Below, one piece after another: positions 1-64,000 of a stretch of DNA of 64,000 bases; the stretch's first letter is position 1; every line of letters begins with the position of its first letter. Location: assembly GCF_009708215.1 (NCBI RefSeq), contig NZ_CP046175.1, forward strand, positions 1,426,001-1,490,000. Reading direction: 5' to 3'. Made by a program: the position numbers and the translations under genes. The notes beneath the pieces were generated by a model. The model searched no databases, was not told where the DNA came from, and saw nothing but the letters and a program-made list of their open reading frames with translations. The DNA is from Occultella kanbiaonis. Its GTDB lineage: Bacteria > Actinomycetota > Actinomycetes > Actinomycetales > Beutenbergiaceae.

Positions 1-694
1 AGGCGTTGACCGCGGTCACGACCGGGCCCATGTCGGTCTGGCCGACCTGGATGCTCTCGGTACCGACCACGAGGTCGCCGAGCGACTCGACGACCCCGGC
101 ACCGAGACCGGCGCCGTACTCCGAGGAGTCGTCCACCACGAACACGCCTTCGGCGTTCGCGGTCCCGGTCAGGTAGGCCGCGACGGCGGGCGCCTGGGTA
201 GCGTCGTTGCCGATGATCCGGTGGAACGTGTCCCAGCCGTTCAGCGCCAGGTCGGGGTTGGTCGCCGACGGCGACACCGTGACCAGGCCCGCCTCGGCGA
301 ACACGGCGCCGGTGGCCGCGGTCTCACCGGAGAACGTCGGGCCGACGACTCCGATGATGTCGGCGTTGCCGACGATCTCCGAGACCAGCGGGCTCGCCGC
401 TGCCGGGTCGCCCTGCGAGTCGAACTCCTCGAGCGTGATGTCGCAGTCAGGGTTCGCTTCCTGGAACTGCTCCAGCGCCAGGTTCGAACCGTTGACGATG
501 TTGATACCGAGGTTCGCGGCTGGGCCGGTCAGCGGGCCGACGTAGGCGATGACACCGACGCAGTCGCCGCCGCCTTCACCGTCGTCGGTGCCTTCGCCCT
601 CGGTGCCGCCACCGGTTGTGCCGCACGCGGCAAGCGCGACGCCGACTGCCGCAAGAAGGCCAGCGGTACGCCAGATAGTCGTGGATCGAGACAT
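1..694 (-). CDS. LivK-type ABC transporter substrate-binding lipoprotein (partial, 3' end off the left edge)
   Basis: Solute-binding component of a branched-chain amino acid/amide/urea type ABC importer (Peripla_BP_6 family), anchored to the outer face of the membrane by a lipid. Only about 231 codons are present. The frame opens at ATG 694 with MSRSTTIWRT, a hydrophobic segment and a lipobox LAAC with Cys24. A Gly/Glu/Asp-rich linker follows, then the family's first strand and loop (VIAYVGPLTGPAANLG), then DSQGDPAAASPL and GPTFSGETAATG, which usually line the ligand cleft. The ligand cannot be deduced from this half; permease and ATPase genes would be expected to the left. A GTTAC-N6-GTAAC element lies about 106 bases upstream, suggesting nitrogen control. 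The frame has no in-window stop. Confidence 0.88.
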   Translation of the reverse strand, partial: MSRSTTIWRTAGLLAAVGVALAACGTTGGGTEGEGTDDGEGGGDCVGVIAYVGPLTGPAANLGINIVNGSNLALEQFQEANPDCDITLEEFDSQGDPAAASPLVSEIVGNADIIGVVGPTFSGETAATGAVFAEAGLVTVSPSATNPDLALNGWDTFHRIIGNDATQAPAVAAYLTGTANAEGVFVVDDSSEYGAGLGAGVVESLGDLVVGTESIQVGQTDMGPVVTAVNA

Positions 695-772
695 TCGGGT
701 CCTCCGCGGGAGGTGGGAGCCGGGCATCATTACCCGACTTGTTGGTGCCCTGGAACCTAGCACCGGGAGTCA

Positions 773-791
773 AGGTCAGCACCCCTGACCT
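773..791. promoter_or_regulatory. Inverted repeat upstream of the LivK-type gene
   Basis: AGGTCAG-N5-CTGACCT, a perfect 7-bp inverted repeat between the GlnR-like element (800-815) and the LivK start at 694. It could be an operator for a dimeric regulator or a 5'-UTR hairpin. The sequence alone does not decide. Confidence 0.3.
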
Positions 792-799
792 GCGCAGAA

Positions 800-815
800 G
801 TTACACATTGGTAAC
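800..815 (-). promoter_or_regulatory. Candidate GlnR box (GTTAC-N6-GTAAC)
   Basis: On the minus strand the sequence reads GTTAC, six bases, GTAAC. It fits one a-site/b-site pair of the actinobacterial GlnR box (GTnAC-N6-GnAAC) and lies upstream of a LivK-type transporter gene, a common kind of GlnR target. Only one pair is present, so binding is inferred. Confidence 0.4.
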
Positions 816-822
816 GCGACCG

Positions 823-844
823 GGCCGGAGCAGGAAGTCCGGCC
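823..844 (-). terminator. Possible terminator hairpin after the MFS gene
   Basis: GGCCGGA-N8-TCCGGCC forms a 7-bp stem just beyond the stop of the minus-strand MFS gene and before the LivK promoter region. No U-tract follows, so it is a weak intrinsic terminator at best. Confidence 0.3.
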
Positions 845-863
845 GGGCCTGCGGTGGTGGGCC

Positions 864-2330
864 TCAGGTCGCCTGGATGCGTCCGCGACGCACCACGAGG
901 TTCTCGTCCATGTCCTCCAACTCCCGTCCCTTCGTCTCGGGGATCTTGAACCAGACGAAGAAGAACGAGAGCACGGCCATCACGGCGTAGATGCCGTACG
1001 CGAGGGTGAGGCCCACATCGGCCAGCGCCGGGAACGTGGTCGAGACGAGGAAGTTCGCAGCCCACTGTGCCGCTGCCGCGACAGCCAGCGCACCGGCGCG
1101 GATGGAGTTCGGGAAGATCTCGCCGAGCAGCACCCACACGAGCGGTCCCCAGGTGGCGCCGAACGCGACCACGAAGACGTTCGCCGCGACCAGTGCCACC
1201 GTGGACCAGGGCGCCGTGAGCTCCGCCGTGGTGGTGCCGTCACCGGCATCCACGATGGTGGCGAACGAGAACGCCACCGCCATCAGGCCGAGGGACAGGG
1301 CCATCCCGACCGAGCCGACCAGCAACATCGGGCGCCGCCCCACCCGGTCCACCAGCAGGATGGCCACGATCGTGACCAGGATGTTCGTGACGGAGGTGAT
1401 CACCGTGATGGTCAGCGCGTCGGACTCCCCGAAGCCGACCGATCGCCACAGCGTCGTGGAGTAGTAGAAGATCACGTTGATCCCGACGAACTGCTGGAAC
1501 ACCGAGAGCAGGATGCCGACCCAGACGATCGGCTTGAGTCCGAGCCGGTGCCCGCGGAGGTCGCTCAGGGACTCCTTCTTCTCCTGGTTCAGGGTCTTCT
1601 TGATCTCTTCGATCTTGAGGTTGACCTCGACGACGCCGGTGAAGTCGTGCAGCACGGCCGAGGCCCTGTCGTACTCGCCGCGGGCCACCAGGAACCGTGG
1701 CGACTCGGGCAGGCGCAGCGCGAACACGCCGTAGAGCACTGCGGGGATGGCCTCCGCCATGAACATCCAGCGCCACGCCGCCTGCCCGAACCACAGCTCC
1801 TCGGCGGCGCCACCCGCGGTGTTCGCGAGCAGTGCGTCGGAGAGCAGTGCCACGAAGATGCCGGTGACGATCGCGAGCTGCTGGAGCGAACCGAGGCGGC
1901 CCCGGACACGGGCCGGGGAGACCTCGGCGATGTAGGCGGGAGCGATCACCGAGGCAGCGCCGACGCCGAAGCCACCGATCACGCGCCAGATGATCAGGTC
2001 GAACACTCCGAACGCGAGGCCGGAGCCGATCGCCGAGACCAGGAACAGTGCGGCTGCGATCAGCATCACCGGGACCCGCCCGAGCCTGTTCGCGACCGGC
2101 CCGGCGAACCAGGCGCCGATGGCGCACCCGATGAGCGCGGAGGAGACCGCGAACCCCTTCAGTCCGGCGCCGAGGTCGAACTCGCCGGCGAGCGCGTCGA
2201 CGGCGCCGTTGATGACCGCGGTGTCGAAGCCGAACAGGAAACCCCCGACGGCCGCGGCGATGCAGATCCCGATGATCCGGGCGTTCAGCCGGCTCACCGC
2301 GGGTGTGTCACCGTGCTCACTCGCTGACAT
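864..2330 (-). CDS. MFS sugar porter (sugar:H+ symporter family)
   Basis: Twelve-helix major facilitator transporter of the sugar porter family, 488 residues, the usual length. Family signatures are present in order: GFDTAVING in helix 1 (about residues 34-42), RLGRVPVML after helix 2, PESPRFLVARG before the central cytoplasmic loop, QQFVGINVIFYYS in helix 7, DRVGRRPMLLVG between helices 8 and 9, and PETKGRELE at the C-terminal end of helix 12. These mark a proton-coupled monosaccharide or polyol importer; the exact sugar cannot be read. It stands alone on the minus strand, with an unrelated desaturase upstream and a LivK-type gene downstream. No sugar kinase or repressor is adjacent, so the substrate has no genomic clue. 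The start at ATG 2330 puts 17 residues before helix 1, normal for the family. Confidence 0.9.
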   Translation of the reverse strand: MSASEHGDTPAVSRLNARIIGICIAAAVGGFLFGFDTAVINGAVDALAGEFDLGAGLKGFAVSSALIGCAIGAWFAGPVANRLGRVPVMLIAAALFLVSAIGSGLAFGVFDLIIWRVIGGFGVGAASVIAPAYIAEVSPARVRGRLGSLQQLAIVTGIFVALLSDALLANTAGGAAEELWFGQAAWRWMFMAEAIPAVLYGVFALRLPESPRFLVARGEYDRASAVLHDFTGVVEVNLKIEEIKKTLNQEKKESLSDLRGHRLGLKPIVWVGILLSVFQQFVGINVIFYYSTTLWRSVGFGESDALTITVITSVTNILVTIVAILLVDRVGRRPMLLVGSVGMALSLGLMAVAFSFATIVDAGDGTTTAELTAPWSTVALVAANVFVVAFGATWGPLVWVLLGEIFPNSIRAGALAVAAAAQWAANFLVSTTFPALADVGLTLAYGIYAVMAVLSFFFVWFKIPETKGRELEDMDENLVVRRGRIQAT

Positions 2331-2453
2331 GTGGCCCTCCCCATCGGACCAGGCACGGCGCGTGTTCGCTCCGGTCTCGCCCGGTTCCCTCGCTCCCCGC
2401 AGGCTAGGGCAGATGGTGGGGTGCCGCGCGGTGTGACGCCGCGTGGGACCGGC

Positions 2454-3521
2454 TCACCGCGTCCGGAACTGCGCCGTCACCGGGCACTCGAACGGGTCCA
2501 TCCGGCCCAGGCCGACGTCGTTGAGGTAGCGCACCACGATCCGGTACGACCCGAGCAGGGTGGTCTCGGTGTACGTGATCCCCAGGGCCGCGCAGTACGC
2601 GCGGACCATCGGCTTCGCGCGGCGCAGACTCGGGCGGGGCATGCTCGGGAACAGGTGGTGCTCGATCTGGTGGTTCAGCCCGCCCATCGCCACGTCCACC
2701 ACGCGGGAGCCGGAGATGTTGCGGGACATGAGCACCTGACGGCGCAGGAAGTCGATCCGGGCATCCGCCGGGACGAGTGGCATCCCCTTGTGGTTCGGCG
2801 CGAACGTGGCGCCCATGTAGAAGCCGAACACGGCGAGCTGGACGGCCACGAACGCCACGCCCATGCCGACGGGCAGGACCCAGAACACGACGGACAGGTA
2901 CCCGATGATCCGGACCAGCAGGAACGTGATCTCGACGGCACGGTGCTTGACGGGCTCACGTCCGAACACGGTACGGATCGCCGTCACGTGCAGCGCCAGG
3001 CCCTCCAGGGTGATCAGTGGGAAGAAGAGCCAGCCCTGCCGACGGACGAACCACGCGGCGAAGCCGCGGCGGGTGGGCACGTCCGCGGGGATGAACACCA
3101 GCGCGCCGGTCCCGATGTCCGGGTCGGCCCCGATCTGGTTCGGCTTCGCGTGGTGGCGCGTGTGCTTGCGCTGCCACCAGCCGTGGCTCAACCCGACGAA
3201 CAGGTCCGAGATCACCAGCGCCGCCCAGTCGTTCGCCCGGCCGGACGAGAAGATCTGCCGGTGCGCGGCGTCGTGGGAGAGGTACGCGGTCTGGGTCAGC
3301 AGTACGCCGACCCCGACGGCGAGTGCGAGCTGCCACCAGGACGAACCGATGGTCACGAACGCCCAGCCGGCCACCAGGTACGCCACCAGCAGTCCGGACA
3401 TCTTCGCGGCGTAGTACAGCGGACGACGACGCATCAGGCCGGCCTCCCGGACCTGGCGGGCCAGTTCGTGATAGTCGCTGGTCGGTCGAACACGTGGGCG
3501 GGCGGGGACTGCGACTGTCAT
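2454..3521 (-). CDS. Membrane fatty acid desaturase (acyl-lipid/acyl-CoA type)
   Basis: Integral-membrane di-iron desaturase, 355 residues, which introduces a double bond into fatty acyl chains and so adjusts membrane fluidity. The three histidine boxes are intact: HDAAH (83-87), HTRHH (120-124) and NHQIEHHLFP (283-292). Hydrophobic pairs lie at about 42-78 and in the middle of the protein. The QIEHH box places it with front-end/DesA3-like acyl desaturases rather than soluble acyl-ACP enzymes. I chose ATG 3521 (MTVAVPARPRVRP); a frame extension to 3590 has no family similarity. No cytochrome b5 domain or oxidoreductase partner gene is adjacent, so electrons must come from a ferredoxin or oxidoreductase encoded elsewhere. 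Position specificity is unknown. Confidence 0.9.
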   Translation of the reverse strand: MTVAVPARPRVRPTSDYHELARQVREAGLMRRRPLYYAAKMSGLLVAYLVAGWAFVTIGSSWWQLALAVGVGVLLTQTAYLSHDAAHRQIFSSGRANDWAALVISDLFVGLSHGWWQRKHTRHHAKPNQIGADPDIGTGALVFIPADVPTRRGFAAWFVRRQGWLFFPLITLEGLALHVTAIRTVFGREPVKHRAVEITFLLVRIIGYLSVVFWVLPVGMGVAFVAVQLAVFGFYMGATFAPNHKGMPLVPADARIDFLRRQVLMSRNISGSRVVDVAMGGLNHQIEHHLFPSMPRPSLRRAKPMVRAYCAALGITYTETTLLGSYRIVVRYLNDVGLGRMDPFECPVTAQFRTR

Positions 3522-3688
3522 GGCGATCCGTTCGGGGTCAGGGCGCACGGCCGAGGACGGGGTGTGTCTCCAGCCTCCGCGGACTGCCACCGCCGGGCGA
3601 TCAGGGCGGCACCCGAACCCGGGGTAGGGCTAACCCCATTGCCCCGCCGTGGCGACGCCGGGCGCACGCCGCCCGGCCCACCGGCCGT

Positions 3689-3694
3689 TAGGCT
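3689..3694 (+). promoter_or_regulatory. -10 element of dapE, leaderless-type
   Basis: TAGGCT ends 7 bases before the dapE ATG (3702), and no Shine-Dalgarno lies between. Transcription would begin at or next to the start codon. Confidence 0.55.
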
Positions 3695-3701
3695 CGCAAA
3701 C

Positions 3702-4859
3702 ATGCTCGAATCAGCGCCCGTGCGCCTGCCTGACCCGGCCACCGTCGACGTGGTCGCCCTGACCCGCGCGATCTGTGACATCCCCAGCGTCAGCGGCGAC
3801 GAACGCGCCCTCGCCGATGCGGTGGAGGCCCTGCTCAGATCGGCTCCGCACCTGGAGGTCCTACGCGACGGCGACACCGTGTTGGCTCGGACCCGGCTCG
3901 GCCGGGCGCAACGGGTGGTGATCGCAGGACACCTGGACACCGTGCCGATCCAGGGCAACCTGCCCACCGAGCTGCGCACCGCGCCCGACGGCGGATCGTT
4001 GCTCTGGGGGCGCGGCACCGTGGACATGAAGGGCGGGGTCGCCGTCGCGCTGTACCTGGCCATGACGCTGCCCGAACCGGGCAAGGATGTCACCTGGGTC
4101 TTCTACGACCACGAGGAGGTCGAGGCGGACCTGAACGGCCTCGGCCGGGTGGTCCGCACCAACCCGGACTGGCTCGCCGCCGACTTCGCGGTGCTCGGGG
4201 AACCCACAGCGGGTGGGATCGAGGGTGGCTGCAACGGCACCCTCCGGGCCGAGATCCGCACCCATGGCACGACCGCGCACTCGGCCCGGGCCTGGAAGGG
4301 GCACAACGCCATCCATGACGCCGCCGAGGTGCTGCACCGGCTCGCCCGCTACACGCCGGCCGAGGTGGACGTGGACGGGTTGGTGTACCGCGAAGGGCTG
4401 AATGCGGTGGCGATCAGCGGCGGCATCGCAGGCAACATGATCCCGGACGAGTGCGCGGTGACCGTGAACTACCGGTTCGCGCCCTCGGCCACCCCGGAGC
4501 AGGCGTTCGCGCACGTGCAGGAGGTCTTCGAGTCCTTCGACGTCGCTCTCATCGACGCCGCAGCCGGTGCTCGGCCGGGGCTGAACCACCCAGCAGCCGT
4601 CGACTTCCTGGAGGCGGTCACGGCCGTGACCGGCGGGGTGGCCGGGCCGAAGTACGGATGGACGGACGTGGCCCGGTTCACCGAACTCGGGATCCCTGCC
4701 GTGAACTTCGGTCCCGGCGATCCGATGCTCGCCCACGCGGACGACGAACAGGTGGCCATCGACGAGATCAGCACCTGCACAACGGCCCTGGCGGCGTGGT
4801 TGAGTACACCGGTGACCTCGAGTCACGACGACGCCCCAGACGGAACGGAACGCCGATGA
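3702..4859 (+). CDS. dapE: Succinyl-diaminopimelate desuccinylase
   Basis: M20-family di-zinc hydrolase that removes succinate from N-succinyl-LL-2,6-diaminopimelate in the succinylase branch of lysine and peptidoglycan precursor synthesis. The protein has 385 residues. Metal ligands and catalytic residues are visible: GHLDTVP (H77, D79), GRGTVDMKGG, the EE pair in YDHEEVEA, GEPT, and the C-terminal MLAHADDEQ. The dimerisation-domain histidine region (HGTTAHSARAWKGHNA) is typical of the actinobacterial DapE type. The start at ATG 3702 has no Shine-Dalgarno but has TAGGCT 7 bases upstream, so the transcript is probably leaderless. Its stop overlaps the start of the LOG gene (ATGA at 4856-4859), so the two are translationally coupled. 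The dapE-LOG pair is conserved in actinobacteria (Rv1202-Rv1205 region of M. tuberculosis). Confidence 0.93.
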   Translation: MLESAPVRLPDPATVDVVALTRAICDIPSVSGDERALADAVEALLRSAPHLEVLRDGDTVLARTRLGRAQRVVIAGHLDTVPIQGNLPTELRTAPDGGSLLWGRGTVDMKGGVAVALYLAMTLPEPGKDVTWVFYDHEEVEADLNGLGRVVRTNPDWLAADFAVLGEPTAGGIEGGCNGTLRAEIRTHGTTAHSARAWKGHNAIHDAAEVLHRLARYTPAEVDVDGLVYREGLNAVAISGGIAGNMIPDECAVTVNYRFAPSATPEQAFAHVQEVFESFDVALIDAAAGARPGLNHPAAVDFLEAVTAVTGGVAGPKYGWTDVARFTELGIPAVNFGPGDPMLAHADDEQVAIDEISTCTTALAAWLSTPVTSSHDDAPDGTERR

Positions 4860-5662
4860 GTACCACGAACCACCGCGGGAACTACCGGAAGGGCCCGGTG
4901 CGGCTGCGTGGCAAGCTGATCCCGGAGAAGACCACCGACGAGAGCCTGCTCGAGCCCGCCGAGAGTGTCGACTGGGTGCACATGGACCCGTGGCGGGTGA
5001 TGCGGATCCAGGCCGAGTTCGTGGAGGGCTTCGGCGCTCTCGCCGAGCTCGGACCCGCGATCAGCGTGTTCGGCTCGGCCCGCTTCAAGCCTGACGACCC
5101 GGAGTACACCCTCGCGGGTGAGGTCGCCGGGCACATCGTCGAGGCCGGGTACGCGGTGATCACCGGTGGCGGCCCCGGGGTGATGGAGGGCGCGAACAAG
5201 GGCGCCCACGAGGCAGGGGGTACCTCCGTCGGCCTCGGCATCGAACTGCCGTTCGAGCAGGGTATGAACGAGTACGTGGACCTCGGGGTGAACTTCCGTT
5301 ACTTCTTCGCCCGCAAGACCATGTTCGTGAAGTACGCCGAGGGTTTCATCGTCCTACCGGGCGGCTTCGGCACCCTCGACGAGCTCTTCGAGGCGCTCAC
5401 CCTCGTGCAGACCACCAAGGTCAAGCGATTCCCGATCGTGCTCATCGGCACGACGTTCTGGGCCGGCCTGTTCGACTGGCTGAAGAACACGCTGGTGGAG
5501 CGGGGCACGATCTCCTCGCACGACCTGGATCTGATGCACCTCACCGACGACCCGCGTGAGGCCGTCGAGATCGTGCTGAACGCGAACCGGAGCCGTCGCC
5601 GCGAGGAGCTCGCGGCGGCCCAGGCAGCAGCGTCCCGCGCGGGCGCGATGGGCCCCGAGTGA
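4856..5662 (+). CDS. LOG family protein (cytokinin riboside 5'-monophosphate phosphoribohydrolase-like, TIGR00730)
   Basis: Rossmann-like nucleotide hydrolase of the LOG family, 268 residues. Members cleave the N-glycosidic bond of (N6-modified) AMP to free base plus ribose 5-phosphate. Both signatures are present: GGGPGVME (104-111) and PGGFGTLDE (168-176), which hold phosphate-binding and catalytic Arg/Glu regions. The roughly 60-residue N-terminal extension (residues 1-62) is typical of the long actinobacterial form. The gene overlaps dapE by four bases, so they form one transcript. The relative next to dapE in M. tuberculosis (Rv1205) has been linked to cytokinin production; whether this host makes cytokinins cannot be read here. 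The start ATG 4856 is fixed by the ATGA overlap. Confidence 0.9.
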   Translation: MSTTNHRGNYRKGPVRLRGKLIPEKTTDESLLEPAESVDWVHMDPWRVMRIQAEFVEGFGALAELGPAISVFGSARFKPDDPEYTLAGEVAGHIVEAGYAVITGGGPGVMEGANKGAHEAGGTSVGLGIELPFEQGMNEYVDLGVNFRYFFARKTMFVKYAEGFIVLPGGFGTLDELFEALTLVQTTKVKRFPIVLIGTTFWAGLFDWLKNTLVERGTISSHDLDLMHLTDDPREAVEIVLNANRSRRREELAAAQAAASRAGAMGPE

Positions 5663-5700
5663 GCACCGCCACGAGTCACTCCTGCGGTCGTGGCTGACGC

Positions 5701-5952
5701 ATGGTCTGGGTGACGTGGGTCACCGGCGTGTTCGCGCTGGTGATCGTCGCGGTGCTCGTCGTCGCGTGGTTCGTCTCCACCGGGCGGATCGAGGGTCCGG
5801 CAGAGCCGACGCCACGAACTGGCATAGAATGGGCCGAGCAGAGCACCACTCCGGGGACGTCGGCAGACAACGTTGCCTCGAACCGTGAGGGCGCACCACC
5901 CGATGACAGCAGGGAGTTTGCCCATGGCCGCCATGAAGCCCAGGACCGGTGA
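5701..5952 (+). CDS. Small putative membrane protein, uncertain
   Basis: An 83-codon frame beginning MVWVTWVTGVFALVIVAVLVV, which gives one N-terminal membrane helix (about 7-25) followed by a polar tail rich in Pro, Thr and Glu. It lies between the LOG gene and the DUF3117 gene and overlaps the latter's start by 29 bases. M. tuberculosis also has a short membrane-anchored protein (Rv1209, as I recall) just before the DUF3117 gene, so a real small protein here is plausible. The tail shows no recognisable domain and no clear Shine-Dalgarno precedes the ATG. It may be a shortened or frameshifted relative, or spurious. Confidence 0.35.
   Translation: MVWVTWVTGVFALVIVAVLVVAWFVSTGRIEGPAEPTPRTGIEWAEQSTTPGTSADNVASNREGAPPDDSREFAHGRHEAQDR
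5825..5830 (+). promoter_or_regulatory. Possible -10 element for the DUF3117 gene
   Basis: TAGAAT, a good match to TANNNT in an otherwise GC-rich stretch, 94 bases before the DUF3117 ATG. No convincing -35 is visible. Confidence 0.35.
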
Positions 5953-6091
5953 CGGACCGCTCGAGGTCACCAAGGAGGGTCGGGGCATCATCATGCGCGT
6001 TCCGCTTGAGGGCGGAGGTCGGCTCGTCGTCGAGCTGAACGCCACCGAGGCGAGCGAGCTCAGCGACGCGCTGAGCGCCGTCGCCGGCTGA
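5924..6091 (+). CDS. DUF3117 domain-containing protein
   Basis: A 55-residue protein, MAAMKPRTGDGPLEVTKEG at the N-terminus and an LNATEASELSDAL segment near the C-terminus, matching the compact DUF3117 family that is almost universal in actinobacteria (Rv1211 in M. tuberculosis). Its function is unknown. The pattern of short strands and one amphipathic helix suggests a small folded regulatory or chaperone-like protein. An AGGGAG Shine-Dalgarno at 5911-5916 sits 7 bases before ATG 5924 and fixes the start; the longer in-frame extension to 5873 is rejected. It is followed after 8 bases by pepA, so the two may be co-transcribed. Confidence 0.85.
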   Translation: MAAMKPRTGDGPLEVTKEGRGIIMRVPLEGGGRLVVELNATEASELSDALSAVAG

Positions 6092-6099
6092 CGCGCCCG

Positions 6100-7638
6100 A
6101 TGGCGCAGGCGAGTCCCGAGCTCGACGTCCGCCCGGGACCGCTGAGCCGGGACCTGCTCGCCGAGTTCGGTCCTTCGGCGGTGCTCGCGCTGCCGATCGC
6201 CCCGGCCCGCCCGGACGACGACGGCGAGCTCCAGCCCCGCGCGGGCGTCGCGGACGCCGCGGCCGCCTACGAGGTGGACCTGTACGACCTCGCCGCTCGG
6301 TCCGGTTCCACCGGCGCCGCGGGCGAGGCGGTCGCCGTGACGCTGCCGACGCTCACCGGTGCGCCGACACCCTGGCACGCGCTGCCCGGTCGGATCGTGT
6401 TCGTCGGTGTGGGAGACGAGTCCGCCGTCGCCATGCGCCGTGCCGGCGCCGCTGCAGCTCGGATCGTCGCGGGCACGCAGTCCCTGGTCACCTCGCTCGC
6501 CGCGGACGGCGTCGACGACCAGGTGCGGCCGCTCGTGGAGGGGGTCCTGCTCGCCTCCTACCGGCCGCCCTGGACGGGGACCGGGACCGGGCCGAGCGCA
6601 CCGGTGAACCGGATCACGCTGGTCGGCGACGCCGATTCGGACGCGGTGGCCCAGGCGCAGATCGCCGCGGGCACCACCCTGCTCACCCGCACCCTTGCCG
6701 CCACCCCCTCGAACCTGAAGAACCCGCAGTGGCTCGCCGACCAGGTCCGCACGCTCGCCCGAGGCACCCGATCGGTCAAGGTCACCGTGCGGACCGAGGC
6801 CTGGCTGGCCAAGCAGGGCCTGAACGGCATCCTCGCCGTGGGCCGCGGCTCGGCCACCCCGCCCCGCCTGGTCACGGTCGACCACAACCCCGCCGGCGCG
6901 ACCGGCGACCCGGTGGTCCTCGTCGGCAAGGGCATCAGCTTCGACTCCGGCGGCATCTCCATCAAGCCACGGGACGCGATGATCGCGATGAAGACGGACA
7001 TGGCCGGTGCCGCGGCCGTGCTCGGTGCGGTGCTCGGCGCCGCCCGGGCCGAGCTGCCGATCCGCGTGATCGGTGTGCTGCCGCTCGCCGAGAACGCGTT
7101 CTCCGGGGACTCCTATCGGCCCGGTGACGTGCTGCGCATGGTGGACGGCACCACGGTCGAGATCGGGAACACCGACGCCGAGGGGCGGATGGTGCTCGCG
7201 GACGCGATGGCCTGGGCCAGGCGGGAGTACGAGCCGAGGGTGCTCGTGGACATCGCCACCCTGACCGGCGCCGCCAGCCTCGGCCTCGGTAAGCGGCACG
7301 GGGCGCTCTACGCCACCCGCGACGACCTGCGCGACGCTCTCGTGGCCGCCGGGGACCGGGCCGGTGAGACGCTCTGGCCGATGCCGCTCGTGGAGGAGTA
7401 CCGCCACGCCCTCGACTCGGCGATCGCGGACCTGTCCCACATCGGTACCGACCCGCACACGTCGGGCGGGTCGATCACGGCGGCGCTGTTCCTGCAGCAT
7501 TTCGCCGGGGAGACCCCGTGGGCCCACCTCGACATCGCCGGCCCGGCGCGCTCGGCCAAGGCCGAGCACGAGATCAGCGAGGGGGCCACCGGGTTCGGTG
7601 CCCGCCTGCTGTTCCGCTGGCTGCAGACCCTGTCCTGA
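6100..7638 (+). CDS. pepA: Leucyl aminopeptidase (M17)
   Basis: Cytosolic di-metal leucyl aminopeptidase, 512 residues, which removes N-terminal residues from peptides during protein turnover. The C-terminal catalytic domain shows VGKGISFDSGG with metal ligand Lys277, MKTDMAGAA, and the M17 signature NTDAEGR (357-363) containing Asp359, Glu361 and Arg363. The N-terminal third is the less conserved macro-like domain that guides hexamer assembly. ATG 6100 lies 8 bases after the DUF3117 stop. It ends 70 bases before the convergent O-methyltransferase gene. In E. coli PepA also binds DNA, but nothing here bears on that. Confidence 0.94.
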   Translation: MAQASPELDVRPGPLSRDLLAEFGPSAVLALPIAPARPDDDGELQPRAGVADAAAAYEVDLYDLAARSGSTGAAGEAVAVTLPTLTGAPTPWHALPGRIVFVGVGDESAVAMRRAGAAAARIVAGTQSLVTSLAADGVDDQVRPLVEGVLLASYRPPWTGTGTGPSAPVNRITLVGDADSDAVAQAQIAAGTTLLTRTLAATPSNLKNPQWLADQVRTLARGTRSVKVTVRTEAWLAKQGLNGILAVGRGSATPPRLVTVDHNPAGATGDPVVLVGKGISFDSGGISIKPRDAMIAMKTDMAGAAAVLGAVLGAARAELPIRVIGVLPLAENAFSGDSYRPGDVLRMVDGTTVEIGNTDAEGRMVLADAMAWARREYEPRVLVDIATLTGAASLGLGKRHGALYATRDDLRDALVAAGDRAGETLWPMPLVEEYRHALDSAIADLSHIGTDPHTSGGSITAALFLQHFAGETPWAHLDIAGPARSAKAEHEISEGATGFGARLLFRWLQTLS

Positions 7639-7708
7639 GGCCCGACGGCGGCCCCTGCGCTGACGCCCGAGGGGGCGCCCCTGTCGACGTTGACGCCAGG
7701 CGGCCGGC

Positions 7709-8341
7709 TCAGCGTTTGACGGCCACCAGGAGGCCGTCACCGCTGGGCAGCAGTGCCGGGATCAGCCGTTCGTCCTCGCGCAGGCGGCGGCCGAGTTCGC
7801 GCATCGCCACGGTCGCCTCGTCGCGTCGGGCCGGGTCGGCCACACGGTCGTGCCACAGTGCGTCGGTGACGGCCAGCGAGCCGCCGCTACGCAGCATCCG
7901 CACGGCCTGGTCGGCGTAGTCACCGGCCTCGGTCGGCTCGGCGTCGATGAACACCAGGTCGTAGGCGGCGTCCGCCAGCCGCGGCAGCACGTCCAGGGCC
8001 CGGCCGGAGATCGGACGGGTGCGGGTCGCGCGGATCCCGGCAGCGGCGAAGGCCTCCTTCGCGGCCCGCTGGTGCTCGACCTCGACGTCGATGGTGGTCA
8101 GCACGCCCTCGGGGTCCATCCCGTCCAGCAGCCACAGGCCGGACACGCCCGTCCCGGTACCGATCTCGGCGACCGCGCGGGCATGGGATGCGGCCGCCAG
8201 CAGGCGCAGCGCGGCGCCCGTTCCGGTGGACACCGCGGCGATGCCGAACTCCTCGGCGCGGGCGCGGGCCTCGGCTGCGGCCTCGGGTTCGGTGATGAAG
8301 TCTTCGGAGTAGGCCCAGCTCTGGGCCTTGTCGGCAGCGAT
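7709..8341 (-). CDS. SAM-dependent O-methyltransferase (Rv1220c-like), apparent ATC start
   Basis: Class I SAM methyltransferase of the small O-methyltransferase family found beside sigE in actinobacteria. The core shows the SAM loop VAEIGTGTGVSGLWLL, an acidic TIDVE after strand 2 and the metal-associated YDLVFIDAEPTE. The first conventional start in frame is GTG 8233, but 36 codons upstream encode ADKAQSWAYSEDFITEP and an acidic/Ala helix that family members have. No ATG, GTG, TTG or CTG occurs between the upstream stop (8387-8389) and GTG 8233. The only position with a Shine-Dalgarno (GGGAGG, spacer of 6) is ATC at 8341, giving 210 residues. Either a rare ATC start is used or the start codon was mutated or mis-sequenced. 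The substrate is unknown. Confidence 0.8.
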   Translation of the reverse strand: MAADKAQSWAYSEDFITEPEAAAEARARAEEFGIAAVSTGTGAALRLLAAASHARAVAEIGTGTGVSGLWLLDGMDPEGVLTTIDVEVEHQRAAKEAFAAAGIRATRTRPISGRALDVLPRLADAAYDLVFIDAEPTEAGDYADQAVRMLRSGGSLAVTDALWHDRVADPARRDEATVAMRELGRRLREDERLIPALLPSGDGLLVAVKR

Positions 8342-8515
8342 GGTGGGCCTCCCGGTGGATGCGTGTCTAGGGACTGGATCGTATCGTTATCGCAGACGAG
8401 CGGGCGGGTCGCCATCCCGCTGGGACTCGGGAGCAGGCTGCCGAGTCCAGGCCGGACGTCGAGGTCACCATCGTGCAGGTGACCGGCTCGGCGCCCGCCA
8501 AGGAGGGAGGGGCGC

Positions 8516-9256
8516 GTGTCCGAGGACCTCGACGCGCTCTGGGACTTCGAGGACCCCATCGGCAGTGCCGAGGCGTTCCGGGCCGCGATCGCGCGAACCG
8601 GCGGCGCGGAGCGGGACGTGCTGACCACCCAGCTGGCCCGCGCCCTCGGTCTGGCCGGGCGCTACGACGAGGCGGATCGGCTGCTGGATTCGCTCGACGC
8701 CACGACCGACGCCGCCGATGCCGGTTCCGAGGTCGCGGTGCGGGTGGCGCTCGAACGTGGCCGGCTGCGCCGCAGTTCCGGTCGACCCGACCCGGAGCCG
8801 CTGCGAAGGGCAGCCGACCTGGCGCACACGGCGGGCCTGGAGGCACTCCGGATCGATGCGTTGCACATGCTGGCGCTCGTCGCCGAGACCCCATCGGCGC
8901 AGGTGGTCGCGAACCGGGAGGCGCTCGCATTGGCGCGCACGGCGACCGACCCGCGGGCCCGGCGCTGGGAGGCGAGCCTGCTGAACAACCTGGGCTGCGC
9001 GCTCGTCGACGCGGGTGATCCGGGCGCCGCGCTCGAGGTGTTCCGGCAGGCGCAGCAACTCCGCCACGACGCCGGTCAGGCCCGCGAGGAGCAGATCGCG
9101 CGCTGGATGGTCGCGTGGGCGTTGCGCCTCCTCGGCCGGCGGACGCAGGCCCTGGCCATGCAGCGCGCGCTCAAGGAGGACCTGATCGCCGCGGGGATCG
9201 ATGACGCGGACGTCGACGCCGAGATCGCCCTGCTGACGGATCAGGTGCCGCCCTGA
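8516..9256 (+). CDS. Tetratricopeptide-repeat-like protein of unknown function
   Basis: A 246-residue, almost wholly alpha-helical protein with repeating Ala/Leu-rich helix pairs of TPR character (for example ALGLAGRYDEADRLLDSL, LLNNLGCALVDAGDPGAALEVFRQA and WMVAWALRLLGRRTQALAMQ). It has no signal peptide or membrane segment, so it is cytosolic. TPR proteins act as protein-binding scaffolds. GTG 8516 is preceded by an AGGAGGGAGG Shine-Dalgarno (8501-8510). It sits between the O-methyltransferase (divergent) and sigE (same strand, 76-base gap containing an ECF-type promoter). I do not recognise a specific family, and a link to the sigma-E circuit is only positional. Confidence 0.75.
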   Translation: MSEDLDALWDFEDPIGSAEAFRAAIARTGGAERDVLTTQLARALGLAGRYDEADRLLDSLDATTDAADAGSEVAVRVALERGRLRRSSGRPDPEPLRRAADLAHTAGLEALRIDALHMLALVAETPSAQVVANREALALARTATDPRARRWEASLLNNLGCALVDAGDPGAALEVFRQAQQLRHDAGQAREEQIARWMVAWALRLLGRRTQALAMQRALKEDLIAAGIDDADVDAEIALLTDQVPP

Positions 9257-9263
9257 GCCGGCC

Positions 9264-9289
9264 GGAACACGGCGGCGGCCCCGTTCGTT
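9264..9289 (+). promoter_or_regulatory. ECF-sigma-type promoter upstream of sigE
   Basis: GGAAC at 9264-9268 and CGTT at 9286-9289, 17 bases apart, fit the ECF/sigma-E promoter pattern (GGAAC, about 16-17 bases, CGTT). Lying 44 bases before the sigE ATG, it suggests autoregulation. A separate TAGACT at 9318-9323 could be the housekeeping -10. Confidence 0.5.
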
Positions 9290-9332
9290 CTCTCAGGGAG
9301 TTCCCAGGTAGCGGACGTAGACTCGACGAATC

Positions 9333-9983
9333 ATGGAGGAGCAGCCGGTGGTGGCCCAGACCGACGTCGCGGAGATGATCGGTGAGTCGACGGCGCCGGT
9401 CACGGGGGAGCTGACGACCACCGGGGCGACCGAGCCACTCTGGGAGCCGCCCACGTGGGAACGCGTGGTCCGCGAGAACTCCGACCGGGTCTACCGCCTC
9501 GCCTTCCGGCTCACCGGGAACCGGGCCGACGCCGAGGACCTCACCCAGGAGGTCTTCGTGCGGGTGTTCCGCTCGCTGCACTCCTACAAGCCCGGCACGT
9601 TCGAGGGCTGGCTGCACCGCATCACCACGAACCTGTTCCTGGACGGTCAGCGCCGCAAGAAGCGGATCCGGTTCGACGCGCTCGGCCAGGCCGCCGAGTG
9701 GATCCCCGAGACCGGGGAACGCGGATCACCCGAGCGCGGTTACGAACACGAGAACCTCGACCTGGACGTCCAGCGCGCGCTGGACGTCCTCAAGCCGCAG
9801 TACCGCGCGGCCGTGGTGCTGTGCGATATCGAGGGCCTGTCCTACGAGGAGGTCGGCGCGACCCTTGGCATCTCGATGGGCACGGTCCGGTCCCGGATCC
9901 ACCGTGGTCGGGCCCAGCTGCGCAAGGAGCTCGCTCATCGCTCGCCCCTGGCCGTGGCGGCCGCCCACGAGGAGGACCGGTGA
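9333..9983 (+). CDS. sigE: ECF RNA polymerase sigma factor SigE
   Basis: Extracytoplasmic-function sigma factor, 216 residues, matching actinobacterial SigE, which directs transcription under cell-envelope and heat stress. Region 2 spans about residues 45-112 ([25 protein letters not shown], then [19 protein letters not shown]). Region 4 spans about 145-200, with the helix-turn-helix [25 protein letters not shown]. The 40-residue leader before region 2 is longer than in most ECF factors, as in mycobacterial SigE. ATG 9333 is the first start; GTG codons 6 and 7 (9348, 9351) have a GGAGGA element just upstream and may also be used. The stop overlaps the anti-sigma start (GTGA at 9980-9983). A possible autoregulatory promoter lies at 9264-9289. 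Confidence 0.93.
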
Positions 9984-10870
9984 GCCATCTCGGACCGCTG
10001 ATCTCCCCGCTCATCGACGGCCAGCTGCCGGCGGCCAAGGCCGAGCGCGCCATGGCCCATGTGGCTGCCTGCGCGCAGTGCCGCGCCGAGGTCGCCGAGG
10101 AACGCGCCTGGCGTTCGGCAGCTCGGTCCGCCGGCGACGCCCGCCCGAGCGAGGACCTGACCGCCCGTCTACTCGCCCTGCAGATCCCCGGCCAGAGTCC
10201 CGGCCCGGTCGGGCCAAGTCTCGACACCCCGTCCCTGGCAGCGTCGGCACGGCGGCCCACGGGAACTGCTCATCCGCTCCGGACCAGAGTGCTGACGGGC
10301 GCCGTCGCGTCGCTCGGGGTCTTCGCCCTTGCCCTGTTCGTGCTCGGAGAGCAACCGCGCCGGGTCGATGACCTCGCCCCTCTCATGGACGCCGGCGGCG
10401 CGCTGTCCGGCGCCACGAACGGCCCCGCGCCGCCCGGCGCCCAGGCGAGCGACGATCGGTCCCGGACCGACTGGATCATCGAGTCCGGCTGGGCCGCCCC
10501 GGACGAACTCCCCGCGGGCATGGTCATCCAGGCCGTCGGGCTGTTGCCGCCGGCGCCCGAGACCGGCGAGATCCTCCAGGTCACCATCGGCACGCCCGGG
10601 TCCGGCCAGCAGGTCATGGTCCTGGAACAGCACGGGATGCTCGACCCGGCGATGCTCGCACCGCTGGAGCCGACCCGGGTCGGCGAGCACACCGTCTACC
10701 TCGTCTCCGGCGAGTGGTGGGTCGTCCAGTGCGAGGACTCCGTCGTCGTCGTCAGTTCCGGTTCCGACCCGGACGCGGCACACGAGTTCATCGAGCACCT
10801 GCCGGCGGGCGGCGGCACGGTGGTCGACCGGCTGACCACCACCCTGTCCGACCTGATCCCCACGTTCTGA
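9980..10870 (+). CDS. rseA: Anti-sigma-E factor (RseA-like, zinc-associated ZAS domain)
   Basis: Membrane-spanning anti-sigma factor expected to hold SigE inactive until envelope stress. The N-terminal cytosolic domain carries the zinc-associated motif H-x3-C-x2-C (HVAACAQC, about residues 30-37) with an earlier His-poor helix. A single transmembrane helix ([20 protein letters not shown]) lies at about residues 99-118. The roughly 175-residue exterior domain is larger than in M. tuberculosis RseA and resembles no named fold that I recognise. GTG 9980 overlaps the sigE stop and has GGAGGA (9971-9976) in front, so the pair is translationally coupled, which keeps the ratio of sigma to anti-sigma fixed. 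Confidence 0.85.
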
Positions 10871-10963
10871 CCGGCGCGTGCTGACCGCTGTGGGCGACGT
10901 GCGAGCCTGCACCCACCGGCGACAGGGTCCCGAGTCGCCCGCGGGCACGTCACAATGGATCAC

Positions 10964-12409
10964 ATGAGCACACCCGGCGAGGGGACCGGCGCCCCCGGCG
11001 AGCCCCGCCCGCGCCCGGCGTCGGACGCCGCCTGGGCACCGACCTCGGCTGCCCTGCCACCCCCGCCCGCGGCGGCGCCCGGCTCGGGCATCCCACACAC
11101 ACCGCCAGCGGCGCCGCAGGCGGCGTGGTCCTCGCCGAACCTGGCCGGCTACGCCGCACCCGGCCACCGCGCGGAGCCGAGCCCGCCGACCCGGGCCGGG
11201 CACCCGCCGTCGGGCTTCGGGCAGCAGGGCGCTGGTCCCGGACCGACCGGCCCCCACCAGGCCGGCCCGCCGCCCGGCACGGATACCGCCGCGCGGCCGC
11301 GGCCCCGTCGTCGCGGCGTTCCTGCGGGCGTGGTCGCGCTCCTGATGGCTCTGTGCCTGCTGCTGGGGGTCCTCGGTGGGATCGTCGGAGGGCGGGTGCT
11401 GTTCCCGGACCGTGCGGCGGGGTCGGGGATGCCGACGTCGGACGTGACCACGGGCTCCGGCGGATCGGCGGGTGGCGACATGAACCCGGACTCGGTGGCC
11501 GGCATCGCCGCTCGGGTCCTGCCCAGCACCGTCTACATCGAGGTGCGCACCGGCGCGGGCGGCAGCACCGGCAGCGGGTTCGTGCTCCGCGAGGACGGCT
11601 ACGTGGTCACCAACGCGCACGTGATCGCGGCCGCGAACAACGGCGCCGGCCAGGTCATCGTCATCTTCCCGGACGGATCGCAGGAGGAGGCCGAGATCAT
11701 CGGGTCCACGTCCGACTACGACCTCGCCGTGCTGCGAGTGGACCGCGACGACCTGACCCCGCTCGTGCTCGGGGACTCCGACGCCGTCGTCGTCGGTGAG
11801 CCCGTGGTCGCGATCGGCGCCCCGCTCGGCCTGGAGGGCACGGTCACGGCGGGCATCGTGAGCGCACTGGACCGCCCGGTCAGTGTGGCCGGGGGCAGCG
11901 AACGCAGTTTCATCAACGCGATCCAGACCGACGCCGCGATCAACCCGGGCAACTCCGGCGGGCCGCTCGTGAACACCGCCGGTGAGGTGATCGGGGTGAA
12001 CACGGCGATCGCGACCGATGAGCAGGCCGGTGCGATCGGCCTCGGCTTCGCGATCCCGAGCGTGCAGGTGCGCCGCACCGCCGAACAGATCATCGAGACC
12101 GGGCGGGCCACCTACCCGATCATCGGGGCCACACTGACCGGTGACTACACCGGCGAGGGCGTGCAGATCGTGCCCACCGACGAGGCCGACGGCGTGGACC
12201 CGGTCACCCCCGGCGGTCCCGCCGAGGAGGCCGGTCTGCAGCCCGGCGACGTGATTGTCGCCATCGACGGCGAGCCGGTGACGACCGCCGACGAGCTCAT
12301 CGTGAAGATCCGGTCCCACGCTCCGGGGGACGTCATCACATTGACACTCCTGGAGGACGGCGGGGAGCGGGAGATCGAGGTAACCCTCGGCGAACGGGAG
12401 AGTGAGTAG
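10964..12409 (+). CDS. htrA: HtrA-type membrane-anchored trypsin-like serine protease with PDZ domain
   Basis: Envelope quality-control protease of the DegP/HtrA family, about 481 residues. It has a long Pro/Ala/Gly-rich cytosolic N-terminus (1-115), one transmembrane helix (GVVALLMALCLLLGVLGGIVGG), and an outside protease domain with the catalytic triad His (NAHVIAAANN), Asp (TSDYDLAVLRV) and Ser (NPGNSGGPL). A C-terminal PDZ domain follows (GGPAEEAGLQPGDVIVAIDGEPV). It follows sigE-rseA as in M. tuberculosis and is a likely member of the sigma-E response. CACAAT at 10951-10956 sits 7 bases before ATG 10964 and no Shine-Dalgarno is seen, so a leaderless start at 10964 is preferred over ATG 10955. 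Confidence 0.92.
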   Translation: MSTPGEGTGAPGEPRPRPASDAAWAPTSAALPPPPAAAPGSGIPHTPPAAPQAAWSSPNLAGYAAPGHRAEPSPPTRAGHPPSGFGQQGAGPGPTGPHQAGPPPGTDTAARPRPRRRGVPAGVVALLMALCLLLGVLGGIVGGRVLFPDRAAGSGMPTSDVTTGSGGSAGGDMNPDSVAGIAARVLPSTVYIEVRTGAGGSTGSGFVLREDGYVVTNAHVIAAANNGAGQVIVIFPDGSQEEAEIIGSTSDYDLAVLRVDRDDLTPLVLGDSDAVVVGEPVVAIGAPLGLEGTVTAGIVSALDRPVSVAGGSERSFINAIQTDAAINPGNSGGPLVNTAGEVIGVNTAIATDEQAGAIGLGFAIPSVQVRRTAEQIIETGRATYPIIGATLTGDYTGEGVQIVPTDEADGVDPVTPGGPAEEAGLQPGDVIVAIDGEPVTTADELIVKIRSHAPGDVITLTLLEDGGEREIEVTLGERESE

Positions 12410-12416
12410 TGACGGG

Positions 12417-12422
12417 TAGCAT
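12417..12422 (+). promoter_or_regulatory. -10 element of tatB, leaderless-type
   Basis: TAGCAT lies 6 bases before the GTG start at 12429 and just after the htrA stop, with no Shine-Dalgarno. tatB can therefore be expressed separately from htrA. Confidence 0.5.
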
Positions 12423-12428
12423 GGGCTC

Positions 12429-12875
12429 GTGAACACGGAGGAGATCCTCATCCTCATCGTCATCGCCGCGGTGATCATCGGCCCCGAGCGACTGCCGAGT
12501 TATGCCGAACAGCTGGGCCGCCTCGTGCGCCAGTTGAAGCAGATGGCTACCGGTGCGACCCAGATGGTCAAGGAAGAACTCGGTCCGGAGATGAGCGACA
12601 TCGACCTGACCAAGCTCGACCCGCGCAAGTACGACCCCCGCCGGATCGTGCGGGATGCCCTGCTCGACGACACCCCGTTCTCGAGCAAGCCGGCCAAGCC
12701 GAAGCCGGCCCGGACCACCACGGCCGCGGGCACGGTGGCGGCCGCGACGGGCACGGCGGCAGCAGTGGCGACCGCCTCGGTGGCGGCGACGGCCTCGGGT
12801 TCGGACGGGGTCACCGAAGACGCCCTGGTCGGCGCGGCCATGCTGGTGACGCCGTTCGACGACGAGGCCACCTGA
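12429..12875 (+). CDS. tatB: Sec-independent (Tat) translocase subunit TatB
   Basis: Subunit of the twin-arginine translocase, which exports folded proteins; TatB with TatC forms the receptor for the RR signal peptide. The 148-residue protein has the family plan: one short N-terminal transmembrane helix (ILILIVIAAVIIGPERLP), the hinge, and an amphipathic helix (YAEQLGRLVRQLKQMATGATQ). A variable tail follows, here rich in Ala, Thr and Lys-Pro. Its place after htrA matches tatB (Rv1224) of M. tuberculosis. The Ala-rich tail (about 95-135) is low complexity. GTG 12429 is preceded by TAGCAT with a 6-base spacing, so a leaderless start is likely. Confidence 0.88.
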   Translation: MNTEEILILIVIAAVIIGPERLPSYAEQLGRLVRQLKQMATGATQMVKEELGPEMSDIDLTKLDPRKYDPRRIVRDALLDDTPFSSKPAKPKPARTTTAAGTVAAATGTAAAVATASVAATASGSDGVTEDALVGAAMLVTPFDDEAT

Positions 12876-12929
12876 CCTTCGCCGGCCTGTCCCGCTGAGC
12901 GAGGTCCGGTCCCGCGGCGGATCGAGCGG

Positions 12930-14114
12930 TCAGCCGACCGGCGAGATGGCCAGCTTGCGACCGGCCAGGCTCCGGGAGCGGCGGGAGAGGGTGCGCGCGA
13001 TGTCGCGCAGCACGTCCGCCGCGGGCGAGTCGGTGGCGGTGCGCACCGAGGGCTGACCGCTGTCCCCGCCCTCGCGCAGAGACACCTCGAGCGGGATCTG
13101 GCCGAGCAACGGCACGTCGGTCTCGAGCGTCTTGGCGAGCTCCTCGGCGACGCGCTGCCCTCCGCCGGCCCCGAAGATCTCCAGGCGGGAGCCGTCGCTC
13201 TGCTCCAACCAGGACATGTTCTCGATCACGCCGACCACCTTCTGCGAGGTGGCCTGCGCCATCGAGCCCGCCCGCTCGGCGACCTCGGCGGCTGCGAGCT
13301 GCGGGGTGGTGACCACGAGCAGCTCCGCGTTCGGCAGCAGCTGGGCCACCGAGATCGCGATGTCGCCGGTCCCCGGCGGCAGGTCCAGCAGCAGCACGTC
13401 CAGGTCGCCCCAGAACACGTCCGCGAGGAACTGCTGCAGGGCTCGGTGGAGCATCGGGCCACGCCACACCACGGGTCGCCCGGGCTGGGTGAACATGCCG
13501 ATCGAGATGACCTTCACGTCCCCGGCGACCGGGGGCAGGATCATGTCGTCGACCTTCGTGGGTGGGTGCTCGACGCCGAGCATCCGGGGGATCGAGAAGC
13601 CGTACACGTCCGCGTCCAGGACGCCCACCTTGAGGCCGTCGGCGGCCATCGCCGCGGCCAGGTTCGCCGTCACGGTGGACTTGCCGACGCCGCCCTTGCC
13701 GGAGGCGACGGCGTACACGCGGGTGAGGTTGTCCGGCTGCGAGAACGGGATGACCGGCTCCGCGACGCCGCCCCGCAGCTTCATGCGCAGCGCGGTGCGT
13801 TCGTCGTCGGTCATCACGGTCATGTCAACGACCACGCGGGCCACGCCCTCGATCCGCTCGACGGCGGCGGTGACGTCGGAGATGATCGTTTCCCGCAGCG
13901 GGCAGCCGGAGGTGGTCAGGGCGATCCCGACGGTCACCACGGCGCCGTCGCCGCCAGCGTCGATCGCGACGCCGCGGACCATGTCCAGGTCCGTGATGGG
14001 CCGGCGGATCTCGGGGTCGAGGACCGTCTTCAGTGCCTCGTGGACACGTTCCTCGGTGGGTGCCGCGGCGGTGGGGGAGCTGGCGGACGGGGCCGGGGAG
14101 GGTGACGCTGACAT
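12930..14114 (-). CDS. mrp: Mrp/NBP35-family iron-sulfur cluster carrier ATPase (ApbC-type)
   Basis: P-loop ATPase of the Mrp/ApbC family that binds and delivers Fe-S clusters to apo-proteins. The 394-residue protein has an N-terminal MIP18/DUF59 domain (about 22-100, with TSGCPLRE containing Cys71) and the ATPase domain with the deviant Walker A GKGGVGKS (139-146), a DVYGFSIPRML switch and DLPPGTGD. The CxxC motif seen near the C-terminus of many ApbC proteins is not visible here, so cluster binding may rely on other residues. ATG 14114 has TAGACT 6 bases upstream and no Shine-Dalgarno. It converges with tatB and keeps the order seen in M. tuberculosis (mrp = Rv1229c). Confidence 0.92.
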   Translation of the reverse strand: MSASPSPAPSASSPTAAAPTEERVHEALKTVLDPEIRRPITDLDMVRGVAIDAGGDGAVVTVGIALTTSGCPLRETIISDVTAAVERIEGVARVVVDMTVMTDDERTALRMKLRGGVAEPVIPFSQPDNLTRVYAVASGKGGVGKSTVTANLAAAMAADGLKVGVLDADVYGFSIPRMLGVEHPPTKVDDMILPPVAGDVKVISIGMFTQPGRPVVWRGPMLHRALQQFLADVFWGDLDVLLLDLPPGTGDIAISVAQLLPNAELLVVTTPQLAAAEVAERAGSMAQATSQKVVGVIENMSWLEQSDGSRLEIFGAGGGQRVAEELAKTLETDVPLLGQIPLEVSLREGGDSGQPSVRTATDSPAADVLRDIARTLSRRSRSLAGRKLAISPVG

Positions 14115-14120
14115 GCTTCG

Positions 14121-14126
14121 AGTCTA
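14121..14126 (-). promoter_or_regulatory. -10 element of mrp, leaderless-type
   Basis: On the minus strand TAGACT ends 6 bases before ATG 14114, without an intervening Shine-Dalgarno. Confidence 0.55.
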
Positions 14127-14178
14127 AGCCCGCCCCACGCGTTCCCGGCCCGGCCCACAGGCAGGTGTGAGCGGGCTC

Positions 14179-14691
14179 TCAGCCCTTCTCCTCGGCGGCC
14201 TCGTCGGACCGCTCGGCCTGGAGGTCCTCGAGCAGCGAGCGCAGCTCGCCGCGCACGAAGTCCCGGGTCGCCACGTCGTTCAGGGCCATCCGCAGTGCGG
14301 CCATCTCCCGGGCCAGGTACTCGGTGTCGGCGAGGTTGCGCTCGGCGCGGCGCCGGTCCTGCTCGGCCGAGACCCGGTCCCGGTCAGTCTGGCGGTCCTG
14401 GGCGAGCAGGATCAGCGGGGCCGAGTAGGAGGCCTGCAGCGACAGCATCAGCGTGAGCAGCGTGAAGTTCAGGGCCCGGGGGTCGAACTGCAGGTGCTCC
14501 GGGGCCAGGGTGTTCCAGGCCAGCCACGCGAAGCAGAAGACCGTCATGTACAGCAGGAACCGGGGGGTCCCCATGAACATGGCGATCGCCTCGGCCACCT
14601 TGCCGAAGGTGTCCTTGTCCCGTTCACGACGGCGGGGCAGCCAGCGGCGCCGGGCGGACAGGGGGGTGTCCAGGCTGTCGTCGTCAGCCAT
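14179..14691 (-). CDS. DUF1003 membrane protein
   Basis: A 170-residue membrane protein of the DUF1003 family. Two hydrophobic helices (RFLLYMTVFCFAWLAWNTL and LTLLMLSLQASYSAPLILLAQ) flank the family's FDPRALNFTLLTL element. The first 35 residues are basic and the C-terminal 70 residues form a charged, coiled-coil-prone tail (QDRQTDRDRVSAEQDRR). The gene overlaps the upstream MgtE_N/CBS gene by 8 bases, so the two products are co-expressed. The same pair occurs in M. tuberculosis (Rv1231c-Rv1232c). The function is unknown. Since the partner protein lacks the MgtE channel, this membrane protein is a candidate effector for it. Confidence 0.88.
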   Translation of the reverse strand: MADDDSLDTPLSARRRWLPRRRERDKDTFGKVAEAIAMFMGTPRFLLYMTVFCFAWLAWNTLAPEHLQFDPRALNFTLLTLMLSLQASYSAPLILLAQDRQTDRDRVSAEQDRRRAERNLADTEYLAREMAALRMALNDVATRDFVRGELRSLLEDLQAERSDEAAEEKG

Positions 14692-15964
14692 GCGCGTCCC
14701 CCATCGCCTGGTCGGTCACGTCGTCGTCGGCGTCGCGCCAGTCCTCGGGGAGCAGGTGGTCGAGCACGTCGTCGACGCTGACCGCCCCGAGCAGCCGCCG
14801 CTCCTCGTCCACCACGGGCAACGCCGTCAGGTTGTACGTCGCGAGCAGCCGGGTCAGCGCCCCGATGCCGGCATCGGGCGTCACCGGCTCGATGTCCTTG
14901 TCCAGGAACGTCCCGATCGCCTCGTGCGGCGGCTCGCGCAACATCCGCTGCAGGTGCGCCACGCCGAGCAGCCGCCCGGTCGGGGTCTCCAGCGGCGGTC
15001 GGACCACGAACACCATCGCGGCCAGCGACGGGGTGATGTCCTCGCGGCGGGCGTGCGCGAGGGCCGTTGCCACCGTGGCCTCCGGCGGCAGGATGATCGG
15101 CTCGGTGGTCATCAGACCACCCGCGCTGTGGTCGGCGTAGACGAGCAGGCGGCGCACGTCCTCGGCCTCCTCCGGCTCCATCAGCTCCAGCAGCTCGGAG
15201 GCCTGGTGGGTCGGCAGCTCGGAGATCAGGTCGGCGGCGTCGTCCGGTTGCATCGCATCGAGGACGTCCGCGGCCCGGTCCGCAGTGAGGGCGGACACGA
15301 TGGACACCCGGTCGTCGTCGCCGAGCTCCTCCAGGACGTCGGCCAGGCGTTCGTCCGGGAGCGCCGCGGCAACCTCCAGGCGACGCCGGTCCGGCAGGTC
15401 GTGGAGCACGTCCGCGAGGTCCGCGGGCTTGAGGTCCTCCATGGTGGCCAGCAGCGCCGTGGCGCCCTGCTGCTCCTCCGTCGGGGCGAGCCCCTGCACG
15501 TCTCCGACGTCGATCACCATGGACTCGCCGCGTCGGAACAGGCCCCCCTTCGACGGGGTCCGACGGCGGACGAACAGTTTCGTGACGAGCCAGTCCCGGT
15601 TGCGCTGCTGCTCGATGGCCGCGTCCTCGATGGCGACCTCACCGGAGCCGTCGAGCATCGCGACGTGCCGGTCGAAGAGCTGGCTGACCACCAGGGTCTC
15701 GGCCGCCCGCTGCTCGAACCGCCGGATGTTCACCAGCCCCGTCGTGATCACGGCGCCCGGGTCGATCGAGGTGACGCGCGAGAGCGGCAGGAACACCCGC
15801 CGTCGACCCGGGACCTCCACCACCAGGCCGACCGCACGGGGCGGCAGCTTGACGCGGAGCAGGACGACGACGTCGTGCACCCGCCCGACCCGGTCCCCGA
15901 GCGGGTCGAAGACCCCGGTGCCGGCCAGGCGGGCCACGAAGACCCGGCTCGTCGCAGTACTCAC
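14684..15964 (-). CDS. PRC-barrel/MgtE N-terminal/CBS-pair protein without the MgtE channel domain
   Basis: A 426-residue soluble protein. The N-terminal third contains PRC-barrel-like beta segments (VFVARLAGTGVFDPLGDRVG and later repeats). It is followed by an MgtE N-terminal superhelical domain (about 180-290, with HDLPDRRRLEVAAAL, DVLDAMQPDDAADLISEL and ELMEPEEAEDVRRLL) and a CBS pair (about 295-420). The five-helix MgtE pore is absent, so this is a Mg2+/nucleotide-sensing module rather than a transporter. GTG 15964 is the best start (VSTATSRVFVARL). It overlaps the DUF1003 membrane gene by 8 bases. It corresponds to Rv1232c in the syntenic M. tuberculosis block. A role as magnesium or adenylate sensor is inference. 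Confidence 0.85.
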   Translation of the reverse strand: MSTATSRVFVARLAGTGVFDPLGDRVGRVHDVVVLLRVKLPPRAVGLVVEVPGRRRVFLPLSRVTSIDPGAVITTGLVNIRRFEQRAAETLVVSQLFDRHVAMLDGSGEVAIEDAAIEQQRNRDWLVTKLFVRRRTPSKGGLFRRGESMVIDVGDVQGLAPTEEQQGATALLATMEDLKPADLADVLHDLPDRRRLEVAAALPDERLADVLEELGDDDRVSIVSALTADRAADVLDAMQPDDAADLISELPTHQASELLELMEPEEAEDVRRLLVYADHSAGGLMTTEPIILPPEATVATALAHARREDITPSLAAMVFVVRPPLETPTGRLLGVAHLQRMLREPPHEAIGTFLDKDIEPVTPDAGIGALTRLLATYNLTALPVVDEERRLLGAVSVDDVLDHLLPEDWRDADDDVTDQAMGDAHG

Positions 15965-16039
15965 GGCGGTCAGCCTATGCCAGCGACCCGGGTGCGGCCC
16001 GAGGTGACAGCCGCCACGCCAGCAGGGGACAATGGCGCC

Positions 16040-16543
16040 ATGCCAACCATGGGAACGCCGACCGACCCGCGCGGGGGAGCCCAGCCGCGCGGCGACGAGA
16101 TCGCCAGCTACGACACCTATCTCGAGGCGCAGCGGGCCGTCGACTTCCTCGCGGACTCCGAGTTCGAGGTCAAGGCCGTGACCATCGTCGGCACCGACCT
16201 GAAGATGGTCGAGCGGATCACCGGCCGGCGCACCTACCCCTCGGCGGCGCTGCAGGGCGCCGCCTCCGGTGCCTACTTCGGTCTGTTCGTGGGCCTGCTG
16301 CTCTCCCTGTTCGGCACCGGGTCGCTGCTGAACACGATCCTGCCGGCGCTGCTGATCGGCGCGGGCTTCGGGATGCTGTTCGCCGTGGTCTCCTACGCGT
16401 TCACCGGCGGGCGCCGCGACTTCACGTCCTCCTCGCAGGTGGTGGCCAGCAAGTTCGCCATCCTCTGCCTCACCGAGAGCGCCAGCAAGGCGCGCGAGCT
16501 GCTCGCGGAACTGCCCCCGCAACAGGACCCGCTCGCCCGTTGA
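16040..16543 (+). CDS. General stress protein 17M-like membrane protein
   Basis: A 167-residue protein with an N-terminal general-stress-protein 17M-like domain (about 18-60: ASYDTYLEAQRAVDFLADSEF) followed by two closely spaced hydrophobic helices rich in Gly and Leu (ASGAYFGLFVGLLLSLF and TILPALLIGAGFGMLFAVV) and a short soluble tail. It matches Rv1234, which sits in the same neighbourhood in M. tuberculosis. The function is unknown; the helical Gly-rich pair resembles glycine-zipper membrane inserts. ATG 16040 has GACAAT 6 bases upstream, so the transcript is probably leaderless. It is divergent from the MgtE_N/CBS gene. Confidence 0.83.
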   Translation: MPTMGTPTDPRGGAQPRGDEIASYDTYLEAQRAVDFLADSEFEVKAVTIVGTDLKMVERITGRRTYPSAALQGAASGAYFGLFVGLLLSLFGTGSLLNTILPALLIGAGFGMLFAVVSYAFTGGRRDFTSSSQVVASKFAILCLTESASKARELLAELPPQQDPLAR

Positions 16544-16557
16544 TCCGGCGCGCGCGC

Positions 16558-16633
16558 CGCCCAGTTAGTCTCCTAGTCGTCGAGTAAGTCGTGAACAACC
16601 GGCTACCTCGACGGTTACCCGACTAACTCGGCG
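16558..16633. repeat. Long nested inverted repeat between convergent genes
   Basis: Left arm 16558-16570 and right arm 16621-16633 pair over 13 bases with one mismatch (core AGTTAGTC / GACTAACT). Inside, 16574-16584 pairs with 16607-16617 (core CGTCGAG / CTCGACG, two G-T pairs), leaving a 22-base loop. It fills much of the gap between the stress-protein gene (+, ends 16543) and the DUF2079 gene (-, ends 16662), and is less GC-rich than its surroundings. It may be a bidirectional terminator, a structured RNA or a relic of a small palindromic element. Confidence 0.55.
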
Positions 16634-16661
16634 TCGGCACCCACGCCCGGGGGCCGCCCAG

Positions 16662-18107
16662 TCAGCCGGCAGCCGCGACGCGCTCGGCGACCAGGAAGCC
16701 GTCCTGCGCGAAAACCTCGACGAACGTCTCCTCGGGGAACTTCGACGTCGCGTAGTCGACCACGTCGGACGGTGGGGACCCGCCGTAGATCCCGGAGGAC
16801 TGGTTGACGACCACGTAGTCGGGGACCGGGTTGCCCTCGTTGCCCACCCAGTAGACCTCGGTGCGCGGCGCCAGGTAGGCCATCATCGTGATGTCTGTGT
16901 CGACCACCGCGCCGTCCGGGATCAGCTCGAGCACCTGCCTGGCCGCCGCGTCCTGGTGGGAGGGCGCATAGGTCTGTGGGTCGGTCAGTCGCCACAGCGG
17001 GAACCACACGGTGACCACGAGCGCCAGGACGAGGGCGCCGATGCCGACCGGCGCAGCGAACCGCCGGGCACCACGCACCGAGACGAACGTGTCCACCACC
17101 GCGAGGAACACGACCGGCATGAGCACGGCCGAGTAGTGCCAATCGGTGCTCCAGTGGAACGGCACGTCCGACGTCAGCCGCCACGCGAACGTGGGCAGGG
17201 TGATCAGCGCCAGCGGCGAGCGCAGTGCGAGGAACCCGGTGACCCCGAACACGAGCAGCACCAGGGCGGCCTTGTTGCCCACCCCGGTGAACAGCCCGTT
17301 CAGGGCTGCCCCGGGGTCGGTGAGCAGCAGCGAGACGATCGAGTCGTCCGCGTAGTCCCACACGCCGTCGGGGTTGAGGGCGGGCAGGATCACCTTGGTG
17401 GTGATCACGAACGCGGCGACGCCACCCGCGGCGAGGGCGGCGCCAAGGCGGCGTGCGCCGCGGATCACGATGACGACGCCGATCGCGGCCACGGTGAGCC
17501 CGAGATCCTCCTTGACCAACAGCAGCGGCAGCGCCCACAGCGCCGCGGCACGGTGGTCCCGGCGCACCAGTGCGGCCAGCGACAGCGCCAGCAGCGGCAG
17601 TGCCAGAGCAACCTCGTGGAACTGCGAGGCCACGGCGGACTGCAGCCCCCAGGACAGCCCATAGGCGAGCCCGAGGCACGCACCGGGCAGCCGGCCGAGG
17701 TGCCGGACCGCGCACCCGGTGACGACCGCCGTCGAGAGCCCGATCAGGACCGCCTGCAGGACCAGCAGCGTCAATCCGGAGGGAAACGCCGCGTACATCG
17801 GGGCCAGGATCACGAGCAGCGGGTGGAAGTGGTCGCCGAGGATCATGAAGCCCTCGCCCTTGATCGGCACCACCGGTGCCTGCAGGTGCGAGTACGCACG
17901 CAGGATCTGGGTGAAGATGCCGAGGTCCCACGACGGCACCTGGAACCGTGCCCACTGCCGCCACGAGAACAGGACGTAGAGCGCAGTCGTGAAGAGCCCG
18001 ACGGCGGTGGCCGCCACGAGCATGTGCGCGCGCTCGGGTGGTCGGTACCCGGCGGCGCCCGTGCGGTGGCTCGGCCGCTGCGCGGCCCCGGTGACGGCGG
18101 AGCTCAC
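16662..18107 (-). CDS. DUF2079 multi-spanning membrane protein (glycosyltransferase-C-like)
   Basis: A 481-residue polytopic membrane protein of the DUF2079 family, with about ten hydrophobic segments and a soluble C-terminal part. Family hallmarks are SWDLGIFTQILRAYS near residue 65, GDHFHPLLVILAPMY near residue 100, ASQFHEVALALPLLALSLAA and LLVKEDLGLTVAA. The WDLGIF and GDHFHP motifs lie on the outer face, as in lipid-dependent GT-C glycosyltransferases, so a role in envelope polysaccharide transfer is plausible but unproven. GTG 18107 overlaps the stop of the aminopeptidase P gene by four bases, so it is expressed with it. No polysaccharide genes are near. Confidence 0.85.
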   Translation of the reverse strand: MSSAVTGAAQRPSHRTGAAGYRPPERAHMLVAATAVGLFTTALYVLFSWRQWARFQVPSWDLGIFTQILRAYSHLQAPVVPIKGEGFMILGDHFHPLLVILAPMYAAFPSGLTLLVLQAVLIGLSTAVVTGCAVRHLGRLPGACLGLAYGLSWGLQSAVASQFHEVALALPLLALSLAALVRRDHRAAALWALPLLLVKEDLGLTVAAIGVVIVIRGARRLGAALAAGGVAAFVITTKVILPALNPDGVWDYADDSIVSLLLTDPGAALNGLFTGVGNKAALVLLVFGVTGFLALRSPLALITLPTFAWRLTSDVPFHWSTDWHYSAVLMPVVFLAVVDTFVSVRGARRFAAPVGIGALVLALVVTVWFPLWRLTDPQTYAPSHQDAAARQVLELIPDGAVVDTDITMMAYLAPRTEVYWVGNEGNPVPDYVVVNQSSGIYGGSPPSDVVDYATSKFPEETFVEVFAQDGFLVAERVAAAG

Positions 18108-19606
18108 CGGGCCAGGGACGCCATCCAGGCCTCGACGTCCTCCGGACGCCGGGGCAGGGCGGCGGAGAGGTTCTCCACGCCGTCGGCGGTGACCAGCACG
18201 TCGTCCTCGATCCGCACTCCGATGCCGCGGTAGGCCTCGGGGACGGCGAGGTCATCGGCCTTGAAGTACAGGCCGGGCTCGATCGTGAACACCATGCCCG
18301 GCGCGAGCTCGGCGTCGAGGTACATCTCCCGACGAGCCTGCGCACAGTCGTGCACGTCCAGGCCGAGGTGGTGGCTGGTGCCGTGCGGCATCCACCGGCG
18401 GTGCTGCTGCCCCTGCGGGGTGACCGCCACGGACGCCTCGACCGGCAGCAGGCCCCACTGCTCGAGGCGCTCGGCGAGCACCTCGAGGGCAGCGGTGTGC
18501 AGGTCCCGGAACTTCAGGCCCGGGCGGGCGACGGCGAACGCGGCGTCGGCCGCGTCCAGGACCGCGGTGTAGATGGTGCGCTGGAGGTCGGTGAAGGTGC
18601 CGTCCACGGGCAGCGTGCGGGTGATGTCCGCGGTGTACAGCGAGTCCACCTCCACCCCGGCGTCGACGAGCACCAGTTCGCCGGCGCGCACGACGCCGTC
18701 GTTGCGGATCCAGTGCAGCGTGGTGGCGTGGTCCCCGGCGGCGGCGATCGTGTCGTACCCGATGCCGTTGCCCTCCTCGCGGGCCTTCGCCCCGAACACG
18801 CCCTCGATGACGCGCTCGCCGCGCGGGTGCGCCACCGCGGCGGGCAGCGACCGGACGATGTCCGCGAAGCCCTCGGCCGACGCGGCCACGGCCGCCCGCA
18901 ACTGCTCGACCTCCCAGGAGTCCTTGATCAGCCGCAACTCGGACAGCGCCTCGGCCAGGGCGGCGTCGGCCTCCTCGGCGGAGGTGCCCCGGATCTTCTC
19001 GACGAGCGCCTCGACCTCGGCGTCCGAGCCCGGCACGACCCGCAGCAGGACCTGGCCGGCGTCCTTGGCGAGGGCATCGGGGAGCTCGTCGATGTGGGCG
19101 CAACGCAGCCCGGTTCGTGTCTCGAGCTCGGCCAGGGTGGGCCGGGCGCCGACCCAGAACTCGCCGTAGCGGGCGTCCGCGTAGAACTCCTCGGTGTCCC
19201 GCGCGGCCAGCGGCCGGAAGTACAGCACGGCCTCGTGCCCGGACTCCTCGGGATGCAGCACCAGGACCGCGTCGGGCTCCTCGTCGGTGCCGAGGCCGGT
19301 CAGGTGCGCGAACGCCGAGTGCGGGCGGAACCGGTAGTCGGTGTCGTTCGAGCGGACCTTCAGGGGGCCGGCCGGAACCACGAGCCGTTCGCCGGCGAAC
19401 GCAGCCGAGATCGCGTCCCGGCGGCGGGCGGCGTGATCGGCCACCGGCTCCCGGGTCACGTCAGGCTCGGTGCGCGGGGCCCAGTCGGCGCCCACGAACT
19501 CGCGGAACGCCTGGGACTGGGGCCGCTGGGAACGGTTCGAACCCCGCTCGGCGAGCTCCTGCTCGCTCGTCTCGGGGATGGACTCGGAGGTCGGCTCGGA
19601 CATCAT
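18104..19606 (-). CDS. pepP: Xaa-Pro aminopeptidase (M24B, aminopeptidase P)
   Basis: Cytosolic di-manganese aminopeptidase that cleaves the bond between an N-terminal residue and proline; 500 residues. The C-terminal pita-bread fold shows metal-binding Asp residues (VLVDAGVEVDSLYTADITRTLPV), the His/Gly segment MPHGTSHHLGLDVHDC, and Glu ligands in FTIEPGLYF and VRIEDDVLVT. An N-terminal domain of about 200 residues and a charged leader (1-50) precede it. Two ATGs (19606, 19603) are adjacent; GACGAT sits 6 bases before 19606, suggesting a leaderless start. The stop overlaps the DUF2079 start by four bases. Confidence 0.92.
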   Translation of the reverse strand: MMSEPTSESIPETSEQELAERGSNRSQRPQSQAFREFVGADWAPRTEPDVTREPVADHAARRRDAISAAFAGERLVVPAGPLKVRSNDTDYRFRPHSAFAHLTGLGTDEEPDAVLVLHPEESGHEAVLYFRPLAARDTEEFYADARYGEFWVGARPTLAELETRTGLRCAHIDELPDALAKDAGQVLLRVVPGSDAEVEALVEKIRGTSAEEADAALAEALSELRLIKDSWEVEQLRAAVAASAEGFADIVRSLPAAVAHPRGERVIEGVFGAKAREEGNGIGYDTIAAAGDHATTLHWIRNDGVVRAGELVLVDAGVEVDSLYTADITRTLPVDGTFTDLQRTIYTAVLDAADAAFAVARPGLKFRDLHTAALEVLAERLEQWGLLPVEASVAVTPQGQQHRRWMPHGTSHHLGLDVHDCAQARREMYLDAELAPGMVFTIEPGLYFKADDLAVPEAYRGIGVRIEDDVLVTADGVENLSAALPRRPEDVEAWMASLAR

Positions 19607-19675
19607 GTGCTCATCGTCTCACTGTCGCCGCCCGGCGCGCGTCTCACGTGCTGGGATCCGGGCCCTCGTCTGCCC

Positions 19676-19681
19676 TAGTCT
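19676..19681 (+). promoter_or_regulatory. -10 element of the PHP gene, leaderless-type
   Basis: TAGTCT ends 8 bases before ATG 19690; no Shine-Dalgarno is present. Confidence 0.45.
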
Positions 19682-19689
19682 GGGGCCTC

Positions 19690-20532
19690 ATGCGCATCGA
19701 CCTGCACACGCACTCCCGTGTGTCCGACGGCACCGACGCGCCGGCCCTGCTGATGCGCGACGCCGCGGTGGCCGGCCTGGACGTGGTGGCCCTCACCGAT
19801 CACGACACGACCGCCGGCTGGGCGGAGGCCGCGGCGGAGGTCCCCGCGACCGGCGTCGCGCTGGTGCGCGGCACGGAGATCTCCGCGCGCGCCGGCCGGA
19901 TGAGCGTGCACCTGCTCAGCTACCTGCACGACCCCGAGGACGAGGTGCTCGCGGGGGAGCTGCAGGCCTCCCGTGGCTCCCGTGACAGTCGCGCCCGGGA
20001 CATGGTCACCCTCCTCGCCGGCGACTTCGACCTCACCTGGGCGGACGTGCAGGCGCAGGCGCAGCACGGCACCACGATCGGGCGCCCGCACATCGCCGAC
20101 GCCCTGGTGGCCAAGGGATACCTGGCCGACCGGTCCGCGGCGTTCGATCAGGTCCTGTCACCGGCCGGGCCGTACTACGTCCGGTATCACGCGCCCGACG
20201 CCGTCGCCGCGGTCGCGCTGGTCCGCGCCGCCGGTGGGGTGCCCGTCTTCGCGCACCCGCGGGCCGTGCTGCGTGGCCGCGTGGTCGGCGACGACGTGAT
20301 CCGGGAGCTGGCCGAGGCCGGGCTGGCCGGGCTCGAGGTGCACCACCGCGACCACGCGCCGGCGGCCGTCGCCGAACTGCTGGCGCTCGCGGACGAGCTC
20401 GGCCTGTTCGTGACCGGCTCGAGCGACTACCACGGTGCGGGCAAGCCGAACCGGCTGGGCGAGAACACGACCACGGCCGACGTCCTGGCCCGCATCGAGG
20501 AGCAGGGCAGGCTCGCGGTGATCAGGCCGTGA
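19690..20532 (+). CDS. PHP-domain phosphoesterase (TrpH/YciV-type, RNase AM-like)
   Basis: A 280-residue metal-dependent phosphoesterase with a PHP domain. The N-terminal DLHTHSRVSDGTD, then ALTDHDTTAGW, a GTEIS segment, a VFAHPRA segment and the C-terminal GSSDYHGAGKPNRLGENTT supply the usual His/Asp ligands of the trinuclear metal centre. Relatives hydrolyse 3',5'-nucleotide bisphosphates or trim 5' ends of RNA (RNase AM); which applies here cannot be told. ATG 19690 has no Shine-Dalgarno; TAGTCT lies 8 bases upstream. The stop overlaps the MarC start (GTGA), so the two genes form an operon, a pairing that is common in actinobacteria. Confidence 0.88.
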   Translation: MRIDLHTHSRVSDGTDAPALLMRDAAVAGLDVVALTDHDTTAGWAEAAAEVPATGVALVRGTEISARAGRMSVHLLSYLHDPEDEVLAGELQASRGSRDSRARDMVTLLAGDFDLTWADVQAQAQHGTTIGRPHIADALVAKGYLADRSAAFDQVLSPAGPYYVRYHAPDAVAAVALVRAAGGVPVFAHPRAVLRGRVVGDDVIRELAEAGLAGLEVHHRDHAPAAVAELLALADELGLFVTGSSDYHGAGKPNRLGENTTTADVLARIEEQGRLAVIRP

Positions 20533-21146
20533 ACGCCGTCCTCGACGGCACGCTGTTCCTGACCACGTTCCTCACCCTGTTCGTGATCATGGACCCGCCC
20601 GGCACGGTGCCGGTGTTCCTCGCCCTCACGTCCACGATGACCGCGAAGCAGCGGGCCCGCGCGGCGCGCCAGGCGGTGCTCGTGGCGTTCGGCGTGATCC
20701 TGGCGTTCGTGCTGTTCGGTCAGGGCATCCTGAACTTCCTGCACATCTCGGTGCCCGCACTGCAGGCCTCGGGCGGGTTGTTGCTGCTCCTGGTCGCGAT
20801 GGACCTGCTCACCGGCAAGACCGAGGAGCCGCAACCCTCCGGCAAGGTCAACGTGGCCCTGGTCCCGCTGGGCACGCCCCTGCTCGCGGGACCGGGTGCG
20901 ATCGTGGCGTCGATGCTGGCCGTGCAGGGCTCCGACGGCAGTGTGCAGGACTGGGTCGCGATCCTGCTCGCGATCCTGGCGGTGCACCTGAGCCTGTTCC
21001 TGGCGATGCGGTTCGCGGGGCTCATCCACCGCGTCCTGGGTGACGGCGGCACCATCCTGGTCACCCGGATCGCCGGTCTGCTCCTCGCGGCGATCGCCGT
21101 GCAGCTCATCGCGGACGCCATCAAGGCGTTCATCGAGGCCGCCTGA
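20529..21146 (+). CDS. marC: MarC family integral membrane protein
   Basis: A 205-residue polytopic protein of the MarC/UPF0056 family with six hydrophobic helices. Family features are the first helix ending IMDPPGTVPVFLAL, the PLGTPLLAGPGAIVASM segment, and a C-terminal LVTRIAGLLLAAIAVQLIADAI. MarC was once thought to affect multiple antibiotic resistance but this was not supported later, and its role is unknown. GTG 20529 overlaps the PHP gene stop by four bases. A strong palindromic terminator follows at 21186-21221, shared with the convergent helicase gene. Confidence 0.9.
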   Translation: MNAVLDGTLFLTTFLTLFVIMDPPGTVPVFLALTSTMTAKQRARAARQAVLVAFGVILAFVLFGQGILNFLHISVPALQASGGLLLLLVAMDLLTGKTEEPQPSGKVNVALVPLGTPLLAGPGAIVASMLAVQGSDGSVQDWVAILLAILAVHLSLFLAMRFAGLIHRVLGDGGTILVTRIAGLLLAAIAVQLIADAIKAFIEAA

Positions 21147-21185
21147 GACTCCCGACCGGGTCTCGCCGCGGGCCGGAGAAGCAGA

Positions 21186-21221
21186 ACGGGGCGTGACGGG
21201 CGATCGCCCGTCACGCCCCGT
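21186..21221. terminator. Perfect 36-base palindrome, bidirectional terminator
   Basis: The 18-base left half pairs completely with the right half (core CGTGACGGGCGA / TCGCCCGTCACG). It lies between the convergent marC and DEAD-box helicase genes. U-tracts are short on both sides, as usual at this GC content. Confidence 0.7.
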
Positions 21222-21246
21222 CCGCTTCACACAGGGGTCGCCTGGT

Positions 21247-22941
21247 TCACTCCGCGGTGGGCGCGGCCGTGGTGGTGCTGGACTCACCGCTGCCGGTACG
21301 ACGGCGGCGACGGCGCTTGCGGGCCGGCGCGGAAGGGTCCGAGGAGCCAGACCCGGTCGAAGGCGACGCTGCGCCGGAACCGGTGGATCCGCCGTCGCCC
21401 TGACGGGCCGGACCGTCCTCACGACGGCGACGGCGCTGGCGAGGTGCCCGATCGCCGTCGTGCTTCGCGCCGGGACCACGGCCCGAACGATCCGAGCGGT
21501 CGCCGGCGCCGGTCCGCTTGCCGGTCTCGCCAAGGTCCTCGACGGCCTCGGCCGACAGACCCGCGCGGGTCTGCTCGGACCGGGGCAGCCGGCCCTTGAC
21601 GCCCTGGGGGATGTTCAGGTCGCTGTACAGGTGCGGCGACGAGGAGTACGTCTCCGGCGGCTCGCCGATGCCGAGCTCAAGAGCCCGGTCGATGAGACCC
21701 CAGCGCGGGACGTCGTCCCAGTCGACGAAGGTGACCGCGGTGCCCGTGTTCCCGGCGCGGCCGGTGCGCCCGGTGCGGTGCAGGTAGGTCTTCTCGTCCT
21801 CGGGACACTGGTAGTTGACGACGTGCGTGACGTCGTCGATGTCGATCCCGCGGGCCGCCACGTCGGTGGCCACGAGCACGTCCACCTTGCCGTTGCGGAA
21901 CGCGCGCAGCGCCTGCTCGCGGGCGCCCTGACCGAGGTCGCCGTGGATCGCGGCGGCGGCGAAGTTGCGGTCGTTGAGCTCGTCGGCGACCTTCGCGGCG
22001 GTGCGCTTCGTGCGGGTGAAGACGATCGTCAGGCCGCGGTCCTTGGCCTGCAGGATCCGGGCCAGGACCTCCACCTTGTCCATGGCGTGGGCCCGGTAGA
22101 CGACCTGCTTGATGGCCTTCAGGGTGGCGCCGTCGTCGTCGGGGTCGTGCGCGCGGATGTGCGTGGGGCGGCTCATGTAGCGGCGGGCCATCGCGACGAC
22201 CGGGCCCGGCATGGTCGCCGAGAACAGCATCGTGTGCCGGGTGGCCGGGGTGCCGGACAGCAGCGTCTCCACATCCGGGAGGAAGCCGAGGTCGAGCATC
22301 TCGTCGGCCTCGTCGAGCACCACGGTGCGCACGTGACCCAGGTCGAGGTAGCCCTGCTTGAGCAGGTCGATCATCCGGCCCGGGGTGCCGACGACGACCT
22401 CGACACCCTTCTTGAGGGCGTCGATCTGGGGCTCGTAGGCACGGCCGCCGTAGACCTGGAGCACGCGCACCGAGCGCCTCCGGGAGGCCGTGGCGAGGTC
22501 GCCGGCGACCTGGACCGCGAGCTCGCGGGTCGGCACGATCACGAGTGCCTGCGGCTTGCCCTGCTGGCGCACGGCGTCCCAGCCGTCCTCGCCGGGACCA
22601 GCCACTCCCTGCAGCAGCGGGATACCGAAGCCGAGGGTCTTGCCGGTGCCGGTCTTCGCCTGGCCGATGATGTCGCGGCCCTGCAGGGCGACCGGGAGCG
22701 TCAAGGCCTGGATCGGGAACGGGTGGGTGATGCCGACGTCGGCCAGGGCGTCCGCGATCGCGGCGCTGACGCCGAAGTCGGCGAAGGTCTTGGCGACCTC
22801 GGCGTGCGGGTCGGCGACGGGGGCGTCGACCGTCTCGGCGACGACGTCGTCGAGCGCCTCGATCGCCTCGGTCGCAGGTTCGGTGGTGGCGTCGGTGCTC
22901 GGCTCGAGCACGTCGGACGCGGTGGTCTCTTGATCGTTCAA
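21247..22941 (-). CDS. DEAD-box ATP-dependent RNA helicase (RhlE/DeaD-like)
   Basis: DEAD-box RNA helicase that remodels RNA structures in ribosome assembly or RNA decay. About 564 residues from the chosen start. Motifs: Q motif (GITHPFPIQ), Walker A AKTGTGKT (95-102), PTRELAVQV, VLDEADEMLD, SAT, TRTKRTA and HRTGRTGRAG. A basic, disordered C-terminal tail (about 450-564, with several Arg runs) suits RNA binding. I chose TTG 22941, which has GAAGG 8 bases upstream; GTG 23013 is an alternative that adds a non-conserved segment and has no Shine-Dalgarno. A -10-like TAGACT at 23120-23125 implies a leader of about 170 bases, in keeping with autoregulated helicase leaders. It is the Rv3211 counterpart in the syntenic block. 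Confidence 0.9.
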   Translation of the reverse strand: MNDQETTASDVLEPSTDATTEPATEAIEALDDVVAETVDAPVADPHAEVAKTFADFGVSAAIADALADVGITHPFPIQALTLPVALQGRDIIGQAKTGTGKTLGFGIPLLQGVAGPGEDGWDAVRQQGKPQALVIVPTRELAVQVAGDLATASRRRSVRVLQVYGGRAYEPQIDALKKGVEVVVGTPGRMIDLLKQGYLDLGHVRTVVLDEADEMLDLGFLPDVETLLSGTPATRHTMLFSATMPGPVVAMARRYMSRPTHIRAHDPDDDGATLKAIKQVVYRAHAMDKVEVLARILQAKDRGLTIVFTRTKRTAAKVADELNDRNFAAAAIHGDLGQGAREQALRAFRNGKVDVLVATDVAARGIDIDDVTHVVNYQCPEDEKTYLHRTGRTGRAGNTGTAVTFVDWDDVPRWGLIDRALELGIGEPPETYSSSPHLYSDLNIPQGVKGRLPRSEQTRAGLSAEAVEDLGETGKRTGAGDRSDRSGRGPGAKHDGDRAPRQRRRRREDGPARQGDGGSTGSGAASPSTGSGSSDPSAPARKRRRRRRTGSGESSTTTAAPTAE

Positions 22942-23119
22942 CGCAAGTGCCTTCGGCTGGCGGCGTCGCTCGCTCGGATCCGCCCCACGCGGCGAGGGGG
23001 AGAGGAAGGACACCTGGTCGTGGCAGCCGATCGCGAAGGATTCGTTGTCGGCCTGCGCCGACGTGTACCGCGTGATCTACCAGTGGTTCAGTGGCGACCG
23101 GGCAACCGTGTACCCACCA

Positions 23120-23125
23120 AGTCTA
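23120..23125 (-). promoter_or_regulatory. Possible -10 element for the DEAD-box helicase gene
   Basis: TAGACT on the minus strand, 178 bases before the TTG start at 22941. It would give a long untranslated leader, the kind that in other bacteria is used for feedback or cold control of helicase genes. Confidence 0.35.
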
Positions 23126-23169
23126 GCGGCAGCAGGCGTGCAGGTGCGCCGCGGGCCCGCAACGGCCGT

Positions 23170-23961
23170 TCAGAGCGGCCGCACCGTCAGGATCTGTTCC
23201 GCCCGCCCGACCGGTCCGGCGACGTCATGCAGCGTGGTGCTGGTCAGCCCAAGGCCGCTCGGACCGAAGGTGACGGATGTGTCGAGCCCCACCCAGCCGC
23301 CGGCCGGCTGCCGGTGCAGATGGATGGTGAGGTCGAGGTTCGGGTACATCCACGCCGTCGGTGGCTGGCGGACGGCGATACCGTTCGCCGTGTCCACCAG
23401 GGCGATGAACGCGGCCTGCGGGCTCACGCTCGTACCCGCCACGAGGTCCGTGCCGGTGCGCAGCCACGCGGTGGTGCGGCCGGGCCGTGCGGGCGAGACG
23501 GCCCGCACGTCAAGGGATCTGACGTAGCCCCCATCCCAGGTCTCGGTCATCGGATGACCGGGTGCCTGCTCCGGTGCGGGCAGTGGTTCCGGTGCACCGC
23601 CCGCCACCGACGTGGTGTCCGTGGTGGCGACGAACCAGGCGCGGGCGAGGACCGCCGCGCGGCCCGCGATGCTCGCCGTGGCCTGGATCAGCTCGATGGT
23701 GCGGCCGGGCCGGATCGTCTCGACCTGGATCTCGCACTCGTCCTGGCCGAGCTGGCCGAGGATGTCGAAACTGAGGCGGCCGAGCTGCTTGCCGTCGCGC
23801 GGCTGGTCGGGCTCGGCCCGGTGCAGGTCGATCGCGTGGGTGATCAGGCCGCCGAGCGGGCTGAAATGGATCTCGTCGTCCCGCCAGGCGCCGCCGGCCT
23901 GCTCGGTGGGGCGGTAGCGGCCGGGGCCGACCGGCTCGAAGTACGCGGGTCGCTGCGTCAT
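23170..23961 (-). CDS. Acyl-CoA thioesterase family protein (double hot-dog)
   Basis: A 263-residue protein of the TesB-like/double hot-dog thioesterase family found beside the DUF3107 gene in many actinobacteria. Visible features are the first hot-dog helix and strand region (FSPLGGLITHAIDLHRAEPDQPRD), the FDILGQLGQDECEIQVETIRPGRTIELIQA strand pair, and, in the second half, FIALVDTANGIA and a NLDLTIHLHRQPAGGWVGLDT segment. It would hydrolyse acyl-CoA or a related thioester; the substrate is unknown. ATG 23961 (MTQRPAYFEPVG) has GAGG 9 bases before it and is preferred over ATG 23970. It lies 56 bases upstream of the helicase promoter region on the same strand. Confidence 0.8.
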   Translation of the reverse strand: MTQRPAYFEPVGPGRYRPTEQAGGAWRDDEIHFSPLGGLITHAIDLHRAEPDQPRDGKQLGRLSFDILGQLGQDECEIQVETIRPGRTIELIQATASIAGRAAVLARAWFVATTDTTSVAGGAPEPLPAPEQAPGHPMTETWDGGYVRSLDVRAVSPARPGRTTAWLRTGTDLVAGTSVSPQAAFIALVDTANGIAVRQPPTAWMYPNLDLTIHLHRQPAGGWVGLDTSVTFGPSGLGLTSTTLHDVAGPVGRAEQILTVRPL

Positions 23962-24043
23962 GGACACCATCCTCGGCGTGTGGGCTCGGTGAGTGACGGC
24001 AGCAGCGCCGGCGGCCGGGCGGCCCACCGCCGGTGGGGACGGC

Positions 24044-24286
24044 TCAGAGCGTGCCGAAGCCGACCCGGCGCGGCTCGTCGGCGCCGATCTCCACGTAACC
24101 GAGCGCCGCGACGGGGACGACGACGCGCCGGCCCTTGGTGTCCGTGAGGTCAAGCACGGCGCCGTCGGCGCCGTCGGCCGACTTGGCGAGCGCCTCGTTG
24201 ATCGACGCGACCACGGCGTCGCCGTCCTCGCTGATCTCGAGGTTCAGCTCGCGGGCGACGTTCTTGATGCCGATGGTGATCTCCAT
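24044..24286 (-). CDS. DUF3107 family protein
   Basis: An 80-residue soluble protein, MEITIGIKNVARELNLEISE at the start, matching the DUF3107 family, which is nearly universal in actinobacteria (Rv3208A/TB9.4 in M. tuberculosis, as I recall). The sequence predicts an alternating beta/alpha/beta fold with a C-terminal strand (VVVPVAALGYVEIG). The function is unknown. A GAGGAGAG Shine-Dalgarno lies 4 bases before ATG 24286. It sits 82 bases upstream of the thioesterase gene, same strand, and is divergent from the DUF3152 gene. Confidence 0.85.
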   Translation of the reverse strand: MEITIGIKNVARELNLEISEDGDAVVASINEALAKSADGADGAVLDLTDTKGRRVVVPVAALGYVEIGADEPRRVGFGTL

Positions 24287-24433
24287 GGTGCTCTCCTCGA
24301 GTTCTGGCGGGCCGCCCGCCGCGTCGGCGGGCTCCGGGCCCGGGGTTCCGGTGCAACTGAGTTCGCGGCGTATGTGTTCCGGCGAGCGGCTGCGGGTTCG
24401 AGTCTATGTCCCGGTCGATGACACGATGGACCC

Positions 24434-25222
24434 ATGCGTGCCCGGCTCCTGATCGTCGCTGCCCTCCTGGTGGGGGCGGTCGCCGGGTGGCTCATCGCGC
24501 CCGCGGTGCTGTCGGGCGCCTGGCCCCCCGGTACGCCGGCGGTGCGGATGGCGCAGACCATCCAGACCGATCAGCCGGAGGCCACCCTGCCGTTGGCCAC
24601 CCTTGGCCCGCCGCCGCCCACCCCGGAACCGGTCCTGAGTCCCGAGCAGACCGCCGATCTGGCCGCCGGGGTGCTCGGGCGCGAGGTTCCCCCCGTGGCC
24701 GGCGCGGACCTGGTGGTGGTGCCCGGGTCGGTGCCGGCGCCGGTTCCGACGGCTCCGGAGGTGGTGCAGGTCCGGGTGGAGGTGGAGCAGGGACTGCCCG
24801 TCGACGCCGCGGTGTTCGCGGGGTTCGTGATGGAGGTCCTCAACGACCCGCGCGGCTGGGGTGCGGGCGGTGCCATGAGCTTCGCCCGTACCGACGGTTC
24901 GGCGGAGATGCGCGTGGTCCTCGCCTCACCCACCGTCGTCGATCAGATGTGTGCCCCGCTGCGCACGGTCTCGTTGTACTCGTGTGGTCGCAACGGGCAT
25001 GCGGCACTGAACGCGGAGCGCTGGGCGATCGGCGGCGAACCGTTCCTGGCCGGCGGCGGTGACATCACGGCCTATCGCCAGTACCTCGTGACCCATGAGG
25101 TGGGGCACCTGCTGGGACATCCGCACGAGCAGTGCCCCGCCGCCGGCTCGCTCGCACCGGTGATGGTGCAACAGAGCATGTCCCTGGAGGGCTGCCTGCC
25201 GAACGCGTGGCCGAACCCATGA
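24434..25222 (+). CDS. DUF3152 secreted/membrane-anchored metzincin-like protein
   Basis: A 262-residue exported protein. Residues 1-28 form a signal anchor (LLIVAALLVGAVAGWLIAP), followed by a Pro-rich linker to about 110 and the DUF3152 domain. The domain carries HEVGHLLGHPH (221-231), which fits the extended zinc motif HExxHxxGxxH of metzincins, with a downstream Met (APVMVQQS) in the position of the Met-turn. Four Cys residues (in DQMCAPL, YSCGRNG, HEQCPAA and EGCLPN) may form disulfides. This suggests a zinc protease outside the membrane; the family's function is unproven. The gene has CACGAT 6 bases before ATG 24434. It matches Rv3207c in position. Confidence 0.85.
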   Translation: MRARLLIVAALLVGAVAGWLIAPAVLSGAWPPGTPAVRMAQTIQTDQPEATLPLATLGPPPPTPEPVLSPEQTADLAAGVLGREVPPVAGADLVVVPGSVPAPVPTAPEVVQVRVEVEQGLPVDAAVFAGFVMEVLNDPRGWGAGGAMSFARTDGSAEMRVVLASPTVVDQMCAPLRTVSLYSCGRNGHAALNAERWAIGGEPFLAGGGDITAYRQYLVTHEVGHLLGHPHEQCPAAGSLAPVMVQQSMSLEGCLPNAWPNP

Positions 25223-25262
25223 CCGGGCCGCCGGTGTCGCAGCCGCGTGATGTGATGCCCGC

Positions 25263-28200
25263 ATGAGTTCCGCAGCCGCCCCCGACCCGTCGGGTCGGCC
25301 GGACCCGTCCCAGCAGGCGGCGCGGCGGGCCATCGGTGCGGGCGGCCACCACGTGGTCCATGGCGCGCCGGGCTCCGGCAAGACGCAGACGGCGCTGGCC
25401 GCGTTCGTCGACGCCCTCGAGTCCGTCGACGCCCGGTCGGCGAACCTGTTCCTGGTGCCCACCCGCCAACGCGCGGCGGTGCTCCGCGACGAGGTGGCGC
25501 GCCGGTTGCGCCGAACGACCGGCACAGCGCTGGTCCGCACGCCCGCATCGCTGGCGTTCGCGATCCTGCGGCTGCGGGCGAGCCACCGCGGCGAGGCCGC
25601 ACCCACGCTCATCACGGGCCCGGAGCAGGACCAGGTGCTCGCCGAGCTCCTGGCCGGACACCTCGAGGGGGAGGGTGCGAGCATCGACTGGCCGGCCGCC
25701 GTCGGGCCCGAGACCCGGTCGTTGCGAGCCTTCCGCGACGAACTGCGGGACCTGTTGATGCGCGCGGCCGAGGCCGGCCTGGACGGGCCCGGCCTGGCTG
25801 CGTGGGGCGAGCGGCACGGCCGGCCGGAGTGGCGGGCAGCGGGCCGACTGCTGACGGAGTACACGGAGGTGACCTCGCTCGGCGAGCTGACTCCCGATCG
25901 CGGCGCCAGGTTCGACGCGGCCACGATCGTCGACGAGGCGGTCGGGGCGCTGCGGTCCTGGGAGCGTGAGGTGCCCGGGGTGCCCCGCCCGCGGTGGGAC
26001 CTCGTGGTCCATGACGACTACCAGGACGCCACGATGGCCACGGCCCGCCTCCTGGAGGCGATGGCCGACGACGGCACGCGCCTGGCGTTGTTCGGTGACC
26101 CGGACATCGGGGTCCAGGGCTTTCGTGGCGGGCTGCCCGCGCTGCTGCACTCGGCGACCCTGCCGCCCGCCCGCGGCGGGCCGGAGGCCGGACCGACGGC
26201 CCCCGGCCTGTGGGGGGCAGGCGAACACGTCCTCGAGACGGTCTGGCGGCACGCGGACCCGGTGCGCACCGCGGTCGCGACGCTGACCGCATCGTTGCCG
26301 ACCATGCAGGAGACCCGCCGGCGGCGCGCTCAGGCGGCGGGCGACGGGTCCGACACGGTCGGTGAGGTCCGCACCGCGGTGCTCGCGAGTCAGGCCCAGG
26401 AGGTCGCGTTCATCGCCCGGGAACTTCGCGAGCAGCACCTGCACGACGGCGTGCCGTGGTCCCGGATGGCGGTGATCGTGCGTTCGGGATCGGACATCGG
26501 CACGATCCGGCGTGGCCTGCGCACCGCCGGGGTCCCACTCGCGATCGCGGCCCCGGACCGTCCGCTGCGGGACGAGCCGGCTGTCCGTCCACTGCTGATC
26601 GCGCTCGAGTGCGTGCTCGCCGATGACGTCGATCCGGTGGCCGGCACCGAGCTGCTGCTCTCCCCGCTCGGCGGCCTGGACCCGGTGTCGCTGCGTTCCC
26701 TGCGCCGGGCTCTGCGCCAGGCCGAACGGACCGACGGCGGCGACCGGCACTCCGATGACCTGCTCGCGGCGGCACTGACCGATCGGGCGACCCTCGCCGC
26801 GCTACCGGTCCGGCACCGGCGCGGTCCGCAGCGGGTGGCCGAGGTCCTGGCCGCGGGGCGGGCGGCACTCGACGCGCCGGAGTCCAGCGTCGAGACGGTC
26901 CTCTGGGCCCTCTGGGACGCCGCGGGTCTCGCGGCGACCTGGCAGCAGCGCGCCCTGACCGGAGGCGCCGCGGCCGACCGGGCGGACGCCGACCTGGACG
27001 CGGTGATGGCGCTGTTCCGCGCCGCGGAACAGTTCGTGGACCGGACCGCCCGGTCCACGCCGTCTGGCTTCGTGCACCACTTGGCCGCCCAGGACTTCCC
27101 GGCCGACACGCTGGCCGCGCGCGGGTCGTTGGGCGACTCGGTGGCGGTGCACACCCCGGCCAGCGCCGCCGGAGCGGAGTGGGACGTCGTGGTCGTGGCC
27201 GGTGTCCAGGAGGACACCTGGCCCGACCTGCGGATCCGGGACACCCTGCTCGGCGCCGCCGACCTCGCCGACATCGCCACGGCACGGCACGTGCACCTGT
27301 CCAGCGGGGCCGGTGCGGCCACGGGCGGGGGTGCGGGCGCCGTCGGTGCAGACGCCGATGCCGGGGGAGCCGGCGGCGCGGGCAGCACCGGCGGCGCGGG
27401 CCCGCGCCACGGCTCCGCGAACCTGATCGCAATCCGGGCGGAGCGGAACCGCCGGGCCCGCCGTGAGGTCTATGAGGGCGAGCTCCGCACGTTCGTGATG
27501 GCCTGCTCGCGGACCCGCCGGAGCCTGCTCGTCACCGCGGTCCTGGACACCGACGCCCGGCCGTCGGAGTTCTTCGAGGCGCTCGCCCCGGACGCCGTCG
27601 AGGCCCAGAACGTCCGGAGCGTGCCGAGCCCACTTGACCTGCGCGGCCTGGTCGGCGAACTGCGGGCCGCGGTCCGCCCGGTCCTGAGCGGGGCCGAGAT
27701 CCGGCCCGACCAGGTGGCCCTCGCCTCGGAGGCGGCCGCCGTGCTCACCCACCTGGCCGGACATCACGTGGACGGTGCGGACCCGGGCACCTGGCCGGCT
27801 CTGACGGCGCCCACGTCCAGCGCGCCGCTCTGGCAGGAGCTGACCCCGGTGACGGTGACGCCCTCCACCGTCGAGACCGTCGCGGCCTGCCCGTTGCGGT
27901 GGGCGCTGACCACCTCGGGTGGCCGCCGCGGCGACAGCGCGTCGCAGAGCCTTGGCAATCTCGTCCACGAGATCGCCGCGGCGGCGCCGCACGGCACGGA
28001 GCCCGAGCTGCTCGCGGACCTGGACGCGCGCTGGCACGAGCTGGACCTCGGTGACGGGTGGATGGGCCGGCGCGACCGGAGCCGCGCCGAGGAGATGATC
28101 CGCAAGCTCGCCGGCTACCAGGCCGCCCATCCCGGCCGGGTGGAGACCGAGGTGGAGTTCGGCGCGGACCTCGGCCGGGTGGCGCTGCGGGGCCGGGTGG

Positions 28201-28619
28201 ACCGGGTCGAGTACACCGGGGCCGGGGTGCGGATCGTCGACCTCAAGACCGGCAGCACGGCCATCAGTGCCGCCGACGCCGGGCGCAACCCCCAACTGGG
28301 GAGCTATCAGGTGGCCGCCGAGCAGGGGGCCTTCGACGGGGAGGGTGCGGCCGGTGCGGCACTGCTGTACGTGGGTACGAGCGCCAAGTCGGGGGCCGTG
28401 ACCCGGGATCAGACACCTCTGTACGATGACCCCGAGCCGGGCTGGGCCACCGAGATGCTCACCGCGGCGGCCGAGACCATGGCCGGGGCGGGCTTCACCG
28501 CCCAACCGGGACCGCTGTGCCGCACCTGTGTGGTGCGGACCTCGTGCCCTGCCCAGCCGGAGGGGTCACGGGTCACCGGCGCCCTCGGCGGCGCGACCAC
28601 CCAGGAGGGGGCGCGGTGA
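25263..28619 (+). CDS. adnA: AdnA-like helicase-nuclease subunit (DNA double-strand-break resection)
   Basis: First subunit of an AdnAB-type motor-nuclease that resects double-strand breaks for homologous recombination. It has 1118 residues: an N-terminal UvrD-like motor with Walker A GAPGSGKT (34-41) and motif II HDDYQD (250-255), where Glu of the usual DExQD is Asp. The C-terminal RecB-like nuclease has VDLKTG (Asp993, Lys995) and the four cysteines of an Fe-S staple (Cys876, then C1086-x2-C-x5-C1095). A Gly/Ala-rich insert of about 40 residues (680-719) interrupts the motor. ATG 25263 has TGTGAT 6 bases upstream. The stop overlaps adnB by four bases. The weakened motor agrees with AdnB being the main engine in mycobacteria. 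Confidence 0.88.
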   Translation: MSSAAAPDPSGRPDPSQQAARRAIGAGGHHVVHGAPGSGKTQTALAAFVDALESVDARSANLFLVPTRQRAAVLRDEVARRLRRTTGTALVRTPASLAFAILRLRASHRGEAAPTLITGPEQDQVLAELLAGHLEGEGASIDWPAAVGPETRSLRAFRDELRDLLMRAAEAGLDGPGLAAWGERHGRPEWRAAGRLLTEYTEVTSLGELTPDRGARFDAATIVDEAVGALRSWEREVPGVPRPRWDLVVHDDYQDATMATARLLEAMADDGTRLALFGDPDIGVQGFRGGLPALLHSATLPPARGGPEAGPTAPGLWGAGEHVLETVWRHADPVRTAVATLTASLPTMQETRRRRAQAAGDGSDTVGEVRTAVLASQAQEVAFIARELREQHLHDGVPWSRMAVIVRSGSDIGTIRRGLRTAGVPLAIAAPDRPLRDEPAVRPLLIALECVLADDVDPVAGTELLLSPLGGLDPVSLRSLRRALRQAERTDGGDRHSDDLLAAALTDRATLAALPVRHRRGPQRVAEVLAAGRAALDAPESSVETVLWALWDAAGLAATWQQRALTGGAAADRADADLDAVMALFRAAEQFVDRTARSTPSGFVHHLAAQDFPADTLAARGSLGDSVAVHTPASAAGAEWDVVVVAGVQEDTWPDLRIRDTLLGAADLADIATARHVHLSSGAGAATGGGAGAVGADADAGGAGGAGSTGGAGPRHGSANLIAIRAERNRRARREVYEGELRTFVMACSRTRRSLLVTAVLDTDARPSEFFEALAPDAVEAQNVRSVPSPLDLRGLVGELRAAVRPVLSGAEIRPDQVALASEAAAVLTHLAGHHVDGADPGTWPALTAPTSSAPLWQELTPVTVTPSTVETVAACPLRWALTTSGGRRGDSASQSLGNLVHEIAAAAPHGTEPELLADLDARWHELDLGDGWMGRRDRSRAEEMIRKLAGYQAAHPGRVETEVEFGADLGRVALRGRVDRVEYTGAGVRIVDLKTGSTAISAADAGRNPQLGSYQVAAEQGAFDGEGAAGAALLYVGTSAKSGAVTRDQTPLYDDPEPGWATEMLTAAAETMAGAGFTAQPGPLCRTCVVRTSCPAQPEGSRVTGALGGATTQEGAR

Positions 28620-31600
28620 CCGACCCCGCAGGTCGCGCGGCGTCCGGCGCGACGCACTCCGGAGCGCCGGTCGCGGCCCGGCCGAACGATGCCGCGAACG
28701 CGGGTACGACGTGGACCGCGGCGCGGATCGCCGAGGCCCTCGGCCAACCGCCACCCACCGCCGAGCAGACCGAGGTCATCGAGGCACCGCTGACGCCGAT
28801 GCTCGTCGTGGCCGGGGCCGGATCGGGCAAGACCGAGACGATGGCAGCGCGGGTGGTCCACCTGGTCGCGAACCGCCTGGTCGCGCCCGGGGAGATCCTC
28901 GGCCTGACGTTCACCAGGAAGGCCGCCGCCGAACTGTCGGGTCGGATCCGGGTGCGGCTGCGCGCCCTGGCCCGGGCCGGGGTGGAGGGCGGGGACACCG
29001 TCGAGGACCGGCCACGGATCGCGACCTACAACTCCTACGCCTCGGCGATCGTGCGCGATCACGCGCTGCGGATCGGCGTGGATCCGGACGCCACTCTGAT
29101 CGGGGACGCCGGCCGCTACCAGCTCGCCGAGCAGATCGTGGCCGCGTGGCACGGCGACATCGACACCCCGCTCGCCCCCACCACCATCATCGACGCGGTC
29201 GCGGCACTGTCCGCCGAGCTCAGCGAACACGGTCTCGAGCCGGCGCAGGCTGCGGCCGCCATGCAGCGGATCGCCGGCGAACTCCTGGAGAAGGCACCGG
29301 CCGGCCGGAGCCAACGGCCGATGGCCCAGACCCTCAAGGTGACCGAGTCCCTCGGCACCCGTGCCCAGCTGATGGACCTGGTGGCCGCGTTCGCCGAGCG
29401 GAAGCGGCGCGGGGGCGTCGTCGACTTCGGGGACCAGGTCCGCCTCGCCGCCACCATCGCCGCAGCGGTCCCGGAGGTCGGCGAGGCCGAACGGTCCCGG
29501 TACCGGGTGGTACTGCTGGACGAGTACCAGGACACCTCCATCGCCCAGGTGCAGATGTTGCGTGCCCTGTTCGCCACCGGACACCCGGTGACCGCAGTGG
29601 GGGACCCGAACCAGGCGATCTACGGCTGGCGTGGCGCCGCTGCCGGGACCCTGTTCGCGTTCCCCGAGGCGTTCCGTGAAGCGGACGGTGGCACGGCCCG
29701 GATCGCGCACCTGAGCACCGCCTGGCGCAACGACACCGCCATCCTGACCGCCGCCAACCGCACCGCCGGCCCGTTGCGCGAGCTCGCCGCCGTCGGCGGG
29801 GCCGTCCGTGAGCTGCAGGCCCGGCCCGGCGCCGGTCCCGGCCGGGCGGTGGCCGTGTTCTGCGAGACGGCGCAGGAGGAGGCCGCCCGGATCGCCGACC
29901 TGCTCACCGAGCAGTGGCACCCGGAGCTGGCCAGCGCGGCGGTGCTGTGCCGCAAGCGAGCCCAGTTCCCGGTGATCGAGGCGGCACTGAGGGCGGCTGG
30001 GCTGCCGTGTCAGGTGGTCGGGCTGGCGGGGCTGCTGTCCACGCCGGAGGTCTCCGACATCCGCGCCGCGCTGCAGGTGGCGCACGATCCCTCCCGTGGG
30101 GACGCGATGATGCGGCTGCTCACCGGGCCGTCGGTGAATCTGGGGGCGGCGGACCTGTACGCACTGTCCCGCTGGGCCAGGTCCCAGGCCAGCGCCTGGG
30201 TGGCGCGCTCCGACGACGACGATCCCGACGAGGCGCCGGTGGTCCTGGAGGCGGCCGAGCAGGCTTCGCTGGTCGAGGCCGTGGACGTGCTGCCACCGCA
30301 CGCCTGGCGCACGGGGGACGGGCGCAGCCTCAGCGAGGGCGCACGCCGTCGGCTCGGACGGCTCGCCGCACAGATCCGTCAGATCCGGTCCCTCACCTAC
30401 CTGTCGATGCCGGAGCTCGTCACCGCCACCGAGACGATCCTCGACCTGGACATCGAGGTCCTCGCGTCCGTGCCGGGAAGCGTCGGCCATGCCCGTCGGC
30501 ACCTCGACGCGTTCACGTCCGCGGCCGCGTCGTTCGCCGGGGACTCGGATGCCCCGACCCTTGGCGCGTTCCTGACCTACCTGGACGTCGCCGAGGACGA
30601 GGAGCGGGGTCTCGAGGTGGTCGAGGCCGAACCGGACCCCACCGCGATCCAGATCATGACGGTGCACGCGGCCAAGGGACTGGAGTGGGACACCGTGGTG
30701 GTGGCCGGCCTGAACGAGGGCAGCTTCCCGTCGATCCCGAGCCGGAACGGCTGGCTCACCGCGGTCGCGAGCCTCCCGTACGAACTGCGCGGCGACGCGG
30801 ACTGGCTCCCGGAGCTGGACATCGAGGGTCCGACCACCCACAAGGAGATGGATCTCGCGCTCGCCGAGTTCAAGGAGGCCGAAGGGGATCGGCTCCTCGC
30901 CGAGGAACGCCGGCTCGCCTACGTCGCGCTGACCCGGGCCAAGCGCACCCTCATGCTGAGCGGCTCGTTCTGGTCCGGTGACCGCAAGACCCCCACCGCG
31001 CCGTCGGTCTTCCTCACCGAACTCGTCGGCGGCGGCCTGGTGGAGACCGGCCCGGACTGGCCCACCGCGTCGGCGCACGAGGTGAACCCCGGCACGGGCG
31101 CGCAGACCTACGGGTACTGGCCCGAGCAGCGCGATCCCAGCGCGGCGATCGCGGGACGGTGGGAGGAGATCTGGGCCGGTGCGGCGTCAGACCCGGCCGG
31201 GGCACCCGACGCGCCGGTCACCGCATCGGGAGCGGCCTGGTGGCGCGATGCCCAACTGCTACTCGCCGAGCGGGGCGCCGCCGCGCACACCCAGGTTCCG
31301 CCGCCCGAGCACCTGTCCGCGTCGGCCGTCGTCGGGCTCGCCGCCGACGCCGAGGAGTTCGTCCGCAACCGCCGACGTCCGATCCCGCGCCGCCCCAGCG
31401 TCGCTGCCCGGCGGGGCACCCGCTTCCACGCCTGGGTGGAGCAGTACTTCGGTGCGAGCTCCCTGATCGAGATGGACGCGCTCCCCGGCGCCGACGACGA
31501 CGCAGCAGGATCGGAACGCGCCCTCGCCGAGCTGCAGCAGGCGTTCCTCGGCTCGCCGTGGGCAGCCCGCACCCCGGTGGCCGTCGAGGTCGACATCGAG

Positions 31601-31981
31601 ACCCCGGTCGCGGGAATCACGATCCGCTGCCGCATCGACGCCGTCTTCAGTGACGGTGACGGCGTCCACATCGTCGACTGGAAGACCGGGGCGGCACCAC
31701 GCTCACCCGAGGCGCTACGGGCCCGGCAGATGCAGCTGGCGCTCTACCGGATCGCCTGGTCCCGGCTGCACGGCATGCCGCTGGAGCACGTACGCGCCTC
31801 CTTCCACTACGTGGCCGAGGCGGTCACGGTCAGCGGCGACGACATCGCCGAGGCGGACGTGGCCGAGGTGCTCGCCCAGGTCGGTCCCGAGACCATGCTG
31901 GCCGCCCGCCCGCGCGCCAGGATCGACCGCTCGGACCGACCCGGTGCCGACGTCGAGATCGTCGCGGACACGCTCTGGTGA
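28616..31981 (+). CDS. adnB: AdnB-like helicase-nuclease subunit
   Basis: Second and probably driving subunit of the AdnAB resection machine, 1121 residues. The motor domain has the Q-motif region PTAEQTEVIEAP, Walker A AGAGSGKT (66-73), LTFTRKAAAELSGRIR, DEYQD (302-306), GDPNQAIYGWRGA, and late motifs MTVHAAKGLEWDTVV and RRLAYVALTRAKRTL. The C-terminal nuclease module carries VHIVDWKTG with Asp1021. Unlike the AdnA-like partner, it shows no Fe-S cysteine set around the nuclease. The GTG start 28616 has AGGAGGGG upstream and overlaps the adnA stop, so the two are translationally coupled. This pair replaces RecBCD/AddAB in actinobacteria. Confidence 0.9.
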   Translation: MTDPAGRAASGATHSGAPVAARPNDAANAGTTWTAARIAEALGQPPPTAEQTEVIEAPLTPMLVVAGAGSGKTETMAARVVHLVANRLVAPGEILGLTFTRKAAAELSGRIRVRLRALARAGVEGGDTVEDRPRIATYNSYASAIVRDHALRIGVDPDATLIGDAGRYQLAEQIVAAWHGDIDTPLAPTTIIDAVAALSAELSEHGLEPAQAAAAMQRIAGELLEKAPAGRSQRPMAQTLKVTESLGTRAQLMDLVAAFAERKRRGGVVDFGDQVRLAATIAAAVPEVGEAERSRYRVVLLDEYQDTSIAQVQMLRALFATGHPVTAVGDPNQAIYGWRGAAAGTLFAFPEAFREADGGTARIAHLSTAWRNDTAILTAANRTAGPLRELAAVGGAVRELQARPGAGPGRAVAVFCETAQEEAARIADLLTEQWHPELASAAVLCRKRAQFPVIEAALRAAGLPCQVVGLAGLLSTPEVSDIRAALQVAHDPSRGDAMMRLLTGPSVNLGAADLYALSRWARSQASAWVARSDDDDPDEAPVVLEAAEQASLVEAVDVLPPHAWRTGDGRSLSEGARRRLGRLAAQIRQIRSLTYLSMPELVTATETILDLDIEVLASVPGSVGHARRHLDAFTSAAASFAGDSDAPTLGAFLTYLDVAEDEERGLEVVEAEPDPTAIQIMTVHAAKGLEWDTVVVAGLNEGSFPSIPSRNGWLTAVASLPYELRGDADWLPELDIEGPTTHKEMDLALAEFKEAEGDRLLAEERRLAYVALTRAKRTLMLSGSFWSGDRKTPTAPSVFLTELVGGGLVETGPDWPTASAHEVNPGTGAQTYGYWPEQRDPSAAIAGRWEEIWAGAASDPAGAPDAPVTASGAAWWRDAQLLLAERGAAAHTQVPPPEHLSASAVVGLAADAEEFVRNRRRPIPRRPSVAARRGTRFHAWVEQYFGASSLIEMDALPGADDDAAGSERALAELQQAFLGSPWAARTPVAVEVDIETPVAGITIRCRIDAVFSDGDGVHIVDWKTGAAPRSPEALRARQMQLALYRIAWSRLHGMPLEHVRASFHYVAEAVTVSGDDIAEADVAEVLAQVGPETMLAARPRARIDRSDRPGADVEIVADTLW

Positions 31982-32009
31982 GGAGACCGGCGCCGCCCGA
32001 GCGCCGCGG

Positions 32010-33386
32010 TCAGGTGCGGTGCGGCGGGAACTCGGTCGTCGGGGTGTCGTCGAAACCCCGACGCGGCTGGGTGCGCTCGTAGTCGGGAACGATGAACTCC
32101 TCCTCGTCGTCCTCGACCACCGCGTGTTCGGCGGTGTCGGAGTCGTCGCCGGCGAGTTCGCTCGTGCGGCGCCACAGCGGACGGCTCGGCGCCACGGCCG
32201 ACCGGGAGTGTTCGACCTCTTCGCCGTCGTCGATGCCCGTCGTCCCGTCGTCGGCCGCGTCCTCGTGGTCCGCGACGGCCTCGTGGTCGCCCAGGTCCTC
32301 GTCGCCGGCCTCCCCCCGCTCGTCCGAGGCGACCGTGTGCTCCTCGTCGGCCCAGTCCTCGGCGTCACCCGCGTCCTCGCCGTCGGCCGCGTCCTCGCCG
32401 ACCTCGGGGAGCGGGGCGACGTCCGGGATCACCGGCTCGGAGTACCCGATCGGCGGCTGACCGGTCACCTCCTCGTCGAGCTCGAGCAGCATCTGGACGG
32501 CGTCGTCGATGATCGCCCCATCGCGGTGCCGCACCCCGTGCATCAGCCACCGGGCCACGGCGAGCTCGCTCGCCAGCAGTGCCCGCGCGGTCAGCTGCTC
32601 GTCGGCACGCTCGGTCCGGGCCAACGCGTATGCCTCGAGGATCGCGTCGAGTGACTCCTCCGGCGCTGCGGCCAGCAGCCAGGCCAGGTCGTCGGCAGGG
32701 TCGGCCACCCGGGCGTCGGACCAGTCGAGGATCCCGACCACGTCGTCGTCGACCACCAGGACGTGCTCGGCCGCGAGGTCCCCATGCACCGGGGTGGCCC
32801 GGAACCGCCACAGGGTGACGTCCTCGAGAGCGTGCTCCCAGCGGCGGAGCAGGCCCGGCGGGATATGCCCGGTCGCGGCCGCCTCGTCCACCTCCGCGAG
32901 GCGTCGACGGCGGTAGGCATCCGCGTCGTAGGTGGGCAGGCCGGCATCCGCGACCACCGTGCTCGGCAACTCGTGCAGACTCGCGATCGCCCGGCCGACC
33001 TGCGCGGCCAGGCCGGGACCGGCGGCGAGCCGCTCGATCGGAAGCGGCTTGCCCCGCAGCTCGGGGTAGACCATCGCGCGGCCACCCTCGGGCAGCGGTG
33101 CGAACCCGGCCGGCCTCGGCACGTCGAAGGTCAGCAGGTCGTCGTCGGCGGCGCGGCCGAGCGCCTCGAGCAGCGCGACCTCTCCCTCGAGCGCGGCCCC
33201 GGCGGCGGAGTCGCGCGGGGACCTGACGATCCACCGCGACCCGGTGGCGTCCATCACGCCCACCACGTCGAAGTCGGCGCCGGGCGTGCGCGGGGGACGG
33301 GTCGCGACCACGTCGAGACCCGGCAGTGCGACGGTCGCCAGCGCGGCGAGGGCGAGTGGGGACCGGGAGGCGTTCGGCTCGGACAC
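32010..33386 (-). CDS. APH-like phosphotransferase with acidic C-terminal extension
   Basis: A 458-residue protein whose first 300 residues form an aminoglycoside phosphotransferase/choline-kinase-like fold. It has the catalytic loop VHGDLAAEHVLV, the metal-binding GILDWSDARVADPADDLAWLL and an upstream WIVRSPRD strand with the ATP lysine replaced by Arg. The last 150 residues are very acidic and disordered (long Glu/Asp runs) and end in a basic patch. The substrate is unknown; antibiotic resistance cannot be assumed. It is convergent with adnB and divergent from nudC, in a position that is stable in related actinobacteria. The GTG start 33386 has TACCGT 6 bases upstream and no Shine-Dalgarno. 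Confidence 0.82.
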   Translation of the reverse strand: MSEPNASRSPLALAALATVALPGLDVVATRPPRTPGADFDVVGVMDATGSRWIVRSPRDSAAGAALEGEVALLEALGRAADDDLLTFDVPRPAGFAPLPEGGRAMVYPELRGKPLPIERLAAGPGLAAQVGRAIASLHELPSTVVADAGLPTYDADAYRRRRLAEVDEAAATGHIPPGLLRRWEHALEDVTLWRFRATPVHGDLAAEHVLVVDDDVVGILDWSDARVADPADDLAWLLAAAPEESLDAILEAYALARTERADEQLTARALLASELAVARWLMHGVRHRDGAIIDDAVQMLLELDEEVTGQPPIGYSEPVIPDVAPLPEVGEDAADGEDAGDAEDWADEEHTVASDERGEAGDEDLGDHEAVADHEDAADDGTTGIDDGEEVEHSRSAVAPSRPLWRRTSELAGDDSDTAEHAVVEDDEEEFIVPDYERTQPRRGFDDTPTTEFPPHRT

Positions 33387-33392
33387 AACACC

Positions 33393-33398
33393 ACGGTA
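33393..33398 (-). promoter_or_regulatory. -10 element of the APH-like gene, leaderless-type
   Basis: On the minus strand TACCGT ends 6 bases before GTG 33386. Confidence 0.5.
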
Positions 33399-33446
33399 GG
33401 TGACCTTGCCGCCAAGGGAGGGTGCGCCGCATCGGCGCGTCTGATC

Positions 33447-33452
33447 TACGGT
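33447..33452 (+). promoter_or_regulatory. -10 element of nudC, leaderless-type
   Basis: TACGGT ends 6 bases before GTG 33459 with no Shine-Dalgarno. The divergent APH-like -10 lies 49 bases away. Confidence 0.5.
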
Positions 33453-33458
33453 GAACCC

Positions 33459-34427
33459 GTGCACTCCGATCTCCTGCCCCTCGCCCGTGCCAGTGTCGAT
33501 CGGGATGCGCATGCGCGGGTCCGTCCCGGCCTCCTCGAGGAACTGCTCGCCGACACCTCGACGCGGATGCTGACCGTCGACGGCGACCGGGTCGCCACCA
33601 CCGGTGGTGACGACACGGCGCTGGCGTTCGTGCCGCCGTCGGACCGGGCCGACGGGGCCCGACTGCTGTACCTGGGGCGCGATGACGACGGTGCCTATCT
33701 GGCCCAGATCCTCGGTTCCGAGCACCACGCCGGCGCCGGCGACGTGGACCGGCGCACCGACGACCCGCAGGGTTCCACCACCGGTGGATCGGTGTCCTAC
33801 GCCGTCCTGCGCGAGATCGGCTGGCAGCTCGGGGACCGGGACGCCGGGCTGGCCGTCGGGGCGCTCGCCCTCGCGAACTGGCATCACACGCACAGCCACT
33901 GCCCCCGGTGCGGGACGGCGACCGAGGTGATCGACGCCGGCTGGGTGCGACGATGCCCCGCCGATGAGTCGCTGCACTATCCGCGCACGGACGCCGCCGT
34001 GATCATGGCGATCACCGACGACACCGGGCGCATCCTGCTCGGGCACGCCCCGCAGTGGCCGGACGGCCAGTTCTCCGTGCCCGCCGGGTTCGTCGAACCG
34101 GGGGAGTCGCTGGAGGCGGCCGTCCGCCGCGAGGTGTTCGAGGAGACGAACGTGGTGGTCGGCGAGGTGACCTACCGGGCCAGTCAGCCCTGGCCGTTCC
34201 CGGCCTCCCTCATGGTCGGCTTCGCCGGTCGTGCCCTCGCCATCGACGTCCGCCCGGACGGGGAGGAGATCACCGAGGCCCGGTTCTTCTCCGCCGACGA
34301 ACTGCGGACGGCGTGGACGACGGGGACGGTCCGGCTCCCGCGACCGACTTCGATCGCACGCAGCCTCATCGAGGAGTGGTTCGGCGAACCGCTTCCCGAG
34401 GTCGAGACGGCCCGGCGATGGGCCTGA
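33459..34427 (+). CDS. nudC: NAD+ diphosphatase / NAD-capped RNA decapping hydrolase NudC
   Basis: Nudix hydrolase, 322 residues, cleaving NAD(H) to NMN(H) and AMP and removing NAD caps from RNA. The domain order is the family's: N-terminal domain, a zinc-ribbon segment and the Nudix domain. The Nudix box GFVEPGESLEAAVRREVFEETN starts near Gly210, and the NudC-specific SQPWPFPASLM follows it. The zinc ribbon shows CPRCG and then CPADESLHYPR, so the fourth Cys ligand is not visible as CxxC (Asp stands there); I believe this is common in actinobacterial members. The GTG 33459 start has TACGGT 6 bases upstream. It converges with mrx1, in the same order as Rv3199c in M. tuberculosis. Confidence 0.92.
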   Translation: MHSDLLPLARASVDRDAHARVRPGLLEELLADTSTRMLTVDGDRVATTGGDDTALAFVPPSDRADGARLLYLGRDDDGAYLAQILGSEHHAGAGDVDRRTDDPQGSTTGGSVSYAVLREIGWQLGDRDAGLAVGALALANWHHTHSHCPRCGTATEVIDAGWVRRCPADESLHYPRTDAAVIMAITDDTGRILLGHAPQWPDGQFSVPAGFVEPGESLEAAVRREVFEETNVVVGEVTYRASQPWPFPASLMVGFAGRALAIDVRPDGEEITEARFFSADELRTAWTTGTVRLPRPTSIARSLIEEWFGEPLPEVETARRWA

Positions 34428-34469
34428 GGACCGCGTCAGGTCTGCGCCGGCTTGAGCGCATCGCGGCGG

Positions 34470-34730
34470 TCAGGCGCCGAGGCGCTCCTGCACCTGGGCG
34501 AGGGACGGGTTCGTCGCGGCGGACCCGTCCGGGAACAGGATGGTCGGCACGGTCTGGTTGCCGTCGTTGACCTGCTCCACGAACGCTGCGGCGCTCGGGT
34601 CCTCCTCGATGTTGACCTCGTTGTAGGCGATCCCGGCACTCTTCAGCTGCGTCTTCAACCGGCGGCAGTACCCGCACCAGGTGGTGCTGTACATCGTGAT
34701 GGTGCCGGCCTCGGGTGCGGTGGTGCTCAA
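34470..34730 (-). CDS. mrx1: Mycoredoxin (mycothiol-dependent glutaredoxin)
   Basis: An 86-residue glutaredoxin-like protein with the mycoredoxin active site Cys19-Gly-Tyr-Cys22 (TTWCGYCRRLKTQL). It reduces mycothiol mixed disulfides on proteins. The thioredoxin fold is complete: MYSTTWC strand and helix, YNEVNIEEDPSAAAF, the cis-Pro loop QTVPTILFPDG and the final helix. The start is TTG 34730 with GAGGA at a spacing of 6; there is no ATG that would keep the N-terminal strand. It lies between convergent nudC and divergent uvrD2, the same order as Rv3198A in M. tuberculosis. It implies that the host makes mycothiol. Confidence 0.9.
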   Translation of the reverse strand: MSTTAPEAGTITMYSTTWCGYCRRLKTQLKSAGIAYNEVNIEEDPSAAAFVEQVNDGNQTVPTILFPDGSAATNPSLAQVQERLGA

Positions 34731-34895
34731 CGGATTCCTCCAGTAGGGAGTCGGATCGGCGTTCGGCCCGCCGGCCGGACGGTGGTCGGCCCGGGCGTGG
34801 TGCCTCACCTGAGCGAACCACCGGACCCGGCCGATTGTTCCCCCGCCTGTGGACACCGGGCACCGGTGTCGGACCGGGCTGCGAGAATCATGTCG

Positions 34896-36959
34896 ATGTC
34901 CGCACCCACCCTGCCCGGCGCCGAGGAGCTGCTCGCCGCACTCGACGAGGACCAGCGCGCCGTAGCCTCGCAACTGACCGGCCCGGTGTGCGTGCTCGCG
35001 GGCGCCGGGACGGGCAAGACCAGGGCGGTCACCTACCGGATCGCACACGGTGTGGTGACCGGCGTGTACAACCCGACCACGGTCCTCGCGGTGACGTTCA
35101 CGGCCCGGGCGGCGGGTGAGATGCGCACCCGGCTGCGCGAGCTCGGGGTCTCCGGCGTCCAGGCGCGCACGTTCCACGCCGCGGCGCTGCGGCAGCTCTC
35201 CTACTTCTGGCCGGCCGCGATCGGTGGCGGCATCCCCCGGATCGTCGAGCACAAGGCCCCGCTGATCGCCGAGGCGGCCGGCCGGCTCGGCGTGGCCGTG
35301 GACCGGATCGCGATCCGCGATCTCGCCGCCGAGGTCGAATGGGCCAAGGTGTCGATGGTCACCGCCGAGGACTACGTGGCGGCCGCGGCTCGCGCCGGAC
35401 GCTCCGGCGCGGCCGGCCAGGACCTGACCACCGTGGCCCGGCTGCTCTCGGTCTACGAGGACGCCAAGACCGAACGGCACGTGATCGACTTCGAGGACGT
35501 GCTGCTGCTGATGGTCGGCATCCTCGCCGAGCGCGGCGACATCGCCGCCGAGGTCCGCAAGCAGTACCGCCACTTCATCGTCGATGAGTTCCAGGACGTC
35601 TCCCCGCTGCAGCACCGCCTGCTGGAGCTCTGGCTCGGGGATCGGAACGAGCTGTGCGTGGTCGGGGATGTCTCCCAGACGATCTACTCCTTCACCGGCG
35701 CGAGCCCGCGCTACCTGACCGAGTTCGGCCGGCGCCACCCCGACGCCACCGTGGTGCGGCTGGTCCGGGACTACCGCTCGACGCCGCAGGTAGTCTCGCT
35801 GGCCAACAACGTGCTGGCCCGCGCCGGGCGAGCCCGCTCCAGCGCCGCCGTCGAGCTGCGCGCGCAGCGGCCCTCCGGGCCGGCCGTGGCGTTCGAGACC
35901 TACGACGACGACGAGTCCGAGGCACGTGCGGTCGCGGTGCGGATCGGAGAACTGGTCCGCGGCGGCGTGAGGGCCAGCGAGATCGCCGTGCTGTACCGGA
36001 CCAACGCCCAGGCCGAGGCGTTCGAGCAGGCGCTCAGCCAGGCCGGCGTCGGCTACCTGGTGCGCGGTGGGGAACGGTTCTTCTCCCGCAAGGAGGTGCG
36101 TGACGCCGTCGTGCTCCTGCGCGGCGCCGCCCGCAGCCAGGGTGAGACGCCGATGCCGGAGCTCGTCCGCGATGTCCTGACCAGCGTCGGCTGGGCACCG
36201 GAGGCGCCTGCCGCGCGGGGGGCGGTCCGGGAACGGTGGGAGTCGCTGAACTCCCTCGTCGGGCTCGCTGACGAGCTCGCGGCGTCCAGGGGGGCGGACC
36301 TGCCCGAGTTCGTCGCCGAGCTCGGGGAGCGGGCCGCCGCCCAGCATGCGCCGACCGTGGAGGGGGCGACGCTCGCGTCCCTGCACGCCGCGAAGGGGCT
36401 GGAGTGGGACGCCGTGTTCCTGGTCGGGGTCAGCGAGGGACTGCTGCCGATCTCGCTCGCCGAGGGCGACGAGGCGATCGAGGAGGAGCGCCGGCTCCTG
36501 TACGTGGGCGTCACCCGCGCCCGCGAGCATCTGCAACTGTCCTACGCCAGGTCGCGCAACACCGGTGGCCGCGCCACCCGGAGGCGGTCCCGGTTCCTGG
36601 ACGGGATCTGGCCGTCCGAGGAGGCCGGCGGACGCCGGCACGGTCGCCATACGGACTCCCGGGCAGGTCGGCGCGAGGCGCTGACCGCGGCGGTCACCGA
36701 GCAGGATGCGGACCCGGACCTGGTCGAGCGGCTGCGCCGCTGGCGAGCCGAGGTGGCCGAGCGGATCGAGAAGCCGGCCTTCACGATCCTGCATGACACC
36801 ACCCTGATCGCGGTCGCCGCCGCCCAGCCGCGGGAGCTACGACACCTCGCGATCCTGAGGGGGATCGGGCCCACCAAACTCGAGGCGTACGGCCCCGCGA
36901 TCCTCGCCGTGGTGCGCGGCGAGGACCCCGTCGGAAATCAATCTGAAGAAAGTTCTTAA
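34896..36959 (+). CDS. uvrD2: UvrD2-type superfamily 1 helicase with HRDC domain
   Basis: ATP-dependent 3'-5' DNA helicase of the actinobacterial UvrD2 group, about 687 residues. Motifs: Q region DEDQRAVASQ, Walker A AGAGTGKT (35-42), VTFTARAAGEMRTRL, DEFQD (230-234), GDVSQTIYSFTGA, LVRDYRST, SLHAAKGLEWDAV and RRLLYVGVTRA. The C-terminal HRDC domain spans about 600-680 (ELRHLAILRGIGPTKLEAYGPAIL). Mycobacterial UvrD2 has a four-cysteine motif between motor and HRDC; here that linker (GIWPSEEAGGRRHGRH) has no cysteine at all. ATG 34896 has GAGAAT 7 bases before it; ATG 34890 in the same frame is possible. Its 3' end overlaps the whiB7 promoter. Confidence 0.9.
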   Translation: MSAPTLPGAEELLAALDEDQRAVASQLTGPVCVLAGAGTGKTRAVTYRIAHGVVTGVYNPTTVLAVTFTARAAGEMRTRLRELGVSGVQARTFHAAALRQLSYFWPAAIGGGIPRIVEHKAPLIAEAAGRLGVAVDRIAIRDLAAEVEWAKVSMVTAEDYVAAAARAGRSGAAGQDLTTVARLLSVYEDAKTERHVIDFEDVLLLMVGILAERGDIAAEVRKQYRHFIVDEFQDVSPLQHRLLELWLGDRNELCVVGDVSQTIYSFTGASPRYLTEFGRRHPDATVVRLVRDYRSTPQVVSLANNVLARAGRARSSAAVELRAQRPSGPAVAFETYDDDESEARAVAVRIGELVRGGVRASEIAVLYRTNAQAEAFEQALSQAGVGYLVRGGERFFSRKEVRDAVVLLRGAARSQGETPMPELVRDVLTSVGWAPEAPAARGAVRERWESLNSLVGLADELAASRGADLPEFVAELGERAAAQHAPTVEGATLASLHAAKGLEWDAVFLVGVSEGLLPISLAEGDEAIEEERRLLYVGVTRAREHLQLSYARSRNTGGRATRRRSRFLDGIWPSEEAGGRRHGRHTDSRAGRREALTAAVTEQDADPDLVERLRRWRAEVAERIEKPAFTILHDTTLIAVAAAQPRELRHLAILRGIGPTKLEAYGPAILAVVRGEDPVGNQSEESS

Positions 36960-36995
36960 AAAGGGTTGGGTCCTCGGGTGCGGCCGACGTAGGCT
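36953..36995 (+). promoter_or_regulatory. whiB7 promoter with AT-rich WhiB7 recognition element
   Basis: An AT-rich block (TTCTTAAAAA, 36953-36962) lies 3 bases before -35 TTGGGT (36966-36971); after an 18-base spacer comes -10 TAGGCT (36990-36995). An AT-rich element just upstream of -35 is the hallmark of WhiB7-activated promoters, read by its AT-hook. It overlaps the uvrD2 stop codon. Confidence 0.75.
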
Positions 36996-37071
36996 GTCAC
37001 ACGTTCCTGATCGATGGGTTGCGCCTAGCCAGCACCGAGCGGCCCCCAAAGCCTGAAAGGAGTGAGCACAC

Positions 37072-37239
37072 ATGATGAATCTGATCGATACCCAGTCCAC
37101 GCGAGTCGATATCCGACCGCGCGCCGTTGTGTTCACTCCGGGCCGTGCCAAGGGCACGGCCGGCGGCTCGCGTCTCGCGCCCATCGGTTTCGCCGTTCCC
37201 GGCACAGCCATGCCCGGCTCCGCATCCAGGATCAGTTAG
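37072..37239 (+). CDS. whiB7 leader peptide (uORF)
   Basis: A 55-codon upstream ORF in the whiB7 leader, beginning MMNLIDTQSTRVDIRPR and ending in TAG at 37237-37239. An AAAGGAG Shine-Dalgarno (37056-37062) precedes ATG 37072. whiB7 genes are known to be controlled by translation of such a leader ORF: efficient translation leads to termination before whiB7, and ribosome-stalling antibiotics relieve it. Codons 49-51 contain the left arm of an antiterminator helix (37216-37223), so a ribosome finishing this ORF would block that helix. The peptide itself has no recognisable domain and is probably dispensable in sequence. Confidence 0.75.
   Translation: MMNLIDTQSTRVDIRPRAVVFTPGRAKGTAGGSRLAPIGFAVPGTAMPGSASRIS
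37141..37161 (+). promoter_or_regulatory. Hairpin inside the whiB7 leader ORF
   Basis: GGCCGTGCC-AAG-GGCACGGCC, a perfect 9-bp stem with a 3-base loop, in codons 24-30 of the leader ORF. It could slow or position ribosomes, or mark a pause site. Confidence 0.55.
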
Positions 37240-37273
37240 CAGCAGCACTGCACTGAGTCCCAGCCGCGGAGCC
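37216..37273 (+). promoter_or_regulatory. whiB7 antiterminator helix
   Basis: GGCTCCGC (37216-37223, within the leader ORF) is exactly complementary to GCGGAGCC (37266-37273), which overlaps the left arm of the terminator at 37262-37270. The two structures are mutually exclusive. Confidence 0.65.
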
Positions 37274-37297
37274 CACCAAGGGTCCGCGGCTCTTCTC
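37262..37297 (+). terminator. whiB7 attenuator terminator
   Basis: AGCCGCGGA (37262-37270) pairs with TCCGCGGCT (37283-37291), followed by a pyrimidine run CTCTTCTC. It lies between the leader ORF and whiB7, as expected of a conditional terminator. Confidence 0.7.
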
Positions 37298-37382
37298 ACT
37301 ACTCCAGGGATAGATCTCCCCGGTTTGTGACAGACCCGGTAACCCACCGGTCGACCCACACACCATGCCTCAGGAGCATCTC

Positions 37383-37751
37383 GTGCAGTTCACTTCAGTT
37401 CTCGATCAGCTCACCCTCGGGGGATCGGCCACGACCTGGCCCCTACCCGAGCAGACGATCGACCTCCCGATCTCGGGCGACCAGCCGCTGCCGTGCCAGG
37501 ACGCGCGGAACCAGGACCTCTGGTTCGCCGAACAGGGCGCCGACGTCGAGCGCGCCAAGGCGCTCTGCGTCACCTGCCCGATCCGCAAGGAGTGCCTCGA
37601 AGGCGCCATCGAGCGGCGCGAGCCGTGGGGCGTCTGGGGCGGGGAGGTCTTCATCGACGGTCAGGTCGTTGCCCGTAAGCGTGGCCGCGGCCGGCCCCGC
37701 AAGGACGACCCGTATGCACCGTCCGCCAGGCGGGACCCGTCAGCCGCGTGA
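37383..37751 (+). CDS. whiB7: Transcriptional regulator WhiB7
   Basis: Fe-S-containing WhiB-family activator of intrinsic antibiotic resistance, 122 residues. It has the four cluster cysteines (Cys38, Cys62, Cys65, Cys71), the GVWGG turn (83-87) that contacts the principal sigma factor, and a C-terminal AT-hook (KRGRGRPRK, 99-107) that distinguishes WhiB7 from other Wbl proteins. The GTG start 37383 has AGGAG at a 6-base spacing; ATG 37365 lacks a Shine-Dalgarno and is less likely. The gene follows a roughly 380-base leader with an upstream ORF, a terminator, an antiterminator and a self-activated promoter. Its place after uvrD2 is as in M. tuberculosis (Rv3197A). Confidence 0.93.
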   Translation: MQFTSVLDQLTLGGSATTWPLPEQTIDLPISGDQPLPCQDARNQDLWFAEQGADVERAKALCVTCPIRKECLEGAIERREPWGVWGGEVFIDGQVVARKRGRGRPRKDDPYAPSARRDPSAA

Positions 37752-37778
37752 GCGGCGGGCGGGCTCACCGCAGCGACA

Positions 37779-37807
37779 GGGCGGGCACCGGTCACCGGTG
37801 CCCGCCC
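37779..37807. terminator. Bidirectional terminator after whiB7
   Basis: GGGCGGGCACCGG and CCGGTGCCCGCCC form a perfect 13-bp stem with a TCA loop. The loop is the stop codon (37792-37794) of the convergent ThiF-like gene. It serves whiB7 on the plus strand. Confidence 0.65.
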
Positions 37808-38823
37808 TTCGCCGTCCGCGGCGGGGTACCGGACGGCACGCCGAGGGCGACCGGGGAGCAACCGCACTCCGGGTGCACCTGCCAGTCCCGCACGACCGGG
37901 ATCGGGTCCCACGCCGTCAGCGCCAGCTCGGCACCCTCGACGACGGCCGACCGGCCGTCGAGGACGGCCAGGATCTGGCCGGCGGCGAGGGCCGCGCCCG
38001 ACCAGCCGAGTGATGTCTCGACCCCCGACGGCGGGCGCGTGGCAACCTGGGTGGCGACCGCCGGCCAACGCGCGTCGGCCTCGCACCGGTACAGGTCCAC
38101 GCACCGCAGGCACACGCCAAGGCCGGGGCGCACCAACGGGCCCACCACGACGTCCAGCTCCCGCACGAGGACCGGGAGATGCGCGACATCCTCGCGCATC
38201 AGGACACGTAGCGGCACTGGATCGACCACCCCGTGGTCGACCACCACGACGAGGTCCGGGCGGGTCCGGGCGGGCACCGTCACGCCGACCTTCGGGGCGG
38301 CCGCCCGCAGGACCGCCCGCCCCACCTCGGCCCGGTTGACGCCCACGTCACCCGGGCGGAACAACCCGGCTCCGACGTCCTCCGGGCGCACCCTGGACCG
38401 GTCCTGAAGCAGCACCGAGCCGATGCCGGACTGGGCCAGGATCACCGCGATCCGCAACCCCAGCTGATCGACGCCGCAGACCTGGATCACGCGATCGAGA
38501 CGCGACCCGGGGGGTTCGATCCCGGCCGCGGCGGCCACCTGCCAGTACCGGGCGTCCGGGTCGCCGGCGACGGTGCCCTCCTCCAGCAGCACCCCCGCCA
38601 CCCGGAGTCGCTCGAGCAGGACGTCGACCGCAGCGGTGCGCACCGAGTGCGCGTTCGCCAGGCTGAGCAGGGCGGCACGGTCGACATCGCGGCCGAGGGC
38701 CTCGAGCACCTGCTGCTCGCCCTCGCTCAGGTCCTCCAGAAGCACCGCGCAGCGCGGATCGAGCCCCACCTGACTGGCCCCCGGCTCGCGCCAGTAGACC
38801 TCGAAACCGTCGCGAATGCGCAT
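37792..38823 (-). CDS. ThiF/E1-like protein (Rv3196-like; TOMM cyclodehydratase-related fold)
   Basis: A 343-residue protein related to ThiF/E1-type adenylating enzymes, near the group annotated as TOMM leader-peptide-binding or cyclodehydratase-like proteins. The N-terminal 100 residues form a winged-helix-like region (LSEGEQQVLEALGRDV). The middle has a Rossmann segment (VIQVCGVDQLGLRIAVILAQSGIGSVLLQD) in which the Gly-rich ATP loop is reduced. The C-terminal part has cysteine pairs (CLRC and CGC) that could bind zinc. No precursor peptide, dehydrogenase or transporter is next to it, so it is not a peptide natural-product cluster. ATG 38823 has a GAGGGAGG Shine-Dalgarno. The function is unknown. 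Confidence 0.75.
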   Translation of the reverse strand: MRIRDGFEVYWREPGASQVGLDPRCAVLLEDLSEGEQQVLEALGRDVDRAALLSLANAHSVRTAAVDVLLERLRVAGVLLEEGTVAGDPDARYWQVAAAAGIEPPGSRLDRVIQVCGVDQLGLRIAVILAQSGIGSVLLQDRSRVRPEDVGAGLFRPGDVGVNRAEVGRAVLRAAAPKVGVTVPARTRPDLVVVVDHGVVDPVPLRVLMREDVAHLPVLVRELDVVVGPLVRPGLGVCLRCVDLYRCEADARWPAVATQVATRPPSGVETSLGWSGAALAAGQILAVLDGRSAVVEGAELALTAWDPIPVVRDWQVHPECGCSPVALGVPSGTPPRTAKGGHR

Positions 38824-38927
38824 GTCCCCTCCCTCTGCCACGAGCGTGACACAGCGGGCCGGCGCGGGTCGGCGATGTGGCGGTGCCTGTGGATAACGGG
38901 GACGCGCTGTGCCAAAGTGAAGCCGAC

Positions 38928-39455
38928 ATGAGCGAGCGGGAGATCGAGGGGCACGGCACGGTCGAGGTGCGACGCAGCACCCGCCGGCGCAAGACCGTGT
39001 CCGCGTACCGGGAGGCCGGCCGCACCGTGGTGGCCATCCCGAGTCGGTTCACCAGGGCCGAGGAGGACGCCTGGGTCAACCGGATGCTCGAGCGGATGGC
39101 CGCCTCCGACCAGCGCCGCCGCCCCTCCGACGCCGACCTCGCCGCGCGCGCCGCGGACCTGTGCGCCGCGTACCTCGACGGCCTCGCCCCGCCTGCGTCA
39201 GTGGAATGGGTCGCCAACCAGGACACCCGATGGGGCTCCTGCACACCGGCACGCCGCACGATCCGGATCTCCGACCGGGTGCAGGGCATGCCCGAGTGGG
39301 TGCTCGACTACGTGCTCCTGCACGAGTTGGCGCACCTGCTGGTCCCCGGGCACGGCACCGACTTCTGGCACCTGGTGGAGCGCTACCCGCAGACCGAGCG
39401 CGCCCGCGGGTTCCTGCTCGGGATCTCCCACGCCAGGGACACCCCCGCCCGCTGA
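38928..39455 (+). CDS. YgjP-type zinc metallopeptidase (DUF45 / SprT-like)
   Basis: A 175-residue soluble protein of the YgjP/DUF45 family. An N-terminal RR-x-S-x-RR-RKTVSAYREAG strand region is followed by a helical linker and the core WVANQDTRWGSCTPARRTIRIS, then the zinc motif HELAHLLVPGHGTDFW. HExxH plus a downstream His is diagnostic of gluzincin-like peptidases. No signal peptide is present. The substrate is unknown; relatives are linked to protein or DNA-protein crosslink repair only by fold. ATG 38928 is the chosen start. The gene is divergent from the ThiF-like gene and convergent with the DUF2342 zincin gene. Confidence 0.85.
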   Translation: MSEREIEGHGTVEVRRSTRRRKTVSAYREAGRTVVAIPSRFTRAEEDAWVNRMLERMAASDQRRRPSDADLAARAADLCAAYLDGLAPPASVEWVANQDTRWGSCTPARRTIRISDRVQGMPEWVLDYVLLHELAHLLVPGHGTDFWHLVERYPQTERARGFLLGISHARDTPAR

Positions 39456-39479
39456 CCGGGCGGTGTCACGTCAGCCGAT

Positions 39480-41009
39480 TCAGTCCCGGCCGCCGTCGGG
39501 ACCGTCGCCCGAGCCGCCGTCGCCCGTCGTGCCGTCGGGCCCTGCTTGCGTGCCGCCGTCGTTCTCGGCGCGGTCCGGACCAGCCGCCGTGCCGCCGTCG
39601 GGACCGGCCCCGGTGCCGCCGTCGTTCTCGGCGGCGCCCGCCTCGTAGCCGAGCTCGCCGTCGAGCAGCGCCGCCAGTGCGGCGTCGACGTCCTGGTCCA
39701 CCTGAGCGGCGAACGCCCGGCGGTCCAGGAAACCGGCCGGCTCGTCGAGGTCGGCCGCCGTGGGGATCACGTCCGGGTGTGACCAGAGTGCGTCCCGGAC
39801 GTCCTGGCCCTGCTCCCGGGCCACGAGCGCCCACAGGGATGCCGCATCGCGGGCCCGGCGCGGCCGCAGCTCCAGCCCGACGAGCGTGTGGAAGGTGTCC
39901 TCGGCGGGACCACCGGCAGCGCGTCGCCGTCGCAGCATCTCCCGGAGCGGCACGTGGTGGGGCAGGTGCGGGGCGACCGCGTTCGCGGTGACCTCCTCGA
40001 CCCAGCCCTCCACCAGGGCCAGGGCCGTCTCGAGCCGGGACAACGCCTGCTCCTGGGACGGGGTGTGCTGGGTCGAGAAGATCCCGCCGGACAGGGCGCT
40101 GCGGAGCTGGTCCATGTCCGTGGGGTCGATGGACCGCACCGACTCCTCCAGGTGTGCCAGGTCGATCTCGATGCCGCGGGCGTACTGCTCGACGGCGCCC
40201 AGCAGGTGCCCACGCAGCCACGGCACGTGGGCGAACAGCCGCGCGTGCGCGGCCTCTCGGACCGCGAGGAAGTGCCACACCTCGTCCTCGGGGGCGTCCA
40301 GATCCGCCGCGAACTCATGCAGGTTGGCCGGCACCAGCAGCAGACTGGGCTCGGGCAGGAGCGGCAGGCCGGTGTCCGTGCCACCGAACACCTCGCGCGC
40401 CAGGGTGCCCGCCGCCTGACCCACCTGCATGGCGAAGCTCAGGGCGCCGAGGCGGCGCATCATGGCGCCGATGTCCACGCCGCCGAGCATCGCCGTCGCC
40501 TCCTCGGGCAACTCCTCGACACTCATCATCGTGGCCAGGGCGTCCGCGACCGACGTCGCGATGGGTTCGGCGACCGCACGCCAGGTCGGCAGCGTGCGCT
40601 CCACCCACTCCGCCCGGGAGGCGGCGATCTGCTGGCCGCCCGAGGGAGGCAGGTCGGTGGCCGCGTCGAGCCAGAGGTCGGCCACGCTGAGCACCGAGCG
40701 GGCCTTCGCCGCATCCGCGGCGGAGACGCTCGGGTCACCGCCGGTGTGGGCGGCCTGCCTCGCCACGTCGTGGGCGATCCGCCAGTCCGACGCACCACCG
40801 TCATCGGCCGAGAGGATCTGGCGCATCTGTGACATGGCCGCGGCCATCTGCTGCGGGTTCTGCGGCATGCCGGCGACCGACGCGAACTGCTCCGGGTCCA
40901 CGCCACTGGCCTCAAGCGCGCGCATGGCCTCCTCGGCCGCCTCCGGCCCGAGCATCTGCTCGAGCATGCGGCGCCACTCGTCGCGGCCTGACGGGGTCTG
41001 CTCGGTCAT
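39480..41009 (-). CDS. Zinc-dependent metalloprotease-like protein (DUF2342, Rv3195-like)
   Basis: A 509-residue protein of the DUF2342 family. The central zincin-like segment is AVREAAHARLFAHVPWLRGHLLGAVEQYA; the usual HExxH has Arg in place of the first His (REAAH), so catalytic activity is open. The C-terminal 50 residues are a low-complexity tail of Gly/Asp/Pro repeats (GAGPDGGTAAGPDR and similar) with matching repeats in DNA. ATG 41009 (MTEQTPSGRDEW) has TACCGT 5 bases upstream and no Shine-Dalgarno. It is divergent from the PDZ-Lon gene by 87 bases, the same arrangement as Rv3195-Rv3194c. It has no signal peptide. Confidence 0.85.
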   Translation of the reverse strand: MTEQTPSGRDEWRRMLEQMLGPEAAEEAMRALEASGVDPEQFASVAGMPQNPQQMAAAMSQMRQILSADDGGASDWRIAHDVARQAAHTGGDPSVSAADAAKARSVLSVADLWLDAATDLPPSGGQQIAASRAEWVERTLPTWRAVAEPIATSVADALATMMSVEELPEEATAMLGGVDIGAMMRRLGALSFAMQVGQAAGTLAREVFGGTDTGLPLLPEPSLLLVPANLHEFAADLDAPEDEVWHFLAVREAAHARLFAHVPWLRGHLLGAVEQYARGIEIDLAHLEESVRSIDPTDMDQLRSALSGGIFSTQHTPSQEQALSRLETALALVEGWVEEVTANAVAPHLPHHVPLREMLRRRRAAGGPAEDTFHTLVGLELRPRRARDAASLWALVAREQGQDVRDALWSHPDVIPTAADLDEPAGFLDRRAFAAQVDQDVDAALAALLDGELGYEAGAAENDGGTGAGPDGGTAAGPDRAENDGGTQAGPDGTTGDGGSGDGPDGGRD

Positions 41010-41014
41010 GCCCC

Positions 41015-41020
41015 ACGGTA
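41015..41020 (-). promoter_or_regulatory. -10 element of the DUF2342 gene, leaderless-type
   Basis: On the minus strand TACCGT ends 5 bases before ATG 41009. Confidence 0.45.
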
Positions 41021-41096
41021 ACCACACCGGAGGGTCGGTGCGACGCCCGACCGGGTGGCTTTCGCTCAGGGCGCACGCTCGGGGGATGATGGGCCC

Positions 41097-42266
41097 ATGT
41101 CGACGCAGGCTCCCGAGTCAGTGATGCACTCCGACCAGCCCGAGCACACCGCCCCGCCGACGCCCGGCGGTCGCTGGCGGGCCCTGCGGCGACGCCTGGT
41201 CCTGACGAACCGGTCGATCACGATGACGATCTCGGGACTCGCCGCCTTCGGGCTGCTGCTGACGATGATCCTGCAGCCGGTTCCGTTCGCGGTCCAGGGC
41301 GCCGGGCCCACGTTCGACACCCTCGGCTCCGTGAACGACGTGCCGCTGATCACCGTGGAGGGCGCCGAGACCTATCCCACCGAGGGCGAACTGCGGCTCA
41401 CCACGGTGACCACGGCCGGCGGGCCAGGGTTCCCGGTGGACGTCGGCAGCGTGATCCGCGGATGGCTGTCCGCCGGACAGCGGGTGGTGCCGGTGGAGAC
41501 GGCCGTGGACCCCTCACTGACCCAGGAGGAGCAGGACCTGATCGGTGCCCAGCAGATGTCCTCCTCGCAGGAGAACGCGACGGTCTCGGCGCTGACCACC
41601 CTGGGCTACGACGTGCCCGCCACCCTGACCATCTCCGGCGCCGACCCCGACCGCGGCGCCGCCGGAACCGTCGAGGAGGGCGACGTGATCGCGTCGATCC
41701 GCACACCCGACCTGCCGACGACGACGATCACCACCTACGCCGACCTCGACGACGCGCTCGAGGCCACACCCCCCGGCACCACGGTCACCCTCGGCGTTGA
41801 CCGCAACGGGGTGGCCACCGACGTGGAGATCCTGACCACCGACGACGGATCCGGTGGGAGCCTGCTCGGGATCTACCTGAGCGCAGAGTTCGAGTTCCCG
41901 GTCGAGGTGGACATCAAGATCGAGAACGTCGGCGGCCCGAGCGCTGGCACGATGTTCGCGCTGGGCATCATCGACCAGATGACCCCCGGTGCGCTGACCG
42001 GTGGTGAGGTCATCGCCGGGACCGGCACGATGTCGCTCGGCGGCGACGTCGGGCCGATCGGTGGCATCACGTTGAAGATGTACGCGGCCGAGCGCGACGG
42101 CGCCGACTTCTTCCTCGCCCCCGCGGACAACTGCGGCGAGGTGGTCGGGAACATCCCCGACGGTCTCGAGGTGTTCCGCGTGGCCACCCTCGACGAGGCC
42201 CGGACCGCCGTCGAGGCGATCGCCGACGGGAACACGTCCGACCTTCCGGTCTGCACCGCCGGCTGA
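41097..42266 (+). CDS. Membrane-anchored PDZ-Lon protease (YlbL/Rv3194c-like)
   Basis: A 389-residue extracytoplasmic protease. One transmembrane helix (ITMTISGLAAFGLLLTMIL, about 42-60) follows a 40-residue cytosolic leader. Outside are a PDZ-like domain (about 170-250) and a Lon protease domain with the Ser-Lys dyad: Ser282 in GGPSAGTMFAL and Lys327 in GGITLKMYAAERDG. There is no AAA+ ATPase domain, as usual for this group. It is expected to act on exported or membrane proteins. ATG 41097 has GATGAT 6 bases upstream. It is convergent with the PPA1309 gene and lies beside DUF2342 and UPF0182 genes, a conserved trio. Confidence 0.9.
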   Translation: MSTQAPESVMHSDQPEHTAPPTPGGRWRALRRRLVLTNRSITMTISGLAAFGLLLTMILQPVPFAVQGAGPTFDTLGSVNDVPLITVEGAETYPTEGELRLTTVTTAGGPGFPVDVGSVIRGWLSAGQRVVPVETAVDPSLTQEEQDLIGAQQMSSSQENATVSALTTLGYDVPATLTISGADPDRGAAGTVEEGDVIASIRTPDLPTTTITTYADLDDALEATPPGTTVTLGVDRNGVATDVEILTTDDGSGGSLLGIYLSAEFEFPVEVDIKIENVGGPSAGTMFALGIIDQMTPGALTGGEVIAGTGTMSLGGDVGPIGGITLKMYAAERDGADFFLAPADNCGEVVGNIPDGLEVFRVATLDEARTAVEAIADGNTSDLPVCTAG

Positions 42267-42303
42267 CGCGCGTCCGGCTGGGCTCGGTGGTCCTGGCGAC
42301 GGC

Positions 42304-42328
42304 CTGAGCGCCCGGGCGCCCGGCTCAG
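42304..42328. terminator. Hairpin between convergent PDZ-Lon and PPA1309 genes
   Basis: CTGAGC (42304-42309) pairs with GCTCAG (42323-42328) around a GC-rich inner palindrome. It covers the stop codon of the PPA1309 gene and may end both transcripts. Confidence 0.45.
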
Positions 42329-42873
42329 CGCAACGTGGCTGCCAGCGCCTCGACCAGCCCTGGGACGGCGTCTGGGCCGCCGGCAACCGCGTCGTCGTTG
42401 TCGTTCGCGCGGGATCGGAGCGCACACCAGCTCTCGCCGGTGCGCAGCCGGCCGGCGGCGATGCGCACGTCCTGCCGGTCCGGGTGATTCATCAGGTAGT
42501 CCACGCCGGCGTCCGGGTCCTGCGGCATGTTCGCCTCGGCCTCCGGGGGCACCACGATCCGCTCGACCACGATCGCCGCACCGGCCACCGTCTCGGGCCA
42601 CGCCAGCTGGGCGAGCAGCTCCTCGAGGTTCGTCGACTCCGGCAGACCGTCCTGCTCGATCGAGGTGAGGTGCTCGGGATCGTGCCGCGCCGCCTCCACG
42701 ACCTCGGGTGGGAACTCCTGAGCGAGCGCGGGGTTGTCCGCGAGGGCGTCGGCGGTGCGGATCAGGGCGAACACGCTCACGGGCGCATCCCAACCGGCCG
42801 CGGCCGAATGCTGCTCGATCTCGATGACGGCCATGGTGAGTGAGCGTTCGCGGGGGGTCATCTCGGTGTTCAC
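42325..42873 (-). CDS. PPA1309 family protein
   Basis: A 182-residue soluble protein of the PPA1309 family, which in actinobacteria is regularly found next to UPF0182 and PDZ-Lon genes. Recognisable segments are the first helix (SLTMAVIEIEQHSAAAGWDAP), VSVFALIRTADALADNPAL, EDGLP-like SIEQDGLPESTNLEELLAQLAWPE, the strand AGAAIVVERIVVPPEAE, and the C-terminal DVRIAAGRLRTGESWCALRSR. The function is unknown. GTG 42873 has GACGAT 6 bases upstream; ATG 42861 is a possible internal start. It is divergent from the UPF0182 gene. Confidence 0.85.
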   Translation of the reverse strand: MNTEMTPRERSLTMAVIEIEQHSAAAGWDAPVSVFALIRTADALADNPALAQEFPPEVVEAARHDPEHLTSIEQDGLPESTNLEELLAQLAWPETVAGAAIVVERIVVPPEAEANMPQDPDAGVDYLMNHPDRQDVRIAAGRLRTGESWCALRSRANDNDDAVAGGPDAVPGLVEALAATLR

Positions 42874-43006
42874 GACCCCATCGTCTCAGCGCCCGGAGAG
42901 TATGCGAAACTTCCCAGAGGGCTCGTGCGTTGTGAAGTGTGTGAGCACGCCGTCCAACGCTGTGCCCGCGCTCGCCGTCCTGACCTAAGCCCCTGAGGTG
43001 TCACTC

Positions 43007-46003
43007 GTGTCATTCGCTGCCAGTCGTTCCGCCCGCTCGAGCGGGGGGCGCCGCCAACGTGGCGTGTTGCTGCCAACCCTGCTGGTCCTGGTCGGGGTGG
43101 TGGTCGCCTTCCTGATCCTGGCCCGGTTCTGGACCGAGTGGCTCTGGTTCGACCAGGTGGGCTACAGCGAGGTGATCCGGACCGAATGGGTCACCCGGGC
43201 GCTGATGTTCATCGCCGGTGGCGTGGTCATGGGCGGTGCGATCTGGCTGAACCTGTACCTCGCCTACCGGCACCGTCCGATGTACGTGCCGACCACCCAG
43301 CAGCAGCAGGACCTGGACCGGTACCGGGAGGCGTTCGAGCCGCTGCGCCGGATCGCGTTCATCGGCGGCCCGATCCTGGCCGGCTTCTTCGCAGGCTCCG
43401 CGGCGAGCACGCAGTGGCAGACCGCACTCCTGGCCCTCAACGGTCAGGAGTGGGGAACCACGGACCCCCAGTTCGGGATCGACCTGTCCTTCTACATGTT
43501 CACGCTGCCGTTCCTGCGGTTCATCGTCTCGTTCCTGATGACGACGACGTTCTTCTGCGCGGTCGCGGCCGTGTTCACCCACTACCTCTACGGCGCGCTT
43601 CAGCCGATGGGCCGCGGCGAGAAGATCTCCCGACCGGCCCGGATCCACGTGGCGATCCTGGCCGCCGTGTTCACGCTGCTGATCGCCATCAACTACTGGC
43701 TGGACCGGTACTCGCTGCTGTCCAACGACGGTGACCGCTTCAGCGGGGCGTCCTACACCGACATCAACGCGGTGCTGCCCGCGAAGGCGATCCTCGCCGT
43801 CATCGGAGTCTTCGTCGCGGTGCTGTTCATCTACACCGGGGTCCGCGGGAACTGGCGACTGCCCGCCGTGGGGGTCTCCCTCATGGTGGTCTCGGCCATC
43901 CTCGTGGGCGGGATCTACCCGGCGATCATCCAGGGGGTGCGCGTCGGGCCGAACGAGCAGGCGCTCGAGGCCACCTATATCCAGCGCAATATCAATGCGA
44001 CCAGGGAGGCGTACGGGCTCACCGACGTCCAGGTGCAGCCCTACAGTGCGGAGACCGTGGCCGAGGCCGGGGCTTTGCGCGAGGACGCGGAGTCGACGGC
44101 GAGCATCCGGCTGCTCGACCCCCAGGAGGTCTCGCCGACCTTCCGCCAGCTCCAGCAGAACAAGCAGTACTACAACTTCCCGGCGACCCTCTCGGTGGAC
44201 CGGTACACGATCGACGGGCAGAGCCAGGACACCGTGATCGCGGTGCGCGACCTGGACCTGGCGGGGGCCGGGCAGAGCAACTGGGTCAACGACCACACGG
44301 TGTTCACCCACGGGTTCGGGGTCGTGGCCGCGTACGGCAACACGGTCACCTCGGACGGTCGGCCGGCGTTCTTCGAGAGCGGGATCCCGAGCACCGGCAT
44401 CTTCGGCGACACCTACGAACCGCGCATCTACTTCAGCCCGAACTCGCCGGAGTACTCGATCGTAGGGGCGCCGGAGGGCACCCCGCCGTGGGAGCTCGAC
44501 TACCCGGACGACAGCGCGCCGAACGGTCAGGTGAACAACACGTTCACCGGCGACGGCGGCCCGTCGATCGGCAACATCTGGAACCAGGCCCTGTACGCGG
44601 CCAGGTTCGGCAGCGAGCAGATCCTGTTCTCCGACCGGGTCACCTCCGAGTCCCAGATCCTCTACAACCGGGACCCGCTGGAGCGGGTCGCCCGGGTGGC
44701 TCCGTTCCTGACCCTGGAAGGGTCCACCTACCCGGCCGTGGTGGACACCGACGACGACGGGATGAAGGAGGTCGTCTGGGTCGTCGATGCCTACACCACC
44801 TCCAACGAGTACCCCTACTCGGCCCGCCAGGAGCTCGAGTCCGCGATCACCGACTCGCTGACCGAGTCCGGTGAGGTGCCGGTCGCGGCCCTTCCGGACT
44901 ACATCAACTACATCCGCAACTCGGTCAAGGCGGTCGTGGACGCCTACGACGGCTCCGTGACGCTGTACGCGTGGGACCCGGAGGACCCGATCCTGGCCAC
45001 CTGGGACGCCATCTTCCCGGGCAAGATCCAGCCGATCTCCGAGATCAGCGGTGACCTGATGAGCCACCTGCGCTACCCCGAGGACATGTTCAAGGTGCAG
45101 CGTGAACTGCTCACCCAGTACCACGTCACCGACGCCGAGAGCTTCTTCACGACGGCCGACTTCTGGCGGGTCCCGAACGACCCGACTTCGGACGCAGAGG
45201 TTCCGCAGCCGCCGTACTACCTGACCCTGGCGCTGCCGGAGCAGGACCAGGCCTCGTTCTCGTTGACCACGTCCTTCATCGTCGACGACGACACCAGGAA
45301 CGTCCTCACAGGTTTCCTGGCGGTGAATGCCGAGCCCGGGAACACCCCGGGGGAGGTCGCGGAGGACTACGGCACGTTGACCCTGCTCGAGCTCCCACGG
45401 GACGAGACCGTCCCGGGACCGGGTCAGGTACAGGGCAACTTCGACTCGGATGCCGCCGCGGCGAACGAATTGAACATCCTCGGCCGCGGAGGCTCGGAGG
45501 TGATCCAGGGCAACCTGCTCACCCTGCCCGTCGGTGGCGGTGTGCTCTACGTCCAGCCCGTCTACGTGCAGTCCTCGGGCGGCACCCAGTACCCGCTGCT
45601 GCGGCGCGTGCTCGTCGCGTTCGGTGACGAGGTGGGCTTCGCGCAGACCCTCGACCAGGCGCTCGACCAGGTGTTCGAAGGTGACTCCGGTGCGAACGCC
45701 GGGGATGCCGACGTCGATCCGACCCCCGACGAGGGGACCGGAACCGGCGGCGGCGAGGGAACCGAGACCCCGGACGTCGACGCCCAGCAGCGCCTGAACG
45801 ACGCGCTGGCGGCGGCCGGTGCCGCGCTCACGGCCTCCGACGAGGCGCTCGCCAGCGGCGACTGGGCCGCGTACGGCGAGGCCCAGACGCAGCTGGAGGA
45901 GGCGATCGCGGACGCGATGGCCGCCGAGCAGGAGCTCGCCGGCGCAGCCCCCGCCGATGATGGGGCCACCGAGGAGCCGACCGACACCGCGACCACGGGC
46001 TGA
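43007..46003 (+). CDS. UPF0182 family large membrane protein
   Basis: A 998-residue membrane protein of the UPF0182 family (Rv3193c in M. tuberculosis). Seven transmembrane helices occupy the first 310 residues or so (for example LLPTLLVLVGVVVAFLILAR and VAILAAVFTLLIAINYWL), with the typical FWTEWLWFDQVGY between helices 1 and 2. A large extracytoplasmic domain of about 600 residues follows (EATYIQRNINATREAYGL, EPRIYFSPNSPEYSIV, DPEDPILATWDAIFPG). The acidic, Ala-rich tail (about 905-998) is low complexity. GTG 43007 has TGAGG at an 8-base spacing; GTG 42998 is an alternative. The function is unknown. Confidence 0.92.
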   Translation: MSFAASRSARSSGGRRQRGVLLPTLLVLVGVVVAFLILARFWTEWLWFDQVGYSEVIRTEWVTRALMFIAGGVVMGGAIWLNLYLAYRHRPMYVPTTQQQQDLDRYREAFEPLRRIAFIGGPILAGFFAGSAASTQWQTALLALNGQEWGTTDPQFGIDLSFYMFTLPFLRFIVSFLMTTTFFCAVAAVFTHYLYGALQPMGRGEKISRPARIHVAILAAVFTLLIAINYWLDRYSLLSNDGDRFSGASYTDINAVLPAKAILAVIGVFVAVLFIYTGVRGNWRLPAVGVSLMVVSAILVGGIYPAIIQGVRVGPNEQALEATYIQRNINATREAYGLTDVQVQPYSAETVAEAGALREDAESTASIRLLDPQEVSPTFRQLQQNKQYYNFPATLSVDRYTIDGQSQDTVIAVRDLDLAGAGQSNWVNDHTVFTHGFGVVAAYGNTVTSDGRPAFFESGIPSTGIFGDTYEPRIYFSPNSPEYSIVGAPEGTPPWELDYPDDSAPNGQVNNTFTGDGGPSIGNIWNQALYAARFGSEQILFSDRVTSESQILYNRDPLERVARVAPFLTLEGSTYPAVVDTDDDGMKEVVWVVDAYTTSNEYPYSARQELESAITDSLTESGEVPVAALPDYINYIRNSVKAVVDAYDGSVTLYAWDPEDPILATWDAIFPGKIQPISEISGDLMSHLRYPEDMFKVQRELLTQYHVTDAESFFTTADFWRVPNDPTSDAEVPQPPYYLTLALPEQDQASFSLTTSFIVDDDTRNVLTGFLAVNAEPGNTPGEVAEDYGTLTLLELPRDETVPGPGQVQGNFDSDAAAANELNILGRGGSEVIQGNLLTLPVGGGVLYVQPVYVQSSGGTQYPLLRRVLVAFGDEVGFAQTLDQALDQVFEGDSGANAGDADVDPTPDEGTGTGGGEGTETPDVDAQQRLNDALAAAGAALTASDEALASGDWAAYGEAQTQLEEAIADAMAAEQELAGAAPADDGATEEPTDTATTG

Positions 46004-46090
46004 TCGTGCGGCCGTGGCGCCGGTGTGACCGGCGCCACGGCCCGCGGATTTGCCCCGGCGCGGGCGGACCCGTAAGGTTGTGTTTACCGA

Positions 46091-46164
46091 CGCGGGGTGG
46101 AGCAGTTCGGTAGCTCGCCGGGCTCATAACCCGGAGGTCGCGGGTTCAAATCCCGCCCCCGCCA
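46091..46164 (+). tRNA. Initiator tRNA-fMet (CAT)
   Basis: A 74-base cloverleaf without encoded CCA: acceptor CGCGGGG/CCCCGCC, D arm GAGC/GCTC, anticodon arm with loop CTCATAA (anticodon CAT), and T arm GCGGG-TTCAAAT-CCCGC. Two initiator hallmarks are present: the 1:72 position is unpaired (C:C) and the anticodon stem ends in three consecutive G-C pairs (GGG/CCC). Confidence 0.95.
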
Positions 46165-46169
46165 CAAAT

Positions 46170-46207
46170 CCTTCAGGCCCGGAATCCACGGATTCCGGGC
46201 CTGAAGG
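46170..46207 (+). terminator. Terminator after tRNA-fMet
   Basis: An 18-bp perfect stem with a 2-base loop (arm starts CCTTCAGGCCCGG and ends GGGCCTGAAGG), 5 bases after the tRNA and followed by CATTTC. Strong intrinsic terminator for the tRNA. Confidence 0.8.
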
Positions 46208-46258
46208 CATTTCAAGGGTCCGGAACACAGCGACCGGAGTTGGTCCAATCGGGTCGGG

Positions 46259-46264
46259 CATACT
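46259..46264 (+). promoter_or_regulatory. -10-like element before the hen1 remnant
   Basis: CATACT ends 6 bases before GTG 46271, the leaderless arrangement seen elsewhere in the window. The promoter of the lost RNA-repair operon thus seems to be retained. Confidence 0.4.
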
Positions 46265-46270
46265 GAGCGC

Positions 46271-46392
46271 GTGCTCCTGACCCTGACGACCACGCACCAG
46301 CCGGCCACAGATCTCGGTTACCTGCTGCACAAGCACCCCGACCGGGTGCAGGAGTTCAAGCAGTCGTTCGGCACGGCCACGGTCTTCTACCC
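46271..46392 (+). pseudogene. hen1: hen1 remnant: N-terminal ~41 codons of the 3'-terminal RNA ribose 2'-O-methyltransferase
   Basis: From GTG 46271 the frame reads VLLTLTTTHQPATDLGYLLH, then KHPDRVQEF and FGTATVFYP. This is the characteristic N-terminus of bacterial Hen1, which 2'-O-methylates the 3' end of damaged RNA in partnership with Pnkp. In an intact gene the frame would continue for several hundred residues to the methyltransferase domain. Here it stops matching exactly after FYP (about 46391-46393), where sequence matching the C-terminus of Pnkp begins in another frame. The remaining frame to 46645 is out-of-frame read-through. The gene is not functional. Confidence 0.82.
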
Positions 46393-46605
46393 CTGCGGAT
46401 CATCTACGGCCCGGACTACACGGACTCGCTGGATCTCCTTCGTGAGCGCCACCTCGGGAAGGAGCGTCAGCTCGCCGTCCGGGAGCACGGGCTGGGCCTC
46501 GACGCGCTCACGGCGTTCGTCGAACACGATCCGCTCTGGAAGGTGCACCAGTCGGTGTTCGGGGTCCTCGCGCTCGAGTCCGAGCCGGTCGACCCGCGGC
46601 TGTGA
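46393..46605 (+). pseudogene. pnkp: pnkp remnant: C-terminal 70 codons of polynucleotide kinase-phosphatase-ligase
   Basis: In the frame starting CTG 46393 the sequence reads LRIIYGPDYT, then LRERHLGKERQLAVREHGLG and VHQSVFGVLALESEPVDPRL, and stops at TGA 46603-46605. This matches the C-terminal end of actinobacterial Pnkp, the kinase-phosphatase-ligase encoded after hen1. The kinase, phosphatase and most of the ligase domain are missing. It is joined directly to the hen1 N-terminus but in a different frame, so a single deletion removed most of both genes. The surviving sequence is still well preserved, which suggests a recent loss. Confidence 0.8.
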
Positions 46606-46663
46606 GTGCGCGGATGTGAGGACCGCTACTCTCGCCGAGAACTGATCAAGGACTGGAGCTCCC

Positions 46664-47209
46664 ATGGAAACCTGGCAATTCATCGGCATCGCGCTGCTCG
46701 TCATCGCGCTGCTCGCGTCCCCGCTCTGGAAAGGGCTCCTCACCAGCCGGGCGCAGAGGGCCGGGGAGAACGCCGGCAGAGCGTTCGCAGCCAAGCGGCT
46801 CCCGACGGCGTTGGACGCGCTGTCGACCACGCTGGACCTGCGGACGGACGCCGGCACGGCCACCGAGGTGATCAACGCGGCCGTGGCGGCCAAGCCGAAG
46901 AAGGCGGCGGCGGCCGGTCCCGGGCAGTGGTACGTGACCTTCGCCGATCGCGACGACATCCACGTCCGGCTGACCGGCGTGCCCGGAGGGGTGCGGCTCG
47001 CAGTCGTCAAGACCATCGAGTTCCAGGAGTTCCCGCAGGGTGGCGGGGACTGGGCGAAGTTCCGCGAGCGGGTCGTGGCGGCCGCGCAGGCGCGTGGTGT
47101 CGCGACCACCCAGGGTGCGTCGCCGCACCTGCAGCGGATCGCCGACCCGTCCGGCAGGGAGACGCTCGGCGGCGCGCGCGCGAGTATCTGGGTCGCTTCG
47201 GTCGCCTAG
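46664..47209 (+). CDS. Uncharacterised protein with N-terminal membrane anchor
   Basis: A 181-residue protein with one N-terminal transmembrane helix (WQFIGIALLVIALLASPLW) and a soluble domain of about 150 residues. The visible pattern is a helical region (ALDALSTTLDLRTDAGTATEVINAAVAAKPKK), then a strand-rich part (WYVTFADRDDIHVRLTGVPGGVRLAVVKTIEF) and a final amphipathic helix. I do not recognise the family. ATG 46664 has GGAG 5-6 bases upstream. It follows the hen1/pnkp scar by 58 bases and ends before a hairpin at 47228-47268. Nothing suggests a partner. Confidence 0.75.
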   Translation: METWQFIGIALLVIALLASPLWKGLLTSRAQRAGENAGRAFAAKRLPTALDALSTTLDLRTDAGTATEVINAAVAAKPKKAAAAGPGQWYVTFADRDDIHVRLTGVPGGVRLAVVKTIEFQEFPQGGGDWAKFRERVVAAAQARGVATTQGASPHLQRIADPSGRETLGGARASIWVASVA

Positions 47210-47227
47210 CCGGCAGCGGCGGAGCGT

Positions 47228-47268
47228 GGTCCGCGTGAGCCGCCCCCGTCAGACGGCTCGCGCGGACC
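47228..47268. terminator. Bidirectional hairpin terminator
   Basis: A 15-bp stem (GGTCCGCGTGAGCCG with CGGCTCGCGCGGACC, one G-T pair) and an 11-base loop lie between the convergent gene ending at 47209 and the small gene at 47278-47406. Confidence 0.6.
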
Positions 47269-47277
47269 GGCGCCCGG

Positions 47278-47406
47278 TCAGGTGGTCTCGGGTTCGTCCT
47301 CGTGCGGAACCGTGTACGGGTTCGTGACTTCGCCGAGCGTGGGCGCCTGGCCGACGGGTTCGTCGTCGTCGGCGCGGCGCGGATTCAGATCGATCCTGGG
47401 TGACAT
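47278..47406 (-). CDS. Small hypothetical protein (42 aa)
   Basis: A 42-codon frame, MSPRIDLNPRRADDDEPVGQ followed by APTLGEVTNPYTVPHEDEPETT. ATG 47406 has GAGG at a spacing of 5, and the frame ends before a shared hairpin terminator, which supports a real convergent transcript. It is acidic, with no membrane segment or known domain. A TACTCT at 47442-47447 on the minus strand could be its -10. No function can be assigned. Confidence 0.5.
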   Translation of the reverse strand: MSPRIDLNPRRADDDEPVGQAPTLGEVTNPYTVPHEDEPETT

Positions 47407-47487
47407 CTCGTCCTCGATGGTGGCATCCCCTGCGTGACCCGAGAGTAGTCCCGCCTCCAGGGTCGTGTGATGCGTTTGACGAGCCGA

Positions 47488-48741
47488 TCAGCGGGGGAGC
47501 ACCGTCCGGTCCAGGTAGTCGTTGCGGAAGCAGCCCTGCGGGTCGAGCCGGCCTGCGAGCTCGGCGAAGTCCCCGAGCCGCGGATACAGGGTGGCCAGGC
47601 GCCCGGGCCCGGTCGTGAACCACTTGCCCCAGTGCGGGCGGGCGTCGAACGGGTCGAGGGCATCCTCGATCCGCGGGAGCAGCGCTCGGACCGCGTCCGG
47701 CTCCCGGGCGAACGTGAGGTGGAACGCGACCCGGTCCCCGCCCTCGGCTGCGCTGAGCCACAGGTCGTCGGCGGCGACGGTGCGGATCTCGGAGACCTGC
47801 AGCACCGGCGCCATCGCCTCACCCAGGCCGCGCAGGGCCGTGATGGCGGCGACGGCGTGCGCCCGGGGCACGAGATACTCGCTCTGGATCTCGGCACCAA
47901 CACTCGGGGTGAAGCCCATCCGGAAGTGTGGCAACCGGTCGTACCACGGCCCGGGCCGGCCGAGCTGTGCGGTGCAGTTGACCGCGTCCAGGCCGTCGAT
48001 CGGATGCTGTTCCACGGTGGCGGGCACCCCCCACGGGGCGTCCGGCTCGGCCGCATCACGGCTCTTCATCCAGACCCGGCCGGCGATGTCACCGAAGCGG
48101 GTGAACACGCTGACGCTCTGCGCCGCGGAGGTGATCGCGTCGAAGTCGCCGAGCAGGTCCTCCCACGGCACGTCCCGGCGCACCCACTGCCGCACCTCGT
48201 AGCGGGGTTCGACGGCCAGCGTCACCCGGGTCACGATGCCCAGCGCCCCGAGGTGCACGACCGCGCCCGGGAAGTCCGCGTCGCCCCGGCTCAGGGTGAG
48301 CTGGTCGCCGTCCGCCGTGATCAGTTCGAGGCGCACGACGGCGGAGGCCAGGTTCCCGGTCGCGTCACCCGAGCCGTGGGTCGCGGTGGCGGTGGCTCCC
48401 GCCACCGAGATGTGCGGCAGCGAGGCCATCGCGCCGAGCGCCCAACCGGCCCGGTCGAGGGCGACGGCGAGGTCGCCGTAGCGCACGGCCGCGCCCACGG
48501 TGACGGTCCGGGCGTCGGGGTCGATGTCGATCTCCGGGTCCACGCGCTCCAGGCTGATCAGGTCCCCGGGGGAGTCGGCCAGGTCGTGGAAGGAGTGCCG
48601 GGACCCGAGTGCCCGGATGTGCGAGGCGGCGGCGACGATGCGACGCACCTCGTCGAGCGTGTCCGGTCGGTGCAGCGTCGCCGCCGTGTACGCGTGGGTA
48701 CCGGCCCACGTGGTGCCGGGCTCGGCGCGTCGGTTGTCCAA
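47488..48741 (-). CDS. FAD-dependent alditol oxidase / sugar-lactone oxidase-like protein
   Basis: Flavin-dependent oxidase of the VAO/PCMH superfamily, 417 residues, close to alditol (xylitol/sorbitol) oxidases and D-arabinono-1,4-lactone oxidase. The FAD domain shows RALGSRHSFHDLADSPGDLISL (the His of SRHSFHD is the usual covalent FAD site), DPDARTVTVGAAVRYGDL, SLPHISVAGATATATHGSG and LGALGIVTRVTLAVEP. The ALO domain ends with HWGKWFT and CFRNDYLDRTVL, typical of the family. It would oxidise a polyol or lactone with O2, giving H2O2. The start is TTG 48741 with AGGAG 7 bases upstream. It follows the MoxR operon by 55 bases but has no clear link to it. Confidence 0.88.
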   Translation of the reverse strand: MDNRRAEPGTTWAGTHAYTAATLHRPDTLDEVRRIVAAASHIRALGSRHSFHDLADSPGDLISLERVDPEIDIDPDARTVTVGAAVRYGDLAVALDRAGWALGAMASLPHISVAGATATATHGSGDATGNLASAVVRLELITADGDQLTLSRGDADFPGAVVHLGALGIVTRVTLAVEPRYEVRQWVRRDVPWEDLLGDFDAITSAAQSVSVFTRFGDIAGRVWMKSRDAAEPDAPWGVPATVEQHPIDGLDAVNCTAQLGRPGPWYDRLPHFRMGFTPSVGAEIQSEYLVPRAHAVAAITALRGLGEAMAPVLQVSEIRTVAADDLWLSAAEGGDRVAFHLTFAREPDAVRALLPRIEDALDPFDARPHWGKWFTTGPGRLATLYPRLGDFAELAGRLDPQGCFRNDYLDRTVLPR

Positions 48742-48796
48742 TGGGTGCTCCTGATCGGGTGCGGTCTGGTGGGGGAGAAGGGCGCGTGCGTCGAGG

Positions 48797-49546
48797 TCAG
48801 GCGTCGGGGTCCACCGACCGCCACGTCGGCCGGGCAGCCGGCGGCTCGCCGCCGTCCTGCGGCGGTGCATCGGAGGACGTTCTATCACCTCCGGGCCCGG
48901 CCGGTGTGCTGCCGGTGGTTCCTCGAGACGGCTTCGCAGGCAGGCGGCGGGGCCCCGGGCCGCCCGCCTCGACGGCACGCAGTGCCCGCACCCCCACCAG
49001 GACGAGGACCGTGATCGCGATCAGCGCCAGCACGGCGAGCCAGGGGAAGGGGGAGGCCGGCCCTGGCAGGAACCAGACGACCACGCCGACCAGTTGTGCG
49101 AACCCTTGAACGACCAGGGCCGGGACGAGCCCTCGCCGAAGGGCGGCCAGTTCCACGCGGGCCCGCGGGGACAGCCCGGAGACCCTTCGGGTCAGGTAGT
49201 GCATGCCGTGCAGGCACAGCAGCAGGCCGGCGCCGACGGCCGGGGACGGCTCCCGGGCCGCGAACGCGACGATCCCCGCGACCAGCGCGATCATCGGGAT
49301 CGCGCCCTGCGGACCGATCGCGACCCCGACGCCGAGCGCCGCGGCCAACGCGAGCTGGGTCGGGTCCGCGGTGAGGATCGGGCCCGCGGCGAGTACGGCA
49401 AGGCCCGCGACCACCCGGACCACCCAGGCCGGCACCCAGCGGCCGACGTCGATCTCGACCGGCGGCAGTGGCCGCTCCCGCGGTGTGTCGACGTCCCAGC
49501 CGAACATCCACTGGCGGACGCTGCTGAGGCGGCCGGGGGCGCTCAT
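48797..49546 (-). CDS. Membrane protein at the end of the MoxR-DUF58 operon
   Basis: A 249-residue membrane protein with about five hydrophobic helices: WVVRVVAGLAVLAAGPILTA, LALAAALGVGVAIGP, IPMIALVAGIVAFAA, LVPALVVQGFAQLVGVVVWFLP and LAVLALIAITVLVLVGV. A Pro/Gly-rich cytosolic tail of about 55 residues follows. I do not recognise a named family. ATG 49546 overlaps the stop of the DUF58 gene by four bases, so it belongs to that operon. In MoxR-DUF58 clusters similar small membrane proteins are common and may anchor the complex. Confidence 0.78.
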   Translation of the reverse strand: MSAPGRLSSVRQWMFGWDVDTPRERPLPPVEIDVGRWVPAWVVRVVAGLAVLAAGPILTADPTQLALAAALGVGVAIGPQGAIPMIALVAGIVAFAAREPSPAVGAGLLLCLHGMHYLTRRVSGLSPRARVELAALRRGLVPALVVQGFAQLVGVVVWFLPGPASPFPWLAVLALIAITVLVLVGVRALRAVEAGGPGPRRLPAKPSRGTTGSTPAGPGGDRTSSDAPPQDGGEPPAARPTWRSVDPDA

Positions 49547-50949
49547 CGGGTCCGCACCCGGTGCCCGGGCCGGGACAGCACCAGCAGGTCGATGTCCGCG
49601 GACGTCGACGAACCGTGGCCGTCCGGGTCACCGACCCAGTGCACCACCTCGACGCCGGTGCGGCGCAGCCGCTCGAGCCGGATCCCGCGCTCCAGGCGGA
49701 CCAGGGCGTACGCGGTCCGCTGGTAGGAGTCGAGGTGATGGTCACGAACCTGGGGCAGCACGTCGACGGCGATCACCCGGTGCGCCTGGGCGTGCCACTG
49801 GTGCGCCATCCGGGCCGCCTCGTCGTCGAGGAACGTGGAGAAGATCACCACCAGCGCGGACGATGGCACCTGCGGGGCCCGTTCGCGGGCGGTCGGTGAA
49901 CCCTCCGGTGCGATCGTCGCGAGCCGCTGGGTGATCCGGTCCAGCTGCTTGCGCCCGCCCGCCGGAGCCACCGGCCGGCGGCGCAGCCCGAGGTCGTCGA
50001 GTCCGACCCGATCGCCGCCGTCGACGTACCGCTTCGCGAGCGACGTGGCCGCCTCCCGAGCCAGGTCGAGGGAGGTGGGCTCGTCCACCCGGGCCTCCTT
50101 GCCGCCGCCCCAGGTGTCCACGTCCGGCCCGACGTTGTCGCGCGAGTCGACCACGAGCATGATCGTGGCGTCCGCCGTCGCGAACGTGCGGCGCACGTAG
50201 AGCTCGCCGAGGCGCCCGGTGGTCACGTCCAGGGATCGGCGGGCCGTGACCCGCCAGTCGATGCGGCGCAGCCGGTCACCCGGGGTGAACAGGTTCACGT
50301 CGTGCAGGTCGGTGCCGTCGCCGACCCGCCGGGACGTGTGCGGACCGGTCAGACCCTGCAGCCTGCGTGGCATCGGGAGCCGGCGCAACGGGATCGCGGT
50401 GGGGTAGACGGTCACGCGCAGCGGCCCGAGGCGACTTGGCCCGGCGACCATCGTCTGGTCGTAGGAGGACCACACCAGGTCGGTGCGGAACATCGGCTGC
50501 ACGCCGGTCCGCGCGGTGTCCAGGTGCAGCCGGACCGTCCGGGGCCCGGGGCGGCCGACGTCGATCAGTGCCTGACCCTCGCGGTGTCCGGCGCTGGACA
50601 CGCGGACCCGGAGCACCTCGGCCCCGGGCGCGGGATCGAGCACCAGGTCGGCGGACACGGTTCCGATCAGGCCGTCGGCGGCGGCGTCGGTGCCGGCCCC
50701 GCGGCGATCGGTCGCCTGACCCAAGGCCTGGCTGGAGGTCGAGGTGGGCCGGGTGAACCAGGCCCAGGCGAAGCCGAGCACGAACGGCAGGCCCAGCACG
50801 GCGACGTCGGGCCGGGAACCGATCACCCCGAGCGTGAGGGCAGCCACGCCGATGACGGCGGCCGCGATCGACTGCACGCCGGGACGCCAGGGCGCCGCTG
50901 CCGGAGGCGGGCGCTCACCGGTGCGCGGGGGGATGTCGGCCGCACTCAC
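49543..50949 (-). CDS. DUF58 domain-containing protein (MoxR-associated)
   Basis: A 468-residue membrane-anchored protein. Two N-terminal hydrophobic segments (SIAAAVIGVAALTLGVIG and VAVLGLPFVLGFAWAWF) precede a beta-rich region and the DUF58 domain. The DUF58 core signature is GDRLRRIDWRVTARRSLDVTTGRLGEL, followed by a VWA-like TIMLVVDSRDNVGPDVDTW, which suggests a metal-dependent adhesion site (D-x-R/S). It is the constant partner of MoxR ATPases, with which it forms a putative chaperone or maturation system. The start GTG 50949 overlaps moxR by four bases. The C-terminus may loop to the membrane protein encoded next. Confidence 0.88.
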   Translation of the reverse strand: MSAADIPPRTGERPPPAAAPWRPGVQSIAAAVIGVAALTLGVIGSRPDVAVLGLPFVLGFAWAWFTRPTSTSSQALGQATDRRGAGTDAAADGLIGTVSADLVLDPAPGAEVLRVRVSSAGHREGQALIDVGRPGPRTVRLHLDTARTGVQPMFRTDLVWSSYDQTMVAGPSRLGPLRVTVYPTAIPLRRLPMPRRLQGLTGPHTSRRVGDGTDLHDVNLFTPGDRLRRIDWRVTARRSLDVTTGRLGELYVRRTFATADATIMLVVDSRDNVGPDVDTWGGGKEARVDEPTSLDLAREAATSLAKRYVDGGDRVGLDDLGLRRRPVAPAGGRKQLDRITQRLATIAPEGSPTARERAPQVPSSALVVIFSTFLDDEAARMAHQWHAQAHRVIAVDVLPQVRDHHLDSYQRTAYALVRLERGIRLERLRRTGVEVVHWVGDPDGHGSSTSADIDLLVLSRPGHRVRTR

Positions 50950-51962
50950 CGGCCGGCCCGCCCGGCGGCCACCCCCGCGCTCGCCGGCCCGGGCACCTCG
51001 TCCAGGAGGGCGGTGACCACCGCTTCGGGTACGGTGCCCGACGCCCAGGCCGACGGCGTCAGGACGAGACGGTGGGCGAGGGCGGGCACCGCGATCGCCT
51101 TCACGTCCTCCGGGGTGACGAACGCGCGGCCATCCAGCACTGCCATGGCGCGGGCGATCAGCAGCAGCGCCTGCGAGCCACGGGGGGAGGCGCCCACCTC
51201 GACCGCGGGGTGGGCTCGGGTCGCCACCGCGAGGTCCACGCAGTAGCGCAGGATGTCCGGGTCCACCTCGACGGCCTCGACGCCGGCCTGCATGCCCCGC
51301 ACGGTCGCGGCGTCCACGACGGCGCGGACCTGCGCCTCCTCGCGTCGGCGGGCGACCCGGCGCGCGAGGACGTCCACCTCGGCGTCCGGGTGCGGGTAGC
51401 CGACGGACAGGCGCACCATGAACCGGTCGAGCTGGGCCTCCGGCAGCGGGTAGGTGCCCTCGTACTCGACCGGGTTGGACGTGGCCATCACGTGGAAGGG
51501 GCGTTGCAGCCGGTAGCTCGTGCCCTCCACGGTGACCTGTCGTTCGGCCATCGCCTCAAGCAGTGCGGACTGCGTCTTCGGCGCCGTCCGGTTGATCTCG
51601 TCGGCGAGGAACAGGCCGGTGAACACCGGGCCCGGCCGGAACACGAACTCGGAGGAGGTCGGGTCGTACACGAACGAACCGGTGATGTCCGCGGGCAGCA
51701 GGTCCGGGGTGCACTGCAGACGGCGGAAGTCCAGTCCGAGGGCGGCGGCCAGGCAGCGCGCGGCGAGCGTCTTGCCCAGGCCCGGCACGTCCTCGAAGAG
51801 CACGTGGCCGCCGGCGAGGACCGAGGCGAGCGCGATCCGCAGCGGGGCCTCCATGCCGACCACCACGGTGCCGACCTCCGCCAGGACCGCCGCACCGGAG
51901 CGGGCGACCTGCTCGATCGGCAACGGGGCGGCGTCGTCCGGGGTGGCGCTCGGAGTGGTCAT
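50946..51962 (-). CDS. MoxR family AAA+ ATPase
   Basis: AAA+ ATPase of the MoxR group, 338 residues, thought to act as a chaperone that remodels VWA/DUF58 partners. Motifs: Walker A DVPGLGKT, then FRRLQCTPDLLPADITGSF, Walker B GLFLADEINRTAPKTQSALLEAM, sensor 1 VMATSNPVEYEGTYPLPEAQLDRF, and the sensor 2 region VGASPRGSQALLLIARAMA. ATG 51962 has GAAAGG 7 bases upstream and overlaps the preceding gene by four bases; its stop overlaps the DUF58 gene. It is the third gene of a five-gene, all-overlapping operon. Confidence 0.93.
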   Translation of the reverse strand: MTTPSATPDDAAPLPIEQVARSGAAVLAEVGTVVVGMEAPLRIALASVLAGGHVLFEDVPGLGKTLAARCLAAALGLDFRRLQCTPDLLPADITGSFVYDPTSSEFVFRPGPVFTGLFLADEINRTAPKTQSALLEAMAERQVTVEGTSYRLQRPFHVMATSNPVEYEGTYPLPEAQLDRFMVRLSVGYPHPDAEVDVLARRVARRREEAQVRAVVDAATVRGMQAGVEAVEVDPDILRYCVDLAVATRAHPAVEVGASPRGSQALLLIARAMAVLDGRAFVTPEDVKAIAVPALAHRLVLTPSAWASGTVPEAVVTALLDEVPGPASAGVAAGRAGR

Positions 51963-52459
51963 CGGTGAGCCTTTCGTAGCGGGACTGCGGTCAGTGCGGT
52001 CAGGGTGCGTTGGACGCCGCGCAGGTCCGGCGCCGGCTGGTCCTCGTCGATCAGGAACGCGGTCACGGGACGGCCGAGGAGGTCCTCGACCGCGCGGACG
52101 CCGTCCGGGGTGTCGAGGGAGTACCCGGCGAGCTCGAGGGTGTCCAGACAGACCCGGCGCAGCCGCCGACGGCCGGACCCGGTCAGCTCGCGCTGCTGCC
52201 CGTACAGCGACCAGGACAGGCTGGAGACGTCGCGGCGGGCTCCGTCGCGGCGCCCGAACGGCAGCCGTGGCCACACGGCCTGGTCGCCCAGTCCGATCAC
52301 GCGACTGCCCGCGACGACGAGTGCGACGGCGAGACCGATCATCAGTGAGTGCGCCACGTCCAGCCCGATGGTGAACGCGAGCACGGGGCCGCCGACGCCC
52401 ACCACCACGGGCCAGACCCACAGGCGGCGCCTGCGCCCGTTGTCCGGTTGGCCGCTCAC
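51959..52459 (-). CDS. Uncharacterised membrane protein of the MoxR operon
   Basis: A 166-residue protein with two N-terminal hydrophobic helices (LWVWPVVVGVGGPVLAFTIGL and HSLMIGLAVALVVAGSRVIGL) and a soluble C-terminal half (about 70-166) containing a Trp/Arg-rich RRDVSSLSWSLYGQQREL and a helix TLELAGYSLDTPDGVRAVEDLLG. It has four-base overlaps with both neighbours (the DUF4129 gene upstream, moxR downstream). I do not recognise the family. Its constant linkage suggests that it is part of the same membrane complex. Confidence 0.8.
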   Translation of the reverse strand: MSGQPDNGRRRRLWVWPVVVGVGGPVLAFTIGLDVAHSLMIGLAVALVVAGSRVIGLGDQAVWPRLPFGRRDGARRDVSSLSWSLYGQQRELTGSGRRRLRRVCLDTLELAGYSLDTPDGVRAVEDLLGRPVTAFLIDEDQPAPDLRGVQRTLTALTAVPLRKAHR

Positions 52460-53292
52460 TCCTGCTCCTCCGGTGCCGGCCGGCGCGACCCGGCGTCGCG
52501 CCTGGCGGCCTGGAGCGCGGTCCAGCTACGGGCCAGGTCGGCGAGACAGGTCGAGGCGGTGGTGACGTCGTCGGCCGTGACCGGAGCGGTCGAGAACCGG
52601 GCCCGGTGGTAGAGCCGGAGCAGGGTGGCCGTGGCGTGCGGGTCCGCCTCGGTTCGGTCCAGCACCCCGGCGGTGAACTCGGTGGGTGTCTGCGCGGGCG
52701 CCCGGACCACACCCGAGCGGGCAGCGGCGTCCTCGAGGGCGAGCCAGGCCGCCACGATGGCGTCCCGTGGCTCCCGGATCTGGTCGAGGTGCTTCAGGGC
52801 GGCGCTCACGCCCTGCTCCAGCACCGGCAGTTCCGGCTCCGCGTCGGCGACCTCGCCGCCGACCAGCCGGCTCTGCGCGTCCGCCTCGTCCTCGAGCGGC
52901 CGCCGCAGGTAGGCGAGGTACCGCATCAGGAGGGCGATCACGACGACCGCGGCGACGAGGCCGGCGACCAGGCCGAGCCAGCTCAGGTCCGGCACCGGCA
53001 GGTCCTCGAGGAACGCGGGCATGGTCGGGGTCGGGTCGGGCGTCGGCTGCTGCTCCGAACCGGTGACGCTGGGCGGTTCCGCGGTCGGCACGTCGACCTG
53101 CCACCGCTCGGTGATCTCCCAGGGCCCGACGGCGGTCGCAGCGAGCACCGCGAACAGGCACACGGCCGCGACCAGCGCCGTGCGGCCGGCCGCGACGATC
53201 GGCAGCAGGCTCGGGGGTCGGGACGGCTCGTCGGGCCGGGTGCTGCCCGGGCCCGCGTCGTCGCCGGCCTCGGGGCCGCCTGGTGCAGTCAT
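52456..53292 (-). CDS. DUF4129 domain-containing membrane protein
   Basis: A 278-residue membrane protein with two transmembrane segments (IVAAGRTALVAAVCLFAVLA and LGLVAGLVAAVVVIALLMRYLA) and a Pro/Thr-rich loop outside. The cytosolic DUF4129 domain carries the signature REPRDAIVAAWLALEDAAARSG and LLRLYHRARFSTAPVTADD. DUF4129 proteins are regular members of MoxR-DUF58 clusters. It is the first gene of the operon: TAGGCT lies 9 bases before ATG 53292, and the stop overlaps the next gene by four bases. folA ends 38 bases upstream on the same strand, so read-through from thyA-folA is possible. Confidence 0.86.
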   Translation of the reverse strand: MTAPGGPEAGDDAGPGSTRPDEPSRPPSLLPIVAAGRTALVAAVCLFAVLAATAVGPWEITERWQVDVPTAEPPSVTGSEQQPTPDPTPTMPAFLEDLPVPDLSWLGLVAGLVAAVVVIALLMRYLAYLRRPLEDEADAQSRLVGGEVADAEPELPVLEQGVSAALKHLDQIREPRDAIVAAWLALEDAAARSGVVRAPAQTPTEFTAGVLDRTEADPHATATLLRLYHRARFSTAPVTADDVTTASTCLADLARSWTALQAARRDAGSRRPAPEEQE

Positions 53293-53330
53293 CGTCCGAG
53301 CAGCCTACCCAGGTGTGTCGGCCGTCACGT

Positions 53331-53813
53331 TCACGGGCGCCGATAGGTCAGGATCCGGAACCGCAGACCGCCGGCGCCGGTGCGCCACGGGCCGGCCTCG
53401 GTGACCTCCCACTCCGGCCCGATCGGTGGGGCGAAGGTGTCGCCCTCGACGTCCAGGTCGATCTCGGTGACGACGAGGACGTCCGCGTGGTCGATCGCCC
53501 GCGAATAGACCTCACCGCCGCCGCAGATCCAGGCGTCCTCCTCGGCGACGAGCGCCAGGGCGGCGTCCAGGGTCGTGACCAGCTCCGCGCCCTCCGCCTC
53601 GTAGCCGGGATCCCGGCTGAGCACCACGTTGCGCCGGCCGGGCAGCGGCCGGAACCGCTCGGGCAGCGACTCCCATTGGCGCCGGCCCATGACCACGGCG
53701 TCCCCCGCCGTCGTCGACCGGAAATGGGCGAGGTCCTCCGGAAGCCGCCAGGGCAGGTCGTTGTCGCGTCCGATCACCCGGCCGCGGGCTTGCGCCCAGA
53801 TCATCCCCAGCAT
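53331..53813 (-). CDS. folA: Dihydrofolate reductase
   Basis: NADPH-dependent reductase that regenerates tetrahydrofolate, 160 residues, the normal size. The N-terminal IWAQARGRVIGRDNDLPWRLPEDLAHFR holds the Asn-Asp-Leu-Pro-Trp loop, with the active-site acid in LPEDLAHF. VMGRRQWESLP and NVVLSRDPGYE bind NADPH, and WICGGGEVYSRAI is the Gly-rich turn. The start at ATG 53813 lies 12 bases after the thyA stop, so thyA-folA form the usual operon that couples dTMP synthesis to folate recycling. Confidence 0.94.
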   Translation of the reverse strand: MLGMIWAQARGRVIGRDNDLPWRLPEDLAHFRSTTAGDAVVMGRRQWESLPERFRPLPGRRNVVLSRDPGYEAEGAELVTTLDAALALVAEEDAWICGGGEVYSRAIDHADVLVVTEIDLDVEGDTFAPPIGPEWEVTEAGPWRTGAGGLRFRILTYRRP

Positions 53814-53825
53814 GCTCGCTCCGTC

Positions 53826-54623
53826 TCAGACCGCGATCGGAGCCTTGATCGTCGGGTGGTGGGAGTAGCCGACGACCTCGACGTCCTCGTAGGTGTAGTC
53901 GAACAGACTCGGCGCGGTGTTCAGGCGCAGGGTCGGGAACTCGTACGGCTCCCGGGTGAGCTGCTCGCGGACCTGGTCGACATGGTTGCTGTAGATGTGG
54001 CAGTCGCCGCCGGTCCAGATGAAGTCGCCGACCTCGAGGCCGACCTGCTGGGCGACCATGTGGGTGAGCAGGGCGTAGGAGGCGATGTTGAACGGCACCC
54101 CGAGGAACAGGTCGGCGCTGCGCTGGTACAGCTGGCAGGACAGGCGACCGTCGGCCACGTAGAACTGGAAGAACGCGTGACACGGGGCCAGTGCCATCCG
54201 GTCCAGGTCGGCGACGTTCCACGCGGAGACGATGATGCGCCGGCTGTCGGGGGTCTGGCGCAGCTGGGTGAGGACCTGGTCGATCTGGTCGATGTGACCG
54301 CCGTCGGGTGTCGGCCACGAGCGCCACTGGACGCCGTAGACCGGGCCGAGCTCGCCGTCGTCGTCGGCCCACTCGTCCCAGATCCGAACCCCGTTCTCAC
54401 GCAGGTAGCCGACGTTGGAGTCGCCGCGCAGGAACCAGATGAGCTCGTGCACGATCGACTTCAGGTGCACGCGCTTGGTCGTGACCAGCGGGAAGGCGCG
54501 GGAGAGGTCGTAGCGCAACTGATGTCCGAACACCGAGAGGGTGCCGGTGCCGGTGCGGTCGCCCTTGGTGGCCCCGGTGGTCAGGACGTGGGCGAGCAGT
54601 TCCTCGTACTGGGTGTCCGGCAT
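53826..54623 (-). CDS. thyA: Thymidylate synthase
   Basis: Folate-dependent methylation of dUMP to dTMP, 265 residues. The catalytic Cys148 is in [20 protein letters not shown]. Other signatures are [19 protein letters not shown] (phosphate-binding Arg), [33 protein letters not shown] and the C-terminal [13 protein letters not shown] 54623 has TACACT 6 bases upstream with no Shine-Dalgarno, a leaderless arrangement. It is followed closely by folA. ThyA rather than the flavin-dependent ThyX is used here. Confidence 0.96.
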
Positions 54624-54629
54624 GGAGCC

Positions 54630-54635
54630 AGTGTA
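54630..54635 (-). promoter_or_regulatory. -10 element of thyA-folA, leaderless-type
   Basis: On the minus strand TACACT ends 6 bases before ATG 54623. Confidence 0.55.
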
Positions 54636-54694
54636 GGTCGGCCGGCAGCGGGCTCACCGTGCGTGCCGCGCCGAACGCCAGGAACCGAAGTCGG

Positions 54695-55486
54695 TCAGCC
54701 CCAGCCCCAGTGGCGGCGCTGGGCATCGATCGCCCAGTCGTTGATCCGGTCGACGTCGGCGACTGCGGGGAGCGGCGTCGCGCCGTCGTCCAGCAGGGTC
54801 CGGACCTGGGCTTCCAGGCCGGCGATCTCGAGGGAGACCTCGATGCGCGGCACCTCACCACGCTTCACGGCCAGGACGCGCTCGCGCTCCCGCACGGGCA
54901 GGGGCAGACTCAACGTTCCCGTCGAGGCGATCTCGAACCCTTGATAGGCGAGCCGCAGCGCATGGCTGCCGTACTTCACGTCCCAGCCGTACTTCTCGAT
55001 CAGTTCCGGCCGGTTGGGGACGTCTCGCTGCGACGCGCCCAGCATCCGCTCGTGTTGGGATCGCATGTAGCCGAGGAATCGCTCGACGGCCCGCTGCGAC
55101 AGGAAGGACGACCGCATCGATCGCAGTTCCGTTCCGAGCGGTGTCACGACGACCAGGGACTCGTCGGGCGCGAACAGAGGCAGCATCACGGTCGGGTTGC
55201 CCCGGATCCCCAGGCGGAGGTACTTGCGCAGCGAGTACAGGATCAGATCGGTGTCGCCGTGACCGCTGCGCACCCCCTCGGGCTGCGTCCGCCAGACATA
55301 GTCGTCGCGGTACTTCCCGACGCCGAGCGCGTGCGAGGGCGGCTCGATGTAGACACCCATCTCGTCGTGGTCGTCGGTGCCGGCGATCGCGATCCCGTGC
55401 ACACCGCTGCCGACCACCGACCGCAGGATCTCATTCGGGAGCGCGACGGCCGAGTCGCCGTACTCGACGTTCCTGACCTCCGACAT
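54695..55486 (-). CDS. Predicted nucleotidyltransferase (COG3541/YcgL-like, Pol-beta superfamily)
   Basis: A 263-residue protein with an N-terminal nucleotidyltransferase fold. The helical GS motif and acidic pair GSGVHGIAIAGTDDHDEMGVY (about 26-46) provide the metal-binding carboxylates. It is followed by GDTDLILYSLRKYLRLGIRGNPTVMLPLF and a helical C-terminal half including KYGSHALRLAYQGFEI. This pattern matches the COG3541 group, whose members occur sporadically in bacteria and phages and whose acceptor is unknown. ATG 55486 (MSEVRNVEYGDSAV) is chosen; the longer frame to 55603 is not supported. It stands alone upstream of thyA. Confidence 0.75.
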   Translation of the reverse strand: MSEVRNVEYGDSAVALPNEILRSVVGSGVHGIAIAGTDDHDEMGVYIEPPSHALGVGKYRDDYVWRTQPEGVRSGHGDTDLILYSLRKYLRLGIRGNPTVMLPLFAPDESLVVVTPLGTELRSMRSSFLSQRAVERFLGYMRSQHERMLGASQRDVPNRPELIEKYGWDVKYGSHALRLAYQGFEIASTGTLSLPLPVRERERVLAVKRGEVPRIEVSLEIAGLEAQVRTLLDDGATPLPAVADVDRINDWAIDAQRRHWGWG

Positions 55487-55544
55487 GGCGACCACCCTGC
55501 CGGACCACCCCGGCCGCGTGCACCCTGTTATCGGGCCGCCCGTT

Positions 55545-56318
55545 TCAGGAGCCGTCCGCCCCGGCTTCGCTGCCCTTCGGCAGCGGCTCCTTGAACAGGT
55601 CATCGGGCTCGACCGTCACGGCGGTGCCCTCCACCTCCCGCGTGAAGAAGGCCGGGGCCGGTCCGAACGCCTCCTTGGTGCCACCGATCATCGTCTTGCC
55701 CATCAGCCGGCCACCGGCGAACCCGACCACGGCGCCGACGCCGAACGGCAGCAGCCGCCCGAGCATGATCGACCCGCCCTTGGCCGCGGCCACCTTCACG
55801 ACCCGACCGCGCAACGCCTTGTTGACGCTCTTCACGGTCGCCACCGGCAGCCGGGTGAGCAGCACCTTCGCCCAGGTGACCGAACTCAGCCCGAGCTGCT
55901 GCTCGAACAGCTGCGGGCCCTGCTCGCCGAGCAGGGAGCTCATCAGCAGCGCCCGCCGCCGGTGGACGTCGCCGACGGCGATCCCGTGCACGTCCGCCAC
56001 CGCCAGGGACAGTGCGCTCGAGGCGGCCAGGAACACGCCGACCTGTCCCGCGGTGAGGGCCACCGCCGCGGTGGTACCGATGACCGGGAACGCGGCGGCC
56101 GCACCGACCGCCGCCCCGGAGCCGCTGACGGCGAGCAGGTACCGCTTCTCGAGGAGGGCGATGATCTCCTCCGGGGAGGCGGTCGGGTTCTTGCGCCGCA
56201 GGCCGTCGACGTAGGCGTGTACGCGTCCCGCGGGCACCGTGACAGCCGTGTCGATCAGGCGCTCCAGGGTCCCGGCGTCCTGCTCGCCGTTCTGGTCGTC
56301 CTTGGCCCTGCGTCCCAT
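55545..56318 (-). CDS. Uncharacterised protein with hydrophobic Gly/Ala-rich core (EcsC-like character)
   Basis: A 257-residue protein. After a charged N-terminus (LERLIDTAVTVPAGRVHAYV and a helix to about 58) comes a Gly/Ala-rich hydrophobic stretch (VSGSGAAVGAAAAFPVIGT and ALTAGQVGVFLAASSALSLAVAD), then an amphipathic region and a second Gly-rich hydrophobic hairpin (LLPFGVGAVVGFAGGRLMG). The layout recalls EcsC-type membrane-associated proteins, but I cannot assign it securely. ATG 56318 has GAGGAGG at a 3-4 base spacing. It is preceded by the OsmC gene on the same strand. Confidence 0.7.
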   Translation of the reverse strand: MGRRAKDDQNGEQDAGTLERLIDTAVTVPAGRVHAYVDGLRRKNPTASPEEIIALLEKRYLLAVSGSGAAVGAAAAFPVIGTTAAVALTAGQVGVFLAASSALSLAVADVHGIAVGDVHRRRALLMSSLLGEQGPQLFEQQLGLSSVTWAKVLLTRLPVATVKSVNKALRGRVVKVAAAKGGSIMLGRLLPFGVGAVVGFAGGRLMGKTMIGGTKEAFGPAPAFFTREVEGTAVTVEPDDLFKEPLPKGSEAGADGS

Positions 56319-56374
56319 GGGTCCTCCTCGTGGTGCCTGTGCTCGGTGCGATGTGCTCGGGTGTCGAGGCCGCG

Positions 56375-56800
56375 CTAGCGGGCGTCGGTGATGCTCAGCC
56401 TGTGGGGCATCCCGGCATCCAGTGTGCGCCCCACGGTGCAACCGCGCTCCACGGCGCGGCGCACCACCTCCTCCAGGTCGGCTCGGCCCTGCTCGTCGAG
56501 ACCGGACAGGTCGAGCACGATCTCGACCCGGCCGGAGCCGTACCGGTTCTCGTCCTCGACCTTCTCGGTCTCCACCCCGACCGAGGCGCGGAAGTCCCGC
56601 CCGAGACGCCGTGACAGCGGCCAGTCTGCGCTCATCAGGTTGCAGGCCGCGAGCGAGAGCTTCATCAGTTCCCCCGGCGAGAACACGCCCTCGGCGTCGT
56701 CCGGTCCGATCCGGACCTCCGCGCCACGCGCGTTGTATCCGGTGTAGGTCCGTTTGCCGGTGCGGTCGGCCCAGAGGGCAGCGGCGGGGGTGGCTTCCAT
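56375..56800 (-). CDS. OsmC/Ohr family protein
   Basis: A 141-residue protein of the OsmC superfamily, members of which reduce organic hydroperoxides with a pair of cysteines. The first cysteine region is SLAACNLMSADWPLSRRLG and the second RRAVERGCTVGRTLDAG, both in the expected places. An N-terminal GYNARGAEVRIGPDD and a FSPGELMKLSL helix complete the fold. ATG 56800 has CACGAT 6 bases upstream. It lies 56 bases upstream of the uncharacterised gene at 55545-56318. It could equally be a redox-inactive member, but the cysteines favour activity. Confidence 0.85.
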   Translation of the reverse strand: MEATPAAALWADRTGKRTYTGYNARGAEVRIGPDDAEGVFSPGELMKLSLAACNLMSADWPLSRRLGRDFRASVGVETEKVEDENRYGSGRVEIVLDLSGLDEQGRADLEEVVRRAVERGCTVGRTLDAGMPHRLSITDAR

Positions 56801-56852
56801 GCTCCGATCGTGCCACGTGAGGCCGGGCGCGCGAGTGCTCACCTGCCGGGCT

Positions 56853-57407
56853 TCAGGCGGTGGCGACCACGCCGCTGCCGCCGTCCCAGGTCGCCAGGAG
56901 CGCCGGTGACCCGGTCTCGACGGCCCCCGGCTCACGGGCGAAGCGCACGACGAGCCCGTCTGGCGACGCGGCGGGATCCCACACGGTCAGGTGCACCGTC
57001 GGCTCCCGGGTCTCGACGAGGGTGTCGCCCTCCCAGACCTCGAGAGCTGCCTGGTGCTGCACCCCGGCAAGGGCGCGCTGGTAGGCGGCCAGGGCCACGG
57101 GATCACCCGTGCCGTCGTACACCCAGCGCCGCCCGAGGACCGAGTGCTCCATGGTGGCGATCAGGTGCTCGCCGGCGCCCTCCAGCGGTGCGGCCCGGTA
57201 GGTGAGGACGACCTGCCGGACGGGGCCGCCACGGGTGACCAGCAGCGCCTCGATGCCGACCTCGCCGGCCGGGTCGTCGAAACGGTAGCTGCCGACGCGG
57301 CGCAGCTGCCCGGGTCCGGCCAGTCCACCTGAGGCCGGTGTGGCCAGCCACTCCTCGAGCAGTTCCAACTTGGTCGGAGTCAGGGTCGAAGGATGGATGA
57401 TCGCCAT
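56853..57407 (-). CDS. Maltokinase N-terminal cap-like protein (CG0192-related)
   Basis: A 184-residue protein that begins MAIIHPSTLTPTKLELLEEW and has GSYRFDDPAGEVGIEALLV and MEHSVLGRRWVYDGTGDPV. These features match the free-standing homologues of the N-terminal cap domain of actinobacterial maltokinase (CG0192-related proteins). The catalytic kinase domain is absent, so it is a beta-rich binding domain of unknown role. ATG 57407 has TAGGCT 7 bases upstream. It is 52 bases upstream of the OsmC gene on the same strand. No glycogen or trehalose genes are near. Confidence 0.78.
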   Translation of the reverse strand: MAIIHPSTLTPTKLELLEEWLATPASGGLAGPGQLRRVGSYRFDDPAGEVGIEALLVTRGGPVRQVVLTYRAAPLEGAGEHLIATMEHSVLGRRWVYDGTGDPVALAAYQRALAGVQHQAALEVWEGDTLVETREPTVHLTVWDPAASPDGLVVRFAREPGAVETGSPALLATWDGGSGVVATA

Positions 57408-57414
57408 GAAGCGG

Positions 57415-57420
57415 AGCCTA
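57415..57420 (-). promoter_or_regulatory. -10 element of the maltokinase-cap-like gene, leaderless-type
   Basis: On the minus strand TAGGCT ends 7 bases before ATG 57407. Confidence 0.5.
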
Positions 57421-57442
57421 CCGACCCGCTCCGACCGGGGCC

Positions 57443-58597
57443 TCAGTCGGAGGTGGCCGCCTCGCGCGCGGCGAGCAGGCGCCGGTAGCGCACCCGATGC
57501 GCGGCGACGTCGGCCATCTTCACCGCCATGTCGTCGATGAAGTCGACCCGGTAGACCGCGTCGGTGAGCACCGAGATCGCGTAGTACAACCCCGTGAACG
57601 TGGCCATGGCCACCGATACCCGGATCAGGGTCTGGCTGAGCACCAGCGTGTCACCGAACAGGTTCACCTCCTCGCGCCAGTTGCCGCCGTCGATCGCCCA
57701 CTCGGCCATCAGACCCGGGGTGATCGTGAGCACGCCGAGCGCCAGGAAGAACACCCCGACGCCGAGGCTCACCACAATCACCTGCAGCAGCTGGTTCGCG
57801 CCGACCATGGCCGCGACGTTGGCCTGCTGCGGGCGGGTCAGCGCAGGCAGGTCCGCCGCCTCCGGAACCGCCCGCTCCGCCCGGTCGAGGATCTCCGCCG
57901 TCTCCCGGGACAGCCGGATCCGCAGGATGAGCACGATCAGCGCCACGAAGAACGCCCCGAGGATGAGGTCCGAGGCGCCCGGGGTGTGGTCGAAGACCTG
58001 CCACACCTCGGTGGTGTAGAAGAGTGCGATCGAGAAGATCAGCAGCAACGGCAGGAACCGGATCAGCCGCAGCAGCGAGTCCCCGAGCTCCTTGCCGACT
58101 CGCGACATGCCCCACCAGAGGGTGGCCGCCAGCCCGTAGCCGACCACCCCGCGCACGATCGCCAGCAGCACCACGTTGCCGACCGCCACGGAGATCCCGG
58201 TGATCCACTGCCCGCCGAAGACCACGGGCAGCACCGCGGGAGCCAGCACGAAGAAGCCGAGCTCGGCCGTGCCGACGTCCTGTGGGAGCGTGCTCCAGGC
58301 CCGGCCCCGCAGCACGTTCAGCCCTGCGTAGCCGGCGAACAGCAGGCCGATCGCGCCGACCAGGACGGCCAGGTTGACCCACCACGCCCAGTCCAGGCGC
58401 ACCGCGGCGGACACCTCGAGCAGCATCACCACGACCAGGAACGGGGCGGCCCGCCCGTACACGTCCCGTCGGGAGGTGTGCCCGTGCACGAGCAGGGGCA
58501 GTCCGTACCTGCGGAAGGTGCGCTCGCAGGCCGCGATCTGCGCGGCGGCACCCTCAGGTCGCGCCGGCGACCGCTCGGACGTTGTCCCCGATGTCAT
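57443..58597 (-). CDS. Uncharacterised multi-spanning membrane protein
   Basis: A 384-residue membrane protein with about eight hydrophobic helices, for example WVNLAVLVGAIGLLFAGYAGL, LGFFVLAPAVLPVVFGGQW, VVLLAIVRGVVGYGLAATLWW, RLIRFLPLLLIFSIALFYTT, LILGAFFVALIVLILRI and VIVVSLGVGVFFLALGVLTI. A charged cytosolic loop (SRETAEILDRAERAVPEA) separates two groups of helices. The family is present in actinobacteria but has no name that I can give. ATG 58597 has TAGCCT 6 bases upstream. It shares a promoter region with the divergent epimerase gene. Confidence 0.78.
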   Translation of the reverse strand: MTSGTTSERSPARPEGAAAQIAACERTFRRYGLPLLVHGHTSRRDVYGRAAPFLVVVMLLEVSAAVRLDWAWWVNLAVLVGAIGLLFAGYAGLNVLRGRAWSTLPQDVGTAELGFFVLAPAVLPVVFGGQWITGISVAVGNVVLLAIVRGVVGYGLAATLWWGMSRVGKELGDSLLRLIRFLPLLLIFSIALFYTTEVWQVFDHTPGASDLILGAFFVALIVLILRIRLSRETAEILDRAERAVPEAADLPALTRPQQANVAAMVGANQLLQVIVVSLGVGVFFLALGVLTITPGLMAEWAIDGGNWREEVNLFGDTLVLSQTLIRVSVAMATFTGLYYAISVLTDAVYRVDFIDDMAVKMADVAAHRVRYRRLLAAREAATSD

Positions 58598-58603
58598 GCA
58601 CGC

Positions 58604-58609
58604 AGGCTA
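58604..58609 (-). promoter_or_regulatory. -10 element of the membrane-protein gene, leaderless-type
   Basis: On the minus strand TAGCCT ends 6 bases before ATG 58597; the opposing -10 at 58620-58625 is only 10 bases away. Confidence 0.55.
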
Positions 58610-58619
58610 CTTGCGCCCC

Positions 58620-58625
58620 TACGGT
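58620..58625 (+). promoter_or_regulatory. -10 element of the first epimerase gene, leaderless-type
   Basis: TACGGT ends 6 bases before ATG 58632. The GGGG between them could also act as a weak Shine-Dalgarno. Confidence 0.5.
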
Positions 58626-58631
58626 GGGGTG

Positions 58632-59648
58632 ATGAGCACCGCGCTGATCATCGGCGGCAACGGACAGATCGGCGTCCCCGCGGCCCTCGCGCTCGCCGCC
58701 GACGGGTGGCGGGTCCGGGTCCTGCACCGCGGCAGCCGCCCGCTCGAGCCGGAGCTGGCCGAACGCGGCGTACACGAGATCCGCGGTGACCGCGACGACG
58801 GGACGGTGCTCGCCACCGCGGTCGGCGACGGTGTCGACCTGCTCGTGGACTGCGTCGCCTTCAACGCCGGCCACGCCGACCAGGTGCTGCGCCATCGCGC
58901 GGACCTGGGCTCCGCCGTCGTGATCTCCTCAGCGGCCGTCTACGCCGATGGTGAGGGCCGGTACCTGGGTGGACCGGAGTTCCCGCACCTGGACGTCGGG
59001 CAGGGCGAGGACGGCCCGACGGCGCAGCCCGGCCCGGGCGGGTACGCGCCGGGCAAGGTGGAACTCGAGCAGGCGTGGCTCGCCGCCGACCTTCCGGCCA
59101 CCGTGCTGCGGCCCGGTGCGATCCATGGTCGCTTCGCCCAGAACCCACGGGAGTGGTTCGCGCTCAAACGGGTCCTGGACGGCCGCACGGACGTGGTGCT
59201 CGCCCACGAGGGCAGGTCCCGGTTCCACCCGAGCGCCACCGAGAACGTCGCCGAGCTGATCCGCCTCGCCGCGGCCCGGCCGGGGCGCCGGGTGCTCAAC
59301 GCGGTGGACCCGCAGGCCCCGACCACCGCAGAGATCGTGGCTGCCGTCTACGCGGCCCGCGGCCGTGACGTCACGCTGCACCCGATGCCCGGTGAGCCCG
59401 AGGGGAACGTGGGCCTGAGCCCGTGGGGTGTGCCCGTGCCGTTCGTCCTGGACATGTCCCGGGCGGCCGCGGACCTCGGCTACCGGCCGGCCATCGACTA
59501 CGCGGCCTCGCTCGGGCCGTATCTGGACTGGATCGAACGCGCGGCCACCGAGCGGGACTGGCGTGAGGCGTTCGGCGACTTCGCGGCCGGCGGCGCCGAC
59601 CTGTTCGATTACGCGGCCGAGGACGCCTGGCTCGCCGCACGCCGGTAG
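58632..59648 (+). CDS. NAD(P)-dependent epimerase/reductase (extended SDR), copy 1
   Basis: Extended short-chain dehydrogenase/reductase-like protein, 338 residues. The N-terminal Rossmann loop is MSTALIIGGNGQIGVPAALAL (GGxGxIG). The usual Ser/Tyr/Lys site is partly present: VVISSAAVYADG and, later, GGYAPGKVELEQAWLAADLPATVLRPGAIHG, where Tyr and Lys are four apart (YAPGK). This fits atypical epimerases that act on nucleotide sugars or reduce small carbonyls. The substrate is unknown. It is followed by a second, similar gene on the same strand. ATG 58632 is chosen; TACGGT lies 6 bases before it. Confidence 0.85.
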   Translation: MSTALIIGGNGQIGVPAALALAADGWRVRVLHRGSRPLEPELAERGVHEIRGDRDDGTVLATAVGDGVDLLVDCVAFNAGHADQVLRHRADLGSAVVISSAAVYADGEGRYLGGPEFPHLDVGQGEDGPTAQPGPGGYAPGKVELEQAWLAADLPATVLRPGAIHGRFAQNPREWFALKRVLDGRTDVVLAHEGRSRFHPSATENVAELIRLAAARPGRRVLNAVDPQAPTTAEIVAAVYAARGRDVTLHPMPGEPEGNVGLSPWGVPVPFVLDMSRAAADLGYRPAIDYAASLGPYLDWIERAATERDWREAFGDFAAGGADLFDYAAEDAWLAARR

Positions 59649-59733
59649 GTTCGTACCTGTCGGCACCGCGCCTGGGCCGATCCTGTGCCAGAACCGCCCC
59701 GGCCCACCTGGGCCACGCCCGAGGAGAGACATC

Positions 59734-60711
59734 GTGACGAGTGTGTTGTTCATCGGTGGGAACGGGCAGATCAGCGCGTCCTGCGTGGATCTTGCCCTGT
59801 CCCGGGGGATGGCCGTGACGGTGCTGAACCGCGGGACCACGCACACCCGGACCCTGCCCGACGGCGTCGAGGTGCTGCACGCGGACGCGCACGACGTCGC
59901 CGCGCTCGGCGAGGCACTGGCCGGCCGTGAGTTCGACGCGGTGGCCCAGTTCCGTTCGTTCAAGCCGGAGCATGCGGCCGCGGACGTGGAGTTCTTCACG
60001 GGCCGCACCGGTCAGTTCGTCTACATCAGTTCCGCCTCCGCGTACCAGACCCCACCCGCCGTGCTTCCGGTCACCGAGCAGACGCCACTGGAGAACCCGT
60101 ACTGGCAGTACTCCCGGGACAAGGCCGCGAGCGAGGAGCTCCTCTTCGCCGCGCACGCCGACCGTGGCTTCCCGGTGACCGTGGTACGGCCCTCGGCCAC
60201 CTACGACCGAACCCGGGTACCGACGTCCGGCGGCTGGACGGACGCCGCCCGGATGCTCCGCGGCGCACCGGTCGCCGTCGTCGGCGACGGCACCACCCGG
60301 TGGACGCTCACGCACGCGCGGGACTTCGCAGTCGGGTTCGTCGGCCTGCTCGGCCGCGCCGACGCCGTCGGTGAGGCGTTCCACATCACCTCGGACTTCG
60401 CGCCCACCTGGAACGAGATCTTCACGGTCCTGTCCGAGACCCTCGACGTCGAGGCGAACCTGCTGCACGTGCCGGCGACCGAGATGGCCGCCGTGGACGC
60501 CGACTTCGGCGCCGGGATGCTGGGCGACAAGGCCAACTCGTTCGTCCTGGACAACAGCAAGATCCGCGGCTTCGTGCCGGAGTTCGCCCCCAGCACCACC
60601 GTGGAACAGGGCTTCGCGGAGTCCGTGGCCTGGCACCTGGAGCAGGGCTTCGGCCCCGTCGGGGACCCGAAACTCGAGGCGATGTTCGACCAGATCGTCG
60701 CCCGGCACTGA
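59734..60711 (+). CDS. NAD(P)-dependent epimerase/reductase (extended SDR), copy 2
   Basis: A 325-residue SDR-like protein, distantly similar to the preceding gene: MTSVLFIGGNGQISASCVDLAL, LNRGTTHTRTLPDGVEVLHAD, FVYISSASAYQTPP, YWQYSRDKAASEELLFAA (Tyr-x3-Lys) and VTVVRPSATYDRT. The first copy has GGNGQIG where this one has GGNGQIS. The domain order and length are like those of NAD-dependent epimerases/dehydratases of the isoflavone-reductase-like group. GTG 59734 has a strong GAGGAGAG Shine-Dalgarno at 59721-59728. The tandem pair probably arose by duplication and divergence. Confidence 0.86.
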   Translation: MTSVLFIGGNGQISASCVDLALSRGMAVTVLNRGTTHTRTLPDGVEVLHADAHDVAALGEALAGREFDAVAQFRSFKPEHAAADVEFFTGRTGQFVYISSASAYQTPPAVLPVTEQTPLENPYWQYSRDKAASEELLFAAHADRGFPVTVVRPSATYDRTRVPTSGGWTDAARMLRGAPVAVVGDGTTRWTLTHARDFAVGFVGLLGRADAVGEAFHITSDFAPTWNEIFTVLSETLDVEANLLHVPATEMAAVDADFGAGMLGDKANSFVLDNSKIRGFVPEFAPSTTVEQGFAESVAWHLEQGFGPVGDPKLEAMFDQIVARH

Positions 60712-60767
60712 TGCGACACCCCGTGCCCGAAATGACGTCTCGGGCGCCGAACGCGCAAGATGGGAGC

Positions 60768-63700
60768 ATGACCGCCCCGACCGACCACACCCAGGAACCG
60801 ACCCACCGGACGGATCCGGCACCGACGACCGCGAGTTCGCTGCCGAGCGTGCCCGGGCCGGGCCGGGTGCCAACGGTCGAGGATGTCGTCGAGGACGCGG
60901 TGGCGCTCGCGCACCGGTGGGCGAGCGCGACCCACGCTGGGGAGAGCGGAGCCGAGCGTCGGGCCACGGCGCGGCTCGCGGCGCTCGTCGCCGACCCGGC
61001 CGGGCTCGACCTGGCGGTCCGGTTCGTGGACCGGGTCGCCCGCCCGGAGGACCTGAGGGTCGCCGCCGACGAACTCGGCCGGATCCGCGCCGACGCCGCC
61101 GGTGGGTTCCTGTCGAAGGCGGACCGGGGTCTGCTCGGACTCGGGTCCGCGGTGGCCGGCGTGGCACCCGGCGTGGTGGTTCCGCTGGCCCGGCAGCGGC
61201 TGCGTCAACTCGTCGGGCACCTGGTGGTGGACGCCCAGGACCCGGCGCTCGGCGCCCACCTGGCCAGGGCCCGGGCGGAGGGCTACCGCCTGAACGTCAA
61301 CCTGCTCGGTGAGCACGTGCACGGAGAGATGGAGGCACTGCGCCGCGCGGAGCGGACCCGGGCCCTGCTGGAACGGCCCGACGTCGACTACGTCTCGATC
61401 AAGGTCTCCTCGCTGGTGTCCCAGATCAGCACGTGGGACACGGCGGGCACGACCAAGCGGGTGCTCGAACGGCTCCGGCCGCTGTACCGGACCGCCGCTG
61501 CGAAGACGCCGGTGGCGTTCGTGAACCTGGACATGGAGGAGTACCGCGACCTCGACCTCACCGTCGAGGTGTTCGAGTCGATCTGCCTCGAGCCGGAGTT
61601 CCTCGCACTCGAGGCCGGGATCGTGCTCCAGGCCTACCTGCCGGACTCCGCGGCCGCGCTGCGCCGGCTGATCGCGTTCGCGAACCGCCGCCGGGAACTC
61701 GGCGGGGCACCGATCAAGGTACGGCTCGTCAAGGGCGCCAACCTGGCGATGGAGCGGGTCGAGGCCGAGCTGCACGGCTGGACGCAGGCGCCGTTCGGCA
61801 CGAAGGCGGACGTGGACGCCAACTACGTGCGGGCCCTGGACGAGGCGCTGCGCGGGGAGTCCCTCGGCGCGTTGCGGATCGGCGTCGCCTCGCACAACCT
61901 GTTCGACGTCGCTCTCGCGTACCTCCTCGCGACCGGCCGAGGCGTGGCGGGGATGCTCGACGTCGAGATGCTGCAGGGCATGGCGCCTGCGCAGGCCCGG
62001 GCGGTTGCGGCGGACCTGCGCGCGAGCGGTCCGCTGATCCTGTACACGCCGGTGGTGGCGCCGGCGGACTTCGACGTTGCCGTGTCCTACCTGGTGCGCC
62101 GCCTCGAGGAGAACGCCGCCCCGGAGAACTTCCTGCACGCGCTCTTCGCCGGCGGGCACGGCCAGGGTCAGGACCAGCAGACCGTGATGGCCGACCAGGA
62201 GGCGCGCTTCCGGGCGAGCGTCGAGGCCCGCAGCACGGTCTCGGACCGGCCCCGGCGGACCCGGGAGCGCGTACCGGCGGGTGTGGACTTCGCGAACTCG
62301 GTCGACTCCGACCCGGCGGTCTCGAGCACCCGGGACTGGGCGGTGACCGCCCTCGAGGGCGCGGCTCGTGGGCTCACCTCACCCGAGCTGACCACGGTGG
62401 CCATGGTGGACGACGTCGTCACTCGGGCCCGGCGCGCCGGCGGCACCTGGGCGGCTCTGCCGGCCGCGGAACGGGCTGCGGTGCTGCGCACCGCCGCCGA
62501 CGCCATCGAGGCGCGCCGCGCCGACCTGGTCACGCAGATGGCCCACGAGGGCGGCAAGACCGTCGGTGAGGCCGATCCGGAGGTCTCCGAGGCCGTCGAC
62601 TTCGCTCGGTACTACGCGGACTCCGCCGTTGACCTCGAGCTGCGCTCCGACGCCGAGGGACTCGCCTTCACCCCGACCGGACTGGTGTTGGTCACCCCAC
62701 CCTGGAACTTCCCCGTCGCGATCGCGGCAGGCGGGGTGCTGGCCGCGCTCGCGGCCGGTTCACCCGCGATCATCAAGCCCGCCCCCGCGGTACCCGGGTG
62801 CACGGAGGTGGTGGTGGAGGCGATCCACGCCGCCCTGGCCGAGCACGGGCACGATCGCGACGTGCTGAGCGTGGTGCGGGTCGCCGAGGACGAGGTCGGC
62901 CGGCACCTGGTCGCGCACCCGCAGGTCGAGACGGTCATCCTCACCGGGGCCTGGGAGACGGCCCGGATGTTCACCCAGTGGCGGGCCGACCATCCCGGCG
63001 GGCCGGGGGTGCTCGCCGAGACCAGCGGCAAGAACGCGCTGATCGTGACGCCGAGCGCCGACTACGATCTCGCCGTCGCGGATGTCCTACGCAGTGCGTT
63101 CGGGCACGCCGGCCAGAAGTGCTCGGCGGCCTCGCTGCTCATCCTGGTCGGCTCGGTGGCCGGCTCGGAACGCTTCCGGCGGCACCTCATCGACGCCGTC
63201 GCCTCGGTGCGGGTCGGCTGGCCGGAGGATCTCGGCACCACGATGGGGCCGATCATCGAGCCTGCCGGCGGCAAACTGCTCGACGCCCTCACCCGGCTGG
63301 AGCCGGGCGAGACCTGGATGGTGGAGCCGCGCCGGCTGGACCCCTCCGGCCGGCTCTGGTCGCCCGGGGTCAAGGAGGGCGTCTGGCCCGGTTCCCCGTT
63401 CCATCTCACCGAGTACTTCGGCCCCGTCCTCGGCGTCATGACCGCCGCCACCCTTGACGATGCGATCGACATCGCGAACGCGGTGCCCTACGGGCTCACC
63501 GGTGGGCTGCACAGCCTCGACGCTGACGAGATCGCCCGTTGGAGCGACCGGATCGAGGTCGGCAACGGGTACGTCAACCGGCACACCACCGGGGCGATCG
63601 TGCGCCGGCAGTCCTTCGGCGGCTGGAAGCGATCCGCCGTCGGACCGGGGGCGAAGGCGGGCGGACCGAACTACGTGGCGCAGCTGGGCACCTGGATCCA

Positions 63701-64000
63701 GGAGCACCGGCCCGCCGGCGCCGGGGTCCCCGGGACCCGGGTGCGTGCCCTCGCGCGGACGCTGGCCGCGCTCACCACCGACCCCGGTGAGAGTGAGTGG
63801 CTGGAGGTGTCGATGGGTTCGGACGCGGCCGCCCGCGACGACGTGTTCCGTGTCGAGGCCGACCCGTCGGCGCTGCGGAGCGAGTCGAACGTGTTCCGGT
63901 ACCGGCCGATCCCGCACCTGACCATCCGTGCGCAGGAGCGCACGCTACCGATCGAGGTGGCCCGGGTCGCGCTGGCGGCCGAGTGCGCCGGCGTGCCGGT
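60768..64000 (+). CDS. putA: Bifunctional proline dehydrogenase / L-glutamate-gamma-semialdehyde dehydrogenase (partial, 3' end off the right edge)
   Basis: Proline catabolic enzyme: FAD-dependent proline dehydrogenase and NAD-dependent P5C dehydrogenase in one chain; about 1077 codons are in the window. The PRODH half (about 75-480) shows YRLNVNLLGEHVHG, VDYVSIKVSSLVSQI, PIKVRLVKGANLAMERVEAE, RIGVASHNLFDVALA and ENAAPENFLHALF. The ALDH half has VLVTPPWNFPVAIAAGGVLAAL, catalytic Glu751 in LAETSGKNAL and Cys785 in GHAGQKCSAASLL, then EYFGPVLGVM and the C-terminal RQSFGGWKRSAVGPGAKAGGPNYV. There is no N-terminal ribbon-helix-helix domain, so it does not regulate itself as E. coli PutA does. ATG 60768 has CAAGAT 6 bases upstream. 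Confidence 0.94.
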   Translation, partial: MTAPTDHTQEPTHRTDPAPTTASSLPSVPGPGRVPTVEDVVEDAVALAHRWASATHAGESGAERRATARLAALVADPAGLDLAVRFVDRVARPEDLRVAADELGRIRADAAGGFLSKADRGLLGLGSAVAGVAPGVVVPLARQRLRQLVGHLVVDAQDPALGAHLARARAEGYRLNVNLLGEHVHGEMEALRRAERTRALLERPDVDYVSIKVSSLVSQISTWDTAGTTKRVLERLRPLYRTAAAKTPVAFVNLDMEEYRDLDLTVEVFESICLEPEFLALEAGIVLQAYLPDSAAALRRLIAFANRRRELGGAPIKVRLVKGANLAMERVEAELHGWTQAPFGTKADVDANYVRALDEALRGESLGALRIGVASHNLFDVALAYLLATGRGVAGMLDVEMLQGMAPAQARAVAADLRASGPLILYTPVVAPADFDVAVSYLVRRLEENAAPENFLHALFAGGHGQGQDQQTVMADQEARFRASVEARSTVSDRPRRTRERVPAGVDFANSVDSDPAVSSTRDWAVTALEGAARGLTSPELTTVAMVDDVVTRARRAGGTWAALPAAERAAVLRTAADAIEARRADLVTQMAHEGGKTVGEADPEVSEAVDFARYYADSAVDLELRSDAEGLAFTPTGLVLVTPPWNFPVAIAAGGVLAALAAGSPAIIKPAPAVPGCTEVVVEAIHAALAEHGHDRDVLSVVRVAEDEVGRHLVAHPQVETVILTGAWETARMFTQWRADHPGGPGVLAETSGKNALIVTPSADYDLAVADVLRSAFGHAGQKCSAASLLILVGSVAGSERFRRHLIDAVASVRVGWPEDLGTTMGPIIEPAGGKLLDALTRLEPGETWMVEPRRLDPSGRLWSPGVKEGVWPGSPFHLTEYFGPVLGVMTAATLDDAIDIANAVPYGLTGGLHSLDADEIARWSDRIEVGNGYVNRHTTGAIVRRQSFGGWKRSAVGPGAKAGGPNYVAQLGTWIQEHRPAGAGVPGTRVRALARTLAALTTDPGESEWLEVSMGSDAAARDDVFRVEADPSALRSESNVFRYRPIPHLTIRAQERTLPIEVARVALAAECAGVP

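What the first reader, a model, noticed from the sequence alone, without database searches (positions are those of the whole stretch)
46259..46605. Deletion scar joining the 5' end of hen1 to the 3' end of pnkp: a lost RNA-repair cassette
Seen in sequence: 41 codons reading VLLTLTTTHQPATDLG...FGTATVFYP match the start of Hen1, and directly after them, in another frame, 70 codons LRIIYGPDYT...LALESEPVDPRL match the end of Pnkp. A -10-like CATACT remains in front. Known: Hen1 and Pnkp form an RNA repair and 2'-O-methyl end-protection system, with hen1 directly upstream of pnkp. Inference: one internal deletion of several kb (most of both genes) fused them; the well-kept flanks imply a recent event. 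Closely related strains may still carry the intact cassette beside the initiator tRNA.
Basis: partly seen in the sequence, partly recalled or inferred. Interest (0 to 1): 0.82.

Follow-up and report, generated by a model that had tools for sequence, protein, structure and literature searches.

The report
Deleted RNA-repair gene pair, scar left
Just behind a tRNA gene this bacterium keeps the first 41 codons of one RNA-repair gene fused out of frame to the last 70 codons of its partner, the remains of a two-gene repair cassette that lost about nine tenths of its length, most likely in one deletion.

Summary
Window 46271-46393 encodes the first 41 residues of bacterial Hen1; 46393-46605, in another frame, encodes the last 70 of bacterial Pnkp. 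Both pass Pfam's cut-offs, and both have the same nearest DNA relative, Nocardioides sp. 503. Against three relatives, 3.56-3.59 kb (about 91%) is missing, joined at a 2-base overlap (CC). The searches found no other copy in this single-contig genome. The remnants show no excess of amino-acid changes, so the deletion looks young. It is a pseudogene scar, an ordinary outcome.

One expectation failed: the three congeners held have an empty site, not an intact cassette. Another genus of the family (G021) has the cassette at the same UPF0182-tRNA site, with pnkp frameshifted.

The survey gave a lead. In 7 of 57 hen1-bearing genomes of the order, hen1 starts within 200 bases behind this tRNA-Met gene. 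A second scar lies behind one too (G148). On a Hen1 tree the tRNA-Met label changes at least three times, though gains and losses cannot be told apart. Whether the place has a functional meaning is open. Raw reads could not be examined.

The parts
42998..46003 (+). UPF0182 protein, conserved left neighbour of the tRNA
   Evidence: Pfam PF03699 2.4e-279; found within 1.5 kb of this tRNA in 23 of 24 family genomes (G005 gave no match)
46091..46165 (+). tRNA-Met (cat); initiator by its sequence and place (inference and recall; ARAGORN says only Met)
   Evidence: a match in 24 of 24 family genomes
46170..46207 (+). terminator-like hairpin of the tRNA gene
   Evidence: sequence, fold; a long hairpin stands between tRNA and hen1 in all 8 sequences folded there, this one included
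46259..46264 (+). -10-like CATACT, 6 bases before the hen1 start; suggests a leaderless promoter (inference)
   Evidence: CANACT 6-7 bases before the start in 10 of 19 relatives printed
46271..46393 (+). hen1 remnant, codons 1-41 of about 465
   Evidence: Hen1_L 1.6e-19; TIGR04074 model 1-46, 2.9e-17 in the whole-genome search
46392..46393 (+). deletion junction: the two bases CC fit both the hen1 side and the pnkp side
   Evidence: comparison with 13 hen1 and 14 pnkp relatives
46393..46605 (+). pnkp remnant, last 70 codons and stop, other frame than hen1
   Evidence: PNKP_ligase 5e-25; TIGR04075 model 779-851, 1.8e-28 in the whole-genome search
46664..47209 (+). next gene, protein without Pfam or NCBIfam match at 0.01; marks the right end of the occupied site
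   Evidence: 92% and 82% identical in G001 and G003, only residues 141-181 in G002; matches of 38-39% in G012, G019, G021

Best explanation
A bacterial RNA-repair cassette, hen1-pnkp with its own short promoter, stood between the initiator tRNA gene and the next chromosomal gene. One deletion of about 3.6 kb removed hen1 from codon 42 on and all but the last 70 codons of pnkp, and joined the ends at two shared bases, as end joining could (two Ku homologues are present). Both enzymes are lost: Hen1 loses most of its ligase-associating region and all of its methyltransferase part, and Pnkp loses kinase, phosphatase and most of its ligase domain. Translation from the old start runs out of frame at the junction and ends as a 124-codon reading frame. 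Shown: the two gene ends, their order, the missing middle. Inferred: a single event, end joining, and that the cassette entered this lineage after it split from the sequenced congeners and was disabled soon after.
For: Both halves match the right ends of the right genes, in the right order and strand. In the ungapped sets both have the same nearest DNA relative, L118, at 87.8% and 87.1%. L118, L106 and L115 keep 3589, 3561 and 3586 bases between the two points. The rest of both genes was not found in the genome. Mean dN of the window against its 12 nearest relatives is no higher than among those relatives: 0.084 against 0.119 for hen1, 0.112 against 0.118 for pnkp. It breaks 0 of 4 invariant hen1 columns and 1 of 27 invariant pnkp columns. 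Two Ku homologues are in the genome. The empty site in G001, G002 and G003 points to arrival in this lineage. The cassette can be mobile: 18 of 72,556 plasmid records carry a match to the Pnkp end, the best 71% identical.
Against: No raw reads and no second strain of the species. A 2-base overlap is near what chance gives and does not prove end joining. At protein level the two halves have different best matches: hen1 L117 and L123 (90%), pnkp L115 (89%). The order of gain and loss is not settled: the tree with scar and G021 as one clade had the higher likelihood and is not rejected (p 0.62), so older presence in the family with repeated loss remains possible. The lineage could also have received the scar ready-made from an unsampled relative.
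Confidence: 0.9

Rival explanations
1. Assembly artefact: the genome really holds the full operon and the assembler dropped 3.6 kb.
For: No reads were available; structural calls from one assembly can be errors.
Against: The genome is one contig, completeness 100 by the tool's figure. In L118, L106 and L115 the longest words shared within 40 bases of both break points are 6, 7 and 6 bases, too short to collapse on. The flanks run on as in G001.
Confidence: 0.05
2. The cassette was ancestral at this site in the family and was lost many times; the window keeps the only visible scar in its genus.
For: G021, another genus of the same family, has it at the same site between homologues of the same neighbours. 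Scar plus G021 as one clade is not rejected and had the higher likelihood. For hen1, G021 is the second nearest by DNA.
Against: No remnant was found in 3 of 3 congeners and no TIGR04075 match at 1e-12 in the 7 other genomes of G021's genus, so many clean losses are needed. For pnkp, G021 is among the last of the 12 nearest (77.6%, against 87.1% for L118).
Confidence: 0.25
3. The remnant has been kept for a use of its own, as a short peptide or as a regulatory stretch behind the tRNA.
For: Both halves look constrained and the promoter-like site is present.
Against: The constraint is explained by recent loss. The join is out of frame, so no Hen1-Pnkp fusion is made. The three congeners do without it.
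Confidence: 0.03
4. Two separate fragments arrived independently and happen to lie together.
For: At protein level the best matches of the two halves differ.
Against: Order and strand match the operon, the two ends abut without a gap, and by DNA both have the same nearest relative.
Confidence: 0.01

Closest known systems
Bacterial Pnkp-Hen1 RNA repair operon (NCBIfam TIGR04074 / TIGR04075)
   Same: Same genes, same order and strand; hen1 first, pnkp second
   Different: About 91% of the cassette is missing; no domain is whole; out of frame
Cassette of genome G021 (L106)
   Same: Same family, same site: UPF0182, tRNA-Met, hen1, pnkp
   Different: hen1 reads through; pnkp is cut into three frames
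Cassette of Nocardioides sp. 503 (L118)
   Same: Nearest DNA relative of both halves; also behind UPF0182 and tRNA-Met
   Different: Both genes open; a 1666-residue DUF5724/DUF4132 protein lies between tRNA and hen1
Scar in genome G148 (L247, L303)
   Same: Remnant of pnkp close behind a tRNA-Met-like sequence and its hairpin
   Different: No hen1 match and nothing of the first 286 pnkp model positions; the rest lies in one open frame of 415 codons with two further internal gaps
Pnkp1-Rnl-Hen1 complex (PMC4411300, passages seen)
   Same: Related RNA repair function, includes Hen1
   Different: The two partner genes form an operon far away from hen1

Membership tests
Bacterial Hen1 (TIGR04074) | N-terminal Hen1_L segment | tested here: met
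   PF12623 positions 1-41 of 242, 70.4 bits against cut-off 23
Bacterial Hen1 (TIGR04074) | Whole-protein score over the curated cut-off, with the rest of the protein | tested here: not met
   65.1 bits against 340; nothing beyond codon 41
Bacterial Pnkp (TIGR04075) | C-terminal end of the ligase domain | tested here: met
   PF16542 positions 311-377 of 377, 89 bits against 28.2
Bacterial Pnkp (TIGR04075) | Whole protein; score over 750 bits | tested here: not met
   103.6 bits, model 780-851 only
Hen1-Pnkp operon | hen1 directly upstream of pnkp on one strand | tested here: met
   Order and strand kept in the remnants; same layout in relatives
Hen1-Pnkp operon | RNA repair activity | not testable with these tools
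   Nearly all of both proteins is absent, so activity is not expected
Integrative element at a tRNA gene | Repeat of the tRNA 3' end at the far side of the insert | tested here: not met
   The 24-base tRNA end occurs once in the window, up to 3 mismatches; a shorter repeat was not looked for

The most novel reading that the evidence does not exclude
The place behind the initiator tRNA gene is a preferred home of the Hen1-Pnkp cassette for a functional reason: the repair enzymes are kept beside, and perhaps regulated with, an RNA that they save (initiator tRNA cut by ribotoxins), and lineages gain and lose the pair there as ribotoxin pressure changes. The window would be one frozen moment of that turnover.
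Probability: 0.12. Interest if true: 0.65.

Novelty: new member of a known kind. Interest (0 to 1): 0.33.

Why it matters
As a scar it is a clear example of how an accessory RNA-repair system is lost: one cut that leaves both gene ends. The in vivo RNA substrates of these repair complexes are said to be unknown (PMC4411300, passages). Finding the cassette close behind the initiator tRNA gene in several genomes, in more than one Hen1 branch and in decayed forms, gives a concrete place to look for a target and for gain and loss.

Tried and rejected
Other copies of hen1 or pnkp in the genome: none found. Attachment-site repeat: the 24-base tRNA end occurs once in the window. Long direct repeats that would explain the deletion by slippage: longest shared words near both break points are 6-7 bases, on L118 alone, shows 20 of 23 repeat families. 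TACC occurs near the join on both sides in most relatives, but joining there would leave two bases fewer than observed, so the exact overlap is CC. Phage source: no match to the Pnkp end in 50,697 phage records at 1e-5; however, a jumbo-phage paper (PMC5852040, listing only) holds the words Hen1 and Pnkp, so other phage forms may exist. Placing the scar on a tree: 111 residues put it in a starred 12-row group with Nocardioidaceae, Phycicoccus, Gordonia, G021 and others (97/91), but its sister is not resolved.

VapC as the ribotoxin behind an initiator-tRNA link: papers listed (8 of 244; titles and abstract starts) include VapC acting on the initiator tRNA. From recall, VapC leaves ends unlike those that Pnkp-Hen1 repairs, so this was not used as support.

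Rows dropped or chosen: one search used only ungapped, stop-free loci (51 hen1 and 23 pnkp rows, from up to 90 loci). One search kept 78 of 89 loci (L162 and L172 left out as deletion forms, others lacking one end). One search used 57 order loci and 25 of the 80 named loci, chosen by me; L120 dropped, 81 of 82 kept; its 9 labelled rows include two looser cases (L112 at 1.2 kb, L118 with a gene between) and leave out L259 (tRNA-Met at 4.3 kb, no UPF0182 match). One search covered 57 of the 60 hen1-matching order genomes plus G148; the window, G033 (contig edge) and G180 (fragment) were not included. One search was capped: the best 80 of 429 relatives, so the nearest relative named is the nearest of those.

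Full report
WHAT IS THERE. Behind the tRNA-Met gene at 46091-46165 lie a hairpin (46170-46207), a -10-like CATACT (46259-46264), a GTG start at 46271, 41 codons of Hen1, and, in another frame without any gap, the last 70 codons of Pnkp up to the stop at 46603-46605. Pfam names both ends with scores well over its cut-offs; NCBIfam names the same two families, below whole-protein cut-offs as remnants must be. In genome-wide searches these are the only clear hen1 and pnkp matches in this 5.65-Mb single contig; one further hit to the later part of the Hen1 model is weak (20.2 bits, 3.5e-4).

THE DELETION. BLASTN of the region against 59 genomes (the window's own included) breaks at 46392/46393, with the two pieces about 3.6 kb further apart in relatives that hold both. 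On the hen1 side the 13 relatives read TAC or TAT, CCN, then GAG, GAA or GAT; on the pnkp side the 14 relatives read GAG, TAC or TAT, then a Leu codon (CTG in most). The window reads TAC CCC TG CGG, so two bases, CC, fit both sides. Cut at the same points, L118, L106 and L115 would lose 3589, 3561 and 3586 bases, about 91% of a 3.9-kb cassette. No long word joins the two places. Two Ku homologues in the genome make end joining possible; that step is inferred.

AGE. Against its 12 nearest relatives the remnant has a mean dN of 0.084 (hen1) and 0.112 (pnkp); those relatives among themselves have 0.119 and 0.118 (66 pairs each). It breaks 0 of 4 invariant hen1 columns and 1 of 27 invariant pnkp columns. 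It has therefore probably not drifted long as a pseudogene; with 111 codons the test is weak. Both halves are nearest to L118 at DNA level, 87.8% and 87.1%, which fits one cassette; at protein level the best matches are L117 and L123 for hen1 and L115 for pnkp.

RELATIVES AT THE SAME SITE. A UPF0182 match lies beside this tRNA in 23 of 24 family genomes. In the congeners G001 and G003 the tRNA is followed by an inverted repeat and then the 46664 gene; in G002 only the last part of that gene remains; none has a match to the scar. In the family, 4 of 24 genomes have a Pnkp match: G000, G021, G011 and G015. G021 has the cassette at the same site between homologues of the same neighbours, hen1 reading through and pnkp in three frames. 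In G011 and G015 the cassette lies far from the UPF0182-tRNA-Met place and no homologue of the window's genes was found beside it. Recent gain by the window's lineage followed by loss is the shortest account. Old presence with many losses is not excluded: scar plus G021 as a clade has p 0.62, with a log-likelihood 4.53 higher than the free tree.

SURVEY OF THE ORDER. Of 396 genomes, 74 match TIGR04075 at 1e-12; 11 of these show only the front part of the model at 130 bits or less (G039, G137, G163, G176, G177, G231, G251, G314, G332, G358, G394), leaving 63. Hen1 matches at 1e-10 in 60 of 396. Lesions are visible in 7 of the 63: G000, G021, G055, G069, G148, G180 and G391. Frameshift and stop calls may be sequencing errors, and G180 is 77% complete. 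G183 and G196 show only the later part of pnkp and no hen1; they may end at contig edges and were not counted. Of 90 loci examined (80 named, 10 from genome handles), 80 have both genes open; the other 10 are lesions, contig edges or partial matches. By the window is the only one of the 396 in which a hen1 start and a pnkp end alone remain. A Parachlamydiales MAG (L162) has a similar but in-frame fusion.

THE INITIATOR-tRNA NEIGHBOURHOOD. I took the hen1 upstream DNA of 57 of the 60 hen1-matching genomes. In 7 of 57, tRNA-Met lies 84-198 bases upstream on the same strand: G021, and six genomes of one genus of another family, G068, G187, G135, G174, G096 and G122. UPF0182 lies before it, within 0.7 kb in six and 2.2 kb in G122, where a first tRNA-Met copy lies 2.0 kb upstream. 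Five of those six genomes have two or three tRNA-Met copies. G036 of the same genus has two copies, the nearer at 1.2 kb, with the contig starting there. G111 has a tRNA-Met at 4.3 kb without UPF0182. In 46 of the 57 no tRNA was found upstream in the stretch held; two have other tRNAs, G040 a tRNA-Ser at 191 bases and G011 a tRNA-Lys at 3.5 kb on the other strand. For 6 of the 57 less than 4 kb was available. G148, again of that genus, has UPF0182, a tRNA-Met, about 1.7 kb, a second tRNA-Met-like sequence (its first half reads N) with hairpin, and then mid-pnkp, with no hen1: a second scar. Nocardioides sp. 503 has UPF0182, tRNA-Met, a DUF5724/DUF4132 protein, then the cassette. Among the 89 loci, nine of which are also, 9 hold any tRNA and 3 hold tRNA-Met, so the association is a minority. 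On a Hen1 tree of 81 rows the label of 9 tRNA-Met rows needs 4 changes, at least 3 by starred branches; the method cannot tell gains from losses. Counting only direct neighbours, it is one clade (the six genomes) and G021. In all 8 sequences folded a strong hairpin stands between tRNA and hen1, so read-through from the tRNA is not obvious. The plainest reading is a permissive insertion place next to a tRNA gene.

FUNCTION LOST. According to PMC4411300 (passages only), Pnkp-Hen1 repairs ribotoxin-cut RNA and methylates the 2'-OH so that the repaired RNA resists the same ribotoxin; the two genes are said to be always in the same operon; in vivo substrates remain unknown. The window's genome keeps one RtcB homologue, as do two of the three congeners, so another RNA ligase is present and is no response to this loss.

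LITERATURE. In (12 of 12 listed; 10 of 27; 2 of 2; 10 of 161; 1 of 1) no listed paper, by title or abstract start, describes decay of this operon or its place beside the initiator tRNA. Only passages of PMC4411300 were read; the rest were seen as listings. The library lacks most subscription journals, so this is no proof that nothing is in print.

VERDICT. A real and probably young deletion scar of a known RNA-repair cassette; ordinary as a pseudogene. No call names the organism; from base composition and relatives it is an actinobacterium (inference).

Noticed in passing
L247 4557-5867 (genome G148): A tRNA-Met-like sequence (first half masked) and its hairpin stand close before mid-pnkp; no hen1 match, 286 model positions gone, the rest in one open frame with two further internal gaps.
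   Followed up: partly
L257, L269, L270, L284, L286, L287: Six genomes of one genus carry hen1 84-121 bases behind tRNA-Met with UPF0182 upstream, five of them with two or three tRNA-Met copies.
   Followed up: partly
L162 1702-2520 (Parachlamydiales MAG): Hen1 start (about 160 codons) fused in frame to the Pnkp end, another internal-deletion form of the pair.
   Followed up: partly
L172 6055-7088 (Planctomycetota MAG): Hen1 codon 41 joined out of frame to about codon 181: same left break point as in the window, perhaps coincidence.
   Followed up: partly
L120 1-470 (Serinicoccus): Front part of hen1 missing; in its place what reads like an IS3-type transposase end at the contig start (label from recall).
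   Followed up: no
L104 (genome G002): In this congener the stretch after the tRNA hairpin runs, within about 100 bases, into the last part (from about residue 141) of the 46664 gene: a different deletion at the same site.
   Followed up: partly
L199 1575-1800 (genome G017): The tRNA-Met 3' end and its hairpin are repeated about 120 bases downstream, like a duplicated attachment site.
   Followed up: no
window 46664-47209: Protein without Pfam or NCBIfam match; 92% and 82% identical in two congeners, 38-39% matches in G012, G019, G021, and weak second matches in the own genome and G001.
   Followed up: no
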